A DNA stretch of 64,000 nucleotides, taken from Alicyclobacillus acidocaldarius subsp. acidocaldarius Tc-4-1 (GTDB lineage: Bacteria; Bacillota; Bacilli; Alicyclobacillales; Alicyclobacillaceae). Shown here in pieces: positions 1-64,000 of the stretch. The notes under the pieces are model-generated. The model did no database searches. It worked only from the letters and a program-made list of their open reading frames with translations, and had not been told where the DNA came from. Numbering within the stretch: position 1 is the stretch's first letter; every line of letters starts with the position of its first letter. The position numbers were made by a program, and so were the translations under genes. The stretch spans positions 972,765 to 1,036,764 of the forward strand of contig NC_017167.1 in NCBI RefSeq assembly GCF_000219875.1, read 5' to 3'.

Positions 1-1848
1 GGCATGAAGCAGAAGCTCGCCGTCGCATCCGCGCTCGCCATGGACGCGGATCTCGTCATCCTCGACGAGCCGACCGCGAATCTGGATCCCGATTCGCGCC
101 GCCACGTCTACGACGTCATCCGCCGCCTGAAGGAGGCGGGGAAGACGGTGATGGTCATCGAGCACCGGTACGAGCCGTTCCTCGATGTTGCGGACGCGGT
201 GGTGGAGCTTGCGCCGGGCGGGCGCGTGCGGACCATGTATCGACCGGAGGAGGCGCCGCGCCGCGCGCCGCGGCAAAGGCGCCGCGCTGCGACGCTGCGC
301 GCGGACGAAGCGCCTGTGCTCGAGGCGCGCCGCCTCACCCTCCGATATGGTGAGCGCGACGTGTGGCGGGACGTTAACCTTTCGGTCCGGCCCGGCGAGT
401 GGCTCGCAGTGTTGGGGCCAAATGGCGCTGGCAAGTCGTCGCTGCTTGAGGTGCTCGCGGGACTCCGGCGGCCCACGTCGGGCGAGGTGCGCTACCGGGG
501 CGAGCTGGTTCACCGGATGCCGGCGAAGGCCCGCTACGGGCGCATTGCCTATGCCTTTCAAAACCCGGAGTACCAGTTCTTGTACGAGCGCGTGGCGGAC
601 GAAATCGCCGGGCGCGTGCTCGGGGACCAGGTGCCGGACGACGTGGAGCGCGAGCTTCAGGCGTTTGGGCTTGCGGGCTGCGCCCATCTGTCGCCGTTTG
701 GCATCAGCCAGGGGCAGAAGCGGCGACTCGCCATGGCCGTCATGATGCGCCAAGGCGCGGACGTGTGGCTCGTCGACGAGCCCACCTATGGCCAAGACGA
801 GGCGTCGGAGCGAATGATCCTCGAAAGGCTCGATGCGCTTTGCGAGGCGGGCAAGGCCGTGATCGCCGTGACGCACGATCTGGATCTCGTCGCGGCTCAC
901 GCGGATCGGGTGATGGTGCTGGCGGATGGGGGCGTGTTGTACGACGGGCCGCCGGAGGCGTTGCTGCGAAATCAAGAGCTGTTGCGGCGGGCGCGCCTAG
1001 ATGAGACGGCGCCCGTGGAGCGAAGCTCTGTGCAAGCCGACGAGGGTGTGCCCGAGCGCGAGGCGGGCGTTCCGCCCGCGAAGGCGCCATCGTCCGGGCG
1101 CCGGGCGAGATCTCCCCTGCGGCGCTGGCACCCCGATGTGAAGGCCGCCGCGCTTTTGTGCGTCGCAGCGGTCGCGCTTTGTGCGCGCACGTTTGCCGAG
1201 GAGGGGTGGATCTGGGCGCTCGTCGGCGCGCTGGCCTTCGCTTTCGGCTGGCTGTCGCCGTGGAAGCTCGTCAAGCGCCTGTCGCCGCTTTTGCTGATTT
1301 ATGCGGTGTACTTGTGGGCCTTTGCGGCCAATGCAGCGGCGCCGCCGGGTACGCGCGTGGTGCACTGGCTCTGGTTTGACCTGAGTGGGTACGGCTTCAG
1401 GCAGGGGCTGCTCGTCGTGCTGCGGACCTTCGCGACGGTGGTCCTCGCGTACGTGCTCGTCGCCACGACGGACGGCACCGATTTCATGGTCGGCCTGTCG
1501 CAGTCGTTCCACCTGCCGCCCAAACTGTCGTATGGCGCCATGGCCGGCACAGGCTTTCTCGGCCGCTTCAAGCACGATCTCGACGTCTTCCGCATGGCGC
1601 GCCGCGTGCGCGGGCGGGAGGGCTGGTGGCTTCTTCGCCCGGTCCGATACGCTCTTCCACTTCTCGCGCAATCCATCCGGGTGAGCGAGCGGCTCGCCAT
1701 CGCCATGGAGGCGCGGGGATTCTTCGGGCCGCCCGCCGAGCGATGGGACGCGAGGACGTACTGGCGCCACATTCGGCTTCGGGCGGTGGACGTCATCGCG
1801 GCAGGGGCTGTGGTGGCCGCCGCGGTCGCGTGCCTGTGGGCGCATTGA
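1..1848 (+). CDS. ECF transporter fusion: ATPase-ATPase-EcfT (5' end outside window)
   Basis: This is the energy-coupling module of an ECF-type vitamin or metal importer, with three parts in one polypeptide. The first ABC ATPase enters the window at its signature region (GMKQKLA), followed by Walker B (LVILDEP) and a switch histidine (VIEHR). A second ABC domain has Walker A GPNGAGKSS, signature ISQGQKRR and Walker B VWLVDEP, but its signature is degenerate. The last 240 or so residues have several membrane helices and the EcfT coupling motif (AMEARGFFG, with Ala-Arg-Gly). The gene stays open to base 1, so its start and the substrate-binding S component are not visible. In most genomes the two EcfA proteins and EcfT are separate. 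The substrate cannot be told from the sequence. Confidence 0.9.
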   Translation, partial: GMKQKLAVASALAMDADLVILDEPTANLDPDSRRHVYDVIRRLKEAGKTVMVIEHRYEPFLDVADAVVELAPGGRVRTMYRPEEAPRRAPRQRRRAATLRADEAPVLEARRLTLRYGERDVWRDVNLSVRPGEWLAVLGPNGAGKSSLLEVLAGLRRPTSGEVRYRGELVHRMPAKARYGRIAYAFQNPEYQFLYERVADEIAGRVLGDQVPDDVERELQAFGLAGCAHLSPFGISQGQKRRLAMAVMMRQGADVWLVDEPTYGQDEASERMILERLDALCEAGKAVIAVTHDLDLVAAHADRVMVLADGGVLYDGPPEALLRNQELLRRARLDETAPVERSSVQADEGVPEREAGVPPAKAPSSGRRARSPLRRWHPDVKAAALLCVAAVALCARTFAEEGWIWALVGALAFAFGWLSPWKLVKRLSPLLLIYAVYLWAFAANAAAPPGTRVVHWLWFDLSGYGFRQGLLVVLRTFATVVLAYVLVATTDGTDFMVGLSQSFHLPPKLSYGAMAGTGFLGRFKHDLDVFRMARRVRGREGWWLLRPVRYALPLLAQSIRVSERLAIAMEARGFFGPPAERWDARTYWRHIRLRAVDVIAAGAVVAAAVACLWAH

Positions 1849-1870
1849 GGCCCGGATATCGCCGGGCCTC
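1847..1870 (+). other. Hairpin at end of the ECF gene
   Basis: A perfect 9-bp inverted repeat (GAGGCCCGG / CCGGGCCTC, 6-nt loop) begins inside the stop codon. No T-run follows, so it may stabilise the mRNA 3' end or terminate weakly. Confidence 0.5.
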
Positions 1871-1949
1871 GGCCATGATGAACTTGTCCGGACGACTTGG
1901 CGAACGGTGGCCGCGAGGCCACACTTCCCACGGACAAGAGCGGAATTTG

Positions 1950-1958
1950 TGGTATCAT
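1950..1958 (+). promoter_or_regulatory. Candidate extended -10 promoter for transketolase
   Basis: TGGTATCAT fits an extended -10 element (TGnTATAAT). It lies about 40 bases before the transketolase start. No good -35 box is visible. Confidence 0.4.
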
Positions 1959-1995
1959 AGGAACGTCGGCTGAAAACATGGAGTGGGAGTGGGAC

Positions 1996-3993
1996 ATGAT
2001 GCCCTTCACAGAGGTCGATCAACTGGCAGTCAACACGATTCGCACGCTGTCGATTGACGCGGTCGAGCGGGCGAACTCCGGCCATCCGGGCCTGCCGATG
2101 GGCGCAGCGCCGATGGCCTACGTGCTTTGGACAAGGTTCCTGAAGCACAATCCTGCGAATCCGAAGTGGGTGGACCGGGATCGGTTTGTGCTGTCCGCGG
2201 GCCACGGGTCGATGTTGCTCTACTCACTGCTGCACCTGTCCGGCTACGACGTCACGCTGGAGGATCTCAAACAGTTCCGCCAGTGGGGCTCCAAGACGCC
2301 GGGTCATCCGGAGTACGGGCACACGCCGGGCGTCGAGGCGACCACAGGTCCCTTGGGGCAGGGCATCGCGATGGCGGTCGGCATGGCGATGGCGGAGCGG
2401 TTCCTGGCGGCGAAGTTCAACCGCGACGGGCACAACGTGATCGATCACTATACATATGTCCTGTGCGGCGACGGGGACTTGATGGAAGGGATCAGCGCGG
2501 AGGCCAGTTCGCTGGCGGGGCACCTGAAGCTGAACCGCCTCATCGTGCTCTACGACTCCAACAGCATCTCCCTCGACGGCCCCACCGATTGGGCGTTCAC
2601 CGAGGACGTGAAGAAGCGGTACGAAGCGTACGGGTGGAACGTGCTGCGCGTCGAGGACGGCAACAACCTCGAGGAGATTGAGGCGGCCATCGCCAAGGCG
2701 AGGTCGTTTACGAATGCGCCGACGCTGATTGAAGTGCGGACCATCATCGGGTACGGCGCGCCGAAGAAGCAGGGGACGGCCAGCGCGCACGGCAGCCCGC
2801 TCGGCAAGGAAGAGGCGCAGGCCGCCAAGGCCGCGTACGGCTGGCACTACGAAGAGGAGTTCTACGTGCCGGACGAGGTGCGCAAGCTGTTCGCCGAGGT
2901 GAAGGAGAAGGGCGCGAAGGCGGAGGCGGCGTGGAACGAGGCCTTCCAGGCGTACGCCAAGGCGCATGCCGATCTCGCCCGGACCTTCGAGCAGGCGTTC
3001 GCGGGCAAGGTCGATGTCGACTTCGACAAGGTGCTGCCGGAGTTCAACGAGGCCATCGCCACGCGCGAGGCGTTCGGCAAGGTCGTCAACGCCATTGCCC
3101 CGCACATTCCGACGCTGCTCGGCGGATCGGCTGACTTGTCGAAGTCGAACAACACGATGATCAAGGACGAAGATCACTTCAAGGCGCCGGATTACGCGGG
3201 CAAGAACGTGTTTTACGGCGTCCGCGAGCACGCGATGGGTGCGATGATGAACGGCATCTGCCTGCACGGCGGCGTGTTCCCCTACGCGGGCACGTTCCTC
3301 GTGTTCGTCGACTATCTGCGCCCGGCGGTTCGCCTCGCGGCCCTCATGCAGCAGCCGTCACTCTTCGTCCTCACGCACGACTCCATCGCCGTCGGCGAGG
3401 ACGGACCGACGCACGAGCCCATCGAACAGCTGCCGTCGCTTCGCGCCATCCCCGGGCTGCGCGTGTTCCGCCCCGCGGACGGCACTGAGACGGCGCTCGC
3501 GGTGAAATACGCGCTGACGCACCGCGACAAGCCCGTGGCGCTCGCGCTCACCCGCCAGAAGGTGCCGACACTCGTGGAAGTGAAGGCGCACAAGGGCGAC
3601 TTCGATCGCGGCGGGTACATCGTCTTCCAGCACGAGGATGGCTCCGATCTCGCGCTTTTGGCTTCCGGGTCCGAGGTCCAGCTCGTGCTCGAGGCGGGCA
3701 AGCGGCTCGCGCAGGAGGGCGTGAAGGTGCGGGTCCTCTCGTTCCCGTCCATCGACGTGTTCCTGGAGCAAGACGCATCCTATCGCGAGTCGGTGCTGCC
3801 AAGCGCGCTGCGCAAGCGCCTCGCGGTGGAGATGGCGCACCCGATGAGCTGGTACCAGTTCGTCGGCCTCGATGGCAAGGTGCTCGGCATCGACCGATTC
3901 GGCGCCTCGGCACCCGGCGATGTCGTCGTGCGCGAGTACGGCTTCACGGTCGATCACGTCTACGAACTGGCCAAAGAGCTCATTGGGCGTTGA
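1996..3993 (+). CDS. tkt: Transketolase
   Basis: Thiamine-diphosphate enzyme of the non-oxidative pentose phosphate pathway that moves two-carbon ketol units between sugar phosphates. Its 665 residues match the family. Visible motifs are [15 protein letters not shown] near the N-terminus, the ThDP-binding GDGDLMEG with a downstream [10 protein letters not shown], and the pyrimidine-domain motifs GVREHAMG and GEDGPTHEP. The start at 1996 follows GGGAGTGGGAC; ATGs at 1978 and 1999 are alternatives. It is apparently a single-gene transcript closed by the terminator at 4018. Confidence 0.95.
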
Positions 3994-4017
3994 AAGACCG
4001 GGATTGTTGAAACGGGT

Positions 4018-4060
4018 CATCCGACCGGACGCTTTGGTCCGGTGGATGGCCTTTTATTTT
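4018..4060 (+). terminator. Rho-independent terminator after tkt
   Basis: The arms CATCCGACCGGAC and GTCCGGTGGATG pair with one bulged base across a short loop. A T-rich stretch (CCTTTTATTTT) follows. Confidence 0.8.
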
Positions 4061-4071
4061 GGGTAGAGAGA

Positions 4072-4308
4072 TTATAAACCTCGAAGTTCTTTGCCCATTT
4101 TCTGAATGACATCATTCGCAATCACCCAACATCGAAGTGCAGAGCGGTCCCGGAAGCCACAAAGAAAAGCAAGACCGCTTGCTCCAAACGCCAACACCGA
4201 AAAACACACCAGAACCAGCAGCCAAAGAAACCATCGAAGGGATGGAAAAGGGTTGTCATTCATCGAACGCAAGCAAAAATTCGATGCAAAAACAGGATGT
4301 ATGCTCAT
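4072..4308 (-). CDS. Small membrane protein, function unknown
   Basis: A 78-residue protein with a strong hydrophobic segment (WFLWLLVLVCFSVLAFGASG) and a short cytoplasm-like tail. Its ATG overlaps the stop codon of the preceding minus-strand gene as ATGA, suggesting translational coupling. A second possible start lies at 4263. I do not recognise a family. The DNA here is clearly more AT-rich than its surroundings, which may mean recent acquisition. Confidence 0.45.
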   Translation of the reverse strand: MSIHPVFASNFCLRSMNDNPFPSLRWFLWLLVLVCFSVLAFGASGLAFLCGFRDRSALRCWVIANDVIQKMGKELRGL

Positions 4309-4568
4309 ATACTGACTCGAAGAAAGACAAAGAAATCCCTTAACGTCGGCAACCTCATTCTGCCGAGATGGATAAAGTCCCGCGCGAAAGGAACTGAAAA
4401 GGCGTTTGCCAATACGGGCATCAACACGACAAACATTGGGGCAATGACTCCGTACGTTGAATTCGTAATGGGTCCGTAATTGACGAAGGAACTCACCAAT
4501 TCTTCGGCAACGGTCCATAAAGCCGCGACGACCATGGGAACCAGATACCTGTACAACACAGTCATCAT
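4305..4568 (-). CDS. Small two-helix membrane protein, function unknown
   Basis: An 87-residue protein with two likely membrane helices (YLVPMVVAALWTVAEELV and YGVIAPMFVVLMPVLANAF) and a basic C-terminus. The start at 4568 is chosen because GGAAG sits five bases upstream. It is the first gene of a two-gene unit; the second starts within its stop codon. No family was recognised. The pair has the size of toxin, holin or peptide-export partners, but nothing in the sequence proves such a role. Confidence 0.45.
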   Translation of the reverse strand: MMTVLYRYLVPMVVAALWTVAEELVSSFVNYGPITNSTYGVIAPMFVVLMPVLANAFSVPFARDFIHLGRMRLPTLRDFFVFLRVSI

Positions 4569-4760
4569 GGACACTTCCAGTTCTTCATTCTGCATGCTTT
4601 GTACATACCACACCAATGAATTTCCTGTACATCGATCAAGTGATACTTGTGCGTGTCAGCTTGCATGCACGCAGACGAGAGAACGAAGAAGGACTTCACC
4701 CAGCCTCCCGGATGGATACATGTACACAGGGACGGCTGGGGAAGTCCACGAGCGGTTCCA

Positions 4761-5649
4761 TCAAGCTCGCTTTCCCCCATAGTGCTGCGTCACAATGGCA
4801 ATAAACGCCTTCGTCAGTTCCTCGTGCTCAATGGCATCCGGATACGCCAGGAAGGTAGGCCGGCAGAAGTGCGGATCCGACAAGGGGATGGCCACCACAC
4901 CCCTTGGCTTCGGCGTCGTGCAGCGTGCGCCGGGGCAGGAGCGAGATGCCGAGCCCCTGCGCTACCATCGCTTTGATCCCGTCGATGGAATCGAGCTCCA
5001 TGCGCACGTCTGGATACACGTTGTACTTGGCGAGGAGCATCGCGATGCGCCGCCGGAACGGCGCCGTGGTGTCCGCAAACGCGATAAAGGGTTCCTCTGC
5101 GAGCGCGCCGATGGACGGGAGGTCGTGCACAAACCGATGGCCGCGCGGAACGACGAGATCGATGGCGTCCGGCGGATATTCGATGAGCCGCACGCGCGGG
5201 TGGTGGATGGGCTCACCGAGAAAGCAGAAGTCCACCTGGTTTCCGATGAGCGCCTCGACCATGTCCTCGTACATGCCCATTCGGACCTGCAGGCGCACTT
5301 CGGCCACCTGCAGAATCTGATGGAGGCACTTCGGCACGTCGGTGGAGACGAAGGCGCGTCCACTCATGACGCGGAGCGTCCGCACCGCGCGCTTGGAAGG
5401 CTCGAGCATTCGGCGCTCGAGGTCCACCATGCGCTCCGCGAGCGGGTAAATGCGTTTGCCCTCCTCCGTCAGCTGGACGCCGCCCGGCGTGCGGGTAAAG
5501 AGCTGGCAACCGAGATCGCGCTCCAGCCGCTGCAGGCGGTTTGTCACGGTGGATTGGGACATGTAGAGTTGATCCGCGGTGCGCGAGATGGATCGGTTGC
5601 GCGCCACTGCGAGAAACAGCTCCAGATCTTTCGTTTCCAAGCGCTCCAC
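4761..5649 (-). pseudogene. LysR-family transcriptional regulator, frameshifted near its C-terminus
   Basis: The N-terminus has the LysR winged helix-turn-helix (ISRTADQLYMSQSTVTNRLQ), followed by a substrate-binding domain. The open frame gives 273 residues and ends in an unnatural tail. Dropping one G from the G4 run (plus-strand C4, 4900-4903) continues in a family-like way (GVVAIPLSDPHFCRPTFLAY) to a stop at 4761 and gives 295 residues, the usual size. The GTG start at 5649 lies just after the mnmA stop; a TTG at 5640 has better Shine-Dalgarno spacing. The gene may be damaged, or the extra base may be a sequence error. The effector and targets are unknown. Confidence 0.8.
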
Positions 5650-5652
5650 TCC

Positions 5653-7765
<2,113 letters not shown>

Positions 7766-7783
7766 CTATGGAGCGGAAGGGCA

Positions 7784-8110
7784 TCAGGTGATCTCGACCA
7801 CGGATTCGACCACCCAGATGCCGCCGGGGCCCTGTTTGACGGGCTGATACAGGCGAACCAGGTAGACGCAATCGCGGTGCTTGACGCGCACCACCGCGTG
7901 CATGAGCCCGCTGTCCGCGTCGCGGTACTGTTCGACCAACGTGTAGATGTCGTTCATTCGAAACCCCAGATGGCGCGTCCCCACCTCCTGCGCGGTTCGG
8001 ACGGGGCTTAAGCGCCATAGATTTTGGCCGTGATCGACGGCCTCTTGAATGCGACGGAAGTCCTCGCCTGGAATCGCGACGTGACCCGTGACGACCTCGG
8101 GGCATGGCAT
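7784..8110 (-). CDS. Conserved-looking hypothetical protein
   Basis: A 108-residue soluble protein with no signal peptide or membrane segment. The start at 8110 is supported by AAGGAGG nine bases upstream; longer in-frame starts lack a site. The C-terminal half (ARG/TYR-rich, ending GGIWVVESVVEIT) looks like a small beta-rich domain. It lies alone between two plus-strand transcription units. I do not recognise the family. Confidence 0.6.
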   Translation of the reverse strand: MPCPEVVTGHVAIPGEDFRRIQEAVDHGQNLWRLSPVRTAQEVGTRHLGFRMNDIYTLVEQYRDADSGLMHAVVRVKHRDCVYLVRLYQPVKQGPGGIWVVESVVEIT

Positions 8111-8218
8111 GACGAGCATCCTCCTTCGCGCGGGGCAACTGTACAGTTCAGCGTATGGCATTCTGACGAACGCCGACACGACGGTCGCCCAACTGCCTTG
8201 AAAGGGTGTGAGCAAGCG

Positions 8219-9004
8219 ATGGCAATCGACGGACGTGGTAAAGTCGCAGTGGTGACGGGTGCGTCGAGCGGCATCGGCCGACAGACGGCTCTAGCGCTCG
8301 CGCGCGCAGGTTTTGACGTGGCGGTGGGGGCGCGGCGCAAGGAGCGCCTCGCCGATCTCGTCGACGAGATCGCCCGGGAGACGGGGAAGGCCGCGTACGC
8401 GGCGGCGCTCGACGTGACGAGCGTGCCAAGTATCGACGCGTTCGTGCAAGGTGTCATCGGGCACTTCGGCGTGGTGCATGTCCTCGTGAACAACGCAGGG
8501 AAGGCCTTGGGGCGGGATCCGGTGGAAACCGCGGACGAGGCCGATTGGCAGGAGATGCTCGACACGAACGTGATGGGGCTCATGCGGATGACGAAGCGTT
8601 TCCTGCCCCACATCGTGGCCTCCGGCGACGGCCACATCGTCAACCTCGGCTCCATCGCGGGCCACGAGTCGTACGCTGGGGGCAGCGTGTACTGCGCGAC
8701 GAAGTTCGCGGTCCGGGCCATCACCGAGGCGCTGCGCCACGAGCTGCTGGGCAAGCCGGTGCGCGTGACGTCCATTGATCCGGGCATGGTGGAGACGGAG
8801 TTCAGCTTGGTCCGTTTTCACGGCGACGCCGCCGAGGCCGCCAAGGTGTACCAGGGCGTCCGGCCGCTCACGGCGGACGACATCGCGGACTGCATCGTGT
8901 TTGCGGTCACGCGGCCGGCGCACGTGAACATCGACGAGATGATTGTGACGTCCATCGATCAAGCGGGCGCCCGCGTGTTCCACCGAAGGGGGACGCCGTC
9001 GTGA
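8219..9004 (+). CDS. SDR-family NAD(P)-dependent oxidoreductase (YdfG-like)
   Basis: Classical short-chain dehydrogenase/reductase of 261 residues. The Rossmann motif TGASSGIG is near the N-terminus, NNAG follows, and the catalytic Ser-Tyr-Lys is present (LGSIAG ... YCATKFA). The order and length resemble the YdfG 3-hydroxy acid dehydrogenase group, but the substrate cannot be assigned. It opens a run of five plus-strand genes. Its TGA overlaps the GTG start of the sulfurtransferase, so the two are translationally coupled. Confidence 0.85.
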   Translation: MAIDGRGKVAVVTGASSGIGRQTALALARAGFDVAVGARRKERLADLVDEIARETGKAAYAAALDVTSVPSIDAFVQGVIGHFGVVHVLVNNAGKALGRDPVETADEADWQEMLDTNVMGLMRMTKRFLPHIVASGDGHIVNLGSIAGHESYAGGSVYCATKFAVRAITEALRHELLGKPVRVTSIDPGMVETEFSLVRFHGDAAEAAKVYQGVRPLTADDIADCIVFAVTRPAHVNIDEMIVTSIDQAGARVFHRRGTPS

Positions 9005-9855
9005 AGGCACTTCTGATGCAACCGGACGATCTCGCCGCGCGGCTCGGCCAGGACGAGCTCGCCGTCTTTGACTGCCGGTTTCAGCTGTCGGACCCGGAGG
9101 CTGGAGAGCGCGCGTATCGGGAGGCGCACATTCCCGGCGCGTACTATCTCCACCTCGACCGGGATCTGTCTTCGCCTCCACGCGAACACGGCGGGCGCCA
9201 TCCGTTGCCCGATTGGAACCGGTTCGCCGCGCGGCTTTCGGCGTGCGGCGTGCGGCCGCAATCCACTGTGGTGGTCTACGACGCGGGCGAGGGGATGGCG
9301 GCGCGGGCGTGGTGGCTGATGCGGCACATCGGGCTTGCGGACGTGCGGATCCTCGATGGTGGGTGGAAGCGATGGACGAGAGAAAACAGGCCGGTGACGC
9401 CTGAGGTGCCCGAGTCTCGGCCGGGCGGCGTGGAAGTTCGGCTGCGCGACGGGGAGACGGTCGACGTCGACGAGGTGCGTCGGGGACTGCGCGAGGGAAG
9501 CCTCGTGCTCGTCGACGCGCGCAGCCCCGAGCGGTACCGAGGGGATGTGGAACCCATCGATCCGAAAGCCGGGCATATCCCTGGCGCCTTGAACCATCCG
9601 TGGGAGCGGGGCCTGAAGGAAGACGGCACGTGGCGTTCGCCCGAAGAGCAGCGCGCTCGCTTTGCAGATCTAGCGAAGTGCGGGAAGCCCATCGCTGTGT
9701 ACTGCGGATCGGGCGTGACGGCCTGTTCCACGCTCTTCGCGCTTGAACTCGCGGGCATCCCGGCGAAGCTGTATCCGGGGAGCTGGAGCGACTGGGTCTC
9801 GTACCCCGAAAATCCCGTCGCCACAGGGGATGAACCGGGGGCGTGGGCGCTATGA
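9001..9855 (+). CDS. Thiosulfate/3-mercaptopyruvate sulfurtransferase (two-domain rhodanese)
   Basis: Transfers a sulfane sulfur from thiosulfate or mercaptopyruvate to a thiol acceptor through a cysteine persulfide. The 284 residues hold two rhodanese domains. Only the second has the active-site loop CGSGVTAC, the usual arrangement. The CGSGVT loop is often linked to mercaptopyruvate-type enzymes. It sits between an SDR gene and the bacillithiol gene pair, with 4-base overlaps on both sides. That suggests the acceptor or product is tied to low-molecular-weight thiol metabolism (inference). Confidence 0.9.
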   Translation: MKALLMQPDDLAARLGQDELAVFDCRFQLSDPEAGERAYREAHIPGAYYLHLDRDLSSPPREHGGRHPLPDWNRFAARLSACGVRPQSTVVVYDAGEGMAARAWWLMRHIGLADVRILDGGWKRWTRENRPVTPEVPESRPGGVEVRLRDGETVDVDEVRRGLREGSLVLVDARSPERYRGDVEPIDPKAGHIPGALNHPWERGLKEDGTWRSPEEQRARFADLAKCGKPIAVYCGSGVTACSTLFALELAGIPAKLYPGSWSDWVSYPENPVATGDEPGAWAL

Positions 9856-10175
9856 GGACGCTTGGCGCCGCGGAGGCGAAGGAGCGTCTTGAGGCGTGGC
9901 GCGGCTCCCGGGTGTACGTGCACTTCGAGGTCAATCCGGAGGCGTACCTGCGCAACGCGAGCGCGACGCTCGACGAGGTGGGCATGTTCGGCGACGGGCT
10001 GTACCGCCTGCATCTTCGCTTTCGCGATCCGGACGGCCTGCTCTACATCCAGGATGTGACCGAGTTTGTCGAAGACGGATCGGCGCTCGTCGCAATGGGC
10101 CTCGATGGCCAGAATCGCGTCCGGCAGACGCTGACCGTGAGCCTAGCGCCGCTCGACGTGGGAAAGGTGGGATGA
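9852..10175 (+). CDS. yojF: YojF family protein (DUF1806)
   Basis: A 107-residue protein of the YojF/DUF1806 family, which in Bacillus sits directly before bshB2. Its ATG overlaps the stop of the sulfurtransferase (ATGA). The motif-like stretches RVYVHFEVNPEAYLRN and GDGLYRLHLRFRDPDGLLY are visible. The molecular role is unknown; conserved pairing with BshB2 suggests a function in bacillithiol metabolism. Confidence 0.8.
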   Translation: MRTLGAAEAKERLEAWRGSRVYVHFEVNPEAYLRNASATLDEVGMFGDGLYRLHLRFRDPDGLLYIQDVTEFVEDGSALVAMGLDGQNRVRQTLTVSLAPLDVGKVG

Positions 10176-12089
<1,914 letters not shown>

Positions 12090-12093
12090 CCTA

Positions 12094-12133
12094 CAGGGTG
12101 GCCTGCGCGCTTGCCTCGCAGGAGGCCGCCCTG
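12094..12133. terminator. Hairpin between convergent genes
   Basis: CAGGGTGGCCT and AGGCCGCCCTG pair with one mismatch around an 18-nt loop, between the acyl-CoA dehydrogenase and a minus-strand gene. There is no clear T-run, so a terminator role is only likely. Confidence 0.35.
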
Positions 12134-12140
12134 GCCACGC

Positions 12141-12566
12141 TCAGGACGTCTTCTGTTTGGCAAAGTCGATGTAGCCGGCGCTTCCGTCCCGGTTGACAAA
12201 CAGGTCCACGGCCTCGTAGTCCTGCCCGTTGAATCGGATCTTGCCGTTCGAGGCGTACAGCACGCCCTCCGGCGTCTTCTGCTTCACGCCGATGCCGGGA
12301 AAGAGCAGTTGCTCGTGGCCATTCATGTACAGATTTGCCGTGTAGATCACCTGGCCGTTTTGCACGTGTTTCTCCAGGTTCCAGGCCTCGCCCACCGAAT
12401 TGGACGGAACGGCCTTCGCGGTCACGTGCACTCGGATCTCGCCGCCGGGCAGCTTGTCGTAGCTCGTCGGATACGGCACACTTCCTCCAATGCGGATTTT
12501 GAGCAACACGGCGGCGAGCACGACGATAAAGATCCAGAAGTACTGGCGAAAGCGGGCGTCGCGCAA
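12141..12566 (-). CDS. Membrane-anchored hypothetical protein
   Basis: A 141-residue protein with one N-terminal membrane helix (YFWIFIVVLAAVLLKI) followed by a predicted extracytoplasmic beta-rich domain. The TTG start at 12566 has AAGAAGG upstream. It begins 15 bases after the stop of the cyclophilin lipoprotein, so the two are probably one operon and may act together at the membrane surface. No family was recognised. Confidence 0.65.
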   Translation of the reverse strand: MRDARFRQYFWIFIVVLAAVLLKIRIGGSVPYPTSYDKLPGGEIRVHVTAKAVPSNSVGEAWNLEKHVQNGQVIYTANLYMNGHEQLLFPGIGVKQKTPEGVLYASNGKIRFNGQDYEAVDLFVNRDGSAGYIDFAKQKTS

Positions 12567-12581
12567 CGTCTCGCACCTTCT

Positions 12582-13316
12582 TCACGACTCTTGAATTTGA
12601 ATGGATTCGATGTACGCAGTCTTGAGCGGATAGCTGTCCTCCTGCGTGATGGGATTCGTGGTCACCGGAATGGCGGCGATCTTGTCGATCACGTCCATCC
12701 CCGAGATGACGCGCCCGAATTCCGTGTACCGGTTGTTGGGCGGCTGAAACACCTGCGTGTCATTCGCCGTGCAGATGAAAAACTGGCTGCCGCCCGTGTG
12801 CGGCTGGCCCGTGTTGGCCATGGCCACGATGCCCTTGGTAAACGGCACCTGGTGGCTCAGTTCGTCGGGGATGGTGTAGCCTGGGCCGCCCGTGCCGTCG
12901 TTGCGCGGATCGCCCGTCTGGATGACGAAGTTTTTCACGATGCGGAAAAACGTGCAGTCGTGATAGAAGTTGTGCTCCGCCAGGAACACGAAGTTGTTGA
13001 CGGTGACGGGCGCGTCCTTGGCAAACAGCTCGATGGTGAACGTCCCGTAATTGGTGTGCACAATGGCGTCATACGTCTTGTTCGGGTTGATGAACATCTT
13101 GGGCATGCTCGTCCACTGTTCAGTCGACGTGTGCAGATACGGCGGATTCGCCGTGTCGAGCGTCTGATTGCCCTCGTTCGACGCAGAATTTAGGGCGTTC
13201 GTGACGGTTTCATTCGACGTGCTTCCAGAAGTCGTGTTGTTGGCGGCCGTGCCGCAGCCCGTCAACGAGAGCAAAGCCGCGAACGACACGCCCGCGAGCA
13301 TGGTTCGACGTTTCAT
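12582..13316 (-). CDS. Cyclophilin-type peptidyl-prolyl isomerase lipoprotein
   Basis: A predicted surface lipoprotein that catalyses proline cis-trans isomerisation during folding of exported proteins. The signal peptide ends in the lipobox LTGC (Cys21), followed by a Ser/Thr/Asn-rich linker. A cyclophilin domain runs from about residue 85 (FFRIVKNFVIQTGDPRNDG, GSQFFICT). The 244-residue length fits secreted cyclophilins. It leads a two-gene minus-strand operon. Confidence 0.9.
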   Translation of the reverse strand: MKRRTMLAGVSFAALLSLTGCGTAANNTTSGSTSNETVTNALNSASNEGNQTLDTANPPYLHTSTEQWTSMPKMFINPNKTYDAIVHTNYGTFTIELFAKDAPVTVNNFVFLAEHNFYHDCTFFRIVKNFVIQTGDPRNDGTGGPGYTIPDELSHQVPFTKGIVAMANTGQPHTGGSQFFICTANDTQVFQPPNNRYTEFGRVISGMDVIDKIAAIPVTTNPITQEDSYPLKTAYIESIQIQES

Positions 13317-13382
13317 GGATCTGCCTCCTCATGAGCTTGAACCAACGCTCATCATATCACAAGCGCTATCATCGCCATGGTT

Positions 13383-13895
13383 CTATGAGCGCACGTTGAG
13401 GCGGTCAAACACCGCCCGAAGGAACGACTGGGCGTCCGAGCCGTCCGAAGAGATGACGTTTCCGTCCATCACGACGGGGCCGGGTTCGAAGATGGCATGG
13501 CGGAAGAGGGGCTCGTGCGCTTGCACGACGCTCACGGGCGCCGTGAAGCGCAGTCCGCCCAGGATCCCTGCCGAAGCGAGGCACAACAGTCCTTGGCCGG
13601 AAGCGGCGAAGTAACCGCCCGTCGTTGAAAAGCGGCGCAGGTAGCGGTGCAGGCGCAGATCGCCCCAGCTGTCGGCTTCGTATAGGCCGCCTGGGATCAC
13701 GCAAAGGCCGGCGTCCGGCGGCACGGGTTCCTCGACGCCACCGTCCGCCTGGATGACGAGTCCCTCCGCCGTCTGGCAAGGGCGCCCGTCGAGCGTGATG
13801 ACGCGGGCGCGGCGATTCAACCGGCGAAGCCCTTCGAGAACCAGCGCTACGTCGCCCAGGCGAGACCATGGAAGTGCGACAAATACAGCTCTCAT
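13383..13895 (-). CDS. DJ-1/PfpI-like protein with altered nucleophile
   Basis: A 170-residue protein with the DJ-1/PfpI fold pattern: an N-terminal strand (RAVFVALPW), a central CVIPGG segment and the elbow region GGYFAASGQGLLCLASAG. In active members the elbow carries a cysteine (A-x-C-H-G-P). Here the aligned position appears to be serine or alanine, so hydrolase, chaperone or glyoxalase activity is doubtful. The start at 13895 has GAGAGGA upstream at slightly long spacing. It is divergent from pcrA. Confidence 0.65.
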   Translation of the reverse strand: MRAVFVALPWSRLGDVALVLEGLRRLNRRARVITLDGRPCQTAEGLVIQADGGVEEPVPPDAGLCVIPGGLYEADSWGDLRLHRYLRRFSTTGGYFAASGQGLLCLASAGILGGLRFTAPVSVVQAHEPLFRHAIFEPGPVVMDGNVISSDGSDAQSFLRAVFDRLNVRS

Positions 13896-14044
13896 GGCGA
13901 GGCTTGTCCTCTCGTTCCGATTGGAATCCATCGTAATCGTAACAGAATGGACGGGATCGCACATCCCCATTGGGGTTTCTCGATGGGCTGCGACGTGGTA
14001 GTCTCTAATCTTGCTGACGCCACGGTGTGGGAGGGACGGCCGTT

Positions 14045-16162
14045 GTGCTTGATGTGAAGGACATCCTACGTGGACTGAATCCCGAGCAGCGGGACGCCGT
14101 CACCACCACGAGCGGTCCGCTCCTCGTGGTGGCGGGGGCGGGAAGCGGCAAGACGAGCGTGCTCACGCGGCGCATCGCTTACCTCATCGCGCACGCTGGC
14201 GTGGCGGTGCACGAAATTCTCGCCATCACGTTTACGAACAAAGCGGCGCGCGAGATGAAGGCGCGCATTCGCGATCTCATCGGCCCTCGCGCGGACGATC
14301 TCTGGATGGGGACGTTTCACAGCATCTGTGTCCGCATTCTGAGGCGCGAGGCGGATAGGCTCGGGTACCAGCCGAATTTCACCATTCTCGACGCCGAAGA
14401 CCAGGAGGCCCTGGTCCAGCAGTGCTTGCTCGATCTCGGCTACGATCTCAAAACGCACGACGCCCGCTCCATCAAGCACCGCATCTCGCAATGGAAGAAC
14501 GAGGGCGCCACGCGCGCCGTCAACGAGTCCAACCCGTCGGATCTCATCGCGGATCGGGTGATGGAGCTCTACAATAAGCGCCTTTTCGCTGCGAATGCGA
14601 TGGACTTTGACGATCTCATCGGTCACACGGTCCGTCTCCTCGAGCAAAACGACGACCTGCGTGAAAAATATCAGGACAAGTTCCGGCATGTGCTCGTGGA
14701 CGAGTACCAGGACACAAACGGCATCCAGTTCCGCCTGCTTTGCCTTCTCTGTGCGAAGCACCGCAACCTGTGCGCGGTGGGGGATGCGGACCAGGCCATC
14801 TACGCCTGGCGCGGCGCGGACAGCGAGCACATGTTGCGGTTCGAGCGGGACTTTCCGGACGCGAAGATCGTGTTGCTCACGCGCAACTACCGCTCGACGC
14901 AGGAGATCCTGGACGCGGCGAACAGCGTGATTGCCCACAATCCGCGGAGGCGGCCGAAAGAGCTTCGCTCCACGCGCGGGCATGGCGACAAGCCCCTTGT
15001 CGTGCGGCTGCCCGACGGCGCGGCCGAAGCCCAATACGTGGCGGAGGCCATCGAGGAGCACGTGCGAAATGGGGGAAGGTACGAGGACTGCGCGGTGCTG
15101 TATCGGGCCAATGCGCAGTCGCGCGTCGTAGAGGAAAAGTTGCTTGAGCGCGCGATTCCCTACACCGTGGTGGGCGGGATGACCTTCTACGATCGGCGTG
15201 AGGTCAAAGACGTGCTGGCGTATCTGCGGGTCCTCGTCAATCCGCAGGACGAGATCTCGCTTCTTCGGATCATCAATCGTCCGAAGCGAGGGTTGGGCGA
15301 CACGGCGGTGGACAGGCTGCTGGAATTCGCGCACGCCGAGGGCATGAGCTTGTACGAGGCGCTTGCGCGCGGCGAGGAGGCTGGGCTGTCTGAGCGCGCC
15401 GCAGAGGCCGCGCGCCAGTTTCACGCCTCGCTGCAGGAACTTGCGCTCTGGATGGAGGGCATGGCCGTCTCGGAGTTTTTGGCGGAAGTCTTGCACGCCA
15501 CGCGCTACCGCGAGATGTACCTTGAGTCGGGAAAGAAGGAGGACCTCGCCCGCGTCGAGAACATCGATGAGCTGTTCAGCGTGACGAGATCGTTTGACGA
15601 GCGCCGGGGCGGGACGGTGGCGGAGTTCCTCGCGGAGGTGAGCCTGCTCTCGGATATCGACAAGGAGCGCCATCGCGGCAAAGGATCCGTCAGGTTGATG
15701 ACGCTCCACGCGAGTAAGGGGCTTGAGTTTCCTGTGGTGTTCCTCGTGGGCATGGAGGAGGGGCTTTTTCCCCACGCGCGGTCGCTCGACGATCCGATGC
15801 GCATCGAGGAGGAGCGCAACCTCTGCTACGTGGGCCTGACGCGCGCCATGGACAGGCTCGTGCTCACGCATGCCGCCTGGCGCACGCTGTACGGCCAGAC
15901 GGTGGCGCGCGAGCCGTCGCGATTCCTCGCCGAGATCCGCGAAGATCTCGTCGTGCATGTCGATCTCGCCGAGGCCCTGGAGCCGGAGGTTCTGCGTCCC
16001 GGCGATCGCGTGGTGCATCCGCAACATGGGCAGGGCATTGTGCTTTCCATCGAGTCGCACGCCGGAGAGGAACGCGTGCAAGTGATGTTCCATCCATCCA
16101 TAGGGATGAAATGGGTGTCGAAGAAAGGATTACGGACGGACGGCGCCGTCGTGGTACAATGA
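14045..16162 (+). CDS. pcrA: ATP-dependent DNA helicase PcrA (UvrD family)
   Basis: Superfamily 1 helicase of DNA repair and rolling-circle replication, 705 residues. Helicase motifs appear in order: AGAGSGKT (Walker A), FTNKAA, DEYQDTN (motif II), LTRNYRS (motif IV region), TLHASKGLEFPVVF (motif V), YVGLTRA (motif VI). The C-terminal tail (GDRVVHPQHGQGIVL) is the PcrA/UvrD RNA-polymerase-binding type. The GTG at 14045 is chosen for its spacing from GGGAGGG; a GTG at 14027 would sit upstream of that site. Confidence 0.95.
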   Translation: MLDVKDILRGLNPEQRDAVTTTSGPLLVVAGAGSGKTSVLTRRIAYLIAHAGVAVHEILAITFTNKAAREMKARIRDLIGPRADDLWMGTFHSICVRILRREADRLGYQPNFTILDAEDQEALVQQCLLDLGYDLKTHDARSIKHRISQWKNEGATRAVNESNPSDLIADRVMELYNKRLFAANAMDFDDLIGHTVRLLEQNDDLREKYQDKFRHVLVDEYQDTNGIQFRLLCLLCAKHRNLCAVGDADQAIYAWRGADSEHMLRFERDFPDAKIVLLTRNYRSTQEILDAANSVIAHNPRRRPKELRSTRGHGDKPLVVRLPDGAAEAQYVAEAIEEHVRNGGRYEDCAVLYRANAQSRVVEEKLLERAIPYTVVGGMTFYDRREVKDVLAYLRVLVNPQDEISLLRIINRPKRGLGDTAVDRLLEFAHAEGMSLYEALARGEEAGLSERAAEAARQFHASLQELALWMEGMAVSEFLAEVLHATRYREMYLESGKKEDLARVENIDELFSVTRSFDERRGGTVAEFLAEVSLLSDIDKERHRGKGSVRLMTLHASKGLEFPVVFLVGMEEGLFPHARSLDDPMRIEEERNLCYVGLTRAMDRLVLTHAAWRTLYGQTVAREPSRFLAEIREDLVVHVDLAEALEPEVLRPGDRVVHPQHGQGIVLSIESHAGEERVQVMFHPSIGMKWVSKKGLRTDGAVVVQ

Positions 16163-16214
16163 GACGAGCGCATCTGCGCCGCTGGATTCGCCATCACAGG
16201 GGGCTACCGCTTTG

Positions 16215-16697
16215 ATGTACTGGATCATCGTCCTCAGTGTGCTCGCAGCGTTGATCGCAGCATACACCGGCTTTTACTTCTGGGCGCGCAAGCGCCAGCG
16301 CCAATTTGACGAGCAGTTTTTGGCGCACAAGCAGCGCTTCGAAGTGTTCGTTCTTTCGAAGCGGCGCGTCCGTGAACGCGGCAAGCAGGGCATCGCGCGC
16401 TTCGTGCCGCTCACCACGTACCAGGTGGTGGGACGCGTCACGCTGGGGCAGACCATGAAGGGCCTGCACGTGCATCGGACGGCGAACGTGACGTTCCGCA
16501 CGACCAAAGAGGAGTACGACAAAATCGAGGTCAACCGGAAATACCGCATGGACATCGCGGGCGACTTCATTGGCAATGTAGTAGGGGAGGTCACCAATAA
16601 GCGCCGGCGCGAGCTCGAAAGGAAGCGCCAGGAAGAAACGGCGAGTCGGGGAAAGGGCATTCGGTGGTTCTCGTTCGCGCGGCGCAAGCCGGACTGA
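16215..16697 (+). CDS. Membrane-anchored basic hypothetical protein
   Basis: A 160-residue protein with an N-terminal membrane helix (MYWIIVLSVLAALIAAYTGF), then a strongly basic cytoplasmic part with a coiled-coil-like C-terminus (NKRRRELERKRQEE). The start is ATG 16215 or the TTG just before it, behind a GGGGG site. It follows pcrA by about 50 bases. No family was recognised. Confidence 0.6.
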   Translation: MYWIIVLSVLAALIAAYTGFYFWARKRQRQFDEQFLAHKQRFEVFVLSKRRVRERGKQGIARFVPLTTYQVVGRVTLGQTMKGLHVHRTANVTFRTTKEEYDKIEVNRKYRMDIAGDFIGNVVGEVTNKRRRELERKRQEETASRGKGIRWFSFARRKPD

Positions 16698-16732
16698 GCC
16701 GCCGCGCAATTGGGCGGGCACTTGCATAGTGT

Positions 16733-16763
16733 GATGTCGACATCTCCAAGGGAGGTCGACATC
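16733..16763 (+). promoter_or_regulatory. Palindrome with the Shine-Dalgarno in its loop
   Basis: GATGTCGACATC (16733-16744) is a perfect palindrome. Its half GTCGACATC recurs at 16755-16763, immediately before the acetyltransferase start. In RNA, GATGTCGAC (16733-16741) can pair with the second copy and hold AAGGGAGG in the 13-nt loop. This could be an operator or an RNA element; neither is proven. Confidence 0.4.
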
Positions 16764-17351
16764 ATGCCGAATCGAAACCGCCCCCGCCGCGCGGGCCCCA
16801 AGCGTTCGCGCGCGCGTTCCAACGCACACGCCCGAGGGCGCCGGAACCCGGCTCATCCGCCTGGCACCGAAGAGGTTCGTTATCGCCCTCGCCGTCCCGA
16901 AGACGACGACTGGATTGTGCAACTCGCCCGCCGGGAATTGGGCGACGTGCACGAGCAGGCGTTTGGTGAGCCCTTTCCCGAGGCGGAGTTGCGCCAGTAC
17001 CTTCAGTCGGGCATGCCGACGGTCGTGATCGAACGAAACGGGAGGCCCGTGGGATTCTATTCGTACCTGCCCAGTGCGGAAGGGAAAGTGCATGTGAGTG
17101 CGCTGGTGATTGACTCGAAGTTTCAGCGCAAGGGCATCGGCCGAAGGGCGATGGAGAACCTGGAGGCCGAGGCCAAGCGCATGGGGGCGCACACGCTCGA
17201 GGTGTTTATCCAGGACGTGAATCCGAAGAGCCTCGCGTTCGCCAAGCAGCTGGGCTTCCGCGAAGTGGCGCGCATGGAGCCGAGGACTCTCGTCTTGTGG
17301 AAAGTCATCTCTTCGGGACCCGTCCTTCCGCCTGTGGCCATGCCGTTCTGA
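16764..17351 (+). CDS. GNAT-family N-acetyltransferase with Arg-rich N-terminal tail
   Basis: Predicted acetyl-CoA-dependent N-acetyltransferase, 195 residues. The first 40 or so residues are very rich in Arg, Pro and His (NRPRRAGPKRSRAR) and look disordered. The GNAT domain follows, with the acetyl-CoA-binding motif V..KFQRKGIGRRAM and a C-terminal N..S..FA.QLGF motif. The start follows AAGGGAGG. The basic tail could bind nucleic acid or ribosomes (inference). The substrate is unknown. Confidence 0.8.
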   Translation: MPNRNRPRRAGPKRSRARSNAHARGRRNPAHPPGTEEVRYRPRRPEDDDWIVQLARRELGDVHEQAFGEPFPEAELRQYLQSGMPTVVIERNGRPVGFYSYLPSAEGKVHVSALVIDSKFQRKGIGRRAMENLEAEAKRMGAHTLEVFIQDVNPKSLAFAKQLGFREVARMEPRTLVLWKVISSGPVLPPVAMPF

Positions 17352-17439
17352 TCCGACGATACCCAGCTTCGCTTGGACAGGTGGGTTGCATCGCGGTCGC
17401 GTGTGCGCGTATGCTAAAAGCGTATTGGAGGGATGGATC

Positions 17440-17685
17440 ATGATGAGCGACGTGACCTCCACAGAAGCGCGCATTCGCGAAGCGATTGAGTCCATTCGCG
17501 AAGCCATCCAGCAGGATGGCGGCGATGTGGAATTTGTGTCGTACGACGACTTGTCGAAGACCGTCTACGTCTCGCTTCAGGGCGCCTGCGTGGGTTGCCC
17601 GGCGAGCGTCATGACGTTGAAGATGGGGATTGAGCGCGCGGTCAAGAAGGTAGCGCCGGATGTGGAATACGTCGAAGCCGTCTGA
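17440..17685 (+). CDS. NifU C-terminal-domain (Nfu-type) Fe-S protein
   Basis: An 81-residue Nfu-domain protein. Such proteins carry a labile 4Fe-4S cluster at a dimer interface and pass it to target enzymes. The CxxC motif is in GACVGCPAS. The length fits stand-alone YutI-type Nfu proteins. The start at 17440 follows TTGGAGGGATGGATC. It complements the Suf cluster about 22 kb downstream. A terminator follows. Confidence 0.85.
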   Translation: MMSDVTSTEARIREAIESIREAIQQDGGDVEFVSYDDLSKTVYVSLQGACVGCPASVMTLKMGIERAVKKVAPDVEYVEAV

Positions 17686-17710
17686 GACCGCGCCGTGGCC
17701 CGAATGGGCG

Positions 17711-17735
17711 CCGCCCGGTCAAGGGCGGTTTTTTT
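17711..17735 (+). terminator. Rho-independent terminator after the Nfu gene
   Basis: CCGCCC and GGGCGG enclose a 6-nt loop and are followed by seven Ts. Confidence 0.85.
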
Positions 17736-17760
17736 GTACCGCGGGCAGATGGGATACAAT
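17731..17760 (+). promoter_or_regulatory. Candidate promoter of the pseudouridine synthase operon
   Basis: A -10 TACAAT at 17755-17760 stands 18 bases after a weak -35 (TTTTTG at 17731) that overlaps the T-run of the terminator. Confidence 0.35.
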
Positions 17761-17781
17761 GGATGACAAGAGGATTCGGAC

Positions 17782-18726
17782 ATGGACGTGCGTGTGAACC
17801 CAGGGGGAATTTCGATCTCCCTGCCGAAGCCCCCTCGGCCGATGCCTTGGGTGGAGGCGCTCTCCCAGGCGCTGCATGTCCCGCAGTCGCACGTTCGGCA
17901 TCTGCTTCGGCAGGGGGCCGTTCGCGTGCGGGGCAGCGCACCGGGCCATCTCGAGATGTGGGATCGACCCACGCAGGTGTGGATCGACGAAAAGCTACAT
18001 CCTGTCGACGTGGCGCCCGCCACGCTGCCGCCGGTTCAAGTATTCTACAATGATTCCAGTCTTTTAGTCGTGGACAAGCCTGCGAATTTGCTCGTCCACA
18101 GCGACGGAAGCGGCGCGCCGACGCTCGACGCGTGCGTGCAGCGATTCCTGAACGAGGAAGGGGCGGGACGCGCGTATCACGTGCACCGGCTGGACCGCGG
18201 CACCACGGGTTGCGTGCTCTACGCGAAGCATGGACTCATGCTTCGCGCGATGGACGCGGAGCTTGCCGCCGGGCGGGTGCGGCGCACCTATCTCGCCGTC
18301 GCGTGCGGGGCTCGCATTCGACCAGGGGTGGTGTCCGCGCCCATTGGACGAGATCGCCACGTGTCGGGCCGATACCGCGTGTCGCGGACGGGCAAGGCAG
18401 CGCACACCCATGTGGACGTGTTGGACGAGGCCATTCAGGGCGGCGTGCGGTGGACGCTCGTCAGGCTTCGCCTGGAGACGGGGCGCAGACATCAGATCCG
18501 CGTTCACCTGTCGGCGATGGGAGCGCCCGTAGTCGGCGATACACTGTACGGCGGGGCGCCGCATCCGGCGCTTCCGCCAGGCCAACTCGCGTTGCACGCC
18601 GCGCGGCTCCAATTTTGCCACCCCTATACGGGGGAGGACGTCGAGGTGCACGCTCCCCTGCCGCCGGCATGGGAGGCGCTCGTCGCCGCCGTGGGCCTTT
18701 CGCTCGACTGCCTCAAAAGGGAGTGA
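17782..18726 (+). CDS. RluA-family pseudouridine synthase
   Basis: Converts uridine to pseudouridine in rRNA or tRNA. The 314-residue protein has an N-terminal S4-like region (SHVRHLLRQGAVRVRG) and a catalytic domain. The catalytic aspartate lies in HRLDRGTTG, and GRRHQIRVHL is also typical of the family. The target RNA position is not predictable. ATG 17782 follows AAGAGGA. It is first in a three-gene cluster with a YihY protein and folB. Confidence 0.9.
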   Translation: MDVRVNPGGISISLPKPPRPMPWVEALSQALHVPQSHVRHLLRQGAVRVRGSAPGHLEMWDRPTQVWIDEKLHPVDVAPATLPPVQVFYNDSSLLVVDKPANLLVHSDGSGAPTLDACVQRFLNEEGAGRAYHVHRLDRGTTGCVLYAKHGLMLRAMDAELAAGRVRRTYLAVACGARIRPGVVSAPIGRDRHVSGRYRVSRTGKAAHTHVDVLDEAIQGGVRWTLVRLRLETGRRHQIRVHLSAMGAPVVGDTLYGGAPHPALPPGQLALHAARLQFCHPYTGEDVEVHAPLPPAWEALVAAVGLSLDCLKRE

Positions 18727-18730
18727 CGTT

Positions 18731-19588
18731 GTGCGAACCCGCTTTCAACAGGCCCAGGCATTCGCGCGCCGGCTCGGCGCGAATTGCTTGGCGCACGATA
18801 TCACGTCGCTCGCCGCCCAGATTTCGTTCTATGCGATGTTCTCGCTTCTTCCGCTCCTCGTTCTCGTGATGTACGGGGCGAGCCTCGTGGTACCGCATCG
18901 CATCATTGTAGAGATGGTGCTCGGCGCGCTCAGGCCCTACTATCCTGACCTGCAAAACGCGAATCAGATGCTGGAGAATAGTCTCAACAAGCTGAGCGAC
19001 ATCGGCGCCCGCGCTGGTTTCGTGAGCTTCCTTTCCTTGGCGTGGTCCGCCACCAGCGCGCTCATCGCGGTCCAGCAGGCGCTCGACCGCATCTTCGAGG
19101 TGGGCGTACCGCGGTCATTCCTGGCCCGCCGCGCCATCGCAGCGCTCTTCCTCGTGGCGCTGGTCATCGTGGCCGTGGTGTCCGCGCTTGCGATGGCCAT
19201 CTACCCGTGGGTCGTGCATCACATTCCGGCGGGCACGTGGCTCGTGACCGCGTTCACCCGTTTTTCGGGCGTCACACGCGTGCTCTACCCCTTGTCGCTC
19301 TTTGTCACCTGCTTCGTCGTGTACCGGTACCTCCCGTCGAGGCGGGTCAACCTCAACTGCACCATCCTGGGAGCACTGGCCGCCACGGTCCTGCTCGATC
19401 TCGCGAGGTTGCTCTTCGTCGTGTACGCGGCGCACGCCGTGACCTATCACGCGGTGTACGGCGGGTTGACGGTGGTGATTCTGCTTATCTTCTGGATGTA
19501 CATTGCGCTCATCATTCTGCTGTTGAGTGCCGAGATTGCGTGGCTGCTCGAGCAGGCGGGGGGAGATCCGGGAGGTGCTGAGCCATGA
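18731..19588 (+). CDS. YihY/UPF0761 family membrane protein
   Basis: A 285-residue polytopic membrane protein of the YihY/BrkB family, once misnamed ribonuclease BN. The family motif region (AAQISFYAMFSLLPLLV) is near the N-terminus, about six hydrophobic segments follow, and the conserved YG....VI...W.Y segment is near the end (YHAVYGGLTVVILLIFWMY). Its function is unknown in general. The GTG start lies five bases after the preceding stop, and the stop overlaps folB. Confidence 0.9.
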   Translation: MRTRFQQAQAFARRLGANCLAHDITSLAAQISFYAMFSLLPLLVLVMYGASLVVPHRIIVEMVLGALRPYYPDLQNANQMLENSLNKLSDIGARAGFVSFLSLAWSATSALIAVQQALDRIFEVGVPRSFLARRAIAALFLVALVIVAVVSALAMAIYPWVVHHIPAGTWLVTAFTRFSGVTRVLYPLSLFVTCFVVYRYLPSRRVNLNCTILGALAATVLLDLARLLFVVYAAHAVTYHAVYGGLTVVILLIFWMYIALIILLLSAEIAWLLEQAGGDPGGAEP

Positions 19589-19971
19589 CCCATGCGTTTG
19601 ATGGCGCGTTTCCCGACCAGCTGAGTCTGGTCGGCATGGTTTTCTATGCGTATCACGGCGTGTATCCCGAGGAGCGGAAACTCGGCCAGCGCTTCACCGT
19701 GGACGTCCACATGCACGGCGACTTTCGCCGCGCCGGGGAGGAGGACGATCTCGACTACGCCGTCAATTACGCCGCGGTGTACGACGTGGTGCGCGCGGCC
19801 GTCGAGGGGGAGCCTGTGCGGCTCATCGAGGCGCTGGCGGAGCGCATCGCGCGCCGAGTGCTCGCCGCCTTCCCCCTGGTGGGCGCCGTCGAGGTTGCCG
19901 TCGAAAAGCCGGGAGCGCCCGTGCCGGGGCCGATGGAAACCGTGCGCGCGGTGGTGCGCCGAACGCGCTAG
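19585..19971 (+). CDS. folB: Dihydroneopterin aldolase
   Basis: Folate pathway enzyme that cleaves 7,8-dihydroneopterin to 6-hydroxymethyl-dihydropterin and glycolaldehyde. The 128-residue length is typical. Visible are GMVFYAYHGVYPEERKLGQ with the catalytic-region Tyr and Glu, RLIEALAERIA and VEVAVEKPGAPV. Its ATG overlaps the YihY stop (ATGA). The partner folE lies about 12 kb away, so the folate genes are scattered here. Confidence 0.92.
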   Translation: MTHAFDGAFPDQLSLVGMVFYAYHGVYPEERKLGQRFTVDVHMHGDFRRAGEEDDLDYAVNYAAVYDVVRAAVEGEPVRLIEALAERIARRVLAAFPLVGAVEVAVEKPGAPVPGPMETVRAVVRRTR

Positions 19972-19974
19972 GGA

Positions 19975-21030
19975 CTACGCCATGCGCCGATATAGGTGCG
20001 TCGCGTAATAGAAGAGAATCGGGGTCACGCCGAAGCGATAGATCCGCCGGCGCGAGGCGGCAAGGTGCGCGGCGGATCGCGTCTTGGGATCCGAAAGATA
20101 CATGCCCATGAGCCCGTGGACGACATACCGGTGAATGATGCCGCCCGGGATGTCCTCGGTTCGCTCTACGCCTTCGGCGGCGAATTGCTCGATCCGCTCC
20201 CAGGCACGCGCCGGATCCCGGTAACAGGCGACAAAGTTGAAGTCCCCGCGCGCCTCGTCCTCGAGGGCGTCGATCCAGTAGTCGAGCAGGATGTGCAGGC
20301 CGCAGATGTAAGGGAAATATTGATGGTGGAGTTTTTGTACGTCGGCCGGCGTGATGGGTTCGGTGGCGGCCAGAAACAGGGCAAACATGCCCAGGGTCGA
20401 TCCGGTGGCGGCCGCCCACTCGTGCCAGGCGACGCCTGGGTACCCGGCGAGATGCTGCCGGGACCAGTTCAGGAGCCGGTGTTCGCGTTCTTCGACCGGG
20501 GCGTGCTTATGCTCCTGCAGCTCGCTGTACCGCCGGGCATACCAGTCCACCTGAGATTCCACCGCGCGGTAATGCGGGAGCTGTTCCAACGCTTGCTGGC
20601 AGGTTCGGACGAGCGATTCGAGATATCCGCCGTCCTCCCGGTAGGCGTAATGTCGATAGTAGTCCGAAGGGGGTGTGCCGGGATGGACGGCGTCCTGAAG
20701 GCTCCGATGAAGGAGCTGAAAGGCGACGGGATCGCAGATGCCGGCGCGATCGCACAGGTTGTCCAGGTAGTCGCTGATGGTCTGGAGCGACACGATGGCC
20801 TGGACGAGGTTGGGCATATGTTTCGGGTTCGCGGCCGCGTAGACGGCCCCTCCGTCGGCGTGGAACTGCTTATCTCGCAGGCTGGCGAGCGCCTGTTCGC
20901 GCAGGAGTTCGTCCGGGATGGCCTCCGCTCGCGCGCGCCATCTGGCGAGCTCGGCGCGCACGAGCGGCATCACGCGGCGAAACAGCCTGTAGAGAAATTG
21001 GCTATGGGTGAGTTTGGAGCCGTTTGGCAT
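19975..21030 (-). CDS. DUF2600 terpene synthase (tetraprenyl-beta-curcumene synthase type)
   Basis: A 351-residue protein of the YtpB/DUF2600 family. Bacillus members cyclise heptaprenyl diphosphate to tetraprenyl-beta-curcumene, a precursor of C35 sesquarterpenes. The aspartate-rich region DYLDNLCDRAG and the second acidic segment LLDYWIDALEDEARGD are visible. The exact product is an inference. ATG 21030 follows ACGGAGGATG. A small Pro/His-rich gene lies just upstream on the same strand. Confidence 0.85.
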   Translation of the reverse strand: MPNGSKLTHSQFLYRLFRRVMPLVRAELARWRARAEAIPDELLREQALASLRDKQFHADGGAVYAAANPKHMPNLVQAIVSLQTISDYLDNLCDRAGICDPVAFQLLHRSLQDAVHPGTPPSDYYRHYAYREDGGYLESLVRTCQQALEQLPHYRAVESQVDWYARRYSELQEHKHAPVEEREHRLLNWSRQHLAGYPGVAWHEWAAATGSTLGMFALFLAATEPITPADVQKLHHQYFPYICGLHILLDYWIDALEDEARGDFNFVACYRDPARAWERIEQFAAEGVERTEDIPGGIIHRYVVHGLMGMYLSDPKTRSAAHLAASRRRIYRFGVTPILFYYATHLYRRMA

Positions 21031-21055
21031 CCTTCATCCTCCGTTCCGGGGCGCC

Positions 21056-21427
21056 TTACCTGCGGTCAAACAGTTCCAGGAGCTGCTGAAACCATCCTGC
21101 GCCTCCTCCGCTTCCTATCGTACCCGAAGTCTCCGATTTTACGCTCGCGCCATTCTGGGGCGCAGGCGTCGAGGACTGTGGCGGCGATGGGGGCTGCTGC
21201 GCGGTGTTCGGCGCGTACGGAGAAAACGGGATTGCGTGATGATGCACCGGCCAGTGCGCGGGATGGTACGGGTGGAGCGGCGCATGATACAGCGGCGGCG
21301 TGGCCGGCGGAATGAGGCCCCTGCGTTTCATGCCGTGATGGAGCATGGTGAAGAGCGTGCGCACCTTCTCGTCCTGGGCGATGTTGAACGCGAGCCCGCC
21401 GAACTTGATGAAGGAATCGAGTTTCAC
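21056..21427 (-). CDS. Small Pro/His-rich hypothetical protein
   Basis: A 123-residue protein. A structured N-terminal part (FGGLAFNIAQDEKVRTLFTM) is followed by a low-complexity Pro/His/Ala region and a short amphipathic C-terminus (AGWFQQLLELFDRR). The GTG at 21427 has GGAGGTG at good spacing; the GTG at 21436 is too close to it. It probably forms an operon with the terpene synthase. No family was recognised; spore coats often contain such His/Pro-rich proteins, but this is only a hint. Confidence 0.5.
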   Translation of the reverse strand: MKLDSFIKFGGLAFNIAQDEKVRTLFTMLHHGMKRRGLIPPATPPLYHAPLHPYHPAHWPVHHHAIPFSPYAPNTAQQPPSPPQSSTPAPQNGASVKSETSGTIGSGGGAGWFQQLLELFDRR

Positions 21428-21597
21428 GTCGATCACCTCCCGCGGTCATCCCGATCCTATTCCGCGGGCACGCCGCGCGATGGCGGCGTTTACCGGGTAT
21501 TGAACTGGAAACGCGCGGGCAGGTGTGGGCCATCGTGCAGATGGCGAGGATTTCACGTATCATGGTTGGAGAACTTCAGCGAGAGAGGAGAGCCGCG

Positions 21598-23103
21598 ATG
21601 TCGAGTGTGAGCACGACCGCGCCCCGCTTCGCGCAGCGGTTCCTTGAGGTGGCCGATTGGCTCGAGGCGAAGGGCGCGTCTCGATATGCGGACCGCATCC
21701 GCAGCATCCTGGCGGACAGCGAGGCCGTCACCACCTACACGGCAGCCTTCTGCGGGCTGTTTTCCGCGGGAAAATCAAGCCTCGTCGGCGCGCTGGCAGG
21801 CAAGCGCCTGAGGACCGGCGCCAATCCGACCACGGCTGAGGTGGAGGCCGTCGAGGTGGAAGTCGAAGGCGGCACGCTGCGGCTGCTTGACACGCCGGGC
21901 ATCGATTCGACGGACGAGCGGCACCGAGAAGCCACCATGAATGCGCTGTATCAGGCTGATCTCGTCGCGATCGTGACCGACTACCAACACGTCGAGGCCG
22001 ACGCGAATCTCGAGTTGCTCCAGATGTTCACCGCGAGCGACAAGCCACTCCTTTTGATCGTGCACCAGGTCGACAAGCACCTCGAGGCGGAACTGCCATT
22101 TGAAGCGTTCGCCGAGAGCGTGCGCGAGCTCGCCGCTGACTACGGTGTGGATGCGTCGCGGGTGTTTTTCACGGCCGTTAGGCCTTCGGCGCACAGCCAA
22201 CTGGACGAGCTGCGTGTGTTTCTCGTCGCAACCGCCGAAGCCGCGCTCGGCACGGATGGCGAGCCGATGATCCGCAGGCTGATCGAGGTGGCCCGGGAGG
22301 GTGTGAGCGCCTGTTACGAGTTCGAATGGGAAAAGCGGACGAAGGCCGTCGAGGAGGTCCTTGGTCGCGCGCCGCAGACCCTGGACGAGGCCCGCGAGTG
22401 GCTTTGGGACGCCAAGCGCCGCGCCGAGGCGCTTGCGCAGGAGGAAGCGGAGCAGAGACAGCGCCTGAAGGCGCTCGTTGAAACGCTGAGAGACGGCTGG
22501 CTCCGGGCGGTCGATCTCGCCCAAATCGCGCCCTACGACACGGCGGAAAAGGGGCGGCGGTACGTCGACAGCCTGCGCGCCGACTTTAAAGTGGGCATGT
22601 TTCGATCTGCGAAGAAAACCGAGGCGGAGCGCGAAGCCAGGTTGCTGGCGTTTGTGGACGATCTCGCCGAGAAGGTGGAGAACTTCCTCACGCGACCGCT
22701 CTCCGCCGAGATGGCCCAGCAGATCCGCGAGGTGGGCCTGCAGGCGGCCGCAGAAGAGCGGCTCATCGAGCGGTGTCAGGGACTCCGCGTACCTGTCGAC
22801 GCGGCGTACGTTCAGGCGTGCGTGAAGCCGGGATCGCTCGTCTCCGCGGAGTACGGGCATCAGTTCATCCGGGATGTGCAGGACCGGGTGCGCCGCGACA
22901 TGCGAGCTCAGGTTCAAGAGATTGCGGAGGCGCTTGCGGCAGCGGTCGAGGAGCGAATGCAGACGGAAGAGCAGAGGCGGGCCCCCGAGCGGGACGCCGC
23001 CGAACGCTCGTGTCAGGTGCTGCGAAGCTACGTGGAGCTTGGGGAAGAGTACGAGAGCGCGCTCGCAGCGGTGACGCAAGGGGAGGTGCCGCGCGGTGAG
23101 TGA
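21598..23103 (+). CDS. Dynamin-family GTPase, first of a tandem pair
   Basis: A bacterial dynamin-like protein of 501 residues. The GTPase domain has P-loop GLFSAGKSS, a switch-type threonine in NPTTAE, LLDTPGIDS (G3) and HQVDKH (G4-like). Long helical segments make up the rest. The family remodels or tethers membranes. In Bacillus DynA two such units are fused in one chain; here the second unit is the next gene, overlapping by 8 bases. ATG 21598 follows GAGAGGAGAG. Confidence 0.85.
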   Translation: MSSVSTTAPRFAQRFLEVADWLEAKGASRYADRIRSILADSEAVTTYTAAFCGLFSAGKSSLVGALAGKRLRTGANPTTAEVEAVEVEVEGGTLRLLDTPGIDSTDERHREATMNALYQADLVAIVTDYQHVEADANLELLQMFTASDKPLLLIVHQVDKHLEAELPFEAFAESVRELAADYGVDASRVFFTAVRPSAHSQLDELRVFLVATAEAALGTDGEPMIRRLIEVAREGVSACYEFEWEKRTKAVEEVLGRAPQTLDEAREWLWDAKRRAEALAQEEAEQRQRLKALVETLRDGWLRAVDLAQIAPYDTAEKGRRYVDSLRADFKVGMFRSAKKTEAEREARLLAFVDDLAEKVENFLTRPLSAEMAQQIREVGLQAAAEERLIERCQGLRVPVDAAYVQACVKPGSLVSAEYGHQFIRDVQDRVRRDMRAQVQEIAEALAAAVEERMQTEEQRRAPERDAAERSCQVLRSYVELGEEYESALAAVTQGEVPRGE

Positions 23104-25042
23104 ACAGGATCGCGCGCTATCGCGCCTTCGCGAGATGCGCTCGCTCGTTGCCGACGTCGAGGGGGTGGATCTGCGGCCGCTCGACCGCGCCATCGAGCGG
23201 CTGGAGCAGAAGGCGACCACCATCGCGGTGTTCGGCGCGTTTTCGGCAGGAAAGTCGTCGCTTTTGAACGCGCTTCTGGGTCGGCCGCTTCTCGCCGTAT
23301 CCCCGCAGCCCACGACGGCGGCCATCACGAGTATTCATCCTGGCGGCGGGCGCGGCACGTCTGTGCGCATTACGGCCAAGTCTCGCGACGAACTCTGGCA
23401 GGACGTGCGGGCTCTGCTCGACGCGCTTTCACTGTCCGCTTCCGATCTGGAAGACGCGATTCGCGTGGCTTCGGGCCTTTCGCCCGCCAAGTTTCCCATT
23501 CACCTGAGGCGCCACATCCGCTTCTTGAAGGTGCTCGCGGAGGGCTATCCGGACATGGGGACCCGCATCGGCGAGCAGTGGGAGGCTTCACTCGAAGAGC
23601 TCCGCGATTTTTCCGCCGACGAGAAGCGCGCGGCGTACGTCAGCCAGGTGGATGTGTGGGCTGATTCGCCGCTTGGCAAACGCGGTTTCATCTTCGTGGA
23701 CACACCCGGTGTTGACTCCATCCACCGCCGTCATACGAACGTCGCGTTTCATTACATGCGCGAGGCGGACGCGATTGTCTTCGTGATGTACTACACGCAC
23801 GCGTTCAGCCAGGCGGATCGGGAATTTCTGCTGCAGCTGTCGGGTGTGCAGGATGTCGCAGGAACGAACAAGCTGTTTTCGGTCGTGAACGCGGTCGATC
23901 TCGCCGAAAGCCGTGAAGAACTCGACGCTGTGCTGGAGCGAGTGAAGCAGGACGAGCGCAGGCTCGGCGTGCGCGAGCCACGGGTGTACCCGGTGTCGGC
24001 GCAGCTCGCGCTCGCGGCCCGGGCGCTTGCTGCAGATCCCCACGACGAGGTGGCGCTCGAGATTGCGCGCGCTCGTCTAGGCCGAAGTGATTTCGAGCCG
24101 ACCGCTGAAGCCATCGCCCATCTCGAGCGTCGCGCAGGTCTCGCTGCGCTGGAAGCGGACCTGGTGGATTACTGCACGCGCGAGGCAGATCGGCTGGCGC
24201 TGGATCTCGTCGAGCGGACTCGCCAAGCCCTGGTGCGCGACGTGGAAGCTGCCCTCGAAAAGGTGACGCTGGCCATCACGAACGACGAAGCCGCGCGCGA
24301 CGGACAGCGGTCGGAGATGGCTCGTGCCCGCGGGCTGGTGGACGAGGCGGCGACGTCCGTCGAGGCGCGGGCCGTACCGCCTCTTCAGCGGGAGTTGCAC
24401 GAGCTTTTGTTCCACGCTGGCGAGCGCGTGCGTTTCGCGTATCGCGACATGTTCCGGGAGGCGTTTCATCCCGGCCGTTTCCGCCTCGGAAATCCGCAGG
24501 ACAAGCTTCGCGAAGCCGCGCGCGAGTTTGCGGAGGCCATCGGCCGTCGCCTCGAGATTGAGCTTCGGACCTTCGCCCTCCGCGCGGAGCAACTGGCCGT
24601 CAAGGCAGCGGCCCAAGAGGCCGCGCGGCTCGTGGAAGAATGGCCTGTCCACGCCGTCCCGATCCGGGATCCCGACGTATCGCTGGATTTGGACGCAGCA
24701 GACGAGGCCGTCGCCTTCGATGACCGCGTGCTTCATCCGCACTTCCGTCACTTTCGCTCCGCCAAGCAGTTCTTCGAGGAGGGCGGGCAAACGGCGATGA
24801 TGGACGCGGCGATGCCCGCCGTGATGGAGCAGGTGAAGAGGAAGCTAGATGAGAGCGGCGGGCGCTTGGCCAAGCGGGCCGAAGTCGCTCTGGTCGAGTC
24901 GTTGCGCGCATTTTATCGCGATCTCGCCGCTTCCCTCGATGCGTTGTCCGCTCATCTGGACGAGCCCGTCGATCCGGCCGAACGGGATCGGCTTGCTGCC
25001 ATCCTCGCATCGCTCCGGTCTGCTGAAGGAATGAGCGCTTGA
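23096..25042 (+). CDS. Dynamin-family GTPase, second of a tandem pair
   Basis: A 648-residue dynamin-like GTPase. The P-loop is GAFSAGKSSLLNALLG, followed by PQPTTAAIT (G2-like), FVDTPGVDS (G3) and VNAVDLAES (G4-like). A long helical stalk follows, with an internal hydrophobic/amphipathic part likely to contact membrane. Its GTG start lies within the end of the first dynamin gene, so the proteins are probably made in fixed ratio and act as a heteromer, a split version of DynA (inference). Confidence 0.85.
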   Translation: MSEQDRALSRLREMRSLVADVEGVDLRPLDRAIERLEQKATTIAVFGAFSAGKSSLLNALLGRPLLAVSPQPTTAAITSIHPGGGRGTSVRITAKSRDELWQDVRALLDALSLSASDLEDAIRVASGLSPAKFPIHLRRHIRFLKVLAEGYPDMGTRIGEQWEASLEELRDFSADEKRAAYVSQVDVWADSPLGKRGFIFVDTPGVDSIHRRHTNVAFHYMREADAIVFVMYYTHAFSQADREFLLQLSGVQDVAGTNKLFSVVNAVDLAESREELDAVLERVKQDERRLGVREPRVYPVSAQLALAARALAADPHDEVALEIARARLGRSDFEPTAEAIAHLERRAGLAALEADLVDYCTREADRLALDLVERTRQALVRDVEAALEKVTLAITNDEAARDGQRSEMARARGLVDEAATSVEARAVPPLQRELHELLFHAGERVRFAYRDMFREAFHPGRFRLGNPQDKLREAAREFAEAIGRRLEIELRTFALRAEQLAVKAAAQEAARLVEEWPVHAVPIRDPDVSLDLDAADEAVAFDDRVLHPHFRHFRSAKQFFEEGGQTAMMDAAMPAVMEQVKRKLDESGGRLAKRAEVALVESLRAFYRDLAASLDALSAHLDEPVDPAERDRLAAILASLRSAEGMSA

Positions 25043-25117
25043 AGATTCGGTTTGTCGCCCACGTGCTGGATGGTTAGAATGGAGTAGCGAGAAAGCCTGC
25101 CAAGGGGGAGATTGTCC

Positions 25118-26352
25118 ATGCGGCGTCGACGTTGGGAGTACGAGGATTGGCCGAGCGAGAACAGGCGGTGGGGCATGTGGCTTGCGGGCGGGATCGCGCT
25201 CCTCGCCATCTCCTACATCCTCGGCATCTGGACAGGCGCGGCGCTTACGCGCGGTCGTTCCCAGACGACCGTGGAGTACATCCCTCCTCAGACGGGCAAC
25301 ACCACGAGCACATCCGGTGCGCTCACGCCCATCCCTGGCGTCGAGGACACGACCATCGTGACGCAGATTTACAATCGTGTAAAAACAGCATCTTCACCAT
25401 CACGGCCGTGTCCGGCGGCAAACCGACGTCGAGCGACGCCGAAGAAGATATCGGCACCGGCTTTCTCATCGATCACAATGGCGATCTCCTGACCAACGCA
25501 CACGTCGTGGGTTCAGCCACCACCGTGCAGGTGTCTGGTGACAATCGGCAATTCGTGGGCCGCGTGATCGACGCGGATCAACTCGACGATCTCGCCATTG
25601 TGCGCATCCCTGCGCCGAAGTCGCTGCAGCCGCTGCCGCTTGGGTCGGTGAAATCTCTTCAGCCTGGCAGTCTGGTCATTGCGATTGGGAATCCGTTCGA
25701 GCTCACCTCCAGCGTGAGCTCCGGCATCGTAAGCGGGCTGAACCGGTCGATGTCCGAGTCCAACGGCCACGTCATGAACGGAATGATCCAGACGGACGCG
25801 CCGCTCAACCCGGGAAATTCGGGCGGACCGCTTCTGAACGCGGCCGGACAGGTCGTGGGCATCAACACGCTGATTGAGAGCCCCATCGAAGGATCCATCG
25901 GCATCGGATTTGCCATTCCCATCGACCGCTTTATCCAGTTGGAGCCGGAGTTGCTCTCGGGCAAGCCGATTGCCCACGCGTGGCTCGGCATTGAGGGCAT
26001 GGACATCGACAGCTTGATGCAGCAGGCGCTCCATCTGCCCGTTTCATCGGGCGTGTACGTGACCGAGGTGGCCCAGGGCGGCCCTGCGGCCAAGGCGGGG
26101 TTGCGCGGGGATTCCAACGCGGCGAAGCTCAACAGCCTGAGCCAGTCGGCCAATCCCTACGCCGCATTGAAGGGCAACGGCGACATCATCATCGGGATCG
26201 ACGGCAAGTCGGTGTCGAGCATTGAGCAGTTGACCCAGTACATCAACCAGGACGATCCGGGCCAGACGGTGGTCCTGACGGTGCTGCGCGGTGGGAAGAC
26301 CCTTCATGTGCGCGTGACGCTAGGGACGTGGCCGTCCGGGCAAAATCCGTGA
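25118..26352 (+). pseudogene. HtrA/DegP-type serine protease, frameshifted
   Basis: A membrane-anchored S1C protease of protein quality control. The start at 25118 follows AAGGGGGAG, and an N-terminal helix (LAGGIALLAISYILGIW) precedes a linker. The reading frame breaks at the A5 run 25381-25385. One additional A would join IYNRVK to NSIFTITAVSGG and give 411 residues. Beyond this, the triad histidine (LTNAHVVG), aspartate (DDLAIVRI) and serine (NPGNSGGPL) and a PDZ domain are intact. This is either a sequence error or a real one-base deletion; as written, no active protease would be made. Confidence 0.85.
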
Positions 26353-26388
26353 ACCGGACGGCCGTGCGGGTCGTCCTTACGGCTGAAG

Positions 26389-26928
26389 TTACGGTTGAAG
26401 GCGAGCGTTGCGAATGGCCTGCTTGCGCTCCTTGGCGACGTGCGACTGGTGAAACATCTTGAGCAGCGCTCGTTTTTCCAGTCGCGACACGTAGGAGCGG
26501 GAGATGTCGAGCGAGTCGGCCACCTCATTCTGGGTCCACTCGCGCCCGTCGGCGAGGCCAAACCGGAGTTCAATCACCTTGCGCTCGCGCTCGTCGAGGA
26601 CGTCGAGCAATTGGCGCATGGTGTTGAGTTCCATCCGGCGAGACACTTCGTCCTCCGTGGAGTCGCTCTCGGAAAACAGGATATCGCCGATGGTGATCTC
26701 GTTCCCCTCCTTATCCGTCCCGATGGGGCTGTACAGGGAGACGTCCTTGCGCGACTTTCGCTGGGCGCGCAGTTGCATCAGAATCTCGTTTTGGATGCAT
26801 CGCGCCGCGTAGGTCGCGAATTTGGTCCCTTTGGACGGCTGATACGTGTCCACAGCTTTAATCAAGCCGACCGTGCCGATGGAAATCAGGTCATCCTGAT
26901 CGATCCCGGACGTATCAAACTTCTTCAC
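26389..26928 (-). CDS. sigK: sigK, 3' part (sigma-K regions 2-4), split gene
   Basis: Encodes the C-terminal 179 residues of the late mother-cell sporulation sigma factor. The sequence starts VKKFDTSGIDQDDLISIG (region 2), continues through TYAARCIQNEILMQLR and KDVSLYSPIGTDKEGNEI, and ends with the region 4 helix-turn-helix (QNEVADSLDISRSYVSRLEK). It has no start of its own. The matching N-terminal part lies at 29371-29562 on the same strand, separated by a recombinase-bearing insert. Joining the two gives 243 residues, very close to Bacillus SigK. It is therefore silent until the insert is excised. Confidence 0.93.
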   Translation of the reverse strand: MKKFDTSGIDQDDLISIGTVGLIKAVDTYQPSKGTKFATYAARCIQNEILMQLRAQRKSRKDVSLYSPIGTDKEGNEITIGDILFSESDSTEDEVSRRMELNTMRQLLDVLDERERKVIELRFGLADGREWTQNEVADSLDISRSYVSRLEKRALLKMFHQSHVAKERKQAIRNARLQP

Positions 26929-26945
26929 GTCGTCGACATCGCCGC
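26921..26945 (-). other. Left attachment site of the sigK intervening element
   Basis: Left junction, with the predicted 2-bp crossover CG at 26928-26929. The element side begins TCGTCGACATCGCC. Its first bases form an imperfect inverted repeat with the right end (CACGTCGTCGAC here versus CACGTCGCCAAC in the complement of the right end). Confidence 0.6.
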
Positions 26946-26971
26946 GGTTGGGCCATCGTGGAGGCGAGTGT

Positions 26972-27604
26972 GTGCATTTCCAGGAGATCATTCAGCACTA
27001 CGGCTATGCGGGCGTCTTTTTCATCATCTTCGTCGAGGCCATTGGATTTCCGTTTCCGGCTGAGACGACGCTGACACTCGCCGGGATCGAATGGTCCAAG
27101 GGCGTGTTTCATCTGGTTCCTCTTTGGTTGATGGGGTGCCTCGGCAACCTCTTCGGCTCTGCCGTGGCCTTCTTCATCGGCTGGTTTCTGGGACGCCCGG
27201 TCGTGTTGTACTTCGGCAAGTACGTCGGGATCACGGACCAGAAGCTCGACATGGTCAACGAGCGCTTCCAGCGCTACGAGTTGGCCGTGATTTTCATCGC
27301 CAAGTTTATCGCGGGCGTGCGCATCATCGTGCCGTACCTAGCGGGCATCAATCGCATGAATCCCGCGAAGTTTTTCATTGTGAACACCATCGCCGCCGTC
27401 GTGTGGTCGGGCGCCTTCATCATCGCAGGGAAGTACATTGGCGAAGAAGTGAGCCGCTACTGGCCGTTCCTCAAGCATCACCTCTGGCTGGCTGCCCTCC
27501 TCGCCGCCATCCTCGTGGCGCTTTTCATCGCGTTTCGCAGGTGGGAGCGTAAAAAGATGCATGGGTCGGCGCCGAATGCCAAAGGGGACGGTGCCGAGCG
27601 CTGA
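26972..27604 (+). CDS. DedA-family membrane protein carried in the sigK element
   Basis: A 210-residue polytopic membrane protein of the DedA/SNARE-associated family, linked in bacteria to lipid-carrier flipping and membrane homeostasis. The family features FVEAIGFPFPAETTL, GCLGNLFGSAVAFFIGWFLG and FIAGVRIIVPYLAG are present. The GTG at 26972 has GGAGGCG six bases upstream. It begins 43 bases inside the element. The circle excised in the mother cell would take it along, while the germ line keeps it. Confidence 0.88.
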   Translation: MHFQEIIQHYGYAGVFFIIFVEAIGFPFPAETTLTLAGIEWSKGVFHLVPLWLMGCLGNLFGSAVAFFIGWFLGRPVVLYFGKYVGITDQKLDMVNERFQRYELAVIFIAKFIAGVRIIVPYLAGINRMNPAKFFIVNTIAAVVWSGAFIIAGKYIGEEVSRYWPFLKHHLWLAALLAAILVALFIAFRRWERKKMHGSAPNAKGDGAER

Positions 27605-27649
27605 TCTCGCGCTCGAACGGGCCGCTGTCGTAGGACATCTCTCCATCCG

Positions 27650-27656
27650 CATACAT
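27650..27656 (+). promoter_or_regulatory. Possible sigma-E-type -10 element
   Basis: CATACAT matches the start of the sigma-E -10 consensus (CATACAnT) and lies ahead of the small ORF and recombinase. The -35 region is weak. A mother-cell promoter would fit the known control of spoIVCA, but this is a weak inference. Confidence 0.3.
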
Positions 27657-27676
27657 GCGAGTGGGGGGTGTTCTTC

Positions 27677-27832
27677 GTGCAGCGGCCTATTCGCGTGATC
27701 TGGCGTTGGGCAGCAGGTGAGATGACCGAGCCGGATCCTGCTCGACTTGCGCGCCTGTGGGCGCAGACGTGGCTGGCGATGTCCGACACGCTCAGGCATA
27801 CGGGACATTCGACCTCCGGGGGTGGCGCCTGA
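27677..27832 (+). CDS. 51-residue ORF overlapping the recombinase start
   Basis: A GTG start eight bases after a G6 run encodes a 51-residue protein (MQRPIRVIWRWAAGEMTEPD...). Its TGA overlaps the recombinase ATG as TGATG, so the two are probably translationally coupled. The N-terminus is basic and aromatic, the rest helical. A small recombination directionality factor is one possibility, because such a factor is encoded in the C. difficile skin element. No similarity could be tested. Confidence 0.5.
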   Translation: MQRPIRVIWRWAAGEMTEPDPARLARLWAQTWLAMSDTLRHTGHSTSGGGA

Positions 27833-29340
27833 TGTGGACCGCCATCTACACGCGCGTGTCGACCGAACACCAGGCGCAGGCTGGGCATGGGCTTGAGGTC
27901 CAGCGGGAGGCGTGCGTGCAGTACGCCCTGTCCCTTGGGGTGGCTCCGCGCGACATCCGCCTCTACGAGGAAGCGGGTGGATCGGGCGAGGACATGGACC
28001 GACCGGAGCTGATGCGACTCCTCGACGACGTGCGGCGCGGGCTTGTCGATCGCGTCGTCGTGAAACATCCCGACCGCCTGTCGCGCAACGTGGCCGACAA
28101 GGCGATTGTGGTGCGGGAGTTATCCGCGTGCGGTGTGAAGCTCCACTTCGTCGATGTGCCGAACTGGGATGAGTCCGACGAAGCGGTGCTTCTCTTCCAC
28201 GTCATCTCGAGCATCGCCGAGTATGAACTCCGGCAAATTCGGCGGCGCACGCTGGCGGGAAAACTGAAGGCGGTTCGGGGCGGCCGAGTGATGCCATCCG
28301 GGGTGGATCCGTACGGCTATCGCTACGAGGACGGGCGGTACGTCGTGGTACCCGAGGAGGCCGAAGTCGTCCGGCTCATCTATCAATGGTACGGGATCGA
28401 CGGCCTGAGCCTTCGGGCCATCGCCGAGCGGCTCGAGGCCATGGGGGTGCCGACGAAGACGCGCCAGGCGGCGCGCTGGCACCACAGCACGGTGGCGAGG
28501 ATCCTCGAAAACCCTGTATATCAAGGTACTTGGTATTACAACCGCAGGCGCACGTCCAAACGGCACGGCGTGAGAGGCGCCCGCCGCGGCCGAGGCCGGC
28601 AGGTCGTGGCAGTGCGGGATCCAAGCGAATGGATTGCCGTGTCGGTACCGGCCGTAGTCAGTCCGGAGCTCGCGCGCTCGGTCGAGCTGCGCAAGCAGGG
28701 CGGTCCGCGAGGCGGTTCAACGTCGATGCACACGTTTTTATCGGGCAAACTCGTGTGCGCGCACTGTCAACGCGCATGGCGGCACGAGGCATGTCGGACG
28801 GCAGGCGGGATCGTGCGCAAGTTTCGGCGCCCGCCGGGGGAGCGAGGGACCGACCCTTGCGCGTATGGCTGTGCGCGGGTACCCGCAGACGAGATTGAGC
28901 AGGCGGTGTGGCGCGAGCTGGTGCGGCGCATGCGCGCTTGGATCACGAAGGAGGACATCACGGCTGGCGCGAGCCCGGGTGACCCGCTGATGGAGGACGT
29001 GGCGCGCCTCCGCAGAGAGATGCGCGCCGCGGCAGAGCGGCGGCATCGCGCGAGGGAGTTATATCTGCGTGGTTATCTGGACCGGAGCGAGGCCCTGCGC
29101 GCGATGGCGGAGGAGGCTCGGCGCCTGCGAGAGGGGCGCGCCGAGGCCTGTCGGATGTGCCATGCGCGGCGACATCGGTTGGAGGCGCGGGAGGCGCTCT
29201 GGGCGGCGCTTGAAACGCACGAAGGTGTCGAGTTGCGGAGGTTGTGGCTCGAGGCGGCGGTGTCACGCGTCGAGATCGACGCCTCGGGCGGCGAGATTGT
29301 CCTCACGCTAGTCGCCCGGATGAGTGATGATTCGGGATGA
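27832..29340 (+). CDS. Large serine recombinase, SpoIVCA-like
   Basis: A site-specific recombinase of 502 residues, expected to excise the element from sigK. The N-terminal resolvase domain has AIYTRVSTEHQAQAG with the catalytic serine, DRPELMRLLDDV, and the conserved DRLSRN. A recombinase domain follows (KTRQAARWHHSTVARILENP). A zinc-ribbon segment (FLSGKLVCAHCQRAW ... CAYGC) and a C-terminal coiled coil complete the usual layout. It lies inside the element in opposite orientation to sigK. The best functional analogue is SpoIVCA. Confidence 0.92.
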   Translation: MWTAIYTRVSTEHQAQAGHGLEVQREACVQYALSLGVAPRDIRLYEEAGGSGEDMDRPELMRLLDDVRRGLVDRVVVKHPDRLSRNVADKAIVVRELSACGVKLHFVDVPNWDESDEAVLLFHVISSIAEYELRQIRRRTLAGKLKAVRGGRVMPSGVDPYGYRYEDGRYVVVPEEAEVVRLIYQWYGIDGLSLRAIAERLEAMGVPTKTRQAARWHHSTVARILENPVYQGTWYYNRRRTSKRHGVRGARRGRGRQVVAVRDPSEWIAVSVPAVVSPELARSVELRKQGGPRGGSTSMHTFLSGKLVCAHCQRAWRHEACRTAGGIVRKFRRPPGERGTDPCAYGCARVPADEIEQAVWRELVRRMRAWITKEDITAGASPGDPLMEDVARLRREMRAAAERRHRARELYLRGYLDRSEALRAMAEEARRLREGRAEACRMCHARRHRLEAREALWAALETHEGVELRRLWLEAAVSRVEIDASGGEIVLTLVARMSDDSG

Positions 29341-29352
29341 TTCGGGTCTCGG

Positions 29353-29380
29353 CGTCGACGACACGTTGGCGACGTGAGCG
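29353..29380 (-). other. Right attachment site of the sigK intervening element
   Basis: Right junction, with the predicted crossover CG at 29370-29371. A 5-base direct repeat CACGT also occurs at both ends (29362-29366 and 26926-26930). Recombination there would be in frame too, but would add two residues inside a conserved sigma-factor helix. Confidence 0.6.
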
Positions 29381-29562
29381 ACCAGGCGGAGGTTGTGCTC
29401 GACGAGGATATCGTGCGCCTGTTTGTCCCGATATTTTCGCCAGAGTTCAAAGTACTTGGCCTCGTCCTCCTTGGACAACGGCTGCGGAAATGACTGGCTG
29501 GCAAAGCTCGACGCCAGCACAAAGTCGTCGGCCGATCCGGAGAGCAGGGAATGCTTGAACAA
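29371..29562 (-). CDS. sigK: sigK, 5' part (pro-sequence and region 1.2/2.1), split gene
   Basis: Encodes residues 1-64 of pro-sigma-K: a hydrophobic pro-region (DDFVLASSFASQ), then SFPQPLSKEDE and HNLRLVAHV, matching the start of Bacillus SigK. As sequenced, the frame runs into the element and stops at 29308, giving an 84-residue truncated product. The TTG start at 29562 has GGAGGTGAG in front. That site overlaps the stop of the upstream SGNH hydrolase gene, so the two are likely cotranscribed. The pro-sequence implies SpoIVFB-type processing (family knowledge). Confidence 0.9.
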
Positions 29563-29569
29563 CGGGGAC

Positions 29570-30271
29570 TCACCTCCGACTGTGCCAAACGCCCGTGCTT
29601 CCTAGCCTATGTCGCATGGCCGCAAGGGGTGAGATGTACGCGGCCAGTCCAAGCCCAATCACCTGATGGCCGAGATCGTTCGGATGCACCGGCGCGCGGC
29701 CGCCCGCGAGGACGTCGTCGAGGCGGCCTGTGCGGTATCCCGCGATGAGGAGCGGCTCTCGGCCTGCGAACCACGCATCCACCGGAGCGATGAAGGCGCC
29801 CAAGCGGGCGCCCACGCGGGTCACAACGCCGTTCAAGCCTCGAATGGCGGACGCGGCGAGAGGCGAGTGCGGAAAGGGATTGTACAGCGTGCACAACACG
29901 AGCGGCACGCCGTGCCAGCGGCAGGAGGCCGCGATGAAGGCGAGATCGCCTGCATAGCGCTGGTAAGCTGCGCGAAGCTGGCGGTGCAGGTGGCCTTCGG
30001 AGGGAGCGGTGACGGCCGCCTGGACGAGATCGTCCCCGCCAACCAGGACGGCGGCTACGTCTGCGCTCGCAAGTGCCTGTTTGTCCGCCTCCACGGAAGC
30101 CGCGAGATCCGCACTTGTCCATCCAGGCTGCGCGACGACGCGCGTTTCCACCGGCGCGCGCACCTCGGCCGCAAGCGCACGCGCTGCCACCTGGGGATAG
30201 GCGCGGGTAGGCCGAGACGCGCGCTCCCCGTACGCGATGGAGTCGCCCAAATGGAGCACGATCACGCTCAT
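29570..30271 (-). CDS. SGNH/GDSL-type hydrolase
   Basis: A 233-residue esterase/lipase-type hydrolase of the SGNH family. The nucleophile block is LHLGDSIAYG at the N-terminus, GGDD is block III-like, and the catalytic Asp/His pair is in HPNDLGHQVIG. There is no signal peptide, so it is probably cytoplasmic. The ATG at 30271 follows AGGGAG. Its stop codon lies in the Shine-Dalgarno of sigK, which suggests expression with sigK and a possible role in sporulation (inference). Confidence 0.82.
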   Translation of the reverse strand: MSVIVLHLGDSIAYGERASRPTRAYPQVAARALAAEVRAPVETRVVAQPGWTSADLAASVEADKQALASADVAAVLVGGDDLVQAAVTAPSEGHLHRQLRAAYQRYAGDLAFIAASCRWHGVPLVLCTLYNPFPHSPLAASAIRGLNGVVTRVGARLGAFIAPVDAWFAGREPLLIAGYRTGRLDDVLAGGRAPVHPNDLGHQVIGLGLAAYISPLAAMRHRLGSTGVWHSRR

Positions 30272-30402
30272 CCACTCCCTGGCCAGCGCCCGCAAGCGAA
30301 AGGGGCGTCGGCATACAATGAACCATCGCAACTTCATTCCATGCTGACGCCGCGCAAAACGAGTGGGTCTTTGCCACATTTGGTGCGTGAGGAGAGGAGA
30401 AC

Positions 30403-31587
30403 GTGACCGTACGGCCCGAACAAGTGCTCTTGTACGCCGCGACCCAGGGCGATCTCGTCAAGTGTTATGCCGCGGCCGACGTCGCTGGCATTCCGTACAG
30501 CCAGTGCACCGGTGATTTTCAAACCGCGTGGTCCAAATGCGCGGACGACACCACGCTCGTCATCGCGGTCGGCGGAGCGGCGCTCTATGCGCTTTACTAC
30601 AACCCGTGTGGTTGGTCAAATCCGGCGGCCATGCCGGCGGGGCACACGCCCTTCACCGCCGAGCCCGCGGGACAGGGCATTCAGGCGGCGCGGGCCAACG
30701 CGTTTGTCAACGCGGCCGGTTACACGGCCCTCGACAGCCTCACGCTCGCCGTGATGCTGTCGTATTACGCCGTGCACGGCGCGTTTCCGCGCGGCTATCC
30801 TTCGCTGCCGGCGCAGGAGGTTCCACAGCGCGTGTGCGTGACCGGGAGTTCACCGCACGTGGTGGGCGTCTCGGTTTCGCAAGCGGCCGACCCGTCTCCC
30901 AGCGTGTCTACGCCGTCGGTCGGCCTGTACGCGGCGTTTGCGACCGAGCAGGAGGTGCTGCAGGCGTTTCAGCAGGGATGGCCGGGCGTCGCCACCACGG
31001 CAGGGCTTGGCACCGAGACCGCTCCCTACACGCGGGTCATCGCATCGCAGCCTGACGTGAACATTGCGCGGGCGTTCGCGGCCACCAACCATCCCGCGTG
31101 GTGGCTCTCCTTCTGGACGGTGAGTTGGCCGGCGGCTAGGAGCACATTCTACGAGGCCGGCTACCAGGCCGGAGCCTACGCCGCCTCTCAAATCGAGGCG
31201 TATCCCGGCTCGCGCAGACCCGACTTTGTGATTTTGGATCCGGAGGGATACAATAATCCTGCGTCGACGGCGGCGGAGTTCCAGTCGTTCATCCAGGGGT
31301 TCGTCGCAGGTGTGAAAAGCGTCTCGGCTCGCCTGCAGCCGGCCTTCTATGTAAATCAGTGGCAGTACGTGACGTATGATCTCCATACCGTCGAGCTGCC
31401 GTGTTTTATCGCCATCGCGCCCATCGCAGGCAATCGCCCTATGGTGAACGGCACGAACATCCGCGGCTACATCGCGTATTACGCCGGCTGCCCAGCCGCC
31501 CCCTATGTCAGCCAGGTGAAGACGTGGGGCGGATTGTACAATACCGTCCAGTTTCGCGACAGTGGTATCGATTGCCCGCCCGCCTGA
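30403..31587 (+). CDS. Uncharacterised protein, possible glycoside-hydrolase-like barrel
   Basis: A 394-residue protein rich in Ala, Pro, Tyr and Trp with no signal peptide or membrane helix. The C-terminal half contains PDFVILDPEGYNNP, AFYVNQWQYVTYDL and FIAIAPIAGNRP, spaced like the strands and acidic residues of GH25/DUF1906-type barrels. That likeness is loose. The N-terminal half (VLLYAATQGDLVKCYAAAD) is unrecognised. The GTG start follows GAGGAGAGGAGAAC. It may be a spore or surface protein, given the sigK neighbourhood, but this is speculation. Confidence 0.55.
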   Translation: MTVRPEQVLLYAATQGDLVKCYAAADVAGIPYSQCTGDFQTAWSKCADDTTLVIAVGGAALYALYYNPCGWSNPAAMPAGHTPFTAEPAGQGIQAARANAFVNAAGYTALDSLTLAVMLSYYAVHGAFPRGYPSLPAQEVPQRVCVTGSSPHVVGVSVSQAADPSPSVSTPSVGLYAAFATEQEVLQAFQQGWPGVATTAGLGTETAPYTRVIASQPDVNIARAFAATNHPAWWLSFWTVSWPAARSTFYEAGYQAGAYAASQIEAYPGSRRPDFVILDPEGYNNPASTAAEFQSFIQGFVAGVKSVSARLQPAFYVNQWQYVTYDLHTVELPCFIAIAPIAGNRPMVNGTNIRGYIAYYAGCPAAPYVSQVKTWGGLYNTVQFRDSGIDCPPA

Positions 31588-31647
31588 TGGCGGCCGCCTG
31601 ACGGTGGGCTGCGGGCTTCTCGGGCGGCGACTTGAGGAGGAAAAGGT

Positions 31648-32271
31648 GTGGCGACATCTCGCGTGGACTCGGAGCGCGCACACGCGTCTTTGCACATGGA
31701 CAAGCCGATGGATACGGCGCGGATTGAACAGGCGGTCCGCATGATCCTGGAGGCGATTGGAGAAGACCCGGATCGGGAGGGACTGGTGGACACGCCGGCT
31801 CGGGTGGCACGCATGTATCAGGAGATCTTTTCGGGGCTCCATCGAGATCCCCAGGAGGAATTGTCGGCTCGGTTCCACGTCGAACACGGCGAAGTGGTGT
31901 TGGTGCGGGACATCCCCTTTTATTCGATGTGCGAGCACCACTTGCTTCCGTTTTTCGGAACGGCGCACGTGGCCTATCTTCCGCATAACAACGTCGTGAC
32001 GGGGCTGTCCAAGCTCGCACGGCTCGTGGACGTCGTGGCCAAGAAGCCTCAAGTCCAGGAACGCATGACCAACGAGATTGCGGACGCTCTGTCGGATGCG
32101 CTCCAGGCGGAAGGCGTGCTCGTCGTGATCGACGCGGAACACCTGTGCATGAGCATGCGCGGCATTCGCAAGCCAGGCAGTCGCACCACGACCATTGCCG
32201 CGCGCGGCAAATACGACGAGGACACGCGGCTGCGCGAAGAGGTCCTGCATCTCATCCGCCTCGGCGTGTGA
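31648..32271 (+). CDS. folE: GTP cyclohydrolase I
   Basis: First enzyme of tetrahydrofolate synthesis, converting GTP to 7,8-dihydroneopterin triphosphate. The 207-residue protein shows the zinc and active-site residues in [13 protein letters not shown] and the second zinc cysteine in [10 protein letters not shown]. The segment [20 protein letters not shown] is typical of the family. The GTG start lies after GAGGAGGAAAAGG. An ATG 48 bases downstream is possible but less well placed. Confidence 0.94.
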
Positions 32272-32291
32272 CCTCGCGTTCGGCCCCTCAA

Positions 32292-33623
32292 TTAGCAGTG
32301 ATGGCGCCTGCGGGAGCGACTCTGGCGCTCGTCGCGATTGGGAAAGTCGTCCTCGTCGTCGGAAGAGGGGCCGAGCGCCGCGCGCTCCACGCGTTCCCCT
32401 GCGTGCCCCGATTCAGGCTTCGACCCGGGCGATCCCGGCACGCGTCCCGCGTCCTCGAATGTCCCAAACACCACGGGCTTTCCGCCTTCCACCATGAGCC
32501 GTCCTTTCGCGTAGACGCGCTCGATGCGAAACTGGTCGTCGCACACGATGAGGTCGGCGTCGCAGCCGGCCCTCAATCGGCCCTTGTGCCGAAGCTTGAG
32601 CAGCCGCGCGACATTTGCCGTCACAAACGAAACGGCGAGGGAGGCGGGAAGGTGCTCTTCCCGGATGAGATCGACCGTTTCCTCCCACAGTGTCGCGATG
32701 CTGCCAATGCCGACGGCCACAAGTTTGCCTCGCTCGTCGAAGATGGGCGAAGAGCCGTTGGAGTCTGAACTCATCGTGATGACATGCGGCTCCACGCCCC
32801 CGTCAAGCAACTTCACGATGGCTTTCGAAGGCTTGACGGAGACGTGATCGTGCGCGTCCGGGCGAATGCCGCTCGTGATGTCGCACATGCCGTAGCGCTT
32901 GCCCCATTCGATGCTTGCCTCCAGAAGCCCTGGGTTCCGATTCAGGTGGGTCGGCACGAAGGTGGAGCGGGGCAAGCCGGTGCGCTTGGCGACGCGGATC
33001 AAGAGATCCAGGTGGTCGTCTTCGTCGCCCATGTGAAAGTGAACCACGCCCGCCTTACCCGCTAACAGCCCACCTACGTACGCCTCCGAGACCAGTTCGG
33101 CAATCTCGTTCTCGTCGGGATGGCTCGAGCGCGAATCGGCGATGGCAATTTCTCCGACCCCGATGACTTTCTCAATCAGGACGAGATCGGACCTCGGCAT
33201 CCCTGTCAGCGTCCGGGTGGGGACCTGATAGGCGCCGCTGTAGATATACGTGGTGATGCCTTCGAAGTCCAGCGCGAAGGCCTTCGCGAGAAGTTCTCGG
33301 GTGCTTCTCGTGACGCCGTCGGTGCCTAGCACGCCCACGGCCGTCGTGACGCCCGCGACTGTGATATGGGACAGGGGGATCTCGGGCGTCCGATAGTGGA
33401 ATCCGCCTTCGCCTCCGCCGCCCGCCATGTGCACGTGCTGGTCGATGAGGCCCGGGAAGGTAGGCCGGCCGTCGAGATCGATCACGTCGATGGGCACGTT
33501 GCCGGTGAGCTGCAAGTCGCGCTCGATGGCAGCAATCTGCCGACCGGCAAGGAGGATGTCCCGGATGCCGAGATCGTCCGGCGCGTAGACGTGCGCGCGC
33601 TTCAATAAGGTCAGCGGTGCCAT
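32292..33623 (-). CDS. iadA: Isoaspartyl dipeptidase (IadA-type) with C-terminal extension
   Basis: A binuclear metallo-amidohydrolase that cleaves beta-aspartyl dipeptides from damaged proteins. Metal-ligand motifs are visible: IDQHVHMAGGGGEGG, VVHFHMGDEDDH, FVPTHLNRN and the distal aspartate in SSDSNGS. The enzyme body ends near MVEGGKPVVFGTFE. An unusual tail of about 50 residues rich in Gly, Ser, Asp and Arg follows, ending RSRRRHHC. ATG 33623 follows GAGGAGG. Confidence 0.88.
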   Translation of the reverse strand: MAPLTLLKRAHVYAPDDLGIRDILLAGRQIAAIERDLQLTGNVPIDVIDLDGRPTFPGLIDQHVHMAGGGGEGGFHYRTPEIPLSHITVAGVTTAVGVLGTDGVTRSTRELLAKAFALDFEGITTYIYSGAYQVPTRTLTGMPRSDLVLIEKVIGVGEIAIADSRSSHPDENEIAELVSEAYVGGLLAGKAGVVHFHMGDEDDHLDLLIRVAKRTGLPRSTFVPTHLNRNPGLLEASIEWGKRYGMCDITSGIRPDAHDHVSVKPSKAIVKLLDGGVEPHVITMSSDSNGSSPIFDERGKLVAVGIGSIATLWEETVDLIREEHLPASLAVSFVTANVARLLKLRHKGRLRAGCDADLIVCDDQFRIERVYAKGRLMVEGGKPVVFGTFEDAGRVPGSPGSKPESGHAGERVERAALGPSSDDEDDFPNRDERQSRSRRRHHC

Positions 33624-33696
33624 AGCAACCTCCTCGTCGAGAACGCTCCATGGTAGGATATTCCATATCATGGAGGGCTATGCGCACCTTTGCGTC

Positions 33697-33723
33697 AAAA
33701 AAACCGCCCCGCTTGGGGCGGTT
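33697..33723 (-). terminator. Rho-independent terminator after sodA
   Basis: On the minus strand, AACCGCCCC and GGGGCGGTT pair around a 4-base loop, followed by seven Ts. It separates sodA from iadA. Confidence 0.85.
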
Positions 33724-33735
33724 CTGCGAGCCGCT

Positions 33736-34350
33736 TCAGCCGTTCAGCGCGGCCTCGTAATTCTTGTTGGCCTGATCCCAGTTCACGACGTTCCACCAGG
33801 CTTTGATGTATTCCGGACGGCGGTTCTGGTACTTCAGGTAGTACGCGTGCTCCCATACGTCGAGGCCGAGGATGGGCTTCTTGCCCTCCATGAGGGGGTT
33901 GTCCTGGTTCGCGGTGCTCATCAGGGCGAGTTTGCCGTTGTCGAGGACGAGCCAGGCCCAGCCGCTTCCGAAGCGAGCCGTGGCGACCTGCGTGAACTGT
34001 TCCTTGAAGGACTCAAAGCTGCCGAACGTCTCCCGGATAGCGTCCGCCAGCTTGCCGGTCGGCTCGCCGCCGCCGTTTGGCGAGAGAAGCGGCCAGAACA
34101 GGCTGTGGTTGGCGTGACCGCCGCCGTTGTTGCGAACCGCGGTGCGGATGTCCTCCGGAACGGCGTCCAGGTTGCTGATGAGTTGTTCCACGGTCTTGGA
34201 TTCGAGATCCGGATGGCCCTCAAGCGCCTTGTTCAGGTTGTTGACGTACGCCGCGTGGTGGCCATTGTAGTGAACATTCATGGTCGCCGCGTCGATGTGC
34301 GGCTCGAGCGCATCATACGCATAAGGAAGCGGTGGGAGTTGATGTGGCAT
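33736..34350 (-). CDS. sodA: Superoxide dismutase (Mn/Fe type)
   Basis: Converts superoxide to peroxide and oxygen. The 204-residue protein has the metal ligands in the expected places: [23 protein letters not shown], and the pair in [18 protein letters not shown]. Residues [16 protein letters not shown] and the glutamine position (NQDNPL) fit the Mn-preferring type, but the metal is not certain. The start at 34350 has AGGAGG at slightly long spacing. Monocistronic. Confidence 0.95.
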
Positions 34351-34477
34351 GCGCAGCTCAACCTCCTTACGAATTTTCATGATCCGCTCCCATTGTAGCG
34401 CATGTCTGTCCACAATTCCAGATGAGGAGGAAATCTGAGGATCTTCGTGCCGCGCCGCCTGCACGTCGCGCGTCCAG

Positions 34478-34507
34478 TTTACGGAGCGCACGCAGGGATG
34501 GTATACA
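34478..34507 (+). promoter_or_regulatory. Candidate fabI promoter
   Basis: TTTACG (34478-34483) and TATACA (34502-34507) are separated by 18 bases and precede fabI by about 30 bases. Confidence 0.4.
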
Positions 34508-34537
34508 TGAATGGAGATGTCGTAGCAGGAAAGGGAG

Positions 34538-35320
34538 ATGAGGTTGCACCTTCTGGAAGGCAAGACCATCGCCGTGATGGGCGTCGCCAATCGCCGCTCC
34601 ATCGCGTGGGCGGTGGCTGAATCGGTCCGCCGGTTGGGCGGGAAGCTCATCTTCACCTATCGAAGCGACCGCGCCGGCCGCGAATTGGAGCGGCTGTGTC
34701 AGGACGCGTTTGGTGGCGAGATGCCACTCATCGTCCGGTGCGACGTGCAGGACGAGGCTTCGCTTGAGGAGGCGTTTGCCCAGATTGCGCGCGAGACCGA
34801 CTGCCTCGATGGGCTGGTCCACTCCATCGCGCATGCGCGCGTCGAGGATCTCCAGGGGGAGTTTGTCGATACGCCGCGCGAGGGCTTCGATCTCGCCCTC
34901 GAGACGAGCGCCTATAGCCTCGTTGCTGTCGCGCGCGCTGTGCGCCCGCTCATGAAGCGCGGCGGCAGCATCGTCACCATGAGCTATTTGGGAGCTGAGC
35001 GCGCGGTTCCCAATTACAACGTGATGGGCGTGGCGAAGGCCGCCCTCGAGGCTTCGGTGCGGTATCTGGCGCGCGATCTCGGCCCAAACGCCATCCGGGT
35101 GAACGCCATCTCGGCGGGGCCCATTCGCACGCTGGCCGCGAAGGGCGTCCGCGGCTTTAACGAGGTGCTGCATGCCGTCGAGGAGCGCGCCCCCCTCAAG
35201 CGGAACATCACCGCCGAAGAGGTCGGCGACGTGACCGCGTTCCTCTTGAGCGATCTCGCCCGCGGCGTGACAGGCGAAGTCATTCACGTCGACGGTGGCT
35301 ATCACATTGTCGGCATTTGA
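34538..35320 (+). CDS. fabI: Enoyl-ACP reductase
   Basis: Last reductive step of each fatty-acid elongation cycle, reducing trans-2-enoyl-ACP with NAD(P)H. It has 260 residues. The SDR-type nucleotide site is [13 protein letters not shown]. The catalytic Tyr..Lys is in [16 protein letters not shown], and [13 protein letters not shown] is the FabI-specific segment. The start may be ATG 34538 or, by Shine-Dalgarno spacing, TTG 34544. No other fatty-acid gene is adjacent. Confidence 0.95.
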
Positions 35321-35326
35321 CGGATT

Positions 35327-35353
35327 CGTGCGGGGATCGCGACTCCCCGCACG
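35327..35353. terminator. Hairpin between convergent fabI and pyrD
   Basis: CGTGCGGGG and CCCCGCACG form a perfect 9-bp stem with a 9-nt loop, in the short gap between convergent genes. T-runs are absent, so it is a probable bidirectional stop or 3' end stabiliser. Confidence 0.5.
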
Positions 35354-35363
35354 CCCACGCCTC

Positions 35364-36437
35364 TCATTCCTCGATGTCTACCCCCACCGCGTCTGCGATG
35401 CTGGCGAACCCGTCGCGGGCAAGGAGCGCGTCGAGCCCGCGGACGAGTTCCCCCACCACGGCTGGCCCTCGGTAGATGAGGGCCGTGTAGATCTGCACGA
35501 GCGAAGCGCCGTTCCGGATTTTCTCGTACGCGTCTTCCGCGGTGAACACGCCGCCGGATCCCATGATGGGCACCCGTCGCTGCGCCGCTCGCGCCGCGAT
35601 GCGCACCACTTCGGTCGATCGCGCCGCCAGTGGGCGTCCGCTCAGACCCCCCGCCTCGTCTCGATTCGGCCCGGAAAGCGGCGGCCGCTGGACCGTGGTG
35701 TTGGTGCAGATGAGCCCCAGGTGTTCCCGAAACGGCGACGTGGCCAACGCGTCCACGATGCGCTCGATCTCGTCGTTGGGAAGGTCCGGGGCCAGCTTGA
35801 CCCAGATCGACAGACGATACTGGCTCCGTATGGGCTCGATGGCGTGTAACAGGTCTAGAATGAAAGCCTCCGACTGGAGCTCGCGCAGCCCCGGGGTGTT
35901 CGGCGAACTCACGTTGATGGTCAAATAGTCGGCGAAGGGCGCCACTTGCTCGAGTGCCGCGCGGTAGTCCTCATGCGCGATGGCATTGGGGGTGTCTTTG
36001 TTCTTTCCGATATTGATGCCCAGAATGCCGCCTGTGCTGGCCTCCCGCACCCGGGCAAGACGCCTGGCGACGGCCGCGGCCCCCTCGTTGTTGAATCCCA
36101 TTCGGTTGATCAGCGCCTCGTCCTGAATGAGGCGGAAGAGGCGGGGCTTGGGGTTTCCCGGCTGAGGTCTCGGCGTCACCGTGCCGATTTCGACAAAGGA
36201 GAAGCCCATCCGGTACCAAGCCGGAATCGCGACGCCGTTCTTGTCGAGCCCCGCTGCCAGTCCGATGGGATGCGGAAACGGAAGGCCGAGCACCGTCTGC
36301 GACAGGCGGTCGGACGCTTGGACGCGCGGGCCAAACCACCCTGCGGCGGCCGGGACGCGGCGAAGTGCCGCGAGCGTCCATTCGTGCGCCCGTTCCGCCG
36401 ACAGGCGAAATAGGATGGATCGGACAGCGGAATACAT
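35364..36437 (-). CDS. pyrD: Dihydroorotate dehydrogenase, class 2 (quinone-dependent)
   Basis: Fourth step of pyrimidine synthesis, oxidising dihydroorotate to orotate and passing electrons to membrane quinone. The 357-residue length and the N-terminal helical extension (SAVRSILFRLSAERAHEWTL) mark class 2. The catalytic serine lies in NVSSPNTPGLRELQ, and FMN-binding stretches are GLAAGLDKNG and MGSGGVFTAEDA. It stands alone here, away from any pyr cluster. ATG 36437 is preceded by GAGGGGGAGCG. Confidence 0.94.
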   Translation of the reverse strand: MYSAVRSILFRLSAERAHEWTLAALRRVPAAAGWFGPRVQASDRLSQTVLGLPFPHPIGLAAGLDKNGVAIPAWYRMGFSFVEIGTVTPRPQPGNPKPRLFRLIQDEALINRMGFNNEGAAAVARRLARVREASTGGILGINIGKNKDTPNAIAHEDYRAALEQVAPFADYLTINVSSPNTPGLRELQSEAFILDLLHAIEPIRSQYRLSIWVKLAPDLPNDEIERIVDALATSPFREHLGLICTNTTVQRPPLSGPNRDEAGGLSGRPLAARSTEVVRIAARAAQRRVPIMGSGGVFTAEDAYEKIRNGASLVQIYTALIYRGPAVVGELVRGLDALLARDGFASIADAVGVDIEE

Positions 36438-36638
36438 ACGCTCCCCCTCGTTGTGCCGGACGATTGTCGTTCGCAAGTGTACCATGATCGCAAGCGGGAT
36501 GCACGGCGACGCATCGAGGCGCCTGGAGTTCACCTCACCGATCAAAATCCGCGGGAGGCGCCCCGGCCGCAGAGCGCTGTCACACAAGCGGTCCCTCGTC
36601 CGTCTACTCAATGGACCCAGATTTGAAGGGGTTGGAGC

Positions 36639-37196
36639 ATGAGGCACGCGCGTCGCAAGGAAACGCCGGCGGAGGACGCGGCGCTGCTCGCCGAGTGGAT
36701 GGAGTTATACGGCGGCGACGTGATCCGGCTGGCGTACTCGTATGTCCACAACTTTCACAAGGCTGAAGACATCGCTCAGGATGTGTTCCTGCGCGCGTGG
36801 CAGCACTATGGAGAATTTCAGGGTCAATCGTCCGTCAAGACGTGGCTTTTGTCCATTACGGCCAACCGCGCGCGGGACGTCCTTCGATCCGGCGCTGAAC
36901 GGCGCGAGTTCGCCGACGAAGGTGAAGCCTTCGCTCGGGAAATCGAACCGTGCGATCCGGCCGACGTGGTCGCGGACAAGTTGGCACGCGATGCCGTGTG
37001 GCGGGCTATCCGGGCGCTGCCGGAAACGTATCGCGAGGTGATGGAACTGTATTACGGAAACGATCTCACGACGCATGAAGTCGCACAGGTCCTGGGGATT
37101 CGCGATCAGACGGTGAGGACGCGCCTGCACCGCGGGCGGCAGATGCTCGAGCGAGCGCTCGCCGAGCAAGGAGGGATGGGCGTTGACCACGCGTGA
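36639..37196 (+). CDS. ECF-type RNA polymerase sigma factor
   Basis: An alternative sigma factor of 185 residues with region 2 (AYSYVHNFHKAEDIAQDVFLRAWQ split over a short span) and region 4 (EVAQVLGIRDQTVRTRLHRGR). The stop lies 14 bases inside the following membrane-anchored gene, which is therefore probably its regulator. Signals and targets are unknown. ATG 36639 follows GGGGTTGGAG. Confidence 0.9.
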   Translation: MRHARRKETPAEDAALLAEWMELYGGDVIRLAYSYVHNFHKAEDIAQDVFLRAWQHYGEFQGQSSVKTWLLSITANRARDVLRSGAERREFADEGEAFAREIEPCDPADVVADKLARDAVWRAIRALPETYREVMELYYGNDLTTHEVAQVLGIRDQTVRTRLHRGRQMLERALAEQGGMGVDHA

Positions 37197-38225
37197 CGAT
37201 GACGAGCTGGAGGCGAGGATCCGGCGCGCCTATCGAGAACGCGAGCCTGTGCCGTTCCGAGAGGAACTGAAGGCGCGCGTGCTCCGGGCAGCGGCGTCCG
37301 CCCAGGGAAAATCTTCGCCTCGCCCGGCAACGCGCAAGAGCAACCGCCTGATGTCCTCGGCTGCGCTGTGGGTGGCGAGCGTGGCCGTGGCACTTTTGTG
37401 CCTTGTGGTGGCGTGGCCGAAAACGCCGCTCCAATGGATGAGGGGTGACCAGACGTCGAGACCGTCTGTTCACTCCCATGTCCTTGTCCACACCGTGGTT
37501 CGAGGGTTCGGACTCGCGTACGCGCCGATTCAGGTGCTCAACGTACGCATCGGCACCTTGCCAGGCGAACCCGTCGACTCGTGTGTGCTGGCTGAACTGC
37601 GAAACACCTCGAATGAGACGCTGTATGAGCCCGACGTGATGGGCGTGCTCTGGTTCACGCCGCCGGGCGGTGGTGATGAGAACTGGCTGACCTTCGTCAA
37701 CGCGCCTGCTCAAGGATTGAAGCCGGGGCAGACGGTGACCTGGGGATTTCATCCGTCCGGACCCCATGCTGGTTCGTCGCAGGCGCTTGCGGAGATTCCC
37801 CATCTTCGGTTTTTTACAGCCGGCCCGCTTCCGCTGACGCTGCCAATCTTGTGTGGAAAGAGGCGCCGGTTCGCGTGGAGGATGTTCAGGTGCTCCCGGT
37901 GGCGGGTGGACCAGGTGCAACGTGGCAGTCCGCGGACGTGTACGCTACACTCGTGAACCGCGCATCTCGAGACGTCCATCTCGCCGACGAGCGGGCGGTC
38001 ATCTGGTTTTCTGAAGGCACGTCAGACACCTTTTTCAGTCCATCGGCGGTCCGGTTCCTGTTTCACGTGACGCCGGAGTTGCCGGGCGTCTCGTGGCCCA
38101 CGGTGCTGAAACCAGGGGAACGCGTGCGCGTGGAGTTTCGCGTGTTGTCGACGAAGGGAACCGACTTTTTCAGCCGCGTGTGTCATGTTGTCCTGGTGGA
38201 CGCTCCACTGGTGCCCCAAGGTTAA
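37183..38225 (+). pseudogene. Membrane-anchored partner of the ECF sigma factor, frameshifted
   Basis: A TTG start behind GGAGGGATGG overlaps the sigma gene. The N-terminal cytoplasmic part (about 55 residues) is followed by one membrane helix (ALWVASVAVALLCLVVAW) and an extracellular region with two copies of a similar beta domain (each with N..S/T....P/A, V.WF.. and LKPG..V). The frame breaks at the T6 run 37810-37815. One more T would read FFYSRPASADAANLVWKEAP and give 347 residues, joining the two domains. It lacks the HxxxCxxC zinc anti-sigma motif. It may be an anti-sigma factor of another kind; function is inferred from position. Confidence 0.7.
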
Positions 38226-38344
38226 GCGGGTTCGCCGGATCCGCTGAGCCACCCGGCTGCCATTGCGTTTCAGAGACGTGCTCAGTACACTGGATGCGGA
38301 ACGAACGAGGGCGACTTGCCCCGAGGCTCGCTGGGGGGATCAAG

Positions 38345-39457
38345 GTGATTATCGGCGTACCCAAGGAATTGAAAGACAACGAGAACCGGGTGGCTATCAC
38401 GCCGGCTTTGGCTCACGCGCTGGTGGACCAAGGGCACGAGGTTCGGATTGAGGCGGGGGCGGGAGAGGGAAGCGGTTTTCGAGATGAGGACTACACCTCT
38501 GCAGGCGCCACCATCGTGCCGGACGCAGAGACGGTCTGGAAAACGGCGGACATGGTGATGAAGGTCAAAGAGCCCCAACCGGTCGAATATTCATACTTCC
38601 GGTCCGGGCTCATTTTATTTACCTATCTCCACCTCGCGCCAGAGCCTGAGTTGACGAGGGCGCTCATGGAGTCCGGCGTCACCGCGATTGCGTACGAGAC
38701 GGTGCAACTCGAGGATCGCTCACTGCCCCTGTTGACCCCGATGTCTGAGGTAGCGGGGCGCATGTCGATTCAGATTGGGGCACACTTCTTGGAGAAGGCA
38801 CACGGGGGGCGCGGCGTTCTGCTCGGCGGCGTGCCCGGCGTGCCACCCGCGCGTGTGATCGTGGTGGGCGGCGGGATCGTCGGCACGAATGCGGCCCGCG
38901 TGGCGGTGGGCATGGGCGCAGATGTGACCATCTTCGACAACAATCCGAAGCGGCTGCGCGAATTGGATGACCTCTTCCAGGGTCGCGTGCGCACCATGAT
39001 GTCGAATCCGTACAATCTCCGGGAGCACATCGAGGGCGCGGATCTCCTCATCGGTGCGGTGCTCATCCCAGGAGCGCGTGCGCCGAAAATCGTCACTGAG
39101 GAGATGGTCAAGGGGATGAACCGCGGCGCGGTGGTCGTGGACGTGGCCATCGATCAGGGCGGATCCATTGAGACCATCGATCGCATCACGACCCACTCGA
39201 ATCCGGTGTTCGAAAAGCACGGCGTGCTGCATTACGCCGTGGCCAACATTCCGGGCGCGGTACCGCGGACTTCGACGCTCGCCCTGACCAACGCCACGGC
39301 GCCCTACGCACTGCGGCTCGCGCAGGGCAGGGAGGACGCGCTTCGGCACGATCCGGCGTTGGCCCGCGGCGTGAACGTGTACAAGGGCCGCGTCACGTAC
39401 CAAGCGGTCGCGGATGCGCTTGGGCTCACCTATACACCGATCGACAGTTTGCTGTAA
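38345..39457 (+). CDS. ald: Alanine dehydrogenase
   Basis: NAD-dependent interconversion of L-alanine with pyruvate and ammonia, important in sporulation and alanine use in Bacillus. It has 370 residues. The N-terminus ([18 protein letters not shown]) and the NAD-binding [15 protein letters not shown] motif are diagnostic, as is [23 protein letters not shown] 38345 follows GGGGGGATC. Confidence 0.95.
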
Positions 39458-39480
39458 AATTAAGCAAAGGGGGGATGCGT

Positions 39481-39789
39481 GTGGTCACCGAGGAACAGGT
39501 GCGCACGGTCTTGATGGACGTGCTTGACCCCGAGATCCAGATCGACATCGTCAATTTGGGCATGGTATACGGCATCGACATTCAGGATGGCGGAAAGCGA
39601 GTCAAGGTCACCGTCACCCTGACGACGATGGGTTGCCCATTGTTCGACGACATCAAGGAGCAGATCATCGAGAAGGTGTCCGAACTGGAGGGGGTCGAAG
39701 AGGTTGATGTGGAATTGACCTTCGATCCGCCTTGGGACAAAGAGATGATGTCCGAAGAGGCGAAGCTCGTGTTCAAATACCTGTTTTGA
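39481..39789 (+). CDS. DUF59/MIP18-type Fe-S assembly protein (SufT-like)
   Basis: A 102-residue DUF59 protein. The family helps mature Fe-S proteins and often sits beside suf genes. The signature region DPEIQIDIVNLGMVYGI and the conserved cysteine in TTMGCPLFDD are present. The GTG at 39481 has better spacing from the AAAGGGGGG site than ATG 39475. It lies 155 bases before sufC, separated by the likely suf promoter. Confidence 0.85.
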   Translation: MVTEEQVRTVLMDVLDPEIQIDIVNLGMVYGIDIQDGGKRVKVTVTLTTMGCPLFDDIKEQIIEKVSELEGVEEVDVELTFDPPWDKEMMSEEAKLVFKYLF

Positions 39790-39841
39790 GTTGGAGCGAA
39801 ATCGCGCAGGGCGGGGCGGGAGCCAGCGGCCCTGCGCCGAC

Positions 39842-39897
39842 TTGCTTTTTGCTGTCGTTGTGGTACTCTTGGGATCGAAAGATGACTTCTGAAGTCA
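39842..39897 (+). promoter_or_regulatory. suf promoter candidate and 15-bp palindromic operator
   Basis: TTGCTT (39842-39847) and an extended -10 TGGTACTCT (39861-39869) form a plausible promoter. TGACTTCTGAAGTCA (39883-39897) is a perfect 15-bp palindrome just downstream. It could be an operator, perhaps for the Rrf2 protein encoded at the end of the cluster. Confidence 0.45.
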
Positions 39898-39943
39898 ACA
39901 TTACATTGCCGAGATAGAGGCGCAAAGAGAGAGGTCGGTTCGT

Positions 39944-40729
39944 GTGAGCAAACCAGATTTCGTCGTTCGCGGTCTTCGCGTACAGGTGGAAGGCAAAGAG
40001 ATTCTGAAGGGTGTTGACCTTCATATTCGTGGTGGAGAGATTCACGCCATCATGGGCCCCAACGGGACCGGCAAATCGACGTTGGCTTCGGCCATCATGG
40101 GGCATCCGCATTACGAGGTCACCGCGGGAGAGATCTGGCTCGACGGCCAGAACGTCCTCGAGATGTCGGTGGATGAGCGCGCGCGAGCAGGGCTGTTTCT
40201 CGCGATGCAGTACCCGGCCGAGGTTCCTGGGGTGTCGAACGCGAACTTCATCCGCACGGCGCTGAACGCCCGCCGCGGCGAGGGAAACGAGATTCCGGTA
40301 CTTCAGTTCCACCGCCGCCTGGTGCAGAAGATGAAGGAACTGAGCATCGACCCATCGTTCGCGGAGCGCTACTTGAACGAGGGCTTCTCTGGGGGAGAAA
40401 AGAAGCGGAACGAGATCCTGCAGATGGCCATGCTGGAGCCTCGTATCGCGATTTTGGACGAGATCGACTCGGGTCTCGACATTGACGCGCTGAAAATCGT
40501 CGCGAACGGCGTCAATCAGTTGCGGTCGGACAACATCGGTTTTCTCATCATCACGCACTATCAGCGGCTGCTGAATTATATCGTGCCGGACGTGGTCCAC
40601 GTGATGATGCAGGGCCGCATCGTCAAGTCGGGGGATGCCAAGCTTGCCGAGGAACTTGAGGCCAAAGGATACGATTGGCTGAAACAGGAGCTCGGCATTG
40701 AAGATGAGACTGTCGAAGTGGAAGCCTGA
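39944..40729 (+). CDS. sufC: Fe-S cluster assembly ATPase SufC
   Basis: ABC-type ATPase that drives conformational change of the SufBCD scaffold. The 261-residue protein has Walker [10 protein letters not shown], the SufC-type signature [15 protein letters not shown] and Walker [11 protein letters not shown]. The GTG at 39944 follows AGAGAGAGG. It is first in the sufC-D-S-U-B order typical of Firmicutes. Confidence 0.96.
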
Positions 40730-40744
40730 GGGGGTGACGCAGCC

Positions 40745-43687
<2,943 letters not shown>

Positions 43688-43737
43688 GGGCGAGGCCGCG
43701 AGAGGCGGCCGAAATGGACCATGAGGAGGGATTGGGC

Positions 43738-45135
43738 ATGGCGAAAGTGCTGCCGGACATGGAAGAGTATCAGTATGGATTTCACGATCCCGACATCGCC
43801 GTGGCGAAGCTCGACAAGGGATTGTCGCGAAAGACAGTGGAGCAGATCTCGATGATGAAGAACGAGCCGGGCTGGATGACGGACTTCCGCCTGCGCGCGT
43901 TTGAGATCTTCCAGCAGAAGCCGATGCCGACATGGGGCGGCGATCTCAGCGAGCTGAACTTCGACGACATCACGTACTACGTGAAGCCCACGGAGAAGAA
44001 GGGGCGCTCCTGGGACGAAGTTCCGGAGGAGATCAAGCGGACGTTTGACCGCCTCGGCATCCCGGAGGCAGAACAGAAATTTTTGGCGGGCGTTTCGGCG
44101 CAGTACGAGTCGGAGGTCGTGTACCACTCGATGCGACAGGACCTCGAGAAGATGGGCGTCATCTTCATGGACACGGATAGCGCGCTGCGCGAGTACCCGG
44201 AGCTGTTCAAGGAGTACTTCGGCACCGTGGTGCCGCCTGAGGACAACAAGTTTGCGGCGCTGAACAGCGCGGTGTGGAGCGGCGGCAGCTTCATCTACGT
44301 GCCAAAGGGCGTCCGCTGTGAGATCCCGCTTCAGGCGTATTTCCGCATCAATTCGGAGAACATGGGTCAGTTCGAGCGCACGCTCATCATCTGCGACGAG
44401 GACAGCTTCGTCCACTACGTGGAGGGCTGCACGGCGCCGATTTACAGCACCAACTCGCTGCACAGCGCGGTGGTCGAGATCATCGTGAAGAGCGGGGCGC
44501 GCTGCCGCTACACGACCATTCAGAACTGGGCGCCGAACATCTACAACCTGGTGACGAAGCGCGCCGTGGCGTACCGCAACGCGACGATGGAATGGGTCGA
44601 CGGCAATATTGGATCGAAGCTGACGATGAAGTATCCGTCGGTCTACATGATGGAAGAGGGCGCGAAGGCGATGGTGCTGTCCATCGCGGTGGCCGGCCGC
44701 GGCCAGCATCAGGACGCGGGTGCGAAGGTGGTTCACCTGGCGCCCAATACGACCTCGACCATCGTGTCGAAGTCGATCAGTAAGCACGGCGGCAAGACGA
44801 CGTATCGGGGGCTTGCGAGCTTTGGCCCGAACGCGAAGGGCGCCAAGGCGAACATCAAGTGTGATACGCTGATCCTCGACGACAACTCGACGTCGGACAC
44901 CATTCCGTACAATGAGATCATGAACGACGACGTGACGCTTGAGCACGAGGCGTCGGTGTCGAAGGTGAGCGAGGAGCAGCTCTTCTACCTGATGAGCCGC
45001 GGCATTCCGGAGGAAGAGGCGACGCGCATGATCGTCATGGGCTTCATCGAGCCGTTCACGCGCGAACTGCCGATGGAGTACGCTGTGGAGATGAACCGGC
45101 TCATTAAACTGGAGATGGAAGGTTCGATCGGCTGA
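43738..45135 (+). CDS. sufB: Fe-S cluster scaffold SufB
   Basis: Main scaffold where nascent clusters form. The 465-residue sequence is strongly conserved in type, with [21 protein letters not shown] (cysteine), [17 protein letters not shown] and [19 protein letters not shown] 43738 follows GAGGAGGGA. Longer upstream starts in this frame run back into sufU and are rejected. Confidence 0.96.
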
Positions 45136-45446
45136 TGGCTTGGATCAAGGTGGCGAACGTCTCCGAGATCGGCGTGGGAGAGATGAAGCGCGTCGAGCTG
45201 CCCTACGACGACGTCGCCATTTACCACGCCGAGGATGGATTTTACGCGACGTCGGACGTGTGCACACATGCTGCTCAGTCGCTCACGGAGGGCCGACTGG
45301 AAGGACACATTGTGCACTGCCCGCGTCACGGAGGAAAGTTCGACATTCGCACGGGAGAGCCGAAGGCATTCCCGTGCGTGATTCCGCTGCAGACGTATCC
45401 GGTGGAGGTGCGCGGCGGAGAAGTGTGGATCGACGATGAAAGCTGA
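45135..45446 (+). CDS. Rieske-type 2Fe-2S ferredoxin
   Basis: A 103-residue stand-alone Rieske protein. The cluster ligands are CTH (residues 38-40 approx.) and CPRHGGKFD. Its ATG overlaps the sufB stop (TGATG), tying its production to SufB. It could donate electrons to assembly, or be a sensor or early client; neither can be decided from sequence. Related non-heme dioxygenase ferredoxins are normally found with their oxygenase, and none is present here. Confidence 0.9.
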   Translation: MAWIKVANVSEIGVGEMKRVELPYDDVAIYHAEDGFYATSDVCTHAAQSLTEGRLEGHIVHCPRHGGKFDIRTGEPKAFPCVIPLQTYPVEVRGGEVWIDDES

Positions 45447-45496
45447 TCCGTCCGTCGATTCCGCCCTCCGCGCTCGACGCGGAACGGAGGGATAAC

Positions 45497-45931
45497 TTGA
45501 AGATTTCGAGCCGTACGGAATACGGACTCCGGGCCATGGTGGCGCTTGCCAGAATGGCGGGGCATGAGCGGCCCGTGCCGCTCCGGGCCATTGCAGAGGC
45601 GGAATCCATTCCGGAGCCGTTCCTAGATCAGATCATGGCGAAGTTGCGCCGGGCGAATCTGGTGACCAGTGTTCGCGGCGTGAATGGTGGGTATCATCTG
45701 AGTCGGCCGGCGGAGGAGATCTCGGTTGGAGAGCTCGTTCGGGTGCTGGAAGGGTCGCTCGCGCCCATCGCTTGTGTCGACGACGCCGACCCCGACAGCG
45801 CGTCCTGCGATTTGTACGCTGGCTGCCACGCGAGGAGTGTGTGGGTGCGGGTGACCAAGGCCATCGCGCGAGCGCTGGACCAGCTTTCGCTCGCCGACGT
45901 CATGCACGACGATGTGCCGCTTCAGGTGTAG
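45497..45931 (+). CDS. Rrf2-family transcriptional regulator
   Basis: A 144-residue Rrf2/IscR-type regulator with the winged helix SRTEYGLRAMVAL and GGYHLSRPAEEI. Three C-terminal cysteines (ACVDDADPDSASCDLYAGC) are spaced to hold an Fe-S cluster. The TTG start follows GGAACGGAGGG. Its place at the end of the suf cluster suggests feedback control of Fe-S assembly, like IscR (inference). CymR- or NsrR-like roles remain possible. Confidence 0.88.
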   Translation: MKISSRTEYGLRAMVALARMAGHERPVPLRAIAEAESIPEPFLDQIMAKLRRANLVTSVRGVNGGYHLSRPAEEISVGELVRVLEGSLAPIACVDDADPDSASCDLYAGCHARSVWVRVTKAIARALDQLSLADVMHDDVPLQV

Positions 45932-45950
45932 AAGCGGCACATCGTCGTTT
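45906..45950. terminator. Strong bidirectional terminator of the suf cluster
   Basis: A perfect 18-bp inverted repeat (ACGACGATGTGCCGCTTC and its complement) with a 7-base loop spans the Rrf2 stop codon. TTT and T-rich sequence follow. It also lies just past the end of a convergent minus-strand gene. Confidence 0.85.
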
Positions 45951-45956
45951 CTGCGT

Positions 45957-46238
45957 TTAATTCGTAAACCCGAGATCGAGTTTGGGCAACTGCTGGATTT
46001 GTTCGACGGCCTTGTCTCGCTCGTGGCACGCGTCCAGATATGCAAGGTAAACCTGTTTGATGGACGGGTGTTTGTGGAGGATAACAGGATCGACCAGCAA
46101 GTGGTGTTCGTCTGCGTCATACGAAATGTGGTTGCTGGGATTGTATCCGCAGTCGCGCATTTCGTTGAGCAACGCCGCCAGCGTGTCCTTCACCCGGAAA
46201 TGGGCATTGGACCATGCGTCTGAGCGGTAGACCTCCAT
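45957..46238 (-). CDS. Hypothetical protein, helical, His-rich segment
   Basis: A 93-residue soluble protein (VKDTLAALLNEMRDCGYNP, DADEHHLLVDPVILHKHPS). ATG 46238 has AGGGGGG upstream. It may be one of the small Bacillus-type proteins of unknown function; no family was recognised. It converges with the suf cluster. Confidence 0.55.
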   Translation of the reverse strand: MEVYRSDAWSNAHFRVKDTLAALLNEMRDCGYNPSNHISYDADEHHLLVDPVILHKHPSIKQVYLAYLDACHERDKAVEQIQQLPKLDLGFTN

Positions 46239-46452
46239 TTCCGCAGCCCCCCTTCATGCCGTCTTCCCGTGTAAATAGGCCATCTTATCACCAGTATACT
46301 GCGCCGGACGGCAATCCGCCAGTTTTTCCATGGCACGAGGGGCAGGTCAAGAAGGTCGGTGCGCGACGGTCCGCCTTCACCGGGCGGTGCGCAGGCGGGT
46401 GTGCAAGACGCGCGGCACGAGAGGAGTGAGCGCCGCGCCGCCTTGTGCGCGT

Positions 46453-46533
46453 TTAGATGCTCCGGGGGATGAAGGTCTCAATGCCGACGACGACGACGGC
46501 CACCCAAAACAGCACCCAGAAAAAAGTCCGCAA
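46453..46533 (-). CDS. 26-residue membrane micro-protein
   Basis: A TTG start nine bases after AGAGGAGG encodes 26 residues, mostly one hydrophobic helix (FFWVLFWVAVVVVGIE) with charged ends. The strong ribosome-binding site supports translation. Short single-helix proteins often modulate membrane enzymes; nothing more can be said. Confidence 0.4.
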   Translation of the reverse strand: MRTFFWVLFWVAVVVVGIETFIPRSI

Positions 46534-46687
46534 TGGAATGCGCCTCCTCTGCTTGTCATCGGACCAAACTACGGGTATTGTAGCAAATCGGATGGGCAAG
46601 TTCATCCCGCGCCCAACTGGCGTGGGGTGAAGATGGTTCGGCACCCGGCGGCCTGCGCAGCCGAGCCGGGGATTGGGGGCATGTGCA

Positions 46688-47077
46688 ATGGCCAAACGGA
46701 AACCCTTGAAACGGCGGGATGACGACGGGCTCGACAAGCCCGCCTATGCGCGGGGCGAATCCACGCCTCAACGCCAGGAGGAACAAGATACGCCCAAACG
46801 TTCGACGGTGCAGTTGGAGGAGGCCCTCAAGGGCGACGTGGCGGAAAAGCTCCTCGCGCTGAGGGCCTCGCTGGAGCCGAAGGAATCGAACGAGGGGGCG
46901 CTTCGAAGACCTGAACGTCTTTCGGCAAGGAAGGCCGATGAAAGACGTGCGGAGGCGGACGTGGAGGAGGAGTTGTCCTTCGAAGAGCTGCTCAATCCGC
47001 GTGACGACAGTGAGTCCTTTGCGGCGCTGTTGGAGCAATCGAAACTCGATTGGCGCTTCTTCAAGGGCGACGACTGA
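46688..47077 (+). CDS. YqkK/DUF3886-like small protein
   Basis: A 129-residue, highly charged protein. The pattern LKGDVAEKLLALRASL followed by a basic stretch and FEELL..SKLDWRFFK at the C-terminus resembles DUF3886 (YqkK). Its middle is low complexity. Start ATG 46688 has a GGGGG site. The function of the family is unknown. Confidence 0.6.
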   Translation: MAKRKPLKRRDDDGLDKPAYARGESTPQRQEEQDTPKRSTVQLEEALKGDVAEKLLALRASLEPKESNEGALRRPERLSARKADERRAEADVEEELSFEELLNPRDDSESFAALLEQSKLDWRFFKGDD

Positions 47078-47093
47078 GAAGGGATTGTGACTC

Positions 47094-47969
47094 ATGTTGG
47101 AGGCGTCTTACGTTTCGCTCGCCTCGGCCGCGTTTCGAGCCGCACGCGCGGCGGGCGATCACATGATCAGGCGCTATCGGACCGAGTTGGTGGTGGAGAC
47201 GAAATCGTCGCTGGCTGATGTGGTGACCGACGTCGATCGCGCCTGCGAGGAGGCGATCCGCCATACACTCTCCGACGCGTTTCCCCATCATCGCATTCTG
47301 GGGGAAGAGGGCGTCCGCCCCGGGCGGGAAGCGGCGGTCGAAGCCCTGGCGGACTGTCTCGACTGTCCGGACCTCTGGATTGTAGATCCGCTGGACGGCA
47401 CCACGAATTTCGTCCACCAACTGCCCCTGAGCGTGGTCTCCATCGCGTATGCGCGCGATGGAGAGGTGCGCGTCGGCGTCGTCCTGGATCCGTATCGAGG
47501 CGAGTGGTTTTACGCGCTCCGCGGCCAAGGCGCGTATGCCGCGGGCCATCGCGACGTGGAGGCTTGGCTCGCCGCGCCGTCCGAGGATTGGCCGGGCAAA
47601 CGCATGCGCGTGTCCGGCGTGTGCGATTTGCGGCGCGCGGTCATGGCGACGGGGCTCCCCGTTCGGCACCGCGATCGAACGCGTGTGATGCAACGAGCCG
47701 CAGACGTGATCGCCGAAGTCAAGAGCCTGCGAACGCTTGGAGCAGCCGCGTTGCACCTGGCTTACGTGGCCGCCGGGCGCATCGATGTCTTCTGGGAGTT
47801 CGATCTCAACGCCTGGGACATTGCGGCCGGGGCGCTTTTGGTTCAGGAGGCGGGCGGTGTTATCCAGTCGATGGAAGGCGAGCCCTATTCGCTCCGCGTG
47901 CGGGACGTGTGCGCGGGGTCCGATGGCGAGATGCTCCGGGCGCTCGGGGCTCGTCTTGTTTCGGAATAA
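47094..47969 (+). CDS. Inositol monophosphatase family phosphatase
   Basis: A magnesium-dependent sugar-phosphate phosphatase (SuhB/IMPase type), 291 residues. The metal-binding motifs are ILGEEG, WIVDPLDGTTNFVH and WDIAAGALLVQEAGG. The substrate could be inositol-phosphate, a sugar phosphate or a nucleotide (3',5'-bisphosphate). It starts 17 bases after the DUF3886-like gene. Confidence 0.9.
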   Translation: MLEASYVSLASAAFRAARAAGDHMIRRYRTELVVETKSSLADVVTDVDRACEEAIRHTLSDAFPHHRILGEEGVRPGREAAVEALADCLDCPDLWIVDPLDGTTNFVHQLPLSVVSIAYARDGEVRVGVVLDPYRGEWFYALRGQGAYAAGHRDVEAWLAAPSEDWPGKRMRVSGVCDLRRAVMATGLPVRHRDRTRVMQRAADVIAEVKSLRTLGAAALHLAYVAAGRIDVFWEFDLNAWDIAAGALLVQEAGGVIQSMEGEPYSLRVRDVCAGSDGEMLRALGARLVSE

Positions 47970-48008
47970 CCCAAGGCCATCAGTCGTGCCAAGGATGGGG
48001 ATGAGGGG

Positions 48009-49514
48009 ATGGACATCAAGGAGCGCGCGAGGGCGCGCGTCGAAGAGATAGGAGCGTTGCCGGTGTACCGCGATCGCCATCTGACGCTGCTCACGGACCT
48101 ATATCAATTGACGATGATGTACGGCCACTTTCGGGCCGGCCGCCACGAGACCCGCGTGGTGTTTGACCTCTTCTACCGGAAGAATCCTTGCGGCAACGGC
48201 TACGTGATTGCGGCGGGCCTCGAACAGGTGGTGTGGTACATCCACAACCTCCGCTTTTCAGAGGACGATCTCGCCTATTTGCGGTCGCTCGGCATGTTCT
48301 CCGAGGACTTTCTTTCCTATTTGCGCCATTTTAGATTCCGCGGCGACGTGTACGCGGTCCCGGAGGGCACGGTGGTCTTTCCGAACGAGCCGCTGTTGCG
48401 CGTGGAGGGGCCTATCGCGGAGGTTCAGCTGATTGAGTCGGCGGTCCTTGCGTTCATCAACCATCAGAGCCTCATCGCGACGAAGGCGCGGCGGATCGTC
48501 GAGGCGGCGAGGACGAACGTCAGGCACCCTGGGAGCACCGTGATTGAGATGGGGCTCAGGCGGTCGCAGAATGCGGACGCGGCCATTTTCGGCGCGCGCG
48601 CGGCGTTCATCGGGGGCTGCGTGGCGACCAGCAACGTGCTGGCGGCGCAGGCCTACGATATCCCGGTGGCGGGCACACAGGCGCACAGTTGGATTCAGAG
48701 CTTCCCCAGCGAGTACGAGGCGTTTCAGGCGTACCGCGCCGCATTCCCGGACAACACCGTCCTGCTCGTCGACACGTACGACGTATTGAGGAGCGGCGTT
48801 CCAAACGCCATCCGCGTCGGTCTGGAGATGAAGGCGGCGGGTCAATCCCTCAAGGCCATTCGAATTGACAGCGGCGATCTTGCGTATTTGTCCAAGCGGG
48901 CGCGCCAGATGTTGAACGACGCAGGGCTTGCGGATGTGCAGATCATCGCGTCGAGCGATCTCGACGAGTACACCATTCGCGATCTTCTGACGCAAGGGGC
49001 CGAGATCGACGCCTGGGGCGTGGGCACGCGGCTCATCACGAGCGAAGACTGTCCGTCGCTCGGCTGCGTGTACAAGCTCGTCGCGCAGCAGTTTGGCGAT
49101 CGCATGGAGCCGAGGATCAAGATCTCAGAAAACCCCAATAAGATCACAAACCCTGGGAAGAAGAAGGTGCTGCGCTTGTACGTGAACGGATCGGCCACGG
49201 CGGACCTCATCGCGCTCGACGAAGAGGTGTACGATCCGGCCGAACCGCTCGAACTGTTCCATCCGATTCACACATACAAGCGCAAAGTGGTGCAGAACTA
49301 CGAGGTGGAGGAACTGCTTCGCCCGGTCTTTGTCGGTGGCGAGCTGGTCTACGAGCTCCCGACGGTGCAGGAGATCCAGGCGCGCGTGGAGGAGCAGCTC
49401 TCCGCGTTCTCGTCGGAGGTCAGGCGACATCTGAATCCGCACGAGTACCACGTGGACCTGTCCAAGCCGCTCTGGGATTTGAAGCAGCGGCTGTTGCACG
49501 AATGGCGGCGATAG
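48009..49514 (+). CDS. pncB: Nicotinate phosphoribosyltransferase
   Basis: Salvages nicotinic acid into NAD synthesis by forming nicotinate mononucleotide with PRPP and ATP. It has 501 residues. Visible are [15 protein letters not shown] at the N-terminus, the [12 protein letters not shown] segment, the catalytic-histidine region [11 protein letters not shown] and [13 protein letters not shown]. Its length matches the Bacillus-type enzyme. ATG 48009 follows GGGGATGAGGGG. Confidence 0.94.
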
Positions 49515-49575
49515 GACACGTGAAGCGTGCCCTGCGCCGGGCGTTCGGGTATCATGGAGACGAGGGGGCGAGCGT

Positions 49576-50550
49576 ATGGAGGTCGTCAAAATTACGCCGC
49601 GCGGCTACTGTTACGGCGTGGTCGATGCGATGGTGATCGCCAAGCGGGCGGCCGAAGACAAGCGCCTGCCGCGGCCCATCTACATCCTGGGCATGATTGT
49701 ACACAACCAGCATGTGGTGGACGCGTTTGCGCGCGAAGGCGTGATCACCTTGGACGGCGCGGATCGCCTGTCGCTGCTCGAGAAGATTGATCATGGGACG
49801 GTGATCTTCACCGCGCACGGCGTGTCCCCAGAAGTCAAGCGGAGGGCGCGGGAGAAGGGCCTGACGGTGCTCGACGCGACTTGCCCAGACGTCAACCGAA
49901 CGCACGAGCTGATCCGGGAAAAAGTAGCGCAAGGGTACGAAATTGTCTACATTGGGCGGCGGGGTCATCCCGAACCGGAAGGAGCGATGGGGGTCGCGCC
50001 AGGGCACGTGCACCTCGTGGAAAACAAGGAAGACATTGAAGCGCTGTCGCTTCAGACGGATCGGATTGTGGTGACCAATCAGACCACCATGAGCCAGTGG
50101 GACACGCGCGAGCTCACGGAGATGGTGTGCCGCAAATACCCCACGGCCGAGGTGCACAACGAGATCTGCCTTGCGACGCAGTTGCGACAACAGGCGGTTG
50201 CGGAACAGGCAGGGCAGGCCGACGTGTGCATTGTCGTCGGGGATCCACGCAGCAACAACTCCAACCGCTTGGCCCAGGTCGCGGAGGAGATTGCCGGGGT
50301 GAAGGCGTACCGCGTGGCGGACGTGACCGAGATCAACCCCGAGTGGCTGATGAACGCCAAGCGGGTAGCGGTGACCTCCGGTGCGAGTACGCCGACCGCC
50401 GTGACGAAAGAAGTCGTGGACTACCTGGAGCAGTTCGATCCGGCCGATCCCTCGACGCATCGTCCGAAGCGCACGCTCGACCCGAATCGCATTCTGCCTG
50501 TGTTGCGAAACGAACGCGTTCGCCAGGGCGTGGAGCGGGAGGCGACATGA
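49576..50550 (+). CDS. ispH: 4-hydroxy-3-methylbut-2-enyl diphosphate reductase
   Basis: Last step of the MEP isoprenoid pathway, giving IPP and DMAPP through a 4Fe-4S enzyme. The 324-residue protein has its three cluster cysteines in [16 protein letters not shown] and NEICLATQ, plus catalytic-glutamate and His regions ([17 protein letters not shown]). It may supply precursors for the terpene enzyme at 20 kb. The stop overlaps a small membrane-protein start. Confidence 0.95.
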
Positions 50551-50770
50551 CCCGTTGGCTTTGGGGAGTGGCGGTGGCGTGCCTGGTCGTGTCGATAGGG
50601 CTGTGGGCGTGGCGGCTGCGCGTGCCGAAAGGTGCGCGCGGCCGTGGATTTCTCACGTTCTTCACATGGCTTTGCTGGTTGGGGTTTTGTCGCTCGCCGG
50701 CTACGGCGTGGGATTTGTGGCGGGGGATCGCGGTATCAACCTGCTTCACGTCCTGCACATTTCCCGCTAA
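50547..50770 (+). pseudogene. Small two-helix membrane protein, possibly frameshifted
   Basis: ATG 50547 overlaps the ispH stop. The first 36 or so residues include a membrane helix (WLWGVAVACLVVSIGLWAW). The frame as written continues in a cysteine-rich, unlikely tail to 50888. One extra base near 50649-50651 would instead give GFSHVLHMALLVGVLSLAGY and a second helix, ending at 50770 with 74 residues. Evidence for the shift is weaker than for the other three frameshifted genes. Confidence 0.4.
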
Positions 50771-51233
50771 TGTCGAGTATGGGCGAGGGGAGCGGTGGGC
50801 GTGTCGGAAAACGTATCATGCGGTGTGCAGTTTTTTTCGGCGATGTGTGAAGGAGCTCAAAGGTTCGTTGGGCGCAATTTCGGGATAGCGCTTTCATTTC
50901 GACAAGAATCGAAAAAATTTTGCGCAGAGGGAATCTCGAGGTTCGACTAACGGACACAGGGTGATATAATAGCTCCGAGGCGGCGCGGAATTGAAAGAAA
51001 ACTTTACATATTTAAAATGGGAGGTGAATTGGGGGGATTGCACGACGGCGTGCGAGAGGTTCGTCGCGCAGGGCGCAAAGGCATGGCTCAAGGTGTTTGA
51101 AATGGGGTTTTTGCATCGAATTTTCACATTTGATCAACAAAATGCGCCATGCGTGGGACAAGAGCGGAGGATGAGCTGAGGAGCGCCGCAGAGATTTCGG
51201 AGCCCAGACATTACGACGTTAGGGGGATGCTTT
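50771..51233 (+). promoter_or_regulatory. Intergenic region with promoter and long leader for the permease
   Basis: A TATAAT -10 (50965-50970) lies 17 bases after TTCGAC (50942-50947), an acceptable promoter. The leader to the permease start is about 260 bases and AT-richer than the genome. No T-box sequence or known riboswitch was recognised. Short open frames (from 50991 and from about 51030) lack convincing start signals. Confidence 0.45.
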
Positions 51234-52823
51234 TTGCAGCAAGGCAAACTTCGAAAACAACTCTCTCTGATGGATCTCACGTTCGTCGGATTGGGGTCCA
51301 TTATCGGGTCCGGGTGGCTGTTCGCGTCCGCGAGAGTCGCTTCTACTGCAGGGCCCGGCGGAACGCTGAGCTGGCTCATCGGCGCAATTGCGGTCATCCT
51401 GTTGGGCCTGGTCTACGCGGAATTGGGCGGTTCCATTCCGCGCGCGGGCGGTTCCGTGCGCTACCCGCTGTATTCGCACGGGCCCCTCATTGGGTATTTG
51501 CTCGGGTTTGCGTCGCTCGTCGCGTTTTCCAGCGTTGCAGGCATTGAGGTGGAGGCAGCTCGCCAGTACGCGACGGCCTGGTGGCCTCAGCTCACCCAGC
51601 CTCAGAGCAGCAATCCGACAGTGCTCGGATGGTTTGTGCAGCTGGCGCTTCTCGCGATCTTCTTCGCCATCAACTACTTCGGCGTCAAGCTTTTCGGGAA
51701 GACGAACACCATCATCACGGCGTTCAAGTTTATTGTGCCGGTCATCACGGTCATCACCCTCCTCACGCAGTTCAAGGGCGTGAACTTCCATTCGCACGGT
51801 TTTGCGCCTTTCGGATTCTCGGGCATTGAGGCGGCGGTTTCCACGTCCGGTATCATCTTTGCGTATCTCGGGTTCCAGCAGTCGGTGGGCTTTGCGTCCG
51901 AAGCTCGCCGTCCGCAGCGCGACGTGCCCATGGCGATTATCCTGGCCGTCGTGTTGTCGGCCGCCCTCTACGAGCTGTTGCAAATCGCGTTCCTCGGCGC
52001 TGTGCCTGCGGATAAGATTGCGCAGGGCTGGGCGAATGTCGACAACGTGTTCAAGCTGCCGTTCCATGACATTGCGGTGGTCCTTGGCTTTACGTGGCTT
52101 GCGTGGCTCATCCTGTTTGACGCCTTCATCTCGCCCTCGGGCACGGCGAATATCTACCTGTCCGCAACCACGCGCGTCATCTTCGGTTGGGCGCGCAACC
52201 GGACGTTCTTCAAGGTCTTTGGCAGCGTCGACGAAAAGACGGGCGTTCCCCACGCTGCGCTGTGGTTGGCATTCGTCATGGCGATTTTCTGGACGCTGCC
52301 GTTCCCGTCTTGGGGCGCGATGGTCAACGTCGTCTCTGCCGCTACCGTTGTAACGTACGTCGTAGGTCCGGTTTCCGCGCACGCGTTTCGTCGGACGGCG
52401 CCGGATTTGGAGCGCCCGTTCATGCTGAAGGGTATGTCCGTGATTGGTCCGCTGTCCTTTATCGTCGCTTCGCTCATCGTGTACTGGACCGGCTGGAGCA
52501 CGGATTCTTGGCTCCTCGGCTGCATGCTGGTGATGTTTGTGCTGTACGTCATCTTCCAGCGCTTCGTGCCGAAGGACGTGGTGAGCTTTGGCGATCAGCT
52601 GCGCGCCAGCTGGTGGCTCGTGGCGTACTTCGTCGTCATGATTTTGCTCTCCTATCTCGGGACGTTCGGAGGAATCAAAGCTATTCCGTCTCCTTGGGAT
52701 CAAATCATCGTCGTGGTGGTGTCCATCGCGCTCTACTACTGGGGTGTGAACTCGGCGCTGCCGAAGCCGGTGTTTGACGATGATCAGGTCGCGGAAGAGG
52801 ACATCAATGCGGCTGTGATTTGA
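51234..52823 (+). CDS. APC-family amino acid permease
   Basis: A 529-residue transporter with about 12-14 membrane helices. The APC consensus [19 protein letters not shown] in the first helix and the [14 protein letters not shown] loop identify the superfamily. Substrate is likely an amino acid or amine, unspecified. The TTG start follows AGGGGG at eight bases. It has its own promoter, a long leader and a terminator. Confidence 0.9.
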
Positions 52824-52836
52824 GACGGATCTGTGG

Positions 52837-52866
52837 GCTCGGCCGATCTTTGTATCGGTCGAGCTT
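52837..52866 (+). terminator. Rho-independent terminator after the permease
   Basis: GCTCGGCCGA and TCGGTCGAGC pair (one G-T) around an 8-base loop, followed by six Ts. Confidence 0.85.
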
Positions 52867-52948
52867 TTTTGCTGCGCTCAGGCGGCGAGCATGGATCTGG
52901 CGCAGTACAATGGGAGATGCCGTTCAGTCAGGTAGGAGGGGTCACATC

Positions 52949-54049
52949 ATGGAGATCTTTGCACAGCGGAGAGCCCGACTTGCGAATTTGTGTGTGGAAT
53001 GCGGCTGGAAGTACGCCGTCCTTACACATCCCGCCAATTGGCATTATTTCACAGGCGTTAGGCTGGAGGCGGGCGAGCGCCTGGCGTGTCTCGTCGTCTC
53101 GGACCATGGATCGGCAATTGCCATCGCGCATGAGATGTTCGCCGCTGGGGTCGAGCGGATGGGCGTCCCATTTGAGCTGTGGCGCGACGGGGAAAACGCG
53201 CACGCGCGCCTTGCGGACCGACTTGCCGAGGGCTCGAGGGTGGGGGTCGACGGCGGCCTCCCTGCTCACCATTTGATTCCTCTGATGAGGGAGGCACGCC
53301 ATTGTTCATTTGACTTGGCCGATACCGCCATCGCGAGCCTGCGGATTCGGAAGGACGCGCGCGAGATCGAGCTCCTCTTGGAGGCTTCGCGGCGGGCGGA
53401 TCGAGCGGTCGATCTCGTCCGAGCTCACATCCGGCCCGGGGTCTCGGAGCTCGAACTGGCGGACAAACTTGCGCGCATCTGGCGGGAGGTGGGCAGCCCC
53501 GGCATGTCGTTTCCGCCCATCGTGGCGGCGGGAGAAGGTGGAGCGGAACCGCATCACGAGCCCGGCGCTCGGCGCATCTCGCCTGGAGACGTCGTCATTG
53601 TGGATACGGGGGGCTTCTGTGAGGGCTACGTGAGCGACATCACGCGAACGTTCATCCTCGGCCAACCTTCGGCGGAGTTCGCGAAGGTGTACGATGCGGT
53701 ATTGCGGGCCAATCTCGCAGCCATCGCTGCCGTGAGGCCGGGTGTGAAGTTTTGTGAGATCGATCGCGCCGCACGGCGTGTGATCGAAGAGGCGGGATTC
53801 GGCGCCTACTTCACGCATCGCACCGGGCATGGGGTCGGCCTCGATATTCACGAGCCGCCGTTTGTGGACGCGTCGAACCACACCGAGGTGGAACCAGGGA
53901 TGGCCTTCAGCATCGAGCCAGGGGTGTACTTGCCAGGGAAGTTCGGCGTTCGCATTGAAGATCTGGTCGTCGCCACGGAGGACGGAGCTCTCGTGCTGAA
54001 TCGGGCTCCGAAACGTCTGGAGGATGTGATACTTTCGGTGGAGGTGTGA
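52949..54049 (+). CDS. M24-family Xaa-Pro peptidase
   Basis: A metallopeptidase that cleaves dipeptides or N-terminal residues before proline. It has 366 residues: an N-terminal creatinase-like domain, then a pita-bread domain with metal ligands in [43 protein letters not shown] and GVRIEDLV. It could be prolidase or aminopeptidase P. ATG 52949 follows GGAGGGG. Confidence 0.9.
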
Positions 54050-54059
54050 AGGTGTGAGG

Positions 54060-54083
54060 GAGGCGTGAGCGACTTCACGCCTC
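54060..54083. terminator. Hairpin between convergent genes
   Basis: GAGGCGTGA and TCACGCCTC form a perfect 9-bp stem with a 6-base loop, followed on the plus strand by a T-rich tract. It slightly overlaps the end of the yfhH-like gene. Confidence 0.55.
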
Positions 54084-54389
54084 GTCCGTTTCTTCTAACT
54101 GTGCAATGGGCACGGCTGCTGTCTCACCCGTCATCTGCCGGATACCCCAGGCCATGACCCCTTCGATGGCGGTGACCGTGAGGCGGTCGTACTCCTCAGC
54201 GATGCGGTATGTGCGCCCAATCTCGATGTGAACGTCATCTTTGATTTCGTAACTCTTCGCGAGGTACCAGCGGGTCATGTAGATTTCGTATTCGCTCCAG
54301 TTTTCACGCTCATAGGCCTCGCGGCCTTTTCGCTGCAGTTCAGCCATCTCCCGCCGCAGTTCTTCCTTCGACATCTCGCTGTACAGCAT
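54075..54389 (-). CDS. yfhH: YfhH family protein (DUF1811)
   Basis: A 104-residue protein matching the Bacillus YfhH pattern: N-terminal helices (SEMSKEELRREMAELQRKG), the IYMTRWYLAKSY segment, then a small beta domain (GRTYRIAEEYDRLTV, GVMAWGIR). Function unknown. The start is ATG 54389 or GTG 54392; the ribosome site is weak. Confidence 0.75.
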   Translation of the reverse strand: MLYSEMSKEELRREMAELQRKGREAYERENWSEYEIYMTRWYLAKSYEIKDDVHIEIGRTYRIAEEYDRLTVTAIEGVMAWGIRQMTGETAAVPIAQLEETDEA

Positions 54390-54404
54390 CACGTCATCAC
54401 TCTT

Positions 54405-54866
54405 TCACGCATCGGCTTGCAAGTCGCCGCGAACGAACAGGTGCAGCGTGTCTCCCGTCATTATAGCCGCTGTGACGTGAAGCCGGTAGCGCTTTGTGCC
54501 GACAGGGACGGTTTGGACGTTGAGCACGGCCGACGGCATGTACGGGTTGTCGTAAAGCAGTTGCATCGGCTTTCCCAGCAGAAAGGAGAGGCTCGCGAGG
54601 GTCTGACGGCGGATGGCCGTCTGGACCTCGGGTGGCGTGTTCGGAGGGCACTCGACGAGAATGCGCCGAAGCGCGCGCTTGCCGGGTTCCGATTGTTCTG
54701 CGATGAGGAACTGGTTTTCCGTCTCCAACTGATCAATCGCCTGTCGCAAACTGTCGACCTCCATGTGCATGCGATGCAGGTCGCGCGCGCTGTACACCGT
54801 GGCCGCGAGGAGGCCTGTGAGAAACGACAGTGCGGCGATCGCGGCGGTGGATCGAACGCGGCTCAT
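54405..54866 (-). CDS. ytrI: Sporulation membrane protein YtrI-like
   Basis: A 153-residue protein with an N-terminal membrane helix (AIAALSFLTGLLAATVYSA), a coiled coil (MEVDSLRQAIDQLETENQFL) and a C-terminal beta-rich domain. Position directly after ytrH, with a 4-base ATGA overlap, identifies it as YtrI. In Bacillus the pair is sigma-E dependent and needed for efficient sporulation. Confidence 0.78.
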   Translation of the reverse strand: MSRVRSTAAIAALSFLTGLLAATVYSARDLHRMHMEVDSLRQAIDQLETENQFLIAEQSEPGKRALRRILVECPPNTPPEVQTAIRRQTLASLSFLLGKPMQLLYDNPYMPSAVLNVQTVPVGTKRYRLHVTAAIMTGDTLHLFVRGDLQADA

Positions 54867-55198
54867 GACGAGGATCGCCCCTCCGTGAGCCATTGGATGA
54901 CGATGTAGCCCACGTGACAGCCAAGAAAGGCGGCGAACAGGTAGATGAGCTGGCGGACCATGGGGCCGATGTGCAGGCCGAACACGCCGCGATCGATCAC
55001 GCGGAGGACGTCCATCGAACCGCCGAGCGCCGCCACGATGGCCCACACCTTCAAATCGGAGGCGAGCGTGTTCATGGCCGCCTGCGGATCGTGATGCGTG
55101 AGAAGTGCCGCGAGTCCGCCGAACAGCGCCCCGCCGATGACGAGCCCCATCGAGACGAGGAAGTCGAGCACACAGTTTTCAGCGATGCTGTTCCACAA
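54863..55198 (-). CDS. ytrH: Sporulation membrane protein YtrH
   Basis: A 111-residue polytopic membrane protein that aligns by eye with Bacillus YtrH (LVIGGALFGGLAALL, LKVWAIVAALGGSMDVLRV). A mother-cell sporulation protein. TTG 55198 has GGAGGCG nine bases upstream; TTG 55204 is too close to that site. Confidence 0.82.
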   Translation of the reverse strand: MWNSIAENCVLDFLVSMGLVIGGALFGGLAALLTHHDPQAAMNTLASDLKVWAIVAALGGSMDVLRVIDRGVFGLHIGPMVRQLIYLFAAFLGCHVGYIVIQWLTEGRSSS

Positions 55199-55294
55199 AC
55201 CCAATCGCCTCCGTGGACGAGGCTTTGCTTCATCTTACGCGGCGCGCGCATCGCGCATGTGCAAAACCCTCGGCTTTCGGCCCATCATAAGAGG

Positions 55295-55303
55295 TGTTAT
55301 GAT
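55295..55303 (+). promoter_or_regulatory. Candidate extended -10 promoter of the SNF2 operon
   Basis: TGTTATGAT matches TGnTATAAT with one mismatch, about 40 bases before the helicase start. Confidence 0.4.
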
Positions 55304-55339
55304 CAAAAGACAGGACATAACAGGAACGGGGGCGCGCCG

Positions 55340-58189
55340 ATGGATCGAATCGCGCCAGAGCGAATCGACAGGGGCACGGGGCGCGAGGTTGGCCTGGCGG
55401 ACGCCCTGCGCGCGTGGCAGGCGAGGGCGGTTGATCTGGCCCGGATCATCGTGAAGCAGGGCGACGTGGTGGCCGTGGCGCACGGAGAATGGATGACAGG
55501 GCGGGAGGTCGCGCTGTGGCTCCGCCAGATGGCGCAAAGGAAAGTGGCGGGCTTTCCATCGGGGGAAGCCCGCTTCGTGGCGCGCTGGGTGCCCGCGTGG
55601 ACCTCAGATGCGCTCTTCGCGCTTCGCTATCGCCTCATCTCGTATGCCACACGTGGCACGTTGGCCAAGGTGTATCCATCTCCAGCAGACGTCGATGCGC
55701 TGTTGATTCAGCTCGTGGACCGCGAACTGAGGCGGCGCATTGTGGACGTGGAACTGCGCACGCCATCTGGGAACGGATACAGCGTGATGTACCGGGGGAA
55801 GAAGGAAGCGCTCGCCGCTTGGGCGCGGGCGCTCGTGAGGGCGCCGCGTTTTCTGGCGGATGGTTGGATTGTGAGCAGGGAGTGCGAACGGGCTCTGGAA
55901 GGGTCGGGGTGGGGCCGCGCGGATTTCGACGACGACAGCGGGCGGATCGCGTACGATCTCGTCTTTTCGCTCGAACCGCCGGGCGAGGATGTCGGTGGAG
56001 AGTGGGTACTCCGCTTTGAACTTCGCCATCGTTGGACCGGCGAGCGAATTCCGCTTTCGGCGTACTGGCAGTCGCCTTCCCGGGAAATGGCCGCAAACGG
56101 GGATGTGCTGGTGGCGCCAGAGCGCTTTTTCCTGCCGAAATTGCGCGAGGCGGCGCGGCTGTGTCCCGCCATTGCGCGGGCCCTCTGCACCCCTGCACCC
56201 GCACGGGCCGTCCTCCATCCCGACGAAATGGCCCGGTTTGTATCACAGGAGCTTCCGGCGCTGCGCCGCGCATCGTTCGTTGTGGAGACGCCGGCGCTCG
56301 AGGCGGCGCGGGACATTCGGATCCGCGTTCGACTGGAGCGCATGGACGGCGGCGCTTCTCGCCGCGGAGGCGGGCGAAGAGCGGCGGGGATGCCGAGGTT
56401 TTCCGCGGATGCGGTCGCGCGGTTCGATTGGTCGGTCGTGATCGACGATCACACGCTCACGCCCGAGGAGTTTCGAAGGATGGTAGAACGGCAAACGCCG
56501 CTCGTGCAGGTGGCCGGGGCCTGGCGCCTTGTGCCGCTGGCCGATCTGCTGCGCCAGGTCGAGGCGCTGCCTGAGCGCGGCCAGGAGGTTGGCCCCCTCG
56601 AGTGGATGCGCGCGCATGCGTTGGCTGCACACGACGGGCCAGGGAAGATGGAGGTGGACGCAGAGGGGCCGCGCGCCGTACAGTGGATGGACGTGTGGGC
56701 GCTCGGCCGGGATGCGGAGCCGGAACCGCCGCCAGCCTCGCTTCGAGGAGCCCTGCGTCACTATCAGGAGCAGGGTTACGCGTGGCTCATCCATCTGAGA
56801 AAGCTCGGCATCGGCGGTTGCCTGGCGGACGACATGGGCCTCGGCAAGACGGTGCAGATGATCGCGTACTGGCTTCGGGTCAAGGAGCGGGGCGAGGCGT
56901 CGGGACCTCATCTCCTCGTCTGCCCGACTTCGCTGGTCGCGAACTGGAAGGCGGAGATTGAACGGTTTGCCCCTGATCTCTCGGTGTACGTGCATCACGG
57001 GCCCGCCCGGAATCTCGACCGTGCCTTTGCGGACCCTGTCGATCTCGTCATCACCACGTACGGGACGCTTCTTCGGGACGGCGAGGTGTTCCGCCGGCGG
57101 GCGTTCGACTGCGTCACCATCGACGAGGCGCAGGTGGTGAAAAACGCCTCGACGCAGCAGGCGCGAGCGCTTCGGGCGTTGACGAGTCGTCACCGCGTCG
57201 CGCTCACGGGCACGCCTGTGGAAAATCGGCTCGATGAGCTGTGGTCGCTCATGGATTTTTTAAATCCTGGCTACCTCGGATCGCTGCGCTGGTTTCGGAC
57301 GACATTCGGTTCCATCGCGGAAGGGCGGGATCTGAGCGGCGTGCGCATGCGCCAACTGCAACTGCTGCTTCGCCCGGTGCTTCTGCGCCGCCGAAAGAGC
57401 GATCCGGCGATTGCGCCGGAGCTCCCGGAGAAGTGGGAAGTGGAGGAGCGCGCGCTCCTGACGGCCGAGCAGGCCGCGATATATCAGGCGTTGGTGGATC
57501 AGATGTTCGCGCAGATCGCGCGTGGTCCGAGTGCCATCGCGCGAAGAGGCGCGATTCTGACCACGTTGCTGCGGCTCAAGCAGGTGTGCGATCACCCGGC
57601 GCTCATCTCGGGCGGGCGGCCATCTGCCAAGCGGAGCGGGAAGCTGCGGAGCCTTTTGGATCTCCTGCGCGTGGTCGTGGACGGCGGGGAGGCCGCGCTT
57701 ATCTTCACGCAGTTTCGAGAGATGGGCGAGATGTTGTGCAAAGCGGTGGAGGATGAACTCGGATTTCGGCCGCCTTTCCTGCACGGCGGCATGTCCGCCA
57801 AGGCTCGGGGCGAGATCGTCGAGCAGTATCAGACCAAGCGAATGGCGTCGCCCGTGCTCGTCCTATCACTGCGAGCAGGGGGCGTGGGGCTGAATCTCAC
57901 GCGGGCCAATCACGTGTTTCACTACGATCGATGGTGGAATCCGGCGGTGGAAGATCAGGCGACGGACCGCGCGTACCGGATCGGCCAGTCGCGGGGCGTG
58001 GAAGTGCACAAGATGATCTGCGCCGGGACGCTGGAGGAGCGAATTGATGAGATGCTGCGGGCGAAGCGGGCGCTGTCCGACGTGGTGAGCCGCGTGTCGG
58101 AGGACTGGGTGACCGAACTCGACGACGAGGCGCTGTATGAGTTGTTTGCGTTGAACCCGGTCGACGTGATGGAGGAGGATGCGCCGTGA
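55340..58189 (+). CDS. SNF2-family helicase
   Basis: A 949-residue SF2 translocase. The N-terminal half (about 1-480) is a bacterial SNF2-associated region of unknown role. The ATPase lobes follow: DDMGLGKTVQ (Walker A), CPTSLVANW, IDEAQVVKN (DEAQ in place of DEAH), ALTGTPVENRLDELWSL, FLHGGMSA, and LRAGGVGLNLTRANHVFHYD with DRAYRIGQ. ATG 55340 follows GGAACGGGGG. Its stop overlaps a SWIM-domain protein. Such pairs are common in bacteria and may act in DNA repair or chromatin-like remodelling, but the role is unknown. Confidence 0.9.
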   Translation: MDRIAPERIDRGTGREVGLADALRAWQARAVDLARIIVKQGDVVAVAHGEWMTGREVALWLRQMAQRKVAGFPSGEARFVARWVPAWTSDALFALRYRLISYATRGTLAKVYPSPADVDALLIQLVDRELRRRIVDVELRTPSGNGYSVMYRGKKEALAAWARALVRAPRFLADGWIVSRECERALEGSGWGRADFDDDSGRIAYDLVFSLEPPGEDVGGEWVLRFELRHRWTGERIPLSAYWQSPSREMAANGDVLVAPERFFLPKLREAARLCPAIARALCTPAPARAVLHPDEMARFVSQELPALRRASFVVETPALEAARDIRIRVRLERMDGGASRRGGGRRAAGMPRFSADAVARFDWSVVIDDHTLTPEEFRRMVERQTPLVQVAGAWRLVPLADLLRQVEALPERGQEVGPLEWMRAHALAAHDGPGKMEVDAEGPRAVQWMDVWALGRDAEPEPPPASLRGALRHYQEQGYAWLIHLRKLGIGGCLADDMGLGKTVQMIAYWLRVKERGEASGPHLLVCPTSLVANWKAEIERFAPDLSVYVHHGPARNLDRAFADPVDLVITTYGTLLRDGEVFRRRAFDCVTIDEAQVVKNASTQQARALRALTSRHRVALTGTPVENRLDELWSLMDFLNPGYLGSLRWFRTTFGSIAEGRDLSGVRMRQLQLLLRPVLLRRRKSDPAIAPELPEKWEVEERALLTAEQAAIYQALVDQMFAQIARGPSAIARRGAILTTLLRLKQVCDHPALISGGRPSAKRSGKLRSLLDLLRVVVDGGEAALIFTQFREMGEMLCKAVEDELGFRPPFLHGGMSAKARGEIVEQYQTKRMASPVLVLSLRAGGVGLNLTRANHVFHYDRWWNPAVEDQATDRAYRIGQSRGVEVHKMICAGTLEERIDEMLRAKRALSDVVSRVSEDWVTELDDEALYELFALNPVDVMEEDAP

Positions 58190-58863
58190 AGCGCGGTCCG
58201 TACGCGTCGCGCTGGGAGCCCGTGCTGGTCGAGGTGGATTCGTCTCACCTTCGCGCCGCTACGCGCCTGGCGATGTCGGGAGCGGTGCGCGCGACCGCGT
58301 GGGACGGCGCCGGCTGGCGGGCGGTGGTGGAGCGGAGCGGCACGCGCCGCGCCTTCGACGTGTGGCTGCCCAAGCTGGCGGATTACGCGGGGCACGCGCG
58401 AGACGTGGCGCGCTGGCTCGCGTTGCGCCCCGATTGGCTCGCGGCGCATTACGCGGGGGAGTGGGACGAGTCGTTTCTGGAGTTTCTATCCGCGCATCAG
58501 GTGGAGGTGGTGCCGACGGGCGAGACGGCGGCTCGGCTGCGCGCGCTGTCCACCTGCACCTGCGAGGAGATGGATCCGCTTTGCCCGCACGTCGTGGCGG
58601 TGCTCCTCGCGTTCATCTGGGAAGCGGACACATGCCCGCTGGCGGCGTTTCGGCTGGTCGGGATCGAAGTGGACCAGTTGCTCGATCTCGTCCAGGAGGA
58701 GACGGCCGCGCTTGCGGGTGATGCGGGGGCGCCAGGGCACACCGATGTTCCTGAGGCGGGCGGGAGGGATGGGGCCTGGAGTCCCGAAGAATGGTGCAAA
58801 GATGCGCCGGTTCGGCCGTTGGGGAGGATGCGGCCCATCGTGAGGTGCGAGATTCGCCCATGA
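58186..58863 (+). CDS. SWIM zinc-finger protein
   Basis: A 225-residue protein with a SWIM motif (CTCEEMDPLCPHVVAVL, C-x-C...C-x-H), which binds zinc and probably DNA or protein. It starts with GTG overlapping the SNF2 stop, so it is likely the helicase's partner. The C-terminus is disordered. A terminator follows. Confidence 0.88.
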   Translation: MKRGPYASRWEPVLVEVDSSHLRAATRLAMSGAVRATAWDGAGWRAVVERSGTRRAFDVWLPKLADYAGHARDVARWLALRPDWLAAHYAGEWDESFLEFLSAHQVEVVPTGETAARLRALSTCTCEEMDPLCPHVVAVLLAFIWEADTCPLAAFRLVGIEVDQLLDLVQEETAALAGDAGAPGHTDVPEAGGRDGAWSPEEWCKDAPVRPLGRMRPIVRCEIRP

Positions 58864-58880
58864 GGGCGGGTCTTTTCTTT
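58855..58880 (+). terminator. Rho-independent terminator after the SWIM gene
   Basis: CGCCC and GGGCG enclose a 4-base loop and are followed by GGTCTTTTCTTTT. It separates this operon from the SOS-type promoter. Confidence 0.65.
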
Positions 58881-58892
58881 TGCTCAAAGATG

Positions 58893-58906
58893 CGAACATA
58901 TGTTTG
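58893..58906 (+). promoter_or_regulatory. LexA/SOS box 1
   Basis: CGAACATATGTTTG is one base away from the Gram-positive LexA consensus CGAACnnnnGTTCG. It lies just upstream of the -10. Confidence 0.75.
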
Positions 58907-58925
58907 TTTTCTGCTTGACTCGGGG

Positions 58926-58931
58926 TATAAT
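58926..58931 (+). promoter_or_regulatory. -10 element of the mutasome promoter
   Basis: A perfect TATAAT. The -35 would fall in the first LexA box (TTTGTT, 58903-58908, spacer 17). A TTGACT at 58915 is too close to serve this -10. Confidence 0.55.
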
Positions 58932-58940
58932 GAGGGCATA

Positions 58941-58952
58941 GAACATTTGTTC
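58941..58952 (+). promoter_or_regulatory. LexA/SOS box 2
   Basis: GAACATTTGTTC fits the palindrome GAAC-N4-GTTC perfectly, between the -10 and the ImuB start. The two boxes flank the promoter. Confidence 0.75.
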
Positions 58953-58965
58953 GGTGGTGAGTGAG

Positions 58966-60174
58966 ATGCGGTACAGTCTGTACGGCGAATGCGAAGGGCT
59001 GCTGGGCGAGGGCCAAGGCCCGTTTTTGGTCGAAGAAGATGGCAGGATCATCGATGTCTCTCGCACCGCAGCGCGGGCGGGGGTGCGGCTGGGAATGCCG
59101 GTACGGGAAGCTCTGGCGCTCATCCCGGGCTGCCGCGTGGAATCGGCTACAGGCGAATCAACACCCTGGAGGCATTTGCGCCAAGTGCTGTGGTCGCATA
59201 CGCCGTGGGTCGAAACGCATCCGGACGAGCGGCGGTTTTGGATCGAGCTCTCCGGGCCGCGCGTCCCCCTCGCGGAACTCCGGCAGATGGCGCGCGACAT
59301 CCGCCGGGGATTGACGGAGGAACAGCGGGTGGTGCTCGCGCTGGCCAAGACGCCGTGGCAGGCTCGTATGCTCCTCGCGTGGAGCCGGCAGGAGCGGGTG
59401 CCGGGGGCGCTGTACCGAAAACTGGGCGCTGAACCGCTGGTCGTGGCGCCGGATCTGCTGAACAGGGAGGATGAGGCCGTCTGGATGCGCGCGCCCATCG
59501 CGGCGTCGTGGTGGATTCCCGACGATGCCAAGGCCGAGCTCATCTCCCTGGGCGTCTTCCGACTGAAAGATCTGGTGGAGATCCCGGAGGACATGTTGTG
59601 TGCCCGCTTTGGAGAGCAGGCTCGGATCTGGCGGATGAAGGGTACGGAGAACAGAGGGCTTCGGCCGGATCGCCCGCCTGAGGCGTGGAGCGCCTCGTGG
59701 CGCGGAGACGCGGAAGGCGTGCTGCTCGAACAGGCGAAGATGCAAGTTCGCCTATGTCTGGAAAGCCTTTGTAGCCGCCTCGTGCGATTGGGGCTGGCCG
59801 TTCAAACCCTGTCCATCGCTTTGTGGACCGACGCGCGCGAGATTCGATGGGAAAAGCGGATTGCGAAGCCCACTCCTCAGCCGGACGCCTTATGGGCCCA
59901 GATGGCGTGGCCGGAAGAGATCCATCGGGCGCGGCGAATTTGGGGCGTCGAATTGTGCGCGACCGAGGTGGCGGAGCTTCGCCCGGTGCAGATGGGCCTG
60001 TTGGAGCAGGGGAAGGCGCTCGACGCCCTCGAGGCGCGGGATTCGGCGAACCGGCTCGAGCGGTTGAACGCGTGGGATGTGTGGATGTCGAAGTGGCCGA
60101 AGTTGCAGCGGGGCATGGCGGCGGATTTTCGCGAACGACGCCTGGCGCTGGTTCTCGCCGAGATGGCGCGTTGA
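58966..60174 (+). CDS. imuB: ImuB-like protein (Y-family polymerase homologue)
   Basis: A 402-residue protein of the DNA polymerase Y family. The N-terminus lacks the DxDxFFA catalytic motif (RYSLYGECEGLLGEGQG), so it is probably inactive, as in ImuB proteins, which bridge the DnaE2 polymerase to the sliding clamp. The little-finger-like C-terminal region is basic. ATG 58966 lies just past a LexA box. ImuA was not seen upstream. The next genes are a DUF6504-like protein and DnaE2. Confidence 0.8.
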   Translation: MRYSLYGECEGLLGEGQGPFLVEEDGRIIDVSRTAARAGVRLGMPVREALALIPGCRVESATGESTPWRHLRQVLWSHTPWVETHPDERRFWIELSGPRVPLAELRQMARDIRRGLTEEQRVVLALAKTPWQARMLLAWSRQERVPGALYRKLGAEPLVVAPDLLNREDEAVWMRAPIAASWWIPDDAKAELISLGVFRLKDLVEIPEDMLCARFGEQARIWRMKGTENRGLRPDRPPEAWSASWRGDAEGVLLEQAKMQVRLCLESLCSRLVRLGLAVQTLSIALWTDAREIRWEKRIAKPTPQPDALWAQMAWPEEIHRARRIWGVELCATEVAELRPVQMGLLEQGKALDALEARDSANRLERLNAWDVWMSKWPKLQRGMAADFRERRLALVLAEMAR

Positions 60175-60413
60175 GCCGCTTGGTGCGCAGGCCCTTGGCC
60201 GTGCTGCAATGGGAGGCGGATCTCCCGCGCTCGTTCATATACGTAGGCCAGAGACACCAGGTTCTATGGGTTCTCGATGAATGGTGGGAGATGGGCGACT
60301 GGTGGAAAGCCGGGCGGGATCGGCGAATGGTGCGCGTGTGGACGGATGTCGGCGCGTGCATGGATTTGGAATGCGAGGATGGGGTCTGGCGCGTGTATCG
60401 CGTTTGGGATTGA
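60171..60413 (+). CDS. DUF6504-like small protein
   Basis: An 80-residue protein (RSFIYVGQRHQVLWVLDEWW ... RVWTDVGACMDLE) resembling DUF6504, found next to Y-family and error-prone polymerase genes in other bacteria. A TTG start overlaps the ImuB stop (TTGA), suggesting coupling. Rich in Trp, Arg and Asp. The function is unknown; it may be a structural part of the mutasome. Confidence 0.65.
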   Translation: MSRLVRRPLAVLQWEADLPRSFIYVGQRHQVLWVLDEWWEMGDWWKAGRDRRMVRVWTDVGACMDLECEDGVWRVYRVWD

Positions 60414-60425
60414 GGAGGGCGTGCG

Positions 60426-63400
60426 ATGTTTGTCCATCTGCACTGTCATTCTCCCTATTCGTTTCTCGACGGGGCTTCCAGCATCGAGGCGCTGGTCGCG
60501 CAGGCGGCCGCGCAGGGCATGCCCGCGCTGGCCTTGACGGATCGCAATACCATCGCGGGGCAGCCCGAGTTTCATCGGTTGGCCGCCGCGTACGGTGTGA
60601 AACCCATCGCGGGCGCGGAACTGACGATGGAGGACGGATCGCAGCTTGTGGTTCTGGCGGAAGATGCGAAGGGGTTTCGTCACCTATGCGAGCTTCTCAC
60701 GCGAATGCACGTGGAGGCTCGGGATCGCGCGGATCCCAGGCTGCGGGAAGCAGATCTGTTTGAGCGGAGCGAAGGGCTTCTCGTCCTGTCGGGAGGGCTG
60801 CGCGGGTTCGTCCAGCGGGCCTTGGCGCGGCGCGCATACGGGGATGCCCAGAGGTTCGTGGAGCGATATCGGGATGTGTTCGGGGACCGGTTTTATCTCG
60901 AGTGGACGGCCGACGGACTCCCGGGCTGCGCGCGGCGCATGCGGGATTTGCTCCATCTCGCCGAGGCGACGGGCGTGCCCGCCGTCGCAGCGACCGATGT
61001 TCGCGCCGCCAGCCCGGAGGAAGTCGCGGTGCACGATGTGCTCACCTGCATTCGGGTGGGGTGCCATTTGCAGACGCCCCATCCCGAGCGCCCGTTTAAC
61101 CGCCTGGGGTATTTGCACGATGAGGCCGAAGCAAGGCGCAGGTTCGCGCAAGATCCGCGAGCCTTGGCGCGGACGGTCGAGATCGCCGAGCGGTGCTCCC
61201 CCGTATTTCCCGCGGAAGGGCCTCTGTTTCCCGAATACCGAGATGCGTCGGGCCGAGGCGGGGTGGAACTTCTTCAACAACTCGTGTGGCAAGGGGCGCG
61301 GGAGCGATACGGAAAGGTGAGTCCCGAACTTCAAATGCGACTGGAACACGAGCTCGCCATCATTCGCGATCTCGGCTATGCCGATTATTTTCTCGTCGTT
61401 TGGGACATCGTCCGATATGCGAGATCTCGCGGCATCCGCTGCGCGGGCCGCGGATCTGCGGCTGACTCCGTGGTCGCGTACTGCCTCTATCTGACGGAGG
61501 TGGACGCGCTGAACCGAAATCTGCTCTTTGAGCGATTTCTCTCGCGCGAGCGAGCGGAGCGGCCGGACATCGACATCGACTTTGCGAGCGATCGCCGGGA
61601 CGAAGTCATCGACTACGTGTACCGGCGCTACGGGCGCGACCGGGTGGCTCGCGTAGCGACGTATCAGACATTTCGGGCGAGATCTGCCGTACGCGAGGTG
61701 GGGCGCGTGTTCGGGATCCCCGAAGAGCTCCTGGATACGTTGGCCAAGCGGATCCCGTGGTCCACGCACGCCGATGAAATCGAAGAGGCGCTGGAACGGG
61801 TGCCAGAGTTGCGAGATTTTCAGCCTTATCGGCGCGCATTTCAATGGATGTTGGCCATCTCGCGCCAGATTGCGGGATTCCCTCGCCACTTCGGGACGCA
61901 TACCGGCGGCATCGTCATTAGCGGGGAGCCGCTGATGAAGGTCACCAGCCTGCAGCCATCGGCCTCGGGGTGGCTCATCACGCCGTACGACAAGCGGCTC
62001 CTGGAAGACGTTGGCCTCGTGAAACTCGACCTCTTGTCCCTCCGAACCATGGCAGCCGTGGAAGGGGCGCTCCGCCTCGGGACGGCGCGCGCGGTCGACT
62101 ATGATCGCATTCCCATGGACGATGAAGCCACGTTTGCCTCCATTCGCCGCGGGGACACCATCGGCGTCTTTCAGTTGGAGAGCCCCGCGCAGCGGGCGCT
62201 GCAGGTCCGGCTTGGCGCGGAATCCCTGGAGGACCTGGTGGCGAGCGTAGCGCTCATTCGCCCCGGACCCATCCAGGGCAATATGGTCGATCCGTTCCTG
62301 GCTCGCCGGCGCGGACTGGAGCCTGTGAGTTACCTTCATCCGAAACTTGAACCTATCCTCGGCAAGACCTACGGCGTGGTGCTGTTCCAGGAGCAGGTCA
62401 TTGAGATTGCCATCGCCATCGCGGGATTTACGCCGGGCGAGGCGGACGAACTCCGCCGCGTGATGAGCCATGCGCGCAGCCACGCTGAAATGGAGCAAAT
62501 TGGCGAGCGATTCGTCCAGAAGGCCGTGCGCCAGGGTGTGCCGCTCGAGACCGCGAAGACCCTCTTTTCCTACATCCGCGGCTACGCGAGTTACGGATTT
62601 TGCGAAGCGCACGCGGCGGCATTTGCCACTACGGCCTACAAGACGGCCTATCTCATCGAACATCATCCCGCGAGTTTCTTCGCGGCGGTGTTGAATCAAT
62701 TGCCCATGGGGTATTATCCGGCGCACGTGATCTGCGCGGAAGCTCGAAGGCGCGGCGTTCGCATTCTGCCTGTCGACATCCAGGAGAGCGACTGGGACGC
62801 GAGTGTTCCCGAACCGGACGCGATACGCCTCGGATTTCGGCTCATCCGTTCATTCTCGGAGCGCGTGGCGCGCGCACTCGTCGAAGAGCGGCAGGCTTCT
62901 GGCCCCTTTCGAAGCCTTGCCGACGCGGTGATGCGCCTGCCCCAGGCGGACGCCCTTCACTTCGAGCGCCTGATCCGCGCAGGCGCATTCGATCGCGTCG
63001 AAACCCGGGATCGCCGAGAGCTTCTGTGGCAGCTTCCAAGGTGGCTCGCGCTTCGCAAAGAGCGATATCTGGCGCTTTTCGACACCATGGCCGCGCCAGA
63101 CCGAGCGGAGGGCACGGTTCGCCTCTCACAAAGCATGCCGCCCATGAGCTTGGCCGAGCGCATTGCCGACGAGTATTCGGTGCTGGGCGTCGGCGTGAGC
63201 GGGCATTGGCTGTCGCTGTATCGGGAGGCATTGCGAGACGAGGGGTATTGTACGCTGGCGGAGGCGGGCGAGAAGCCGGAGGGTGCGAGGGTCAAGGTGG
63301 CTGGGCTTTCGATCCGTCCGCATCGACCCCCGACGAAAAGCGGAAAAACGGTCGTCTTCTTCACCTTGGAGGATGAGACCGGGCTCGCGGATGCCGTGAT

Positions 63401-63545
63401 GTTTGAGACCGTGTACCGCCGCGAAGGGGCCGTGTTGTTCACGCCATTCGGGAGATTGATTGGCCTGTCGGGCTTCATCGAGCGGCGCGGAGGGCTCAAG
63501 GCGCAAATCCGCGTCGAGCACGTCTGGACGCTCGCATCCGGCTGA
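60426..63545 (+). CDS. dnaE2: Error-prone DNA polymerase DnaE2
   Basis: A C-family polymerase of 1039 residues. The PHP domain is at the N-terminus (FVHLHCHSPYSFLDG). The palm has CAGRGSAADSVVAY, PDIDIDFASDRRDEVI with two catalytic aspartates, and KLDLLSLRT with the third. Helix-hairpin-helix and OB-fold regions follow. The length fits DnaE2 rather than replicative DnaE. ATG 60426 follows GAGGAGGG. In actinobacteria and proteobacteria DnaE2 acts with ImuB in damage-induced mutagenesis. Confidence 0.9.
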   Translation: MFVHLHCHSPYSFLDGASSIEALVAQAAAQGMPALALTDRNTIAGQPEFHRLAAAYGVKPIAGAELTMEDGSQLVVLAEDAKGFRHLCELLTRMHVEARDRADPRLREADLFERSEGLLVLSGGLRGFVQRALARRAYGDAQRFVERYRDVFGDRFYLEWTADGLPGCARRMRDLLHLAEATGVPAVAATDVRAASPEEVAVHDVLTCIRVGCHLQTPHPERPFNRLGYLHDEAEARRRFAQDPRALARTVEIAERCSPVFPAEGPLFPEYRDASGRGGVELLQQLVWQGARERYGKVSPELQMRLEHELAIIRDLGYADYFLVVWDIVRYARSRGIRCAGRGSAADSVVAYCLYLTEVDALNRNLLFERFLSRERAERPDIDIDFASDRRDEVIDYVYRRYGRDRVARVATYQTFRARSAVREVGRVFGIPEELLDTLAKRIPWSTHADEIEEALERVPELRDFQPYRRAFQWMLAISRQIAGFPRHFGTHTGGIVISGEPLMKVTSLQPSASGWLITPYDKRLLEDVGLVKLDLLSLRTMAAVEGALRLGTARAVDYDRIPMDDEATFASIRRGDTIGVFQLESPAQRALQVRLGAESLEDLVASVALIRPGPIQGNMVDPFLARRRGLEPVSYLHPKLEPILGKTYGVVLFQEQVIEIAIAIAGFTPGEADELRRVMSHARSHAEMEQIGERFVQKAVRQGVPLETAKTLFSYIRGYASYGFCEAHAAAFATTAYKTAYLIEHHPASFFAAVLNQLPMGYYPAHVICAEARRRGVRILPVDIQESDWDASVPEPDAIRLGFRLIRSFSERVARALVEERQASGPFRSLADAVMRLPQADALHFERLIRAGAFDRVETRDRRELLWQLPRWLALRKERYLALFDTMAAPDRAEGTVRLSQSMPPMSLAERIADEYSVLGVGVSGHWLSLYREALRDEGYCTLAEAGEKPEGARVKVAGLSIRPHRPPTKSGKTVVFFTLEDETGLADAVMFETVYRREGAVLFTPFGRLIGLSGFIERRGGLKAQIRVEHVWTLASG

Positions 63546-63664
63546 AAGGCGCTTGGAACCGTCCGATTGGCTTACGATATTGAAACTCATACCATGGAAA
63601 ACAGGAAGCGGTGGGCGCGTGCCGAATGGAAGATCCGTGAATTCCAACACGCGAGGTGAACCTC

Positions 63665-64000
63665 TTGCACACGCGCCCCCGCTTTTTTGTACATTCCGCC
63701 ATCCGCCGATGGCTGCGCCTGCCTTTTCGCCGATGGCGCACGCTCACGCTCACCTCCTTGCTCTCCGCTCTTCTCACAGGATGTGGCCTGTGGCCCGTCC
63801 CAGCCGAGCAGGGAGAGAAAACGCCGGCCCCCGTGAAGCTCTCGGACGGGCGGGCGCTTCTCTGGAGCGGTGACATCAAACAGCAGGCGCTCGCCATGAT
63901 CCGCGCAAGCCGCCATCGGCTCTACGTGGACATCTACGAGTGTTCGGATCCGGATCTGCTGCATGCCCTAATCGCGGCCAGACGCCGCGGCGTCGAGGTT
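63665..64000 (+). CDS. Phospholipase-D-family lipoprotein (3' end outside window)
   Basis: A partial lipoprotein starting at TTG 63665, with GAGGTGA upstream. A basic N-terminus leads to a hydrophobic segment ending in the lipobox LTGC. A linker and the start of a PLD domain follow (LWSGDIKQQALAMIRASRHR, LYVDIYECSDPDLLHALI). The HKD catalytic motifs would lie beyond the edge. Likely a phospholipase or cardiolipin-synthase-like enzyme, or a nuclease, outside the cell membrane. Confidence 0.75.
   Translation, partial: MHTRPRFFVHSAIRRWLRLPFRRWRTLTLTSLLSALLTGCGLWPVPAEQGEKTPAPVKLSDGRALLWSGDIKQQALAMIRASRHRLYVDIYECSDPDLLHALIAARRRGVEV

What the first reader, a model, noticed from the sequence alone, without database searches (positions are those of the whole stretch)
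26389..29562. sigK is split by a minimal skin-type element (about 2.44 kb)
The 5' part of sigK (29371-29562) and 3' part (26389-26928) are on the minus strand, separated by an insert encoding a SpoIVCA-like serine recombinase, a small ORF and a DedA protein. Rejoining gives an uninterrupted 243-residue pro-sigma-K with the conserved HNLRLVAHVVKKFD. The known sigK skin elements of Bacillus subtilis and Clostridioides difficile are prophage-sized; this one carries little more than the recombinase. If real, spore formation depends on developmentally timed excision by a stripped-down system that would be simple to study.
Basis: partly seen in the sequence, partly recalled or inferred. Interest (0 to 1): 0.95.

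Follow-up and report, generated by a model that had tools for sequence, protein, structure and literature searches.

The report
Tiny excisable insert splitting second sigK
In these heat- and acid-loving spore formers a second copy of the late sporulation sigma-factor gene is cut in two by a 2.4-kb insert that carries its own DNA-cutting enzyme, and comparison with relatives suggests the insert is removed cleanly when spores form; it is far smaller than the similar inserts described in the papers seen.

Summary
The split gene is real. Between window 26925 and 29367 (minus strand) a 2,442-bp element carries a DedA-family gene, a small ORF and an intact large serine recombinase. Rejoining through a shared AA dinucleotide restores a 243-aa SigK that passes TIGR02846.

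The interpretation needs correcting. A second, intact sigK ("K1") lies 1.03 Mb away and groups with canonical SigK. The window gene ("K2") belongs to an ancient paralogue clade.

Fourteen of 15 genus genomes carry the element at the same codon; the 15th breaks its contigs exactly there and lacks the element. Main recombinase groupings match the host's. Both gene halves and the recombinase are under purifying selection. GAC-N12-GCATA stands upstream of every recombinase, CATAGGCTA upstream of K2. Four genomes carry another element in K2; one of these has K1 cut by the 105-kb MMB025 prophage too.

Best explanation: a vertically inherited, phage-free skin-type element excised in the mother cell to switch on a second sigma-K. 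Excision itself is not shown. Novelty: new variant of a known kind. A similar 2.8-kb element splits a murA gene in most of the genus.

The parts
29368..29562 (-). 5' part of sigK2 (K2), TTG start, up to codon GCC (65 codons)
   Evidence: NCBIfam SigK models match within residues 13-70
29603..29631 (-). sigma-K-type promoter-like site of K2: CACC-N16-CATAGGCTA, inside the 3' end of the upstream SGNH-type gene
   Evidence: CACC and CATAGGCTA in 15 of 15 genus genomes; 1 match in the window, 0.03 expected
29366..29367 (-). attL core dinucleotide AA, flanked on the element side by arm CGTGTCGTCGAC
26924..29367 (+). the intervening element (2,442 bp core to core; the range includes both core copies)
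27832..29340 (+). large serine recombinase, 502 aa (Resolvase PF00239, Recombinase PF07508, Zn ribbon PF13408); Y6-x-R8-V9-S10 invariant in the 12 of 14 sequences aligned; start overlaps the small-ORF stop (TGATG)
   Evidence: nearest solved sequence YokA of SPbeta
27668..27832 (+). small ORF, 54 aa (RPIRV motif): candidate recombination directionality factor, weakly conserved
   Evidence: motif in 14 of 14, usual start codon in 12 of 14, dN/dS 0.3-0.7; no family match for the 3 small ORFs searched
27633..27653 (+). mother-cell promoter-like block GGACA-N11-GCATA upstream of small ORF and recombinase
   Evidence: GAC-N12-GCATA at the same spacing in 14 of 14, GGACA in 12 of 14; 1 match in the window, 0.18 expected
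26972..27604 (+). DedA-family (VTT domain) membrane protein, about 210 aa, carried in 14 of 14 complete elements
   Evidence: dN/dS 0.03-0.13
26924..26925 (-). attR core dinucleotide AA, flanked on the element side by arm GTCGACGACGTG
26389..26925 (-). 3' part of sigK2, from AAG AAG (KKFD) to stop; regions 2 and 4, with the ISRSYVS motif
25132..26352 (+). flanking HtrA-type protease (trypsin + PDZ), conserved neighbour that marks the locus in relatives
29570..30379 (-). flanking SGNH-hydrolase-like gene upstream of K2 (name recalled, not searched)
   Evidence: conserved neighbour in relatives

Best explanation
The window holds a second, paralogous sigma-K gene (K2) split by a 2,442-bp, phage-free, skin-type element that entered an ancestor of the genus and has been inherited vertically since. 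Proposed working: in the mother cell a sigma-E/SpoIIID-type promoter inside the element switches on the small ORF and the recombinase, alongside the canonical sigK (K1). The recombinase joins attL and attR at the AA dinucleotide, releases a circle carrying dedA and its own gene, and restores K2 without a scar. Sigma-K1 then transcribes K2 from a sigma-K-type promoter, giving a second late mother-cell sigma factor. Shown by sequence: the split, in-frame rejoining, paralogy, vertical inheritance, selection, promoter-like footprints. Inferred: excision, its timing, the role of the small ORF as directionality factor, the order K1 then K2, and what K2 does.
For: In-frame rejoining at one AA core in 14 of 14 complete loci, giving the HVAKKFD found in 16 of 16 uninterrupted relatives examined. 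Rejoined protein 305.8 bits against the 298.65 cut-off of TIGR02846. Both K2 halves at dN/dS 0-0.11 within clades, recombinase 0.11-0.27, DedA 0.03-0.13. Main recombinase groupings match those of K1. attP arms pair at 14.6 of 22 positions on average, against 5.7 for random stretches. Footprints GAC-N12-GCATA before the recombinase in 14 of 14, and CACC with CATAGGCTA before K2 in 15 of 15 (chance). SpoIVCA of B. subtilis is under sigma-E and SpoIIID (PMC517825 passages; PMC5025042 passages). The K2 proteins looked at (3) keep the ISRSYVS arginine of SigK where SigE has glutamine (the arginine/glutamine rule is in a passage of PMC517825). G009, placed inside the A. acidocaldarius group by K2 and K1 trees (support 0.75-0.93), has contigs that abut exactly at the junction and no element in the held contigs.
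Against: No excised product, circle or transcript could be examined. An intact K1 exists in this genome, so dependence of sporulation on the excision is unproven. The small ORF is weakly constrained and lacks a usual start codon in 2 of 14 elements. Attachment arms from different clades pair almost as well (13.0 of 22) as cognate arms (14.6), so co-variation adds little. GGACA is altered in 2 of 14 (G001, G005), and the SpoIIID consensus WWRRACARNY is recalled; the paper shows it only as a figure. Branch order differs in detail between recombinase, DedA and K1 trees (G005; order inside the A. acidocaldarius group). The G009 contig break could be an assembly fault; its murA break does not abut cleanly.
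Confidence: 0.8

Rival explanations
1. K2 is a decaying paralogue killed by a mobile element; K1 does all the sigma-K work and the element is never programmed to leave.
For: K1 is intact in 38 of 41 family genomes by the searches used, so K2 may be dispensable. The K2 pro-sequence of the A. acidocaldarius group has lost its hydrophobic look.
Against: Both K2 halves evolve at dN/dS 0-0.11 across species after the split. The frame across the junction and the recombinase are intact in 14 of 14. A pseudogene of genus age would have decayed.
Confidence: 0.06
2. An ordinary integrative element (integrase plus cargo) that happens to sit in K2; excision is sporadic, not developmental, as for a mobile island.
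For: The recombinase matches phage integrases (phrog_95). In the phage collection the best-placed match is the integrase of Alicyclobacillus phage MMB025 at 32%. A cargo gene is carried.
Against: Descent through the whole genus with matching main groupings, no mobilisation genes seen among its ORFs, a mother-cell-type promoter footprint before the recombinase, and a host gene under selection that needs excision.
Confidence: 0.09
3. The two halves work unjoined: the 3' ORF has its own start (200 aa) and may be translated as a truncated sigma factor, or the halves join by RNA or protein means.
For: The 3' ORF has an in-frame ATG at 26991.
Against: The 5' part is also strongly constrained, relatives without the element encode one continuous protein, and the recombinase is kept.
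Confidence: 0.03

Closest known systems
skin element of Bacillus subtilis sigK (SpoIVCA)
   Same: Large serine recombinase inside a split sigK; short core; sigma-E/SpoIIID-type control suggested here by footprints.
   Different: 2.4 kb instead of 48 kb (size from a passage of PMC517825); no phage structural genes; sits in a paralogue of sigK; inserted at codon 65/66 (HVA|KKFD), not at the ENEI-type site that I recall for skin and that one search shows for the prophage in K1 of G012; in 14 of 15 genomes of a genus.
skin element of Clostridioides difficile (CD1231/CD1234)
   Same: Recombinase plus a small directionality factor (here only a candidate).
   Different: That element has 19 genes and a constitutively expressed recombinase timed by the RDF (PMC5025042 passages); here the promoter-like block precedes small ORF and recombinase together.
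gin element in gerE of Bacillus cereus ATCC10987
   Same: Non-phage element, AA cleavage site proposed, small extra factor.
   Different: 28.6 kb with three recombinase genes (PMC5595907 abstract, introduction and discussion).
Alicyclobacillus phage MMB025 in sigK of A. acidoterrestris DSM 3922
   Same: Serine integrase, sigK interruption, same genus.
   Different: 105-kb phage in the other sigK (K1) at the ENEI site (PMC13141910 passages; G012; end of the G012 insert 100% identical to MMB025 over 2,502 bp); its integrase is only 32% identical to the window recombinase.
Laboratory-minimised SPbeta (SPmini: sprA + sprB)
   Same: Shows that a recombinase plus a small RDF suffices for sporulation-timed excision (PMC4191935 passages); YokA, which I recall as SprA, is the closest solved sequence.
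   Different: Engineered, in spsM; here a natural element of similar economy.

Membership tests
SigK (TIGR02846 equivalog) | Rejoined protein over the curated cut-off | tested here: met
   305.8 bits against 298.65; separate pieces fall below
Orthologue of canonical sigK | Groups with SigK of other Bacilli in a tree | tested here: not met
   K2 is a separate clade (30 of 30 family sequences, support 1.0); K1 groups with SigK of G055, G057, G059, G060 in a clade of 50, support 0.996 (3 of 93 sequences dropped for lacking the trimming motif)
Sporulation gene-intervening element (skin type) | Interrupts a sporulation gene; removal restores the frame | tested here: met
   14 of 14 complete loci; that K2 acts in sporulation rests on family membership
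Sporulation gene-intervening element (skin type) | Encodes an intact large serine recombinase | tested here: met
Sporulation gene-intervening element (skin type) | att sites with a shared short core and symmetric arms | tested here: met
   AA core; arms 12-17 of 22 paired, random mean 5.7
Sporulation gene-intervening element (skin type) | Precise excision during sporulation | not testable with these tools
   Only indirect: G009 contig pair
Sporulation gene-intervening element (skin type) | Recombinase or RDF under mother-cell control | tested here: inconclusive
   Conserved footprints only
Sporulation gene-intervening element (skin type) | Recombination directionality factor | tested here: inconclusive
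   Small ORF motif in 14 of 14, usual start in 12 of 14, weak constraint, no family match for 3 searched
Prophage-like skin element | Phage-derived structural genes | tested here: not met
   Only DedA, small ORF and recombinase

The most novel reading that the evidence does not exclude
Alicyclobacillus has domesticated very small recombinase elements as heritable DNA introns: a 2.4-kb dedA element in a second sigma-K gene and a 2.8-kb ypdA element in a murA gene, each keeping one household gene plus its own recombinase. Spore formation would then be assembled by several programmed excisions, up to three in one species' two sigK genes, and a previously undescribed late sigma factor (K2), transcribed by sigma-K1, would extend the mother-cell cascade by one step.
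Probability: 0.5. Interest if true: 0.88.

Novelty: new variant of a known kind. Interest (0 to 1): 0.74.

Why it matters
It is a natural skin-type element reduced to about the least that laboratory work says is needed, so recombinase, directionality and timing can be studied in 2.4 kb. It runs through a genus and its host gene is under selection, which bears on the open question whether such elements are parasites or regulators. It also points to a second sigma-K shared across a family and probably an order, and makes a three-step test possible (K1, excision, K2) in strains whose K1 is intact.

Tried and rejected
Rejected the HVVKKFD junction and my own first guess of an ACGTG core (HVANVKKFD): relatives show HVAKKFD and an AA core. 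Rejected 'no other sigK'. Co-variation of attachment arms was tested with a between-clade control and found weak. The small ORF gave no family match (3 of 14 searched) and a modest single-helix model (mean pLDDT 75, pTM 0.38), so no fold search was made. The viral-contig scan gave only 4 distant relatives, 26-33%. A genome-contig scan named one relative, A. mali NBRC 102425. Papers: 9 searches; 7 papers hold both Alicyclobacillus and sigK. I saw passages of two of those seven (PMC13141910, PMC3533761) and only listings of the rest; the split sigK in the first is that of MMB025. Most subscription papers are not held, so absence from print is not claimed. Species names other than A. mali are inferred or recalled; G012 as A. 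acidoterrestris rests on its MMB025 insert.
Full report
Observation. The minus strand of the window carries both halves of a SigK gene on either side of an insert with a DedA-family gene, a small ORF and a serine recombinase. The left end reads GTCGCC-AA-CGTG and the right end GACGTG-AA-GAAG; joining at AA gives HVAKKFD. The element is 2,442 bp long, core to core.

Not the only sigK. A search of the complete 3.12-Mb genome with TIGR02846 found an intact sigK at 2,028,802-2,029,473, 323 bits against a cut-off of 298.65. I call it K1 and the window gene K2. In a tree of 90 proteins (3 of 93 dropped because the trimming motif was absent) K1 falls in a clade of 50 with SigK of four other Bacilli (support 0.996). 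K2 is its own clade, 30 of 30 family sequences, support 1.0, joined by six paralogues of the neighbouring family (support 0.805). The rejoined K2 still passes TIGR02846 (305.8 bits).

Distribution. All 15 genus genomes held were examined. Fourteen have K2 split at this codon by a 2,439-2,643-bp element with recombinase and DedA. The fifteenth, G009, ends one contig at ...CACGTCG and starts another at CCAAGAAG..., which abut exactly at the junction; recombinase and DedA are missing from its held contigs, although a contig as short as 697 bp is held. In the K2 and K1 trees G009 falls among element carriers, so precise loss, or a mixture of excised and unexcised DNA, is the likely cause; reads would decide. 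Over the 41 family genomes K2 is clearly split in 19 (14 here; also G015, G020, G021, G029, G033), intact in 19, and unresolved in 3 (G009; G028, contig end; G064, only the left piece). K1 is intact in 38, split in 2 (G012, G035) and seen only as a contig-end fragment in 1 (G064, 72% complete); K1 of G061-G063 was assigned by identity, not by tree.

More than one element per gene. In G004, G007, G008 and G012, K2 carries a second element of 4.4-5.3 kb at GNE|IT, with a different serine recombinase and either a chemotaxis-receptor-like gene or a transporter-like gene and a peptidoglycan-binding-like gene (these cargo names are my reading, not searched). G012 in addition has K1 cut by 105 kb at ENE|IL. 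The end of that insert is 100% identical to phage MMB025 over 2,502 bp, the prophage described for A. acidoterrestris (PMC13141910, passages). G012 thus has no uninterrupted sigK.

Selection and descent. dN/dS was taken for pairs inside three clades, G001 and G003 being left out and saturated pairs dropped: K2 5' part 0-0.11, 3' part 0-0.04; recombinase 0.11-0.27, DedA 0.03-0.13, small ORF 0.3-0.7. The main recombinase groupings match those of K1; the order inside the A. acidocaldarius group, and the place of G005 in the DedA tree, differ (G012 is not in the K1 tree). The gene is kept, and its full length can only be read if the element leaves.

Control footprints. Between DedA and the small ORF an otherwise divergent stretch keeps GAC-N12-GCATA at identical spacing in 14 of 14 elements, and GGACA in 12 of 14; this resembles a SpoIIID box (consensus recalled) before a sigma-E/K -10. 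Upstream of K2, CACC-N16-CATAGGCTA stands in the window gene, and CACC and CATAGGCTA in 15 of 15, in line with a sigma-K promoter (5-nt -35, 10-nt -10, 14-16 nt gap in PMC517825, passages). Upstream of K1, TGTCC and GCATA are kept in 14 of 14 genomes aligned (G009 not among them). Chance expectations for the two window patterns were 0.18 and 0.03. K2 keeps the arginine of SigK in ISRSYVS, where SigE has glutamine (three K2 and one SigE sequence looked at).

Recombinase. Large serine recombinase with intact catalytic motif; nearest solved sequence YokA of SPbeta. In the phage collection no match covers 80% of it; MMB025 integrase is listed first at 32%. Arms around the AA core pair at 12-17 of 22 positions (random mean 5.7), but arms of other clades pair nearly as well, 13.0 on average, so this supports attachment-site structure and not co-evolution. 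The small ORF (about 51-73 aa; SprB has 58 aa, PMC4191935 passages) is a candidate directionality factor only.

Mechanism and standing. Shown: split, in-frame repair at one dinucleotide, paralogy, genus-wide descent, selection, footprints. Inferred: excision, mother-cell timing, circle, RDF role, K1 then K2. Known elements of this kind in the papers seen are far larger (48 kb in B. subtilis, 28.6 kb for gin, 19 genes in C. difficile, 105 kb for MMB025). I rate it a new variant of a known kind.

A second case. In 10 of 15 genus genomes the murA gene upstream of sigE is split; 5 of 15 have it whole, and all 15 have another full-length murA. In the 9 split loci that are not at contig ends the gap holds ypdA and a serine recombinase. 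The gap is about 2.8-2.9 kb in 7 of these 9, 5.8 kb in G011, which has two tandem copies of the element (as expected if circles re-integrate), and 7.0 kb in G005. The tenth, G009, breaks its contigs there too, though not abutting cleanly.

Noticed in passing
L225 (G000:C1:1193889-1197967): murA in the murG-murB-divIB cluster is split after KMR by an element with ypdA (TIGR04018) and a large serine recombinase; same split in 10 of 15 genus genomes (G009 only at contig ends), intact there in 5, and a second full-length murA exists in all 15.
   Followed up: partly
L236 (G011:C6:77000-86000): Two tandem copies of the murA element, with a junction that looks like its circle site.
   Followed up: no
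L228/L229 and L120/L073 (G009): Contigs end at both the murA and the sigK2 junctions, and the sigK2 element and the murA-element recombinase are not found in the held assembly; possible trace of excision in the sequenced DNA.
   Followed up: partly
L079-L082 (G004, G008, G012, G007): A second element of 4.4-5.3 kb in sigK2 at GNE|IT with its own recombinase; cargo differs between species pairs.
   Followed up: partly
L136, L137 (G012) and L223, L224 (G035): Canonical sigK (K1) is split at the ENEI site in two genomes, by the 105-kb MMB025 prophage in G012 and across contigs in G035.
   Followed up: partly
L220-L222 (G057:C1:1542000-1628000): An intact canonical sigK is followed by at least five partial 3' copies of sigK; four of them were seen to start at KKFD, the same codon as the window's insertion site.
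   Followed up: partly
L210/L211 (G028): Two contigs overlap and the left one ends at the ENEI site of K2; unresolved whether an element is present.
   Followed up: no
window 29470-29562: The K2 pro-sequence of the A. acidocaldarius group (GSADDFVLASSF) has lost the hydrophobic stretch seen in K1 and in other K2 proteins.
   Followed up: no
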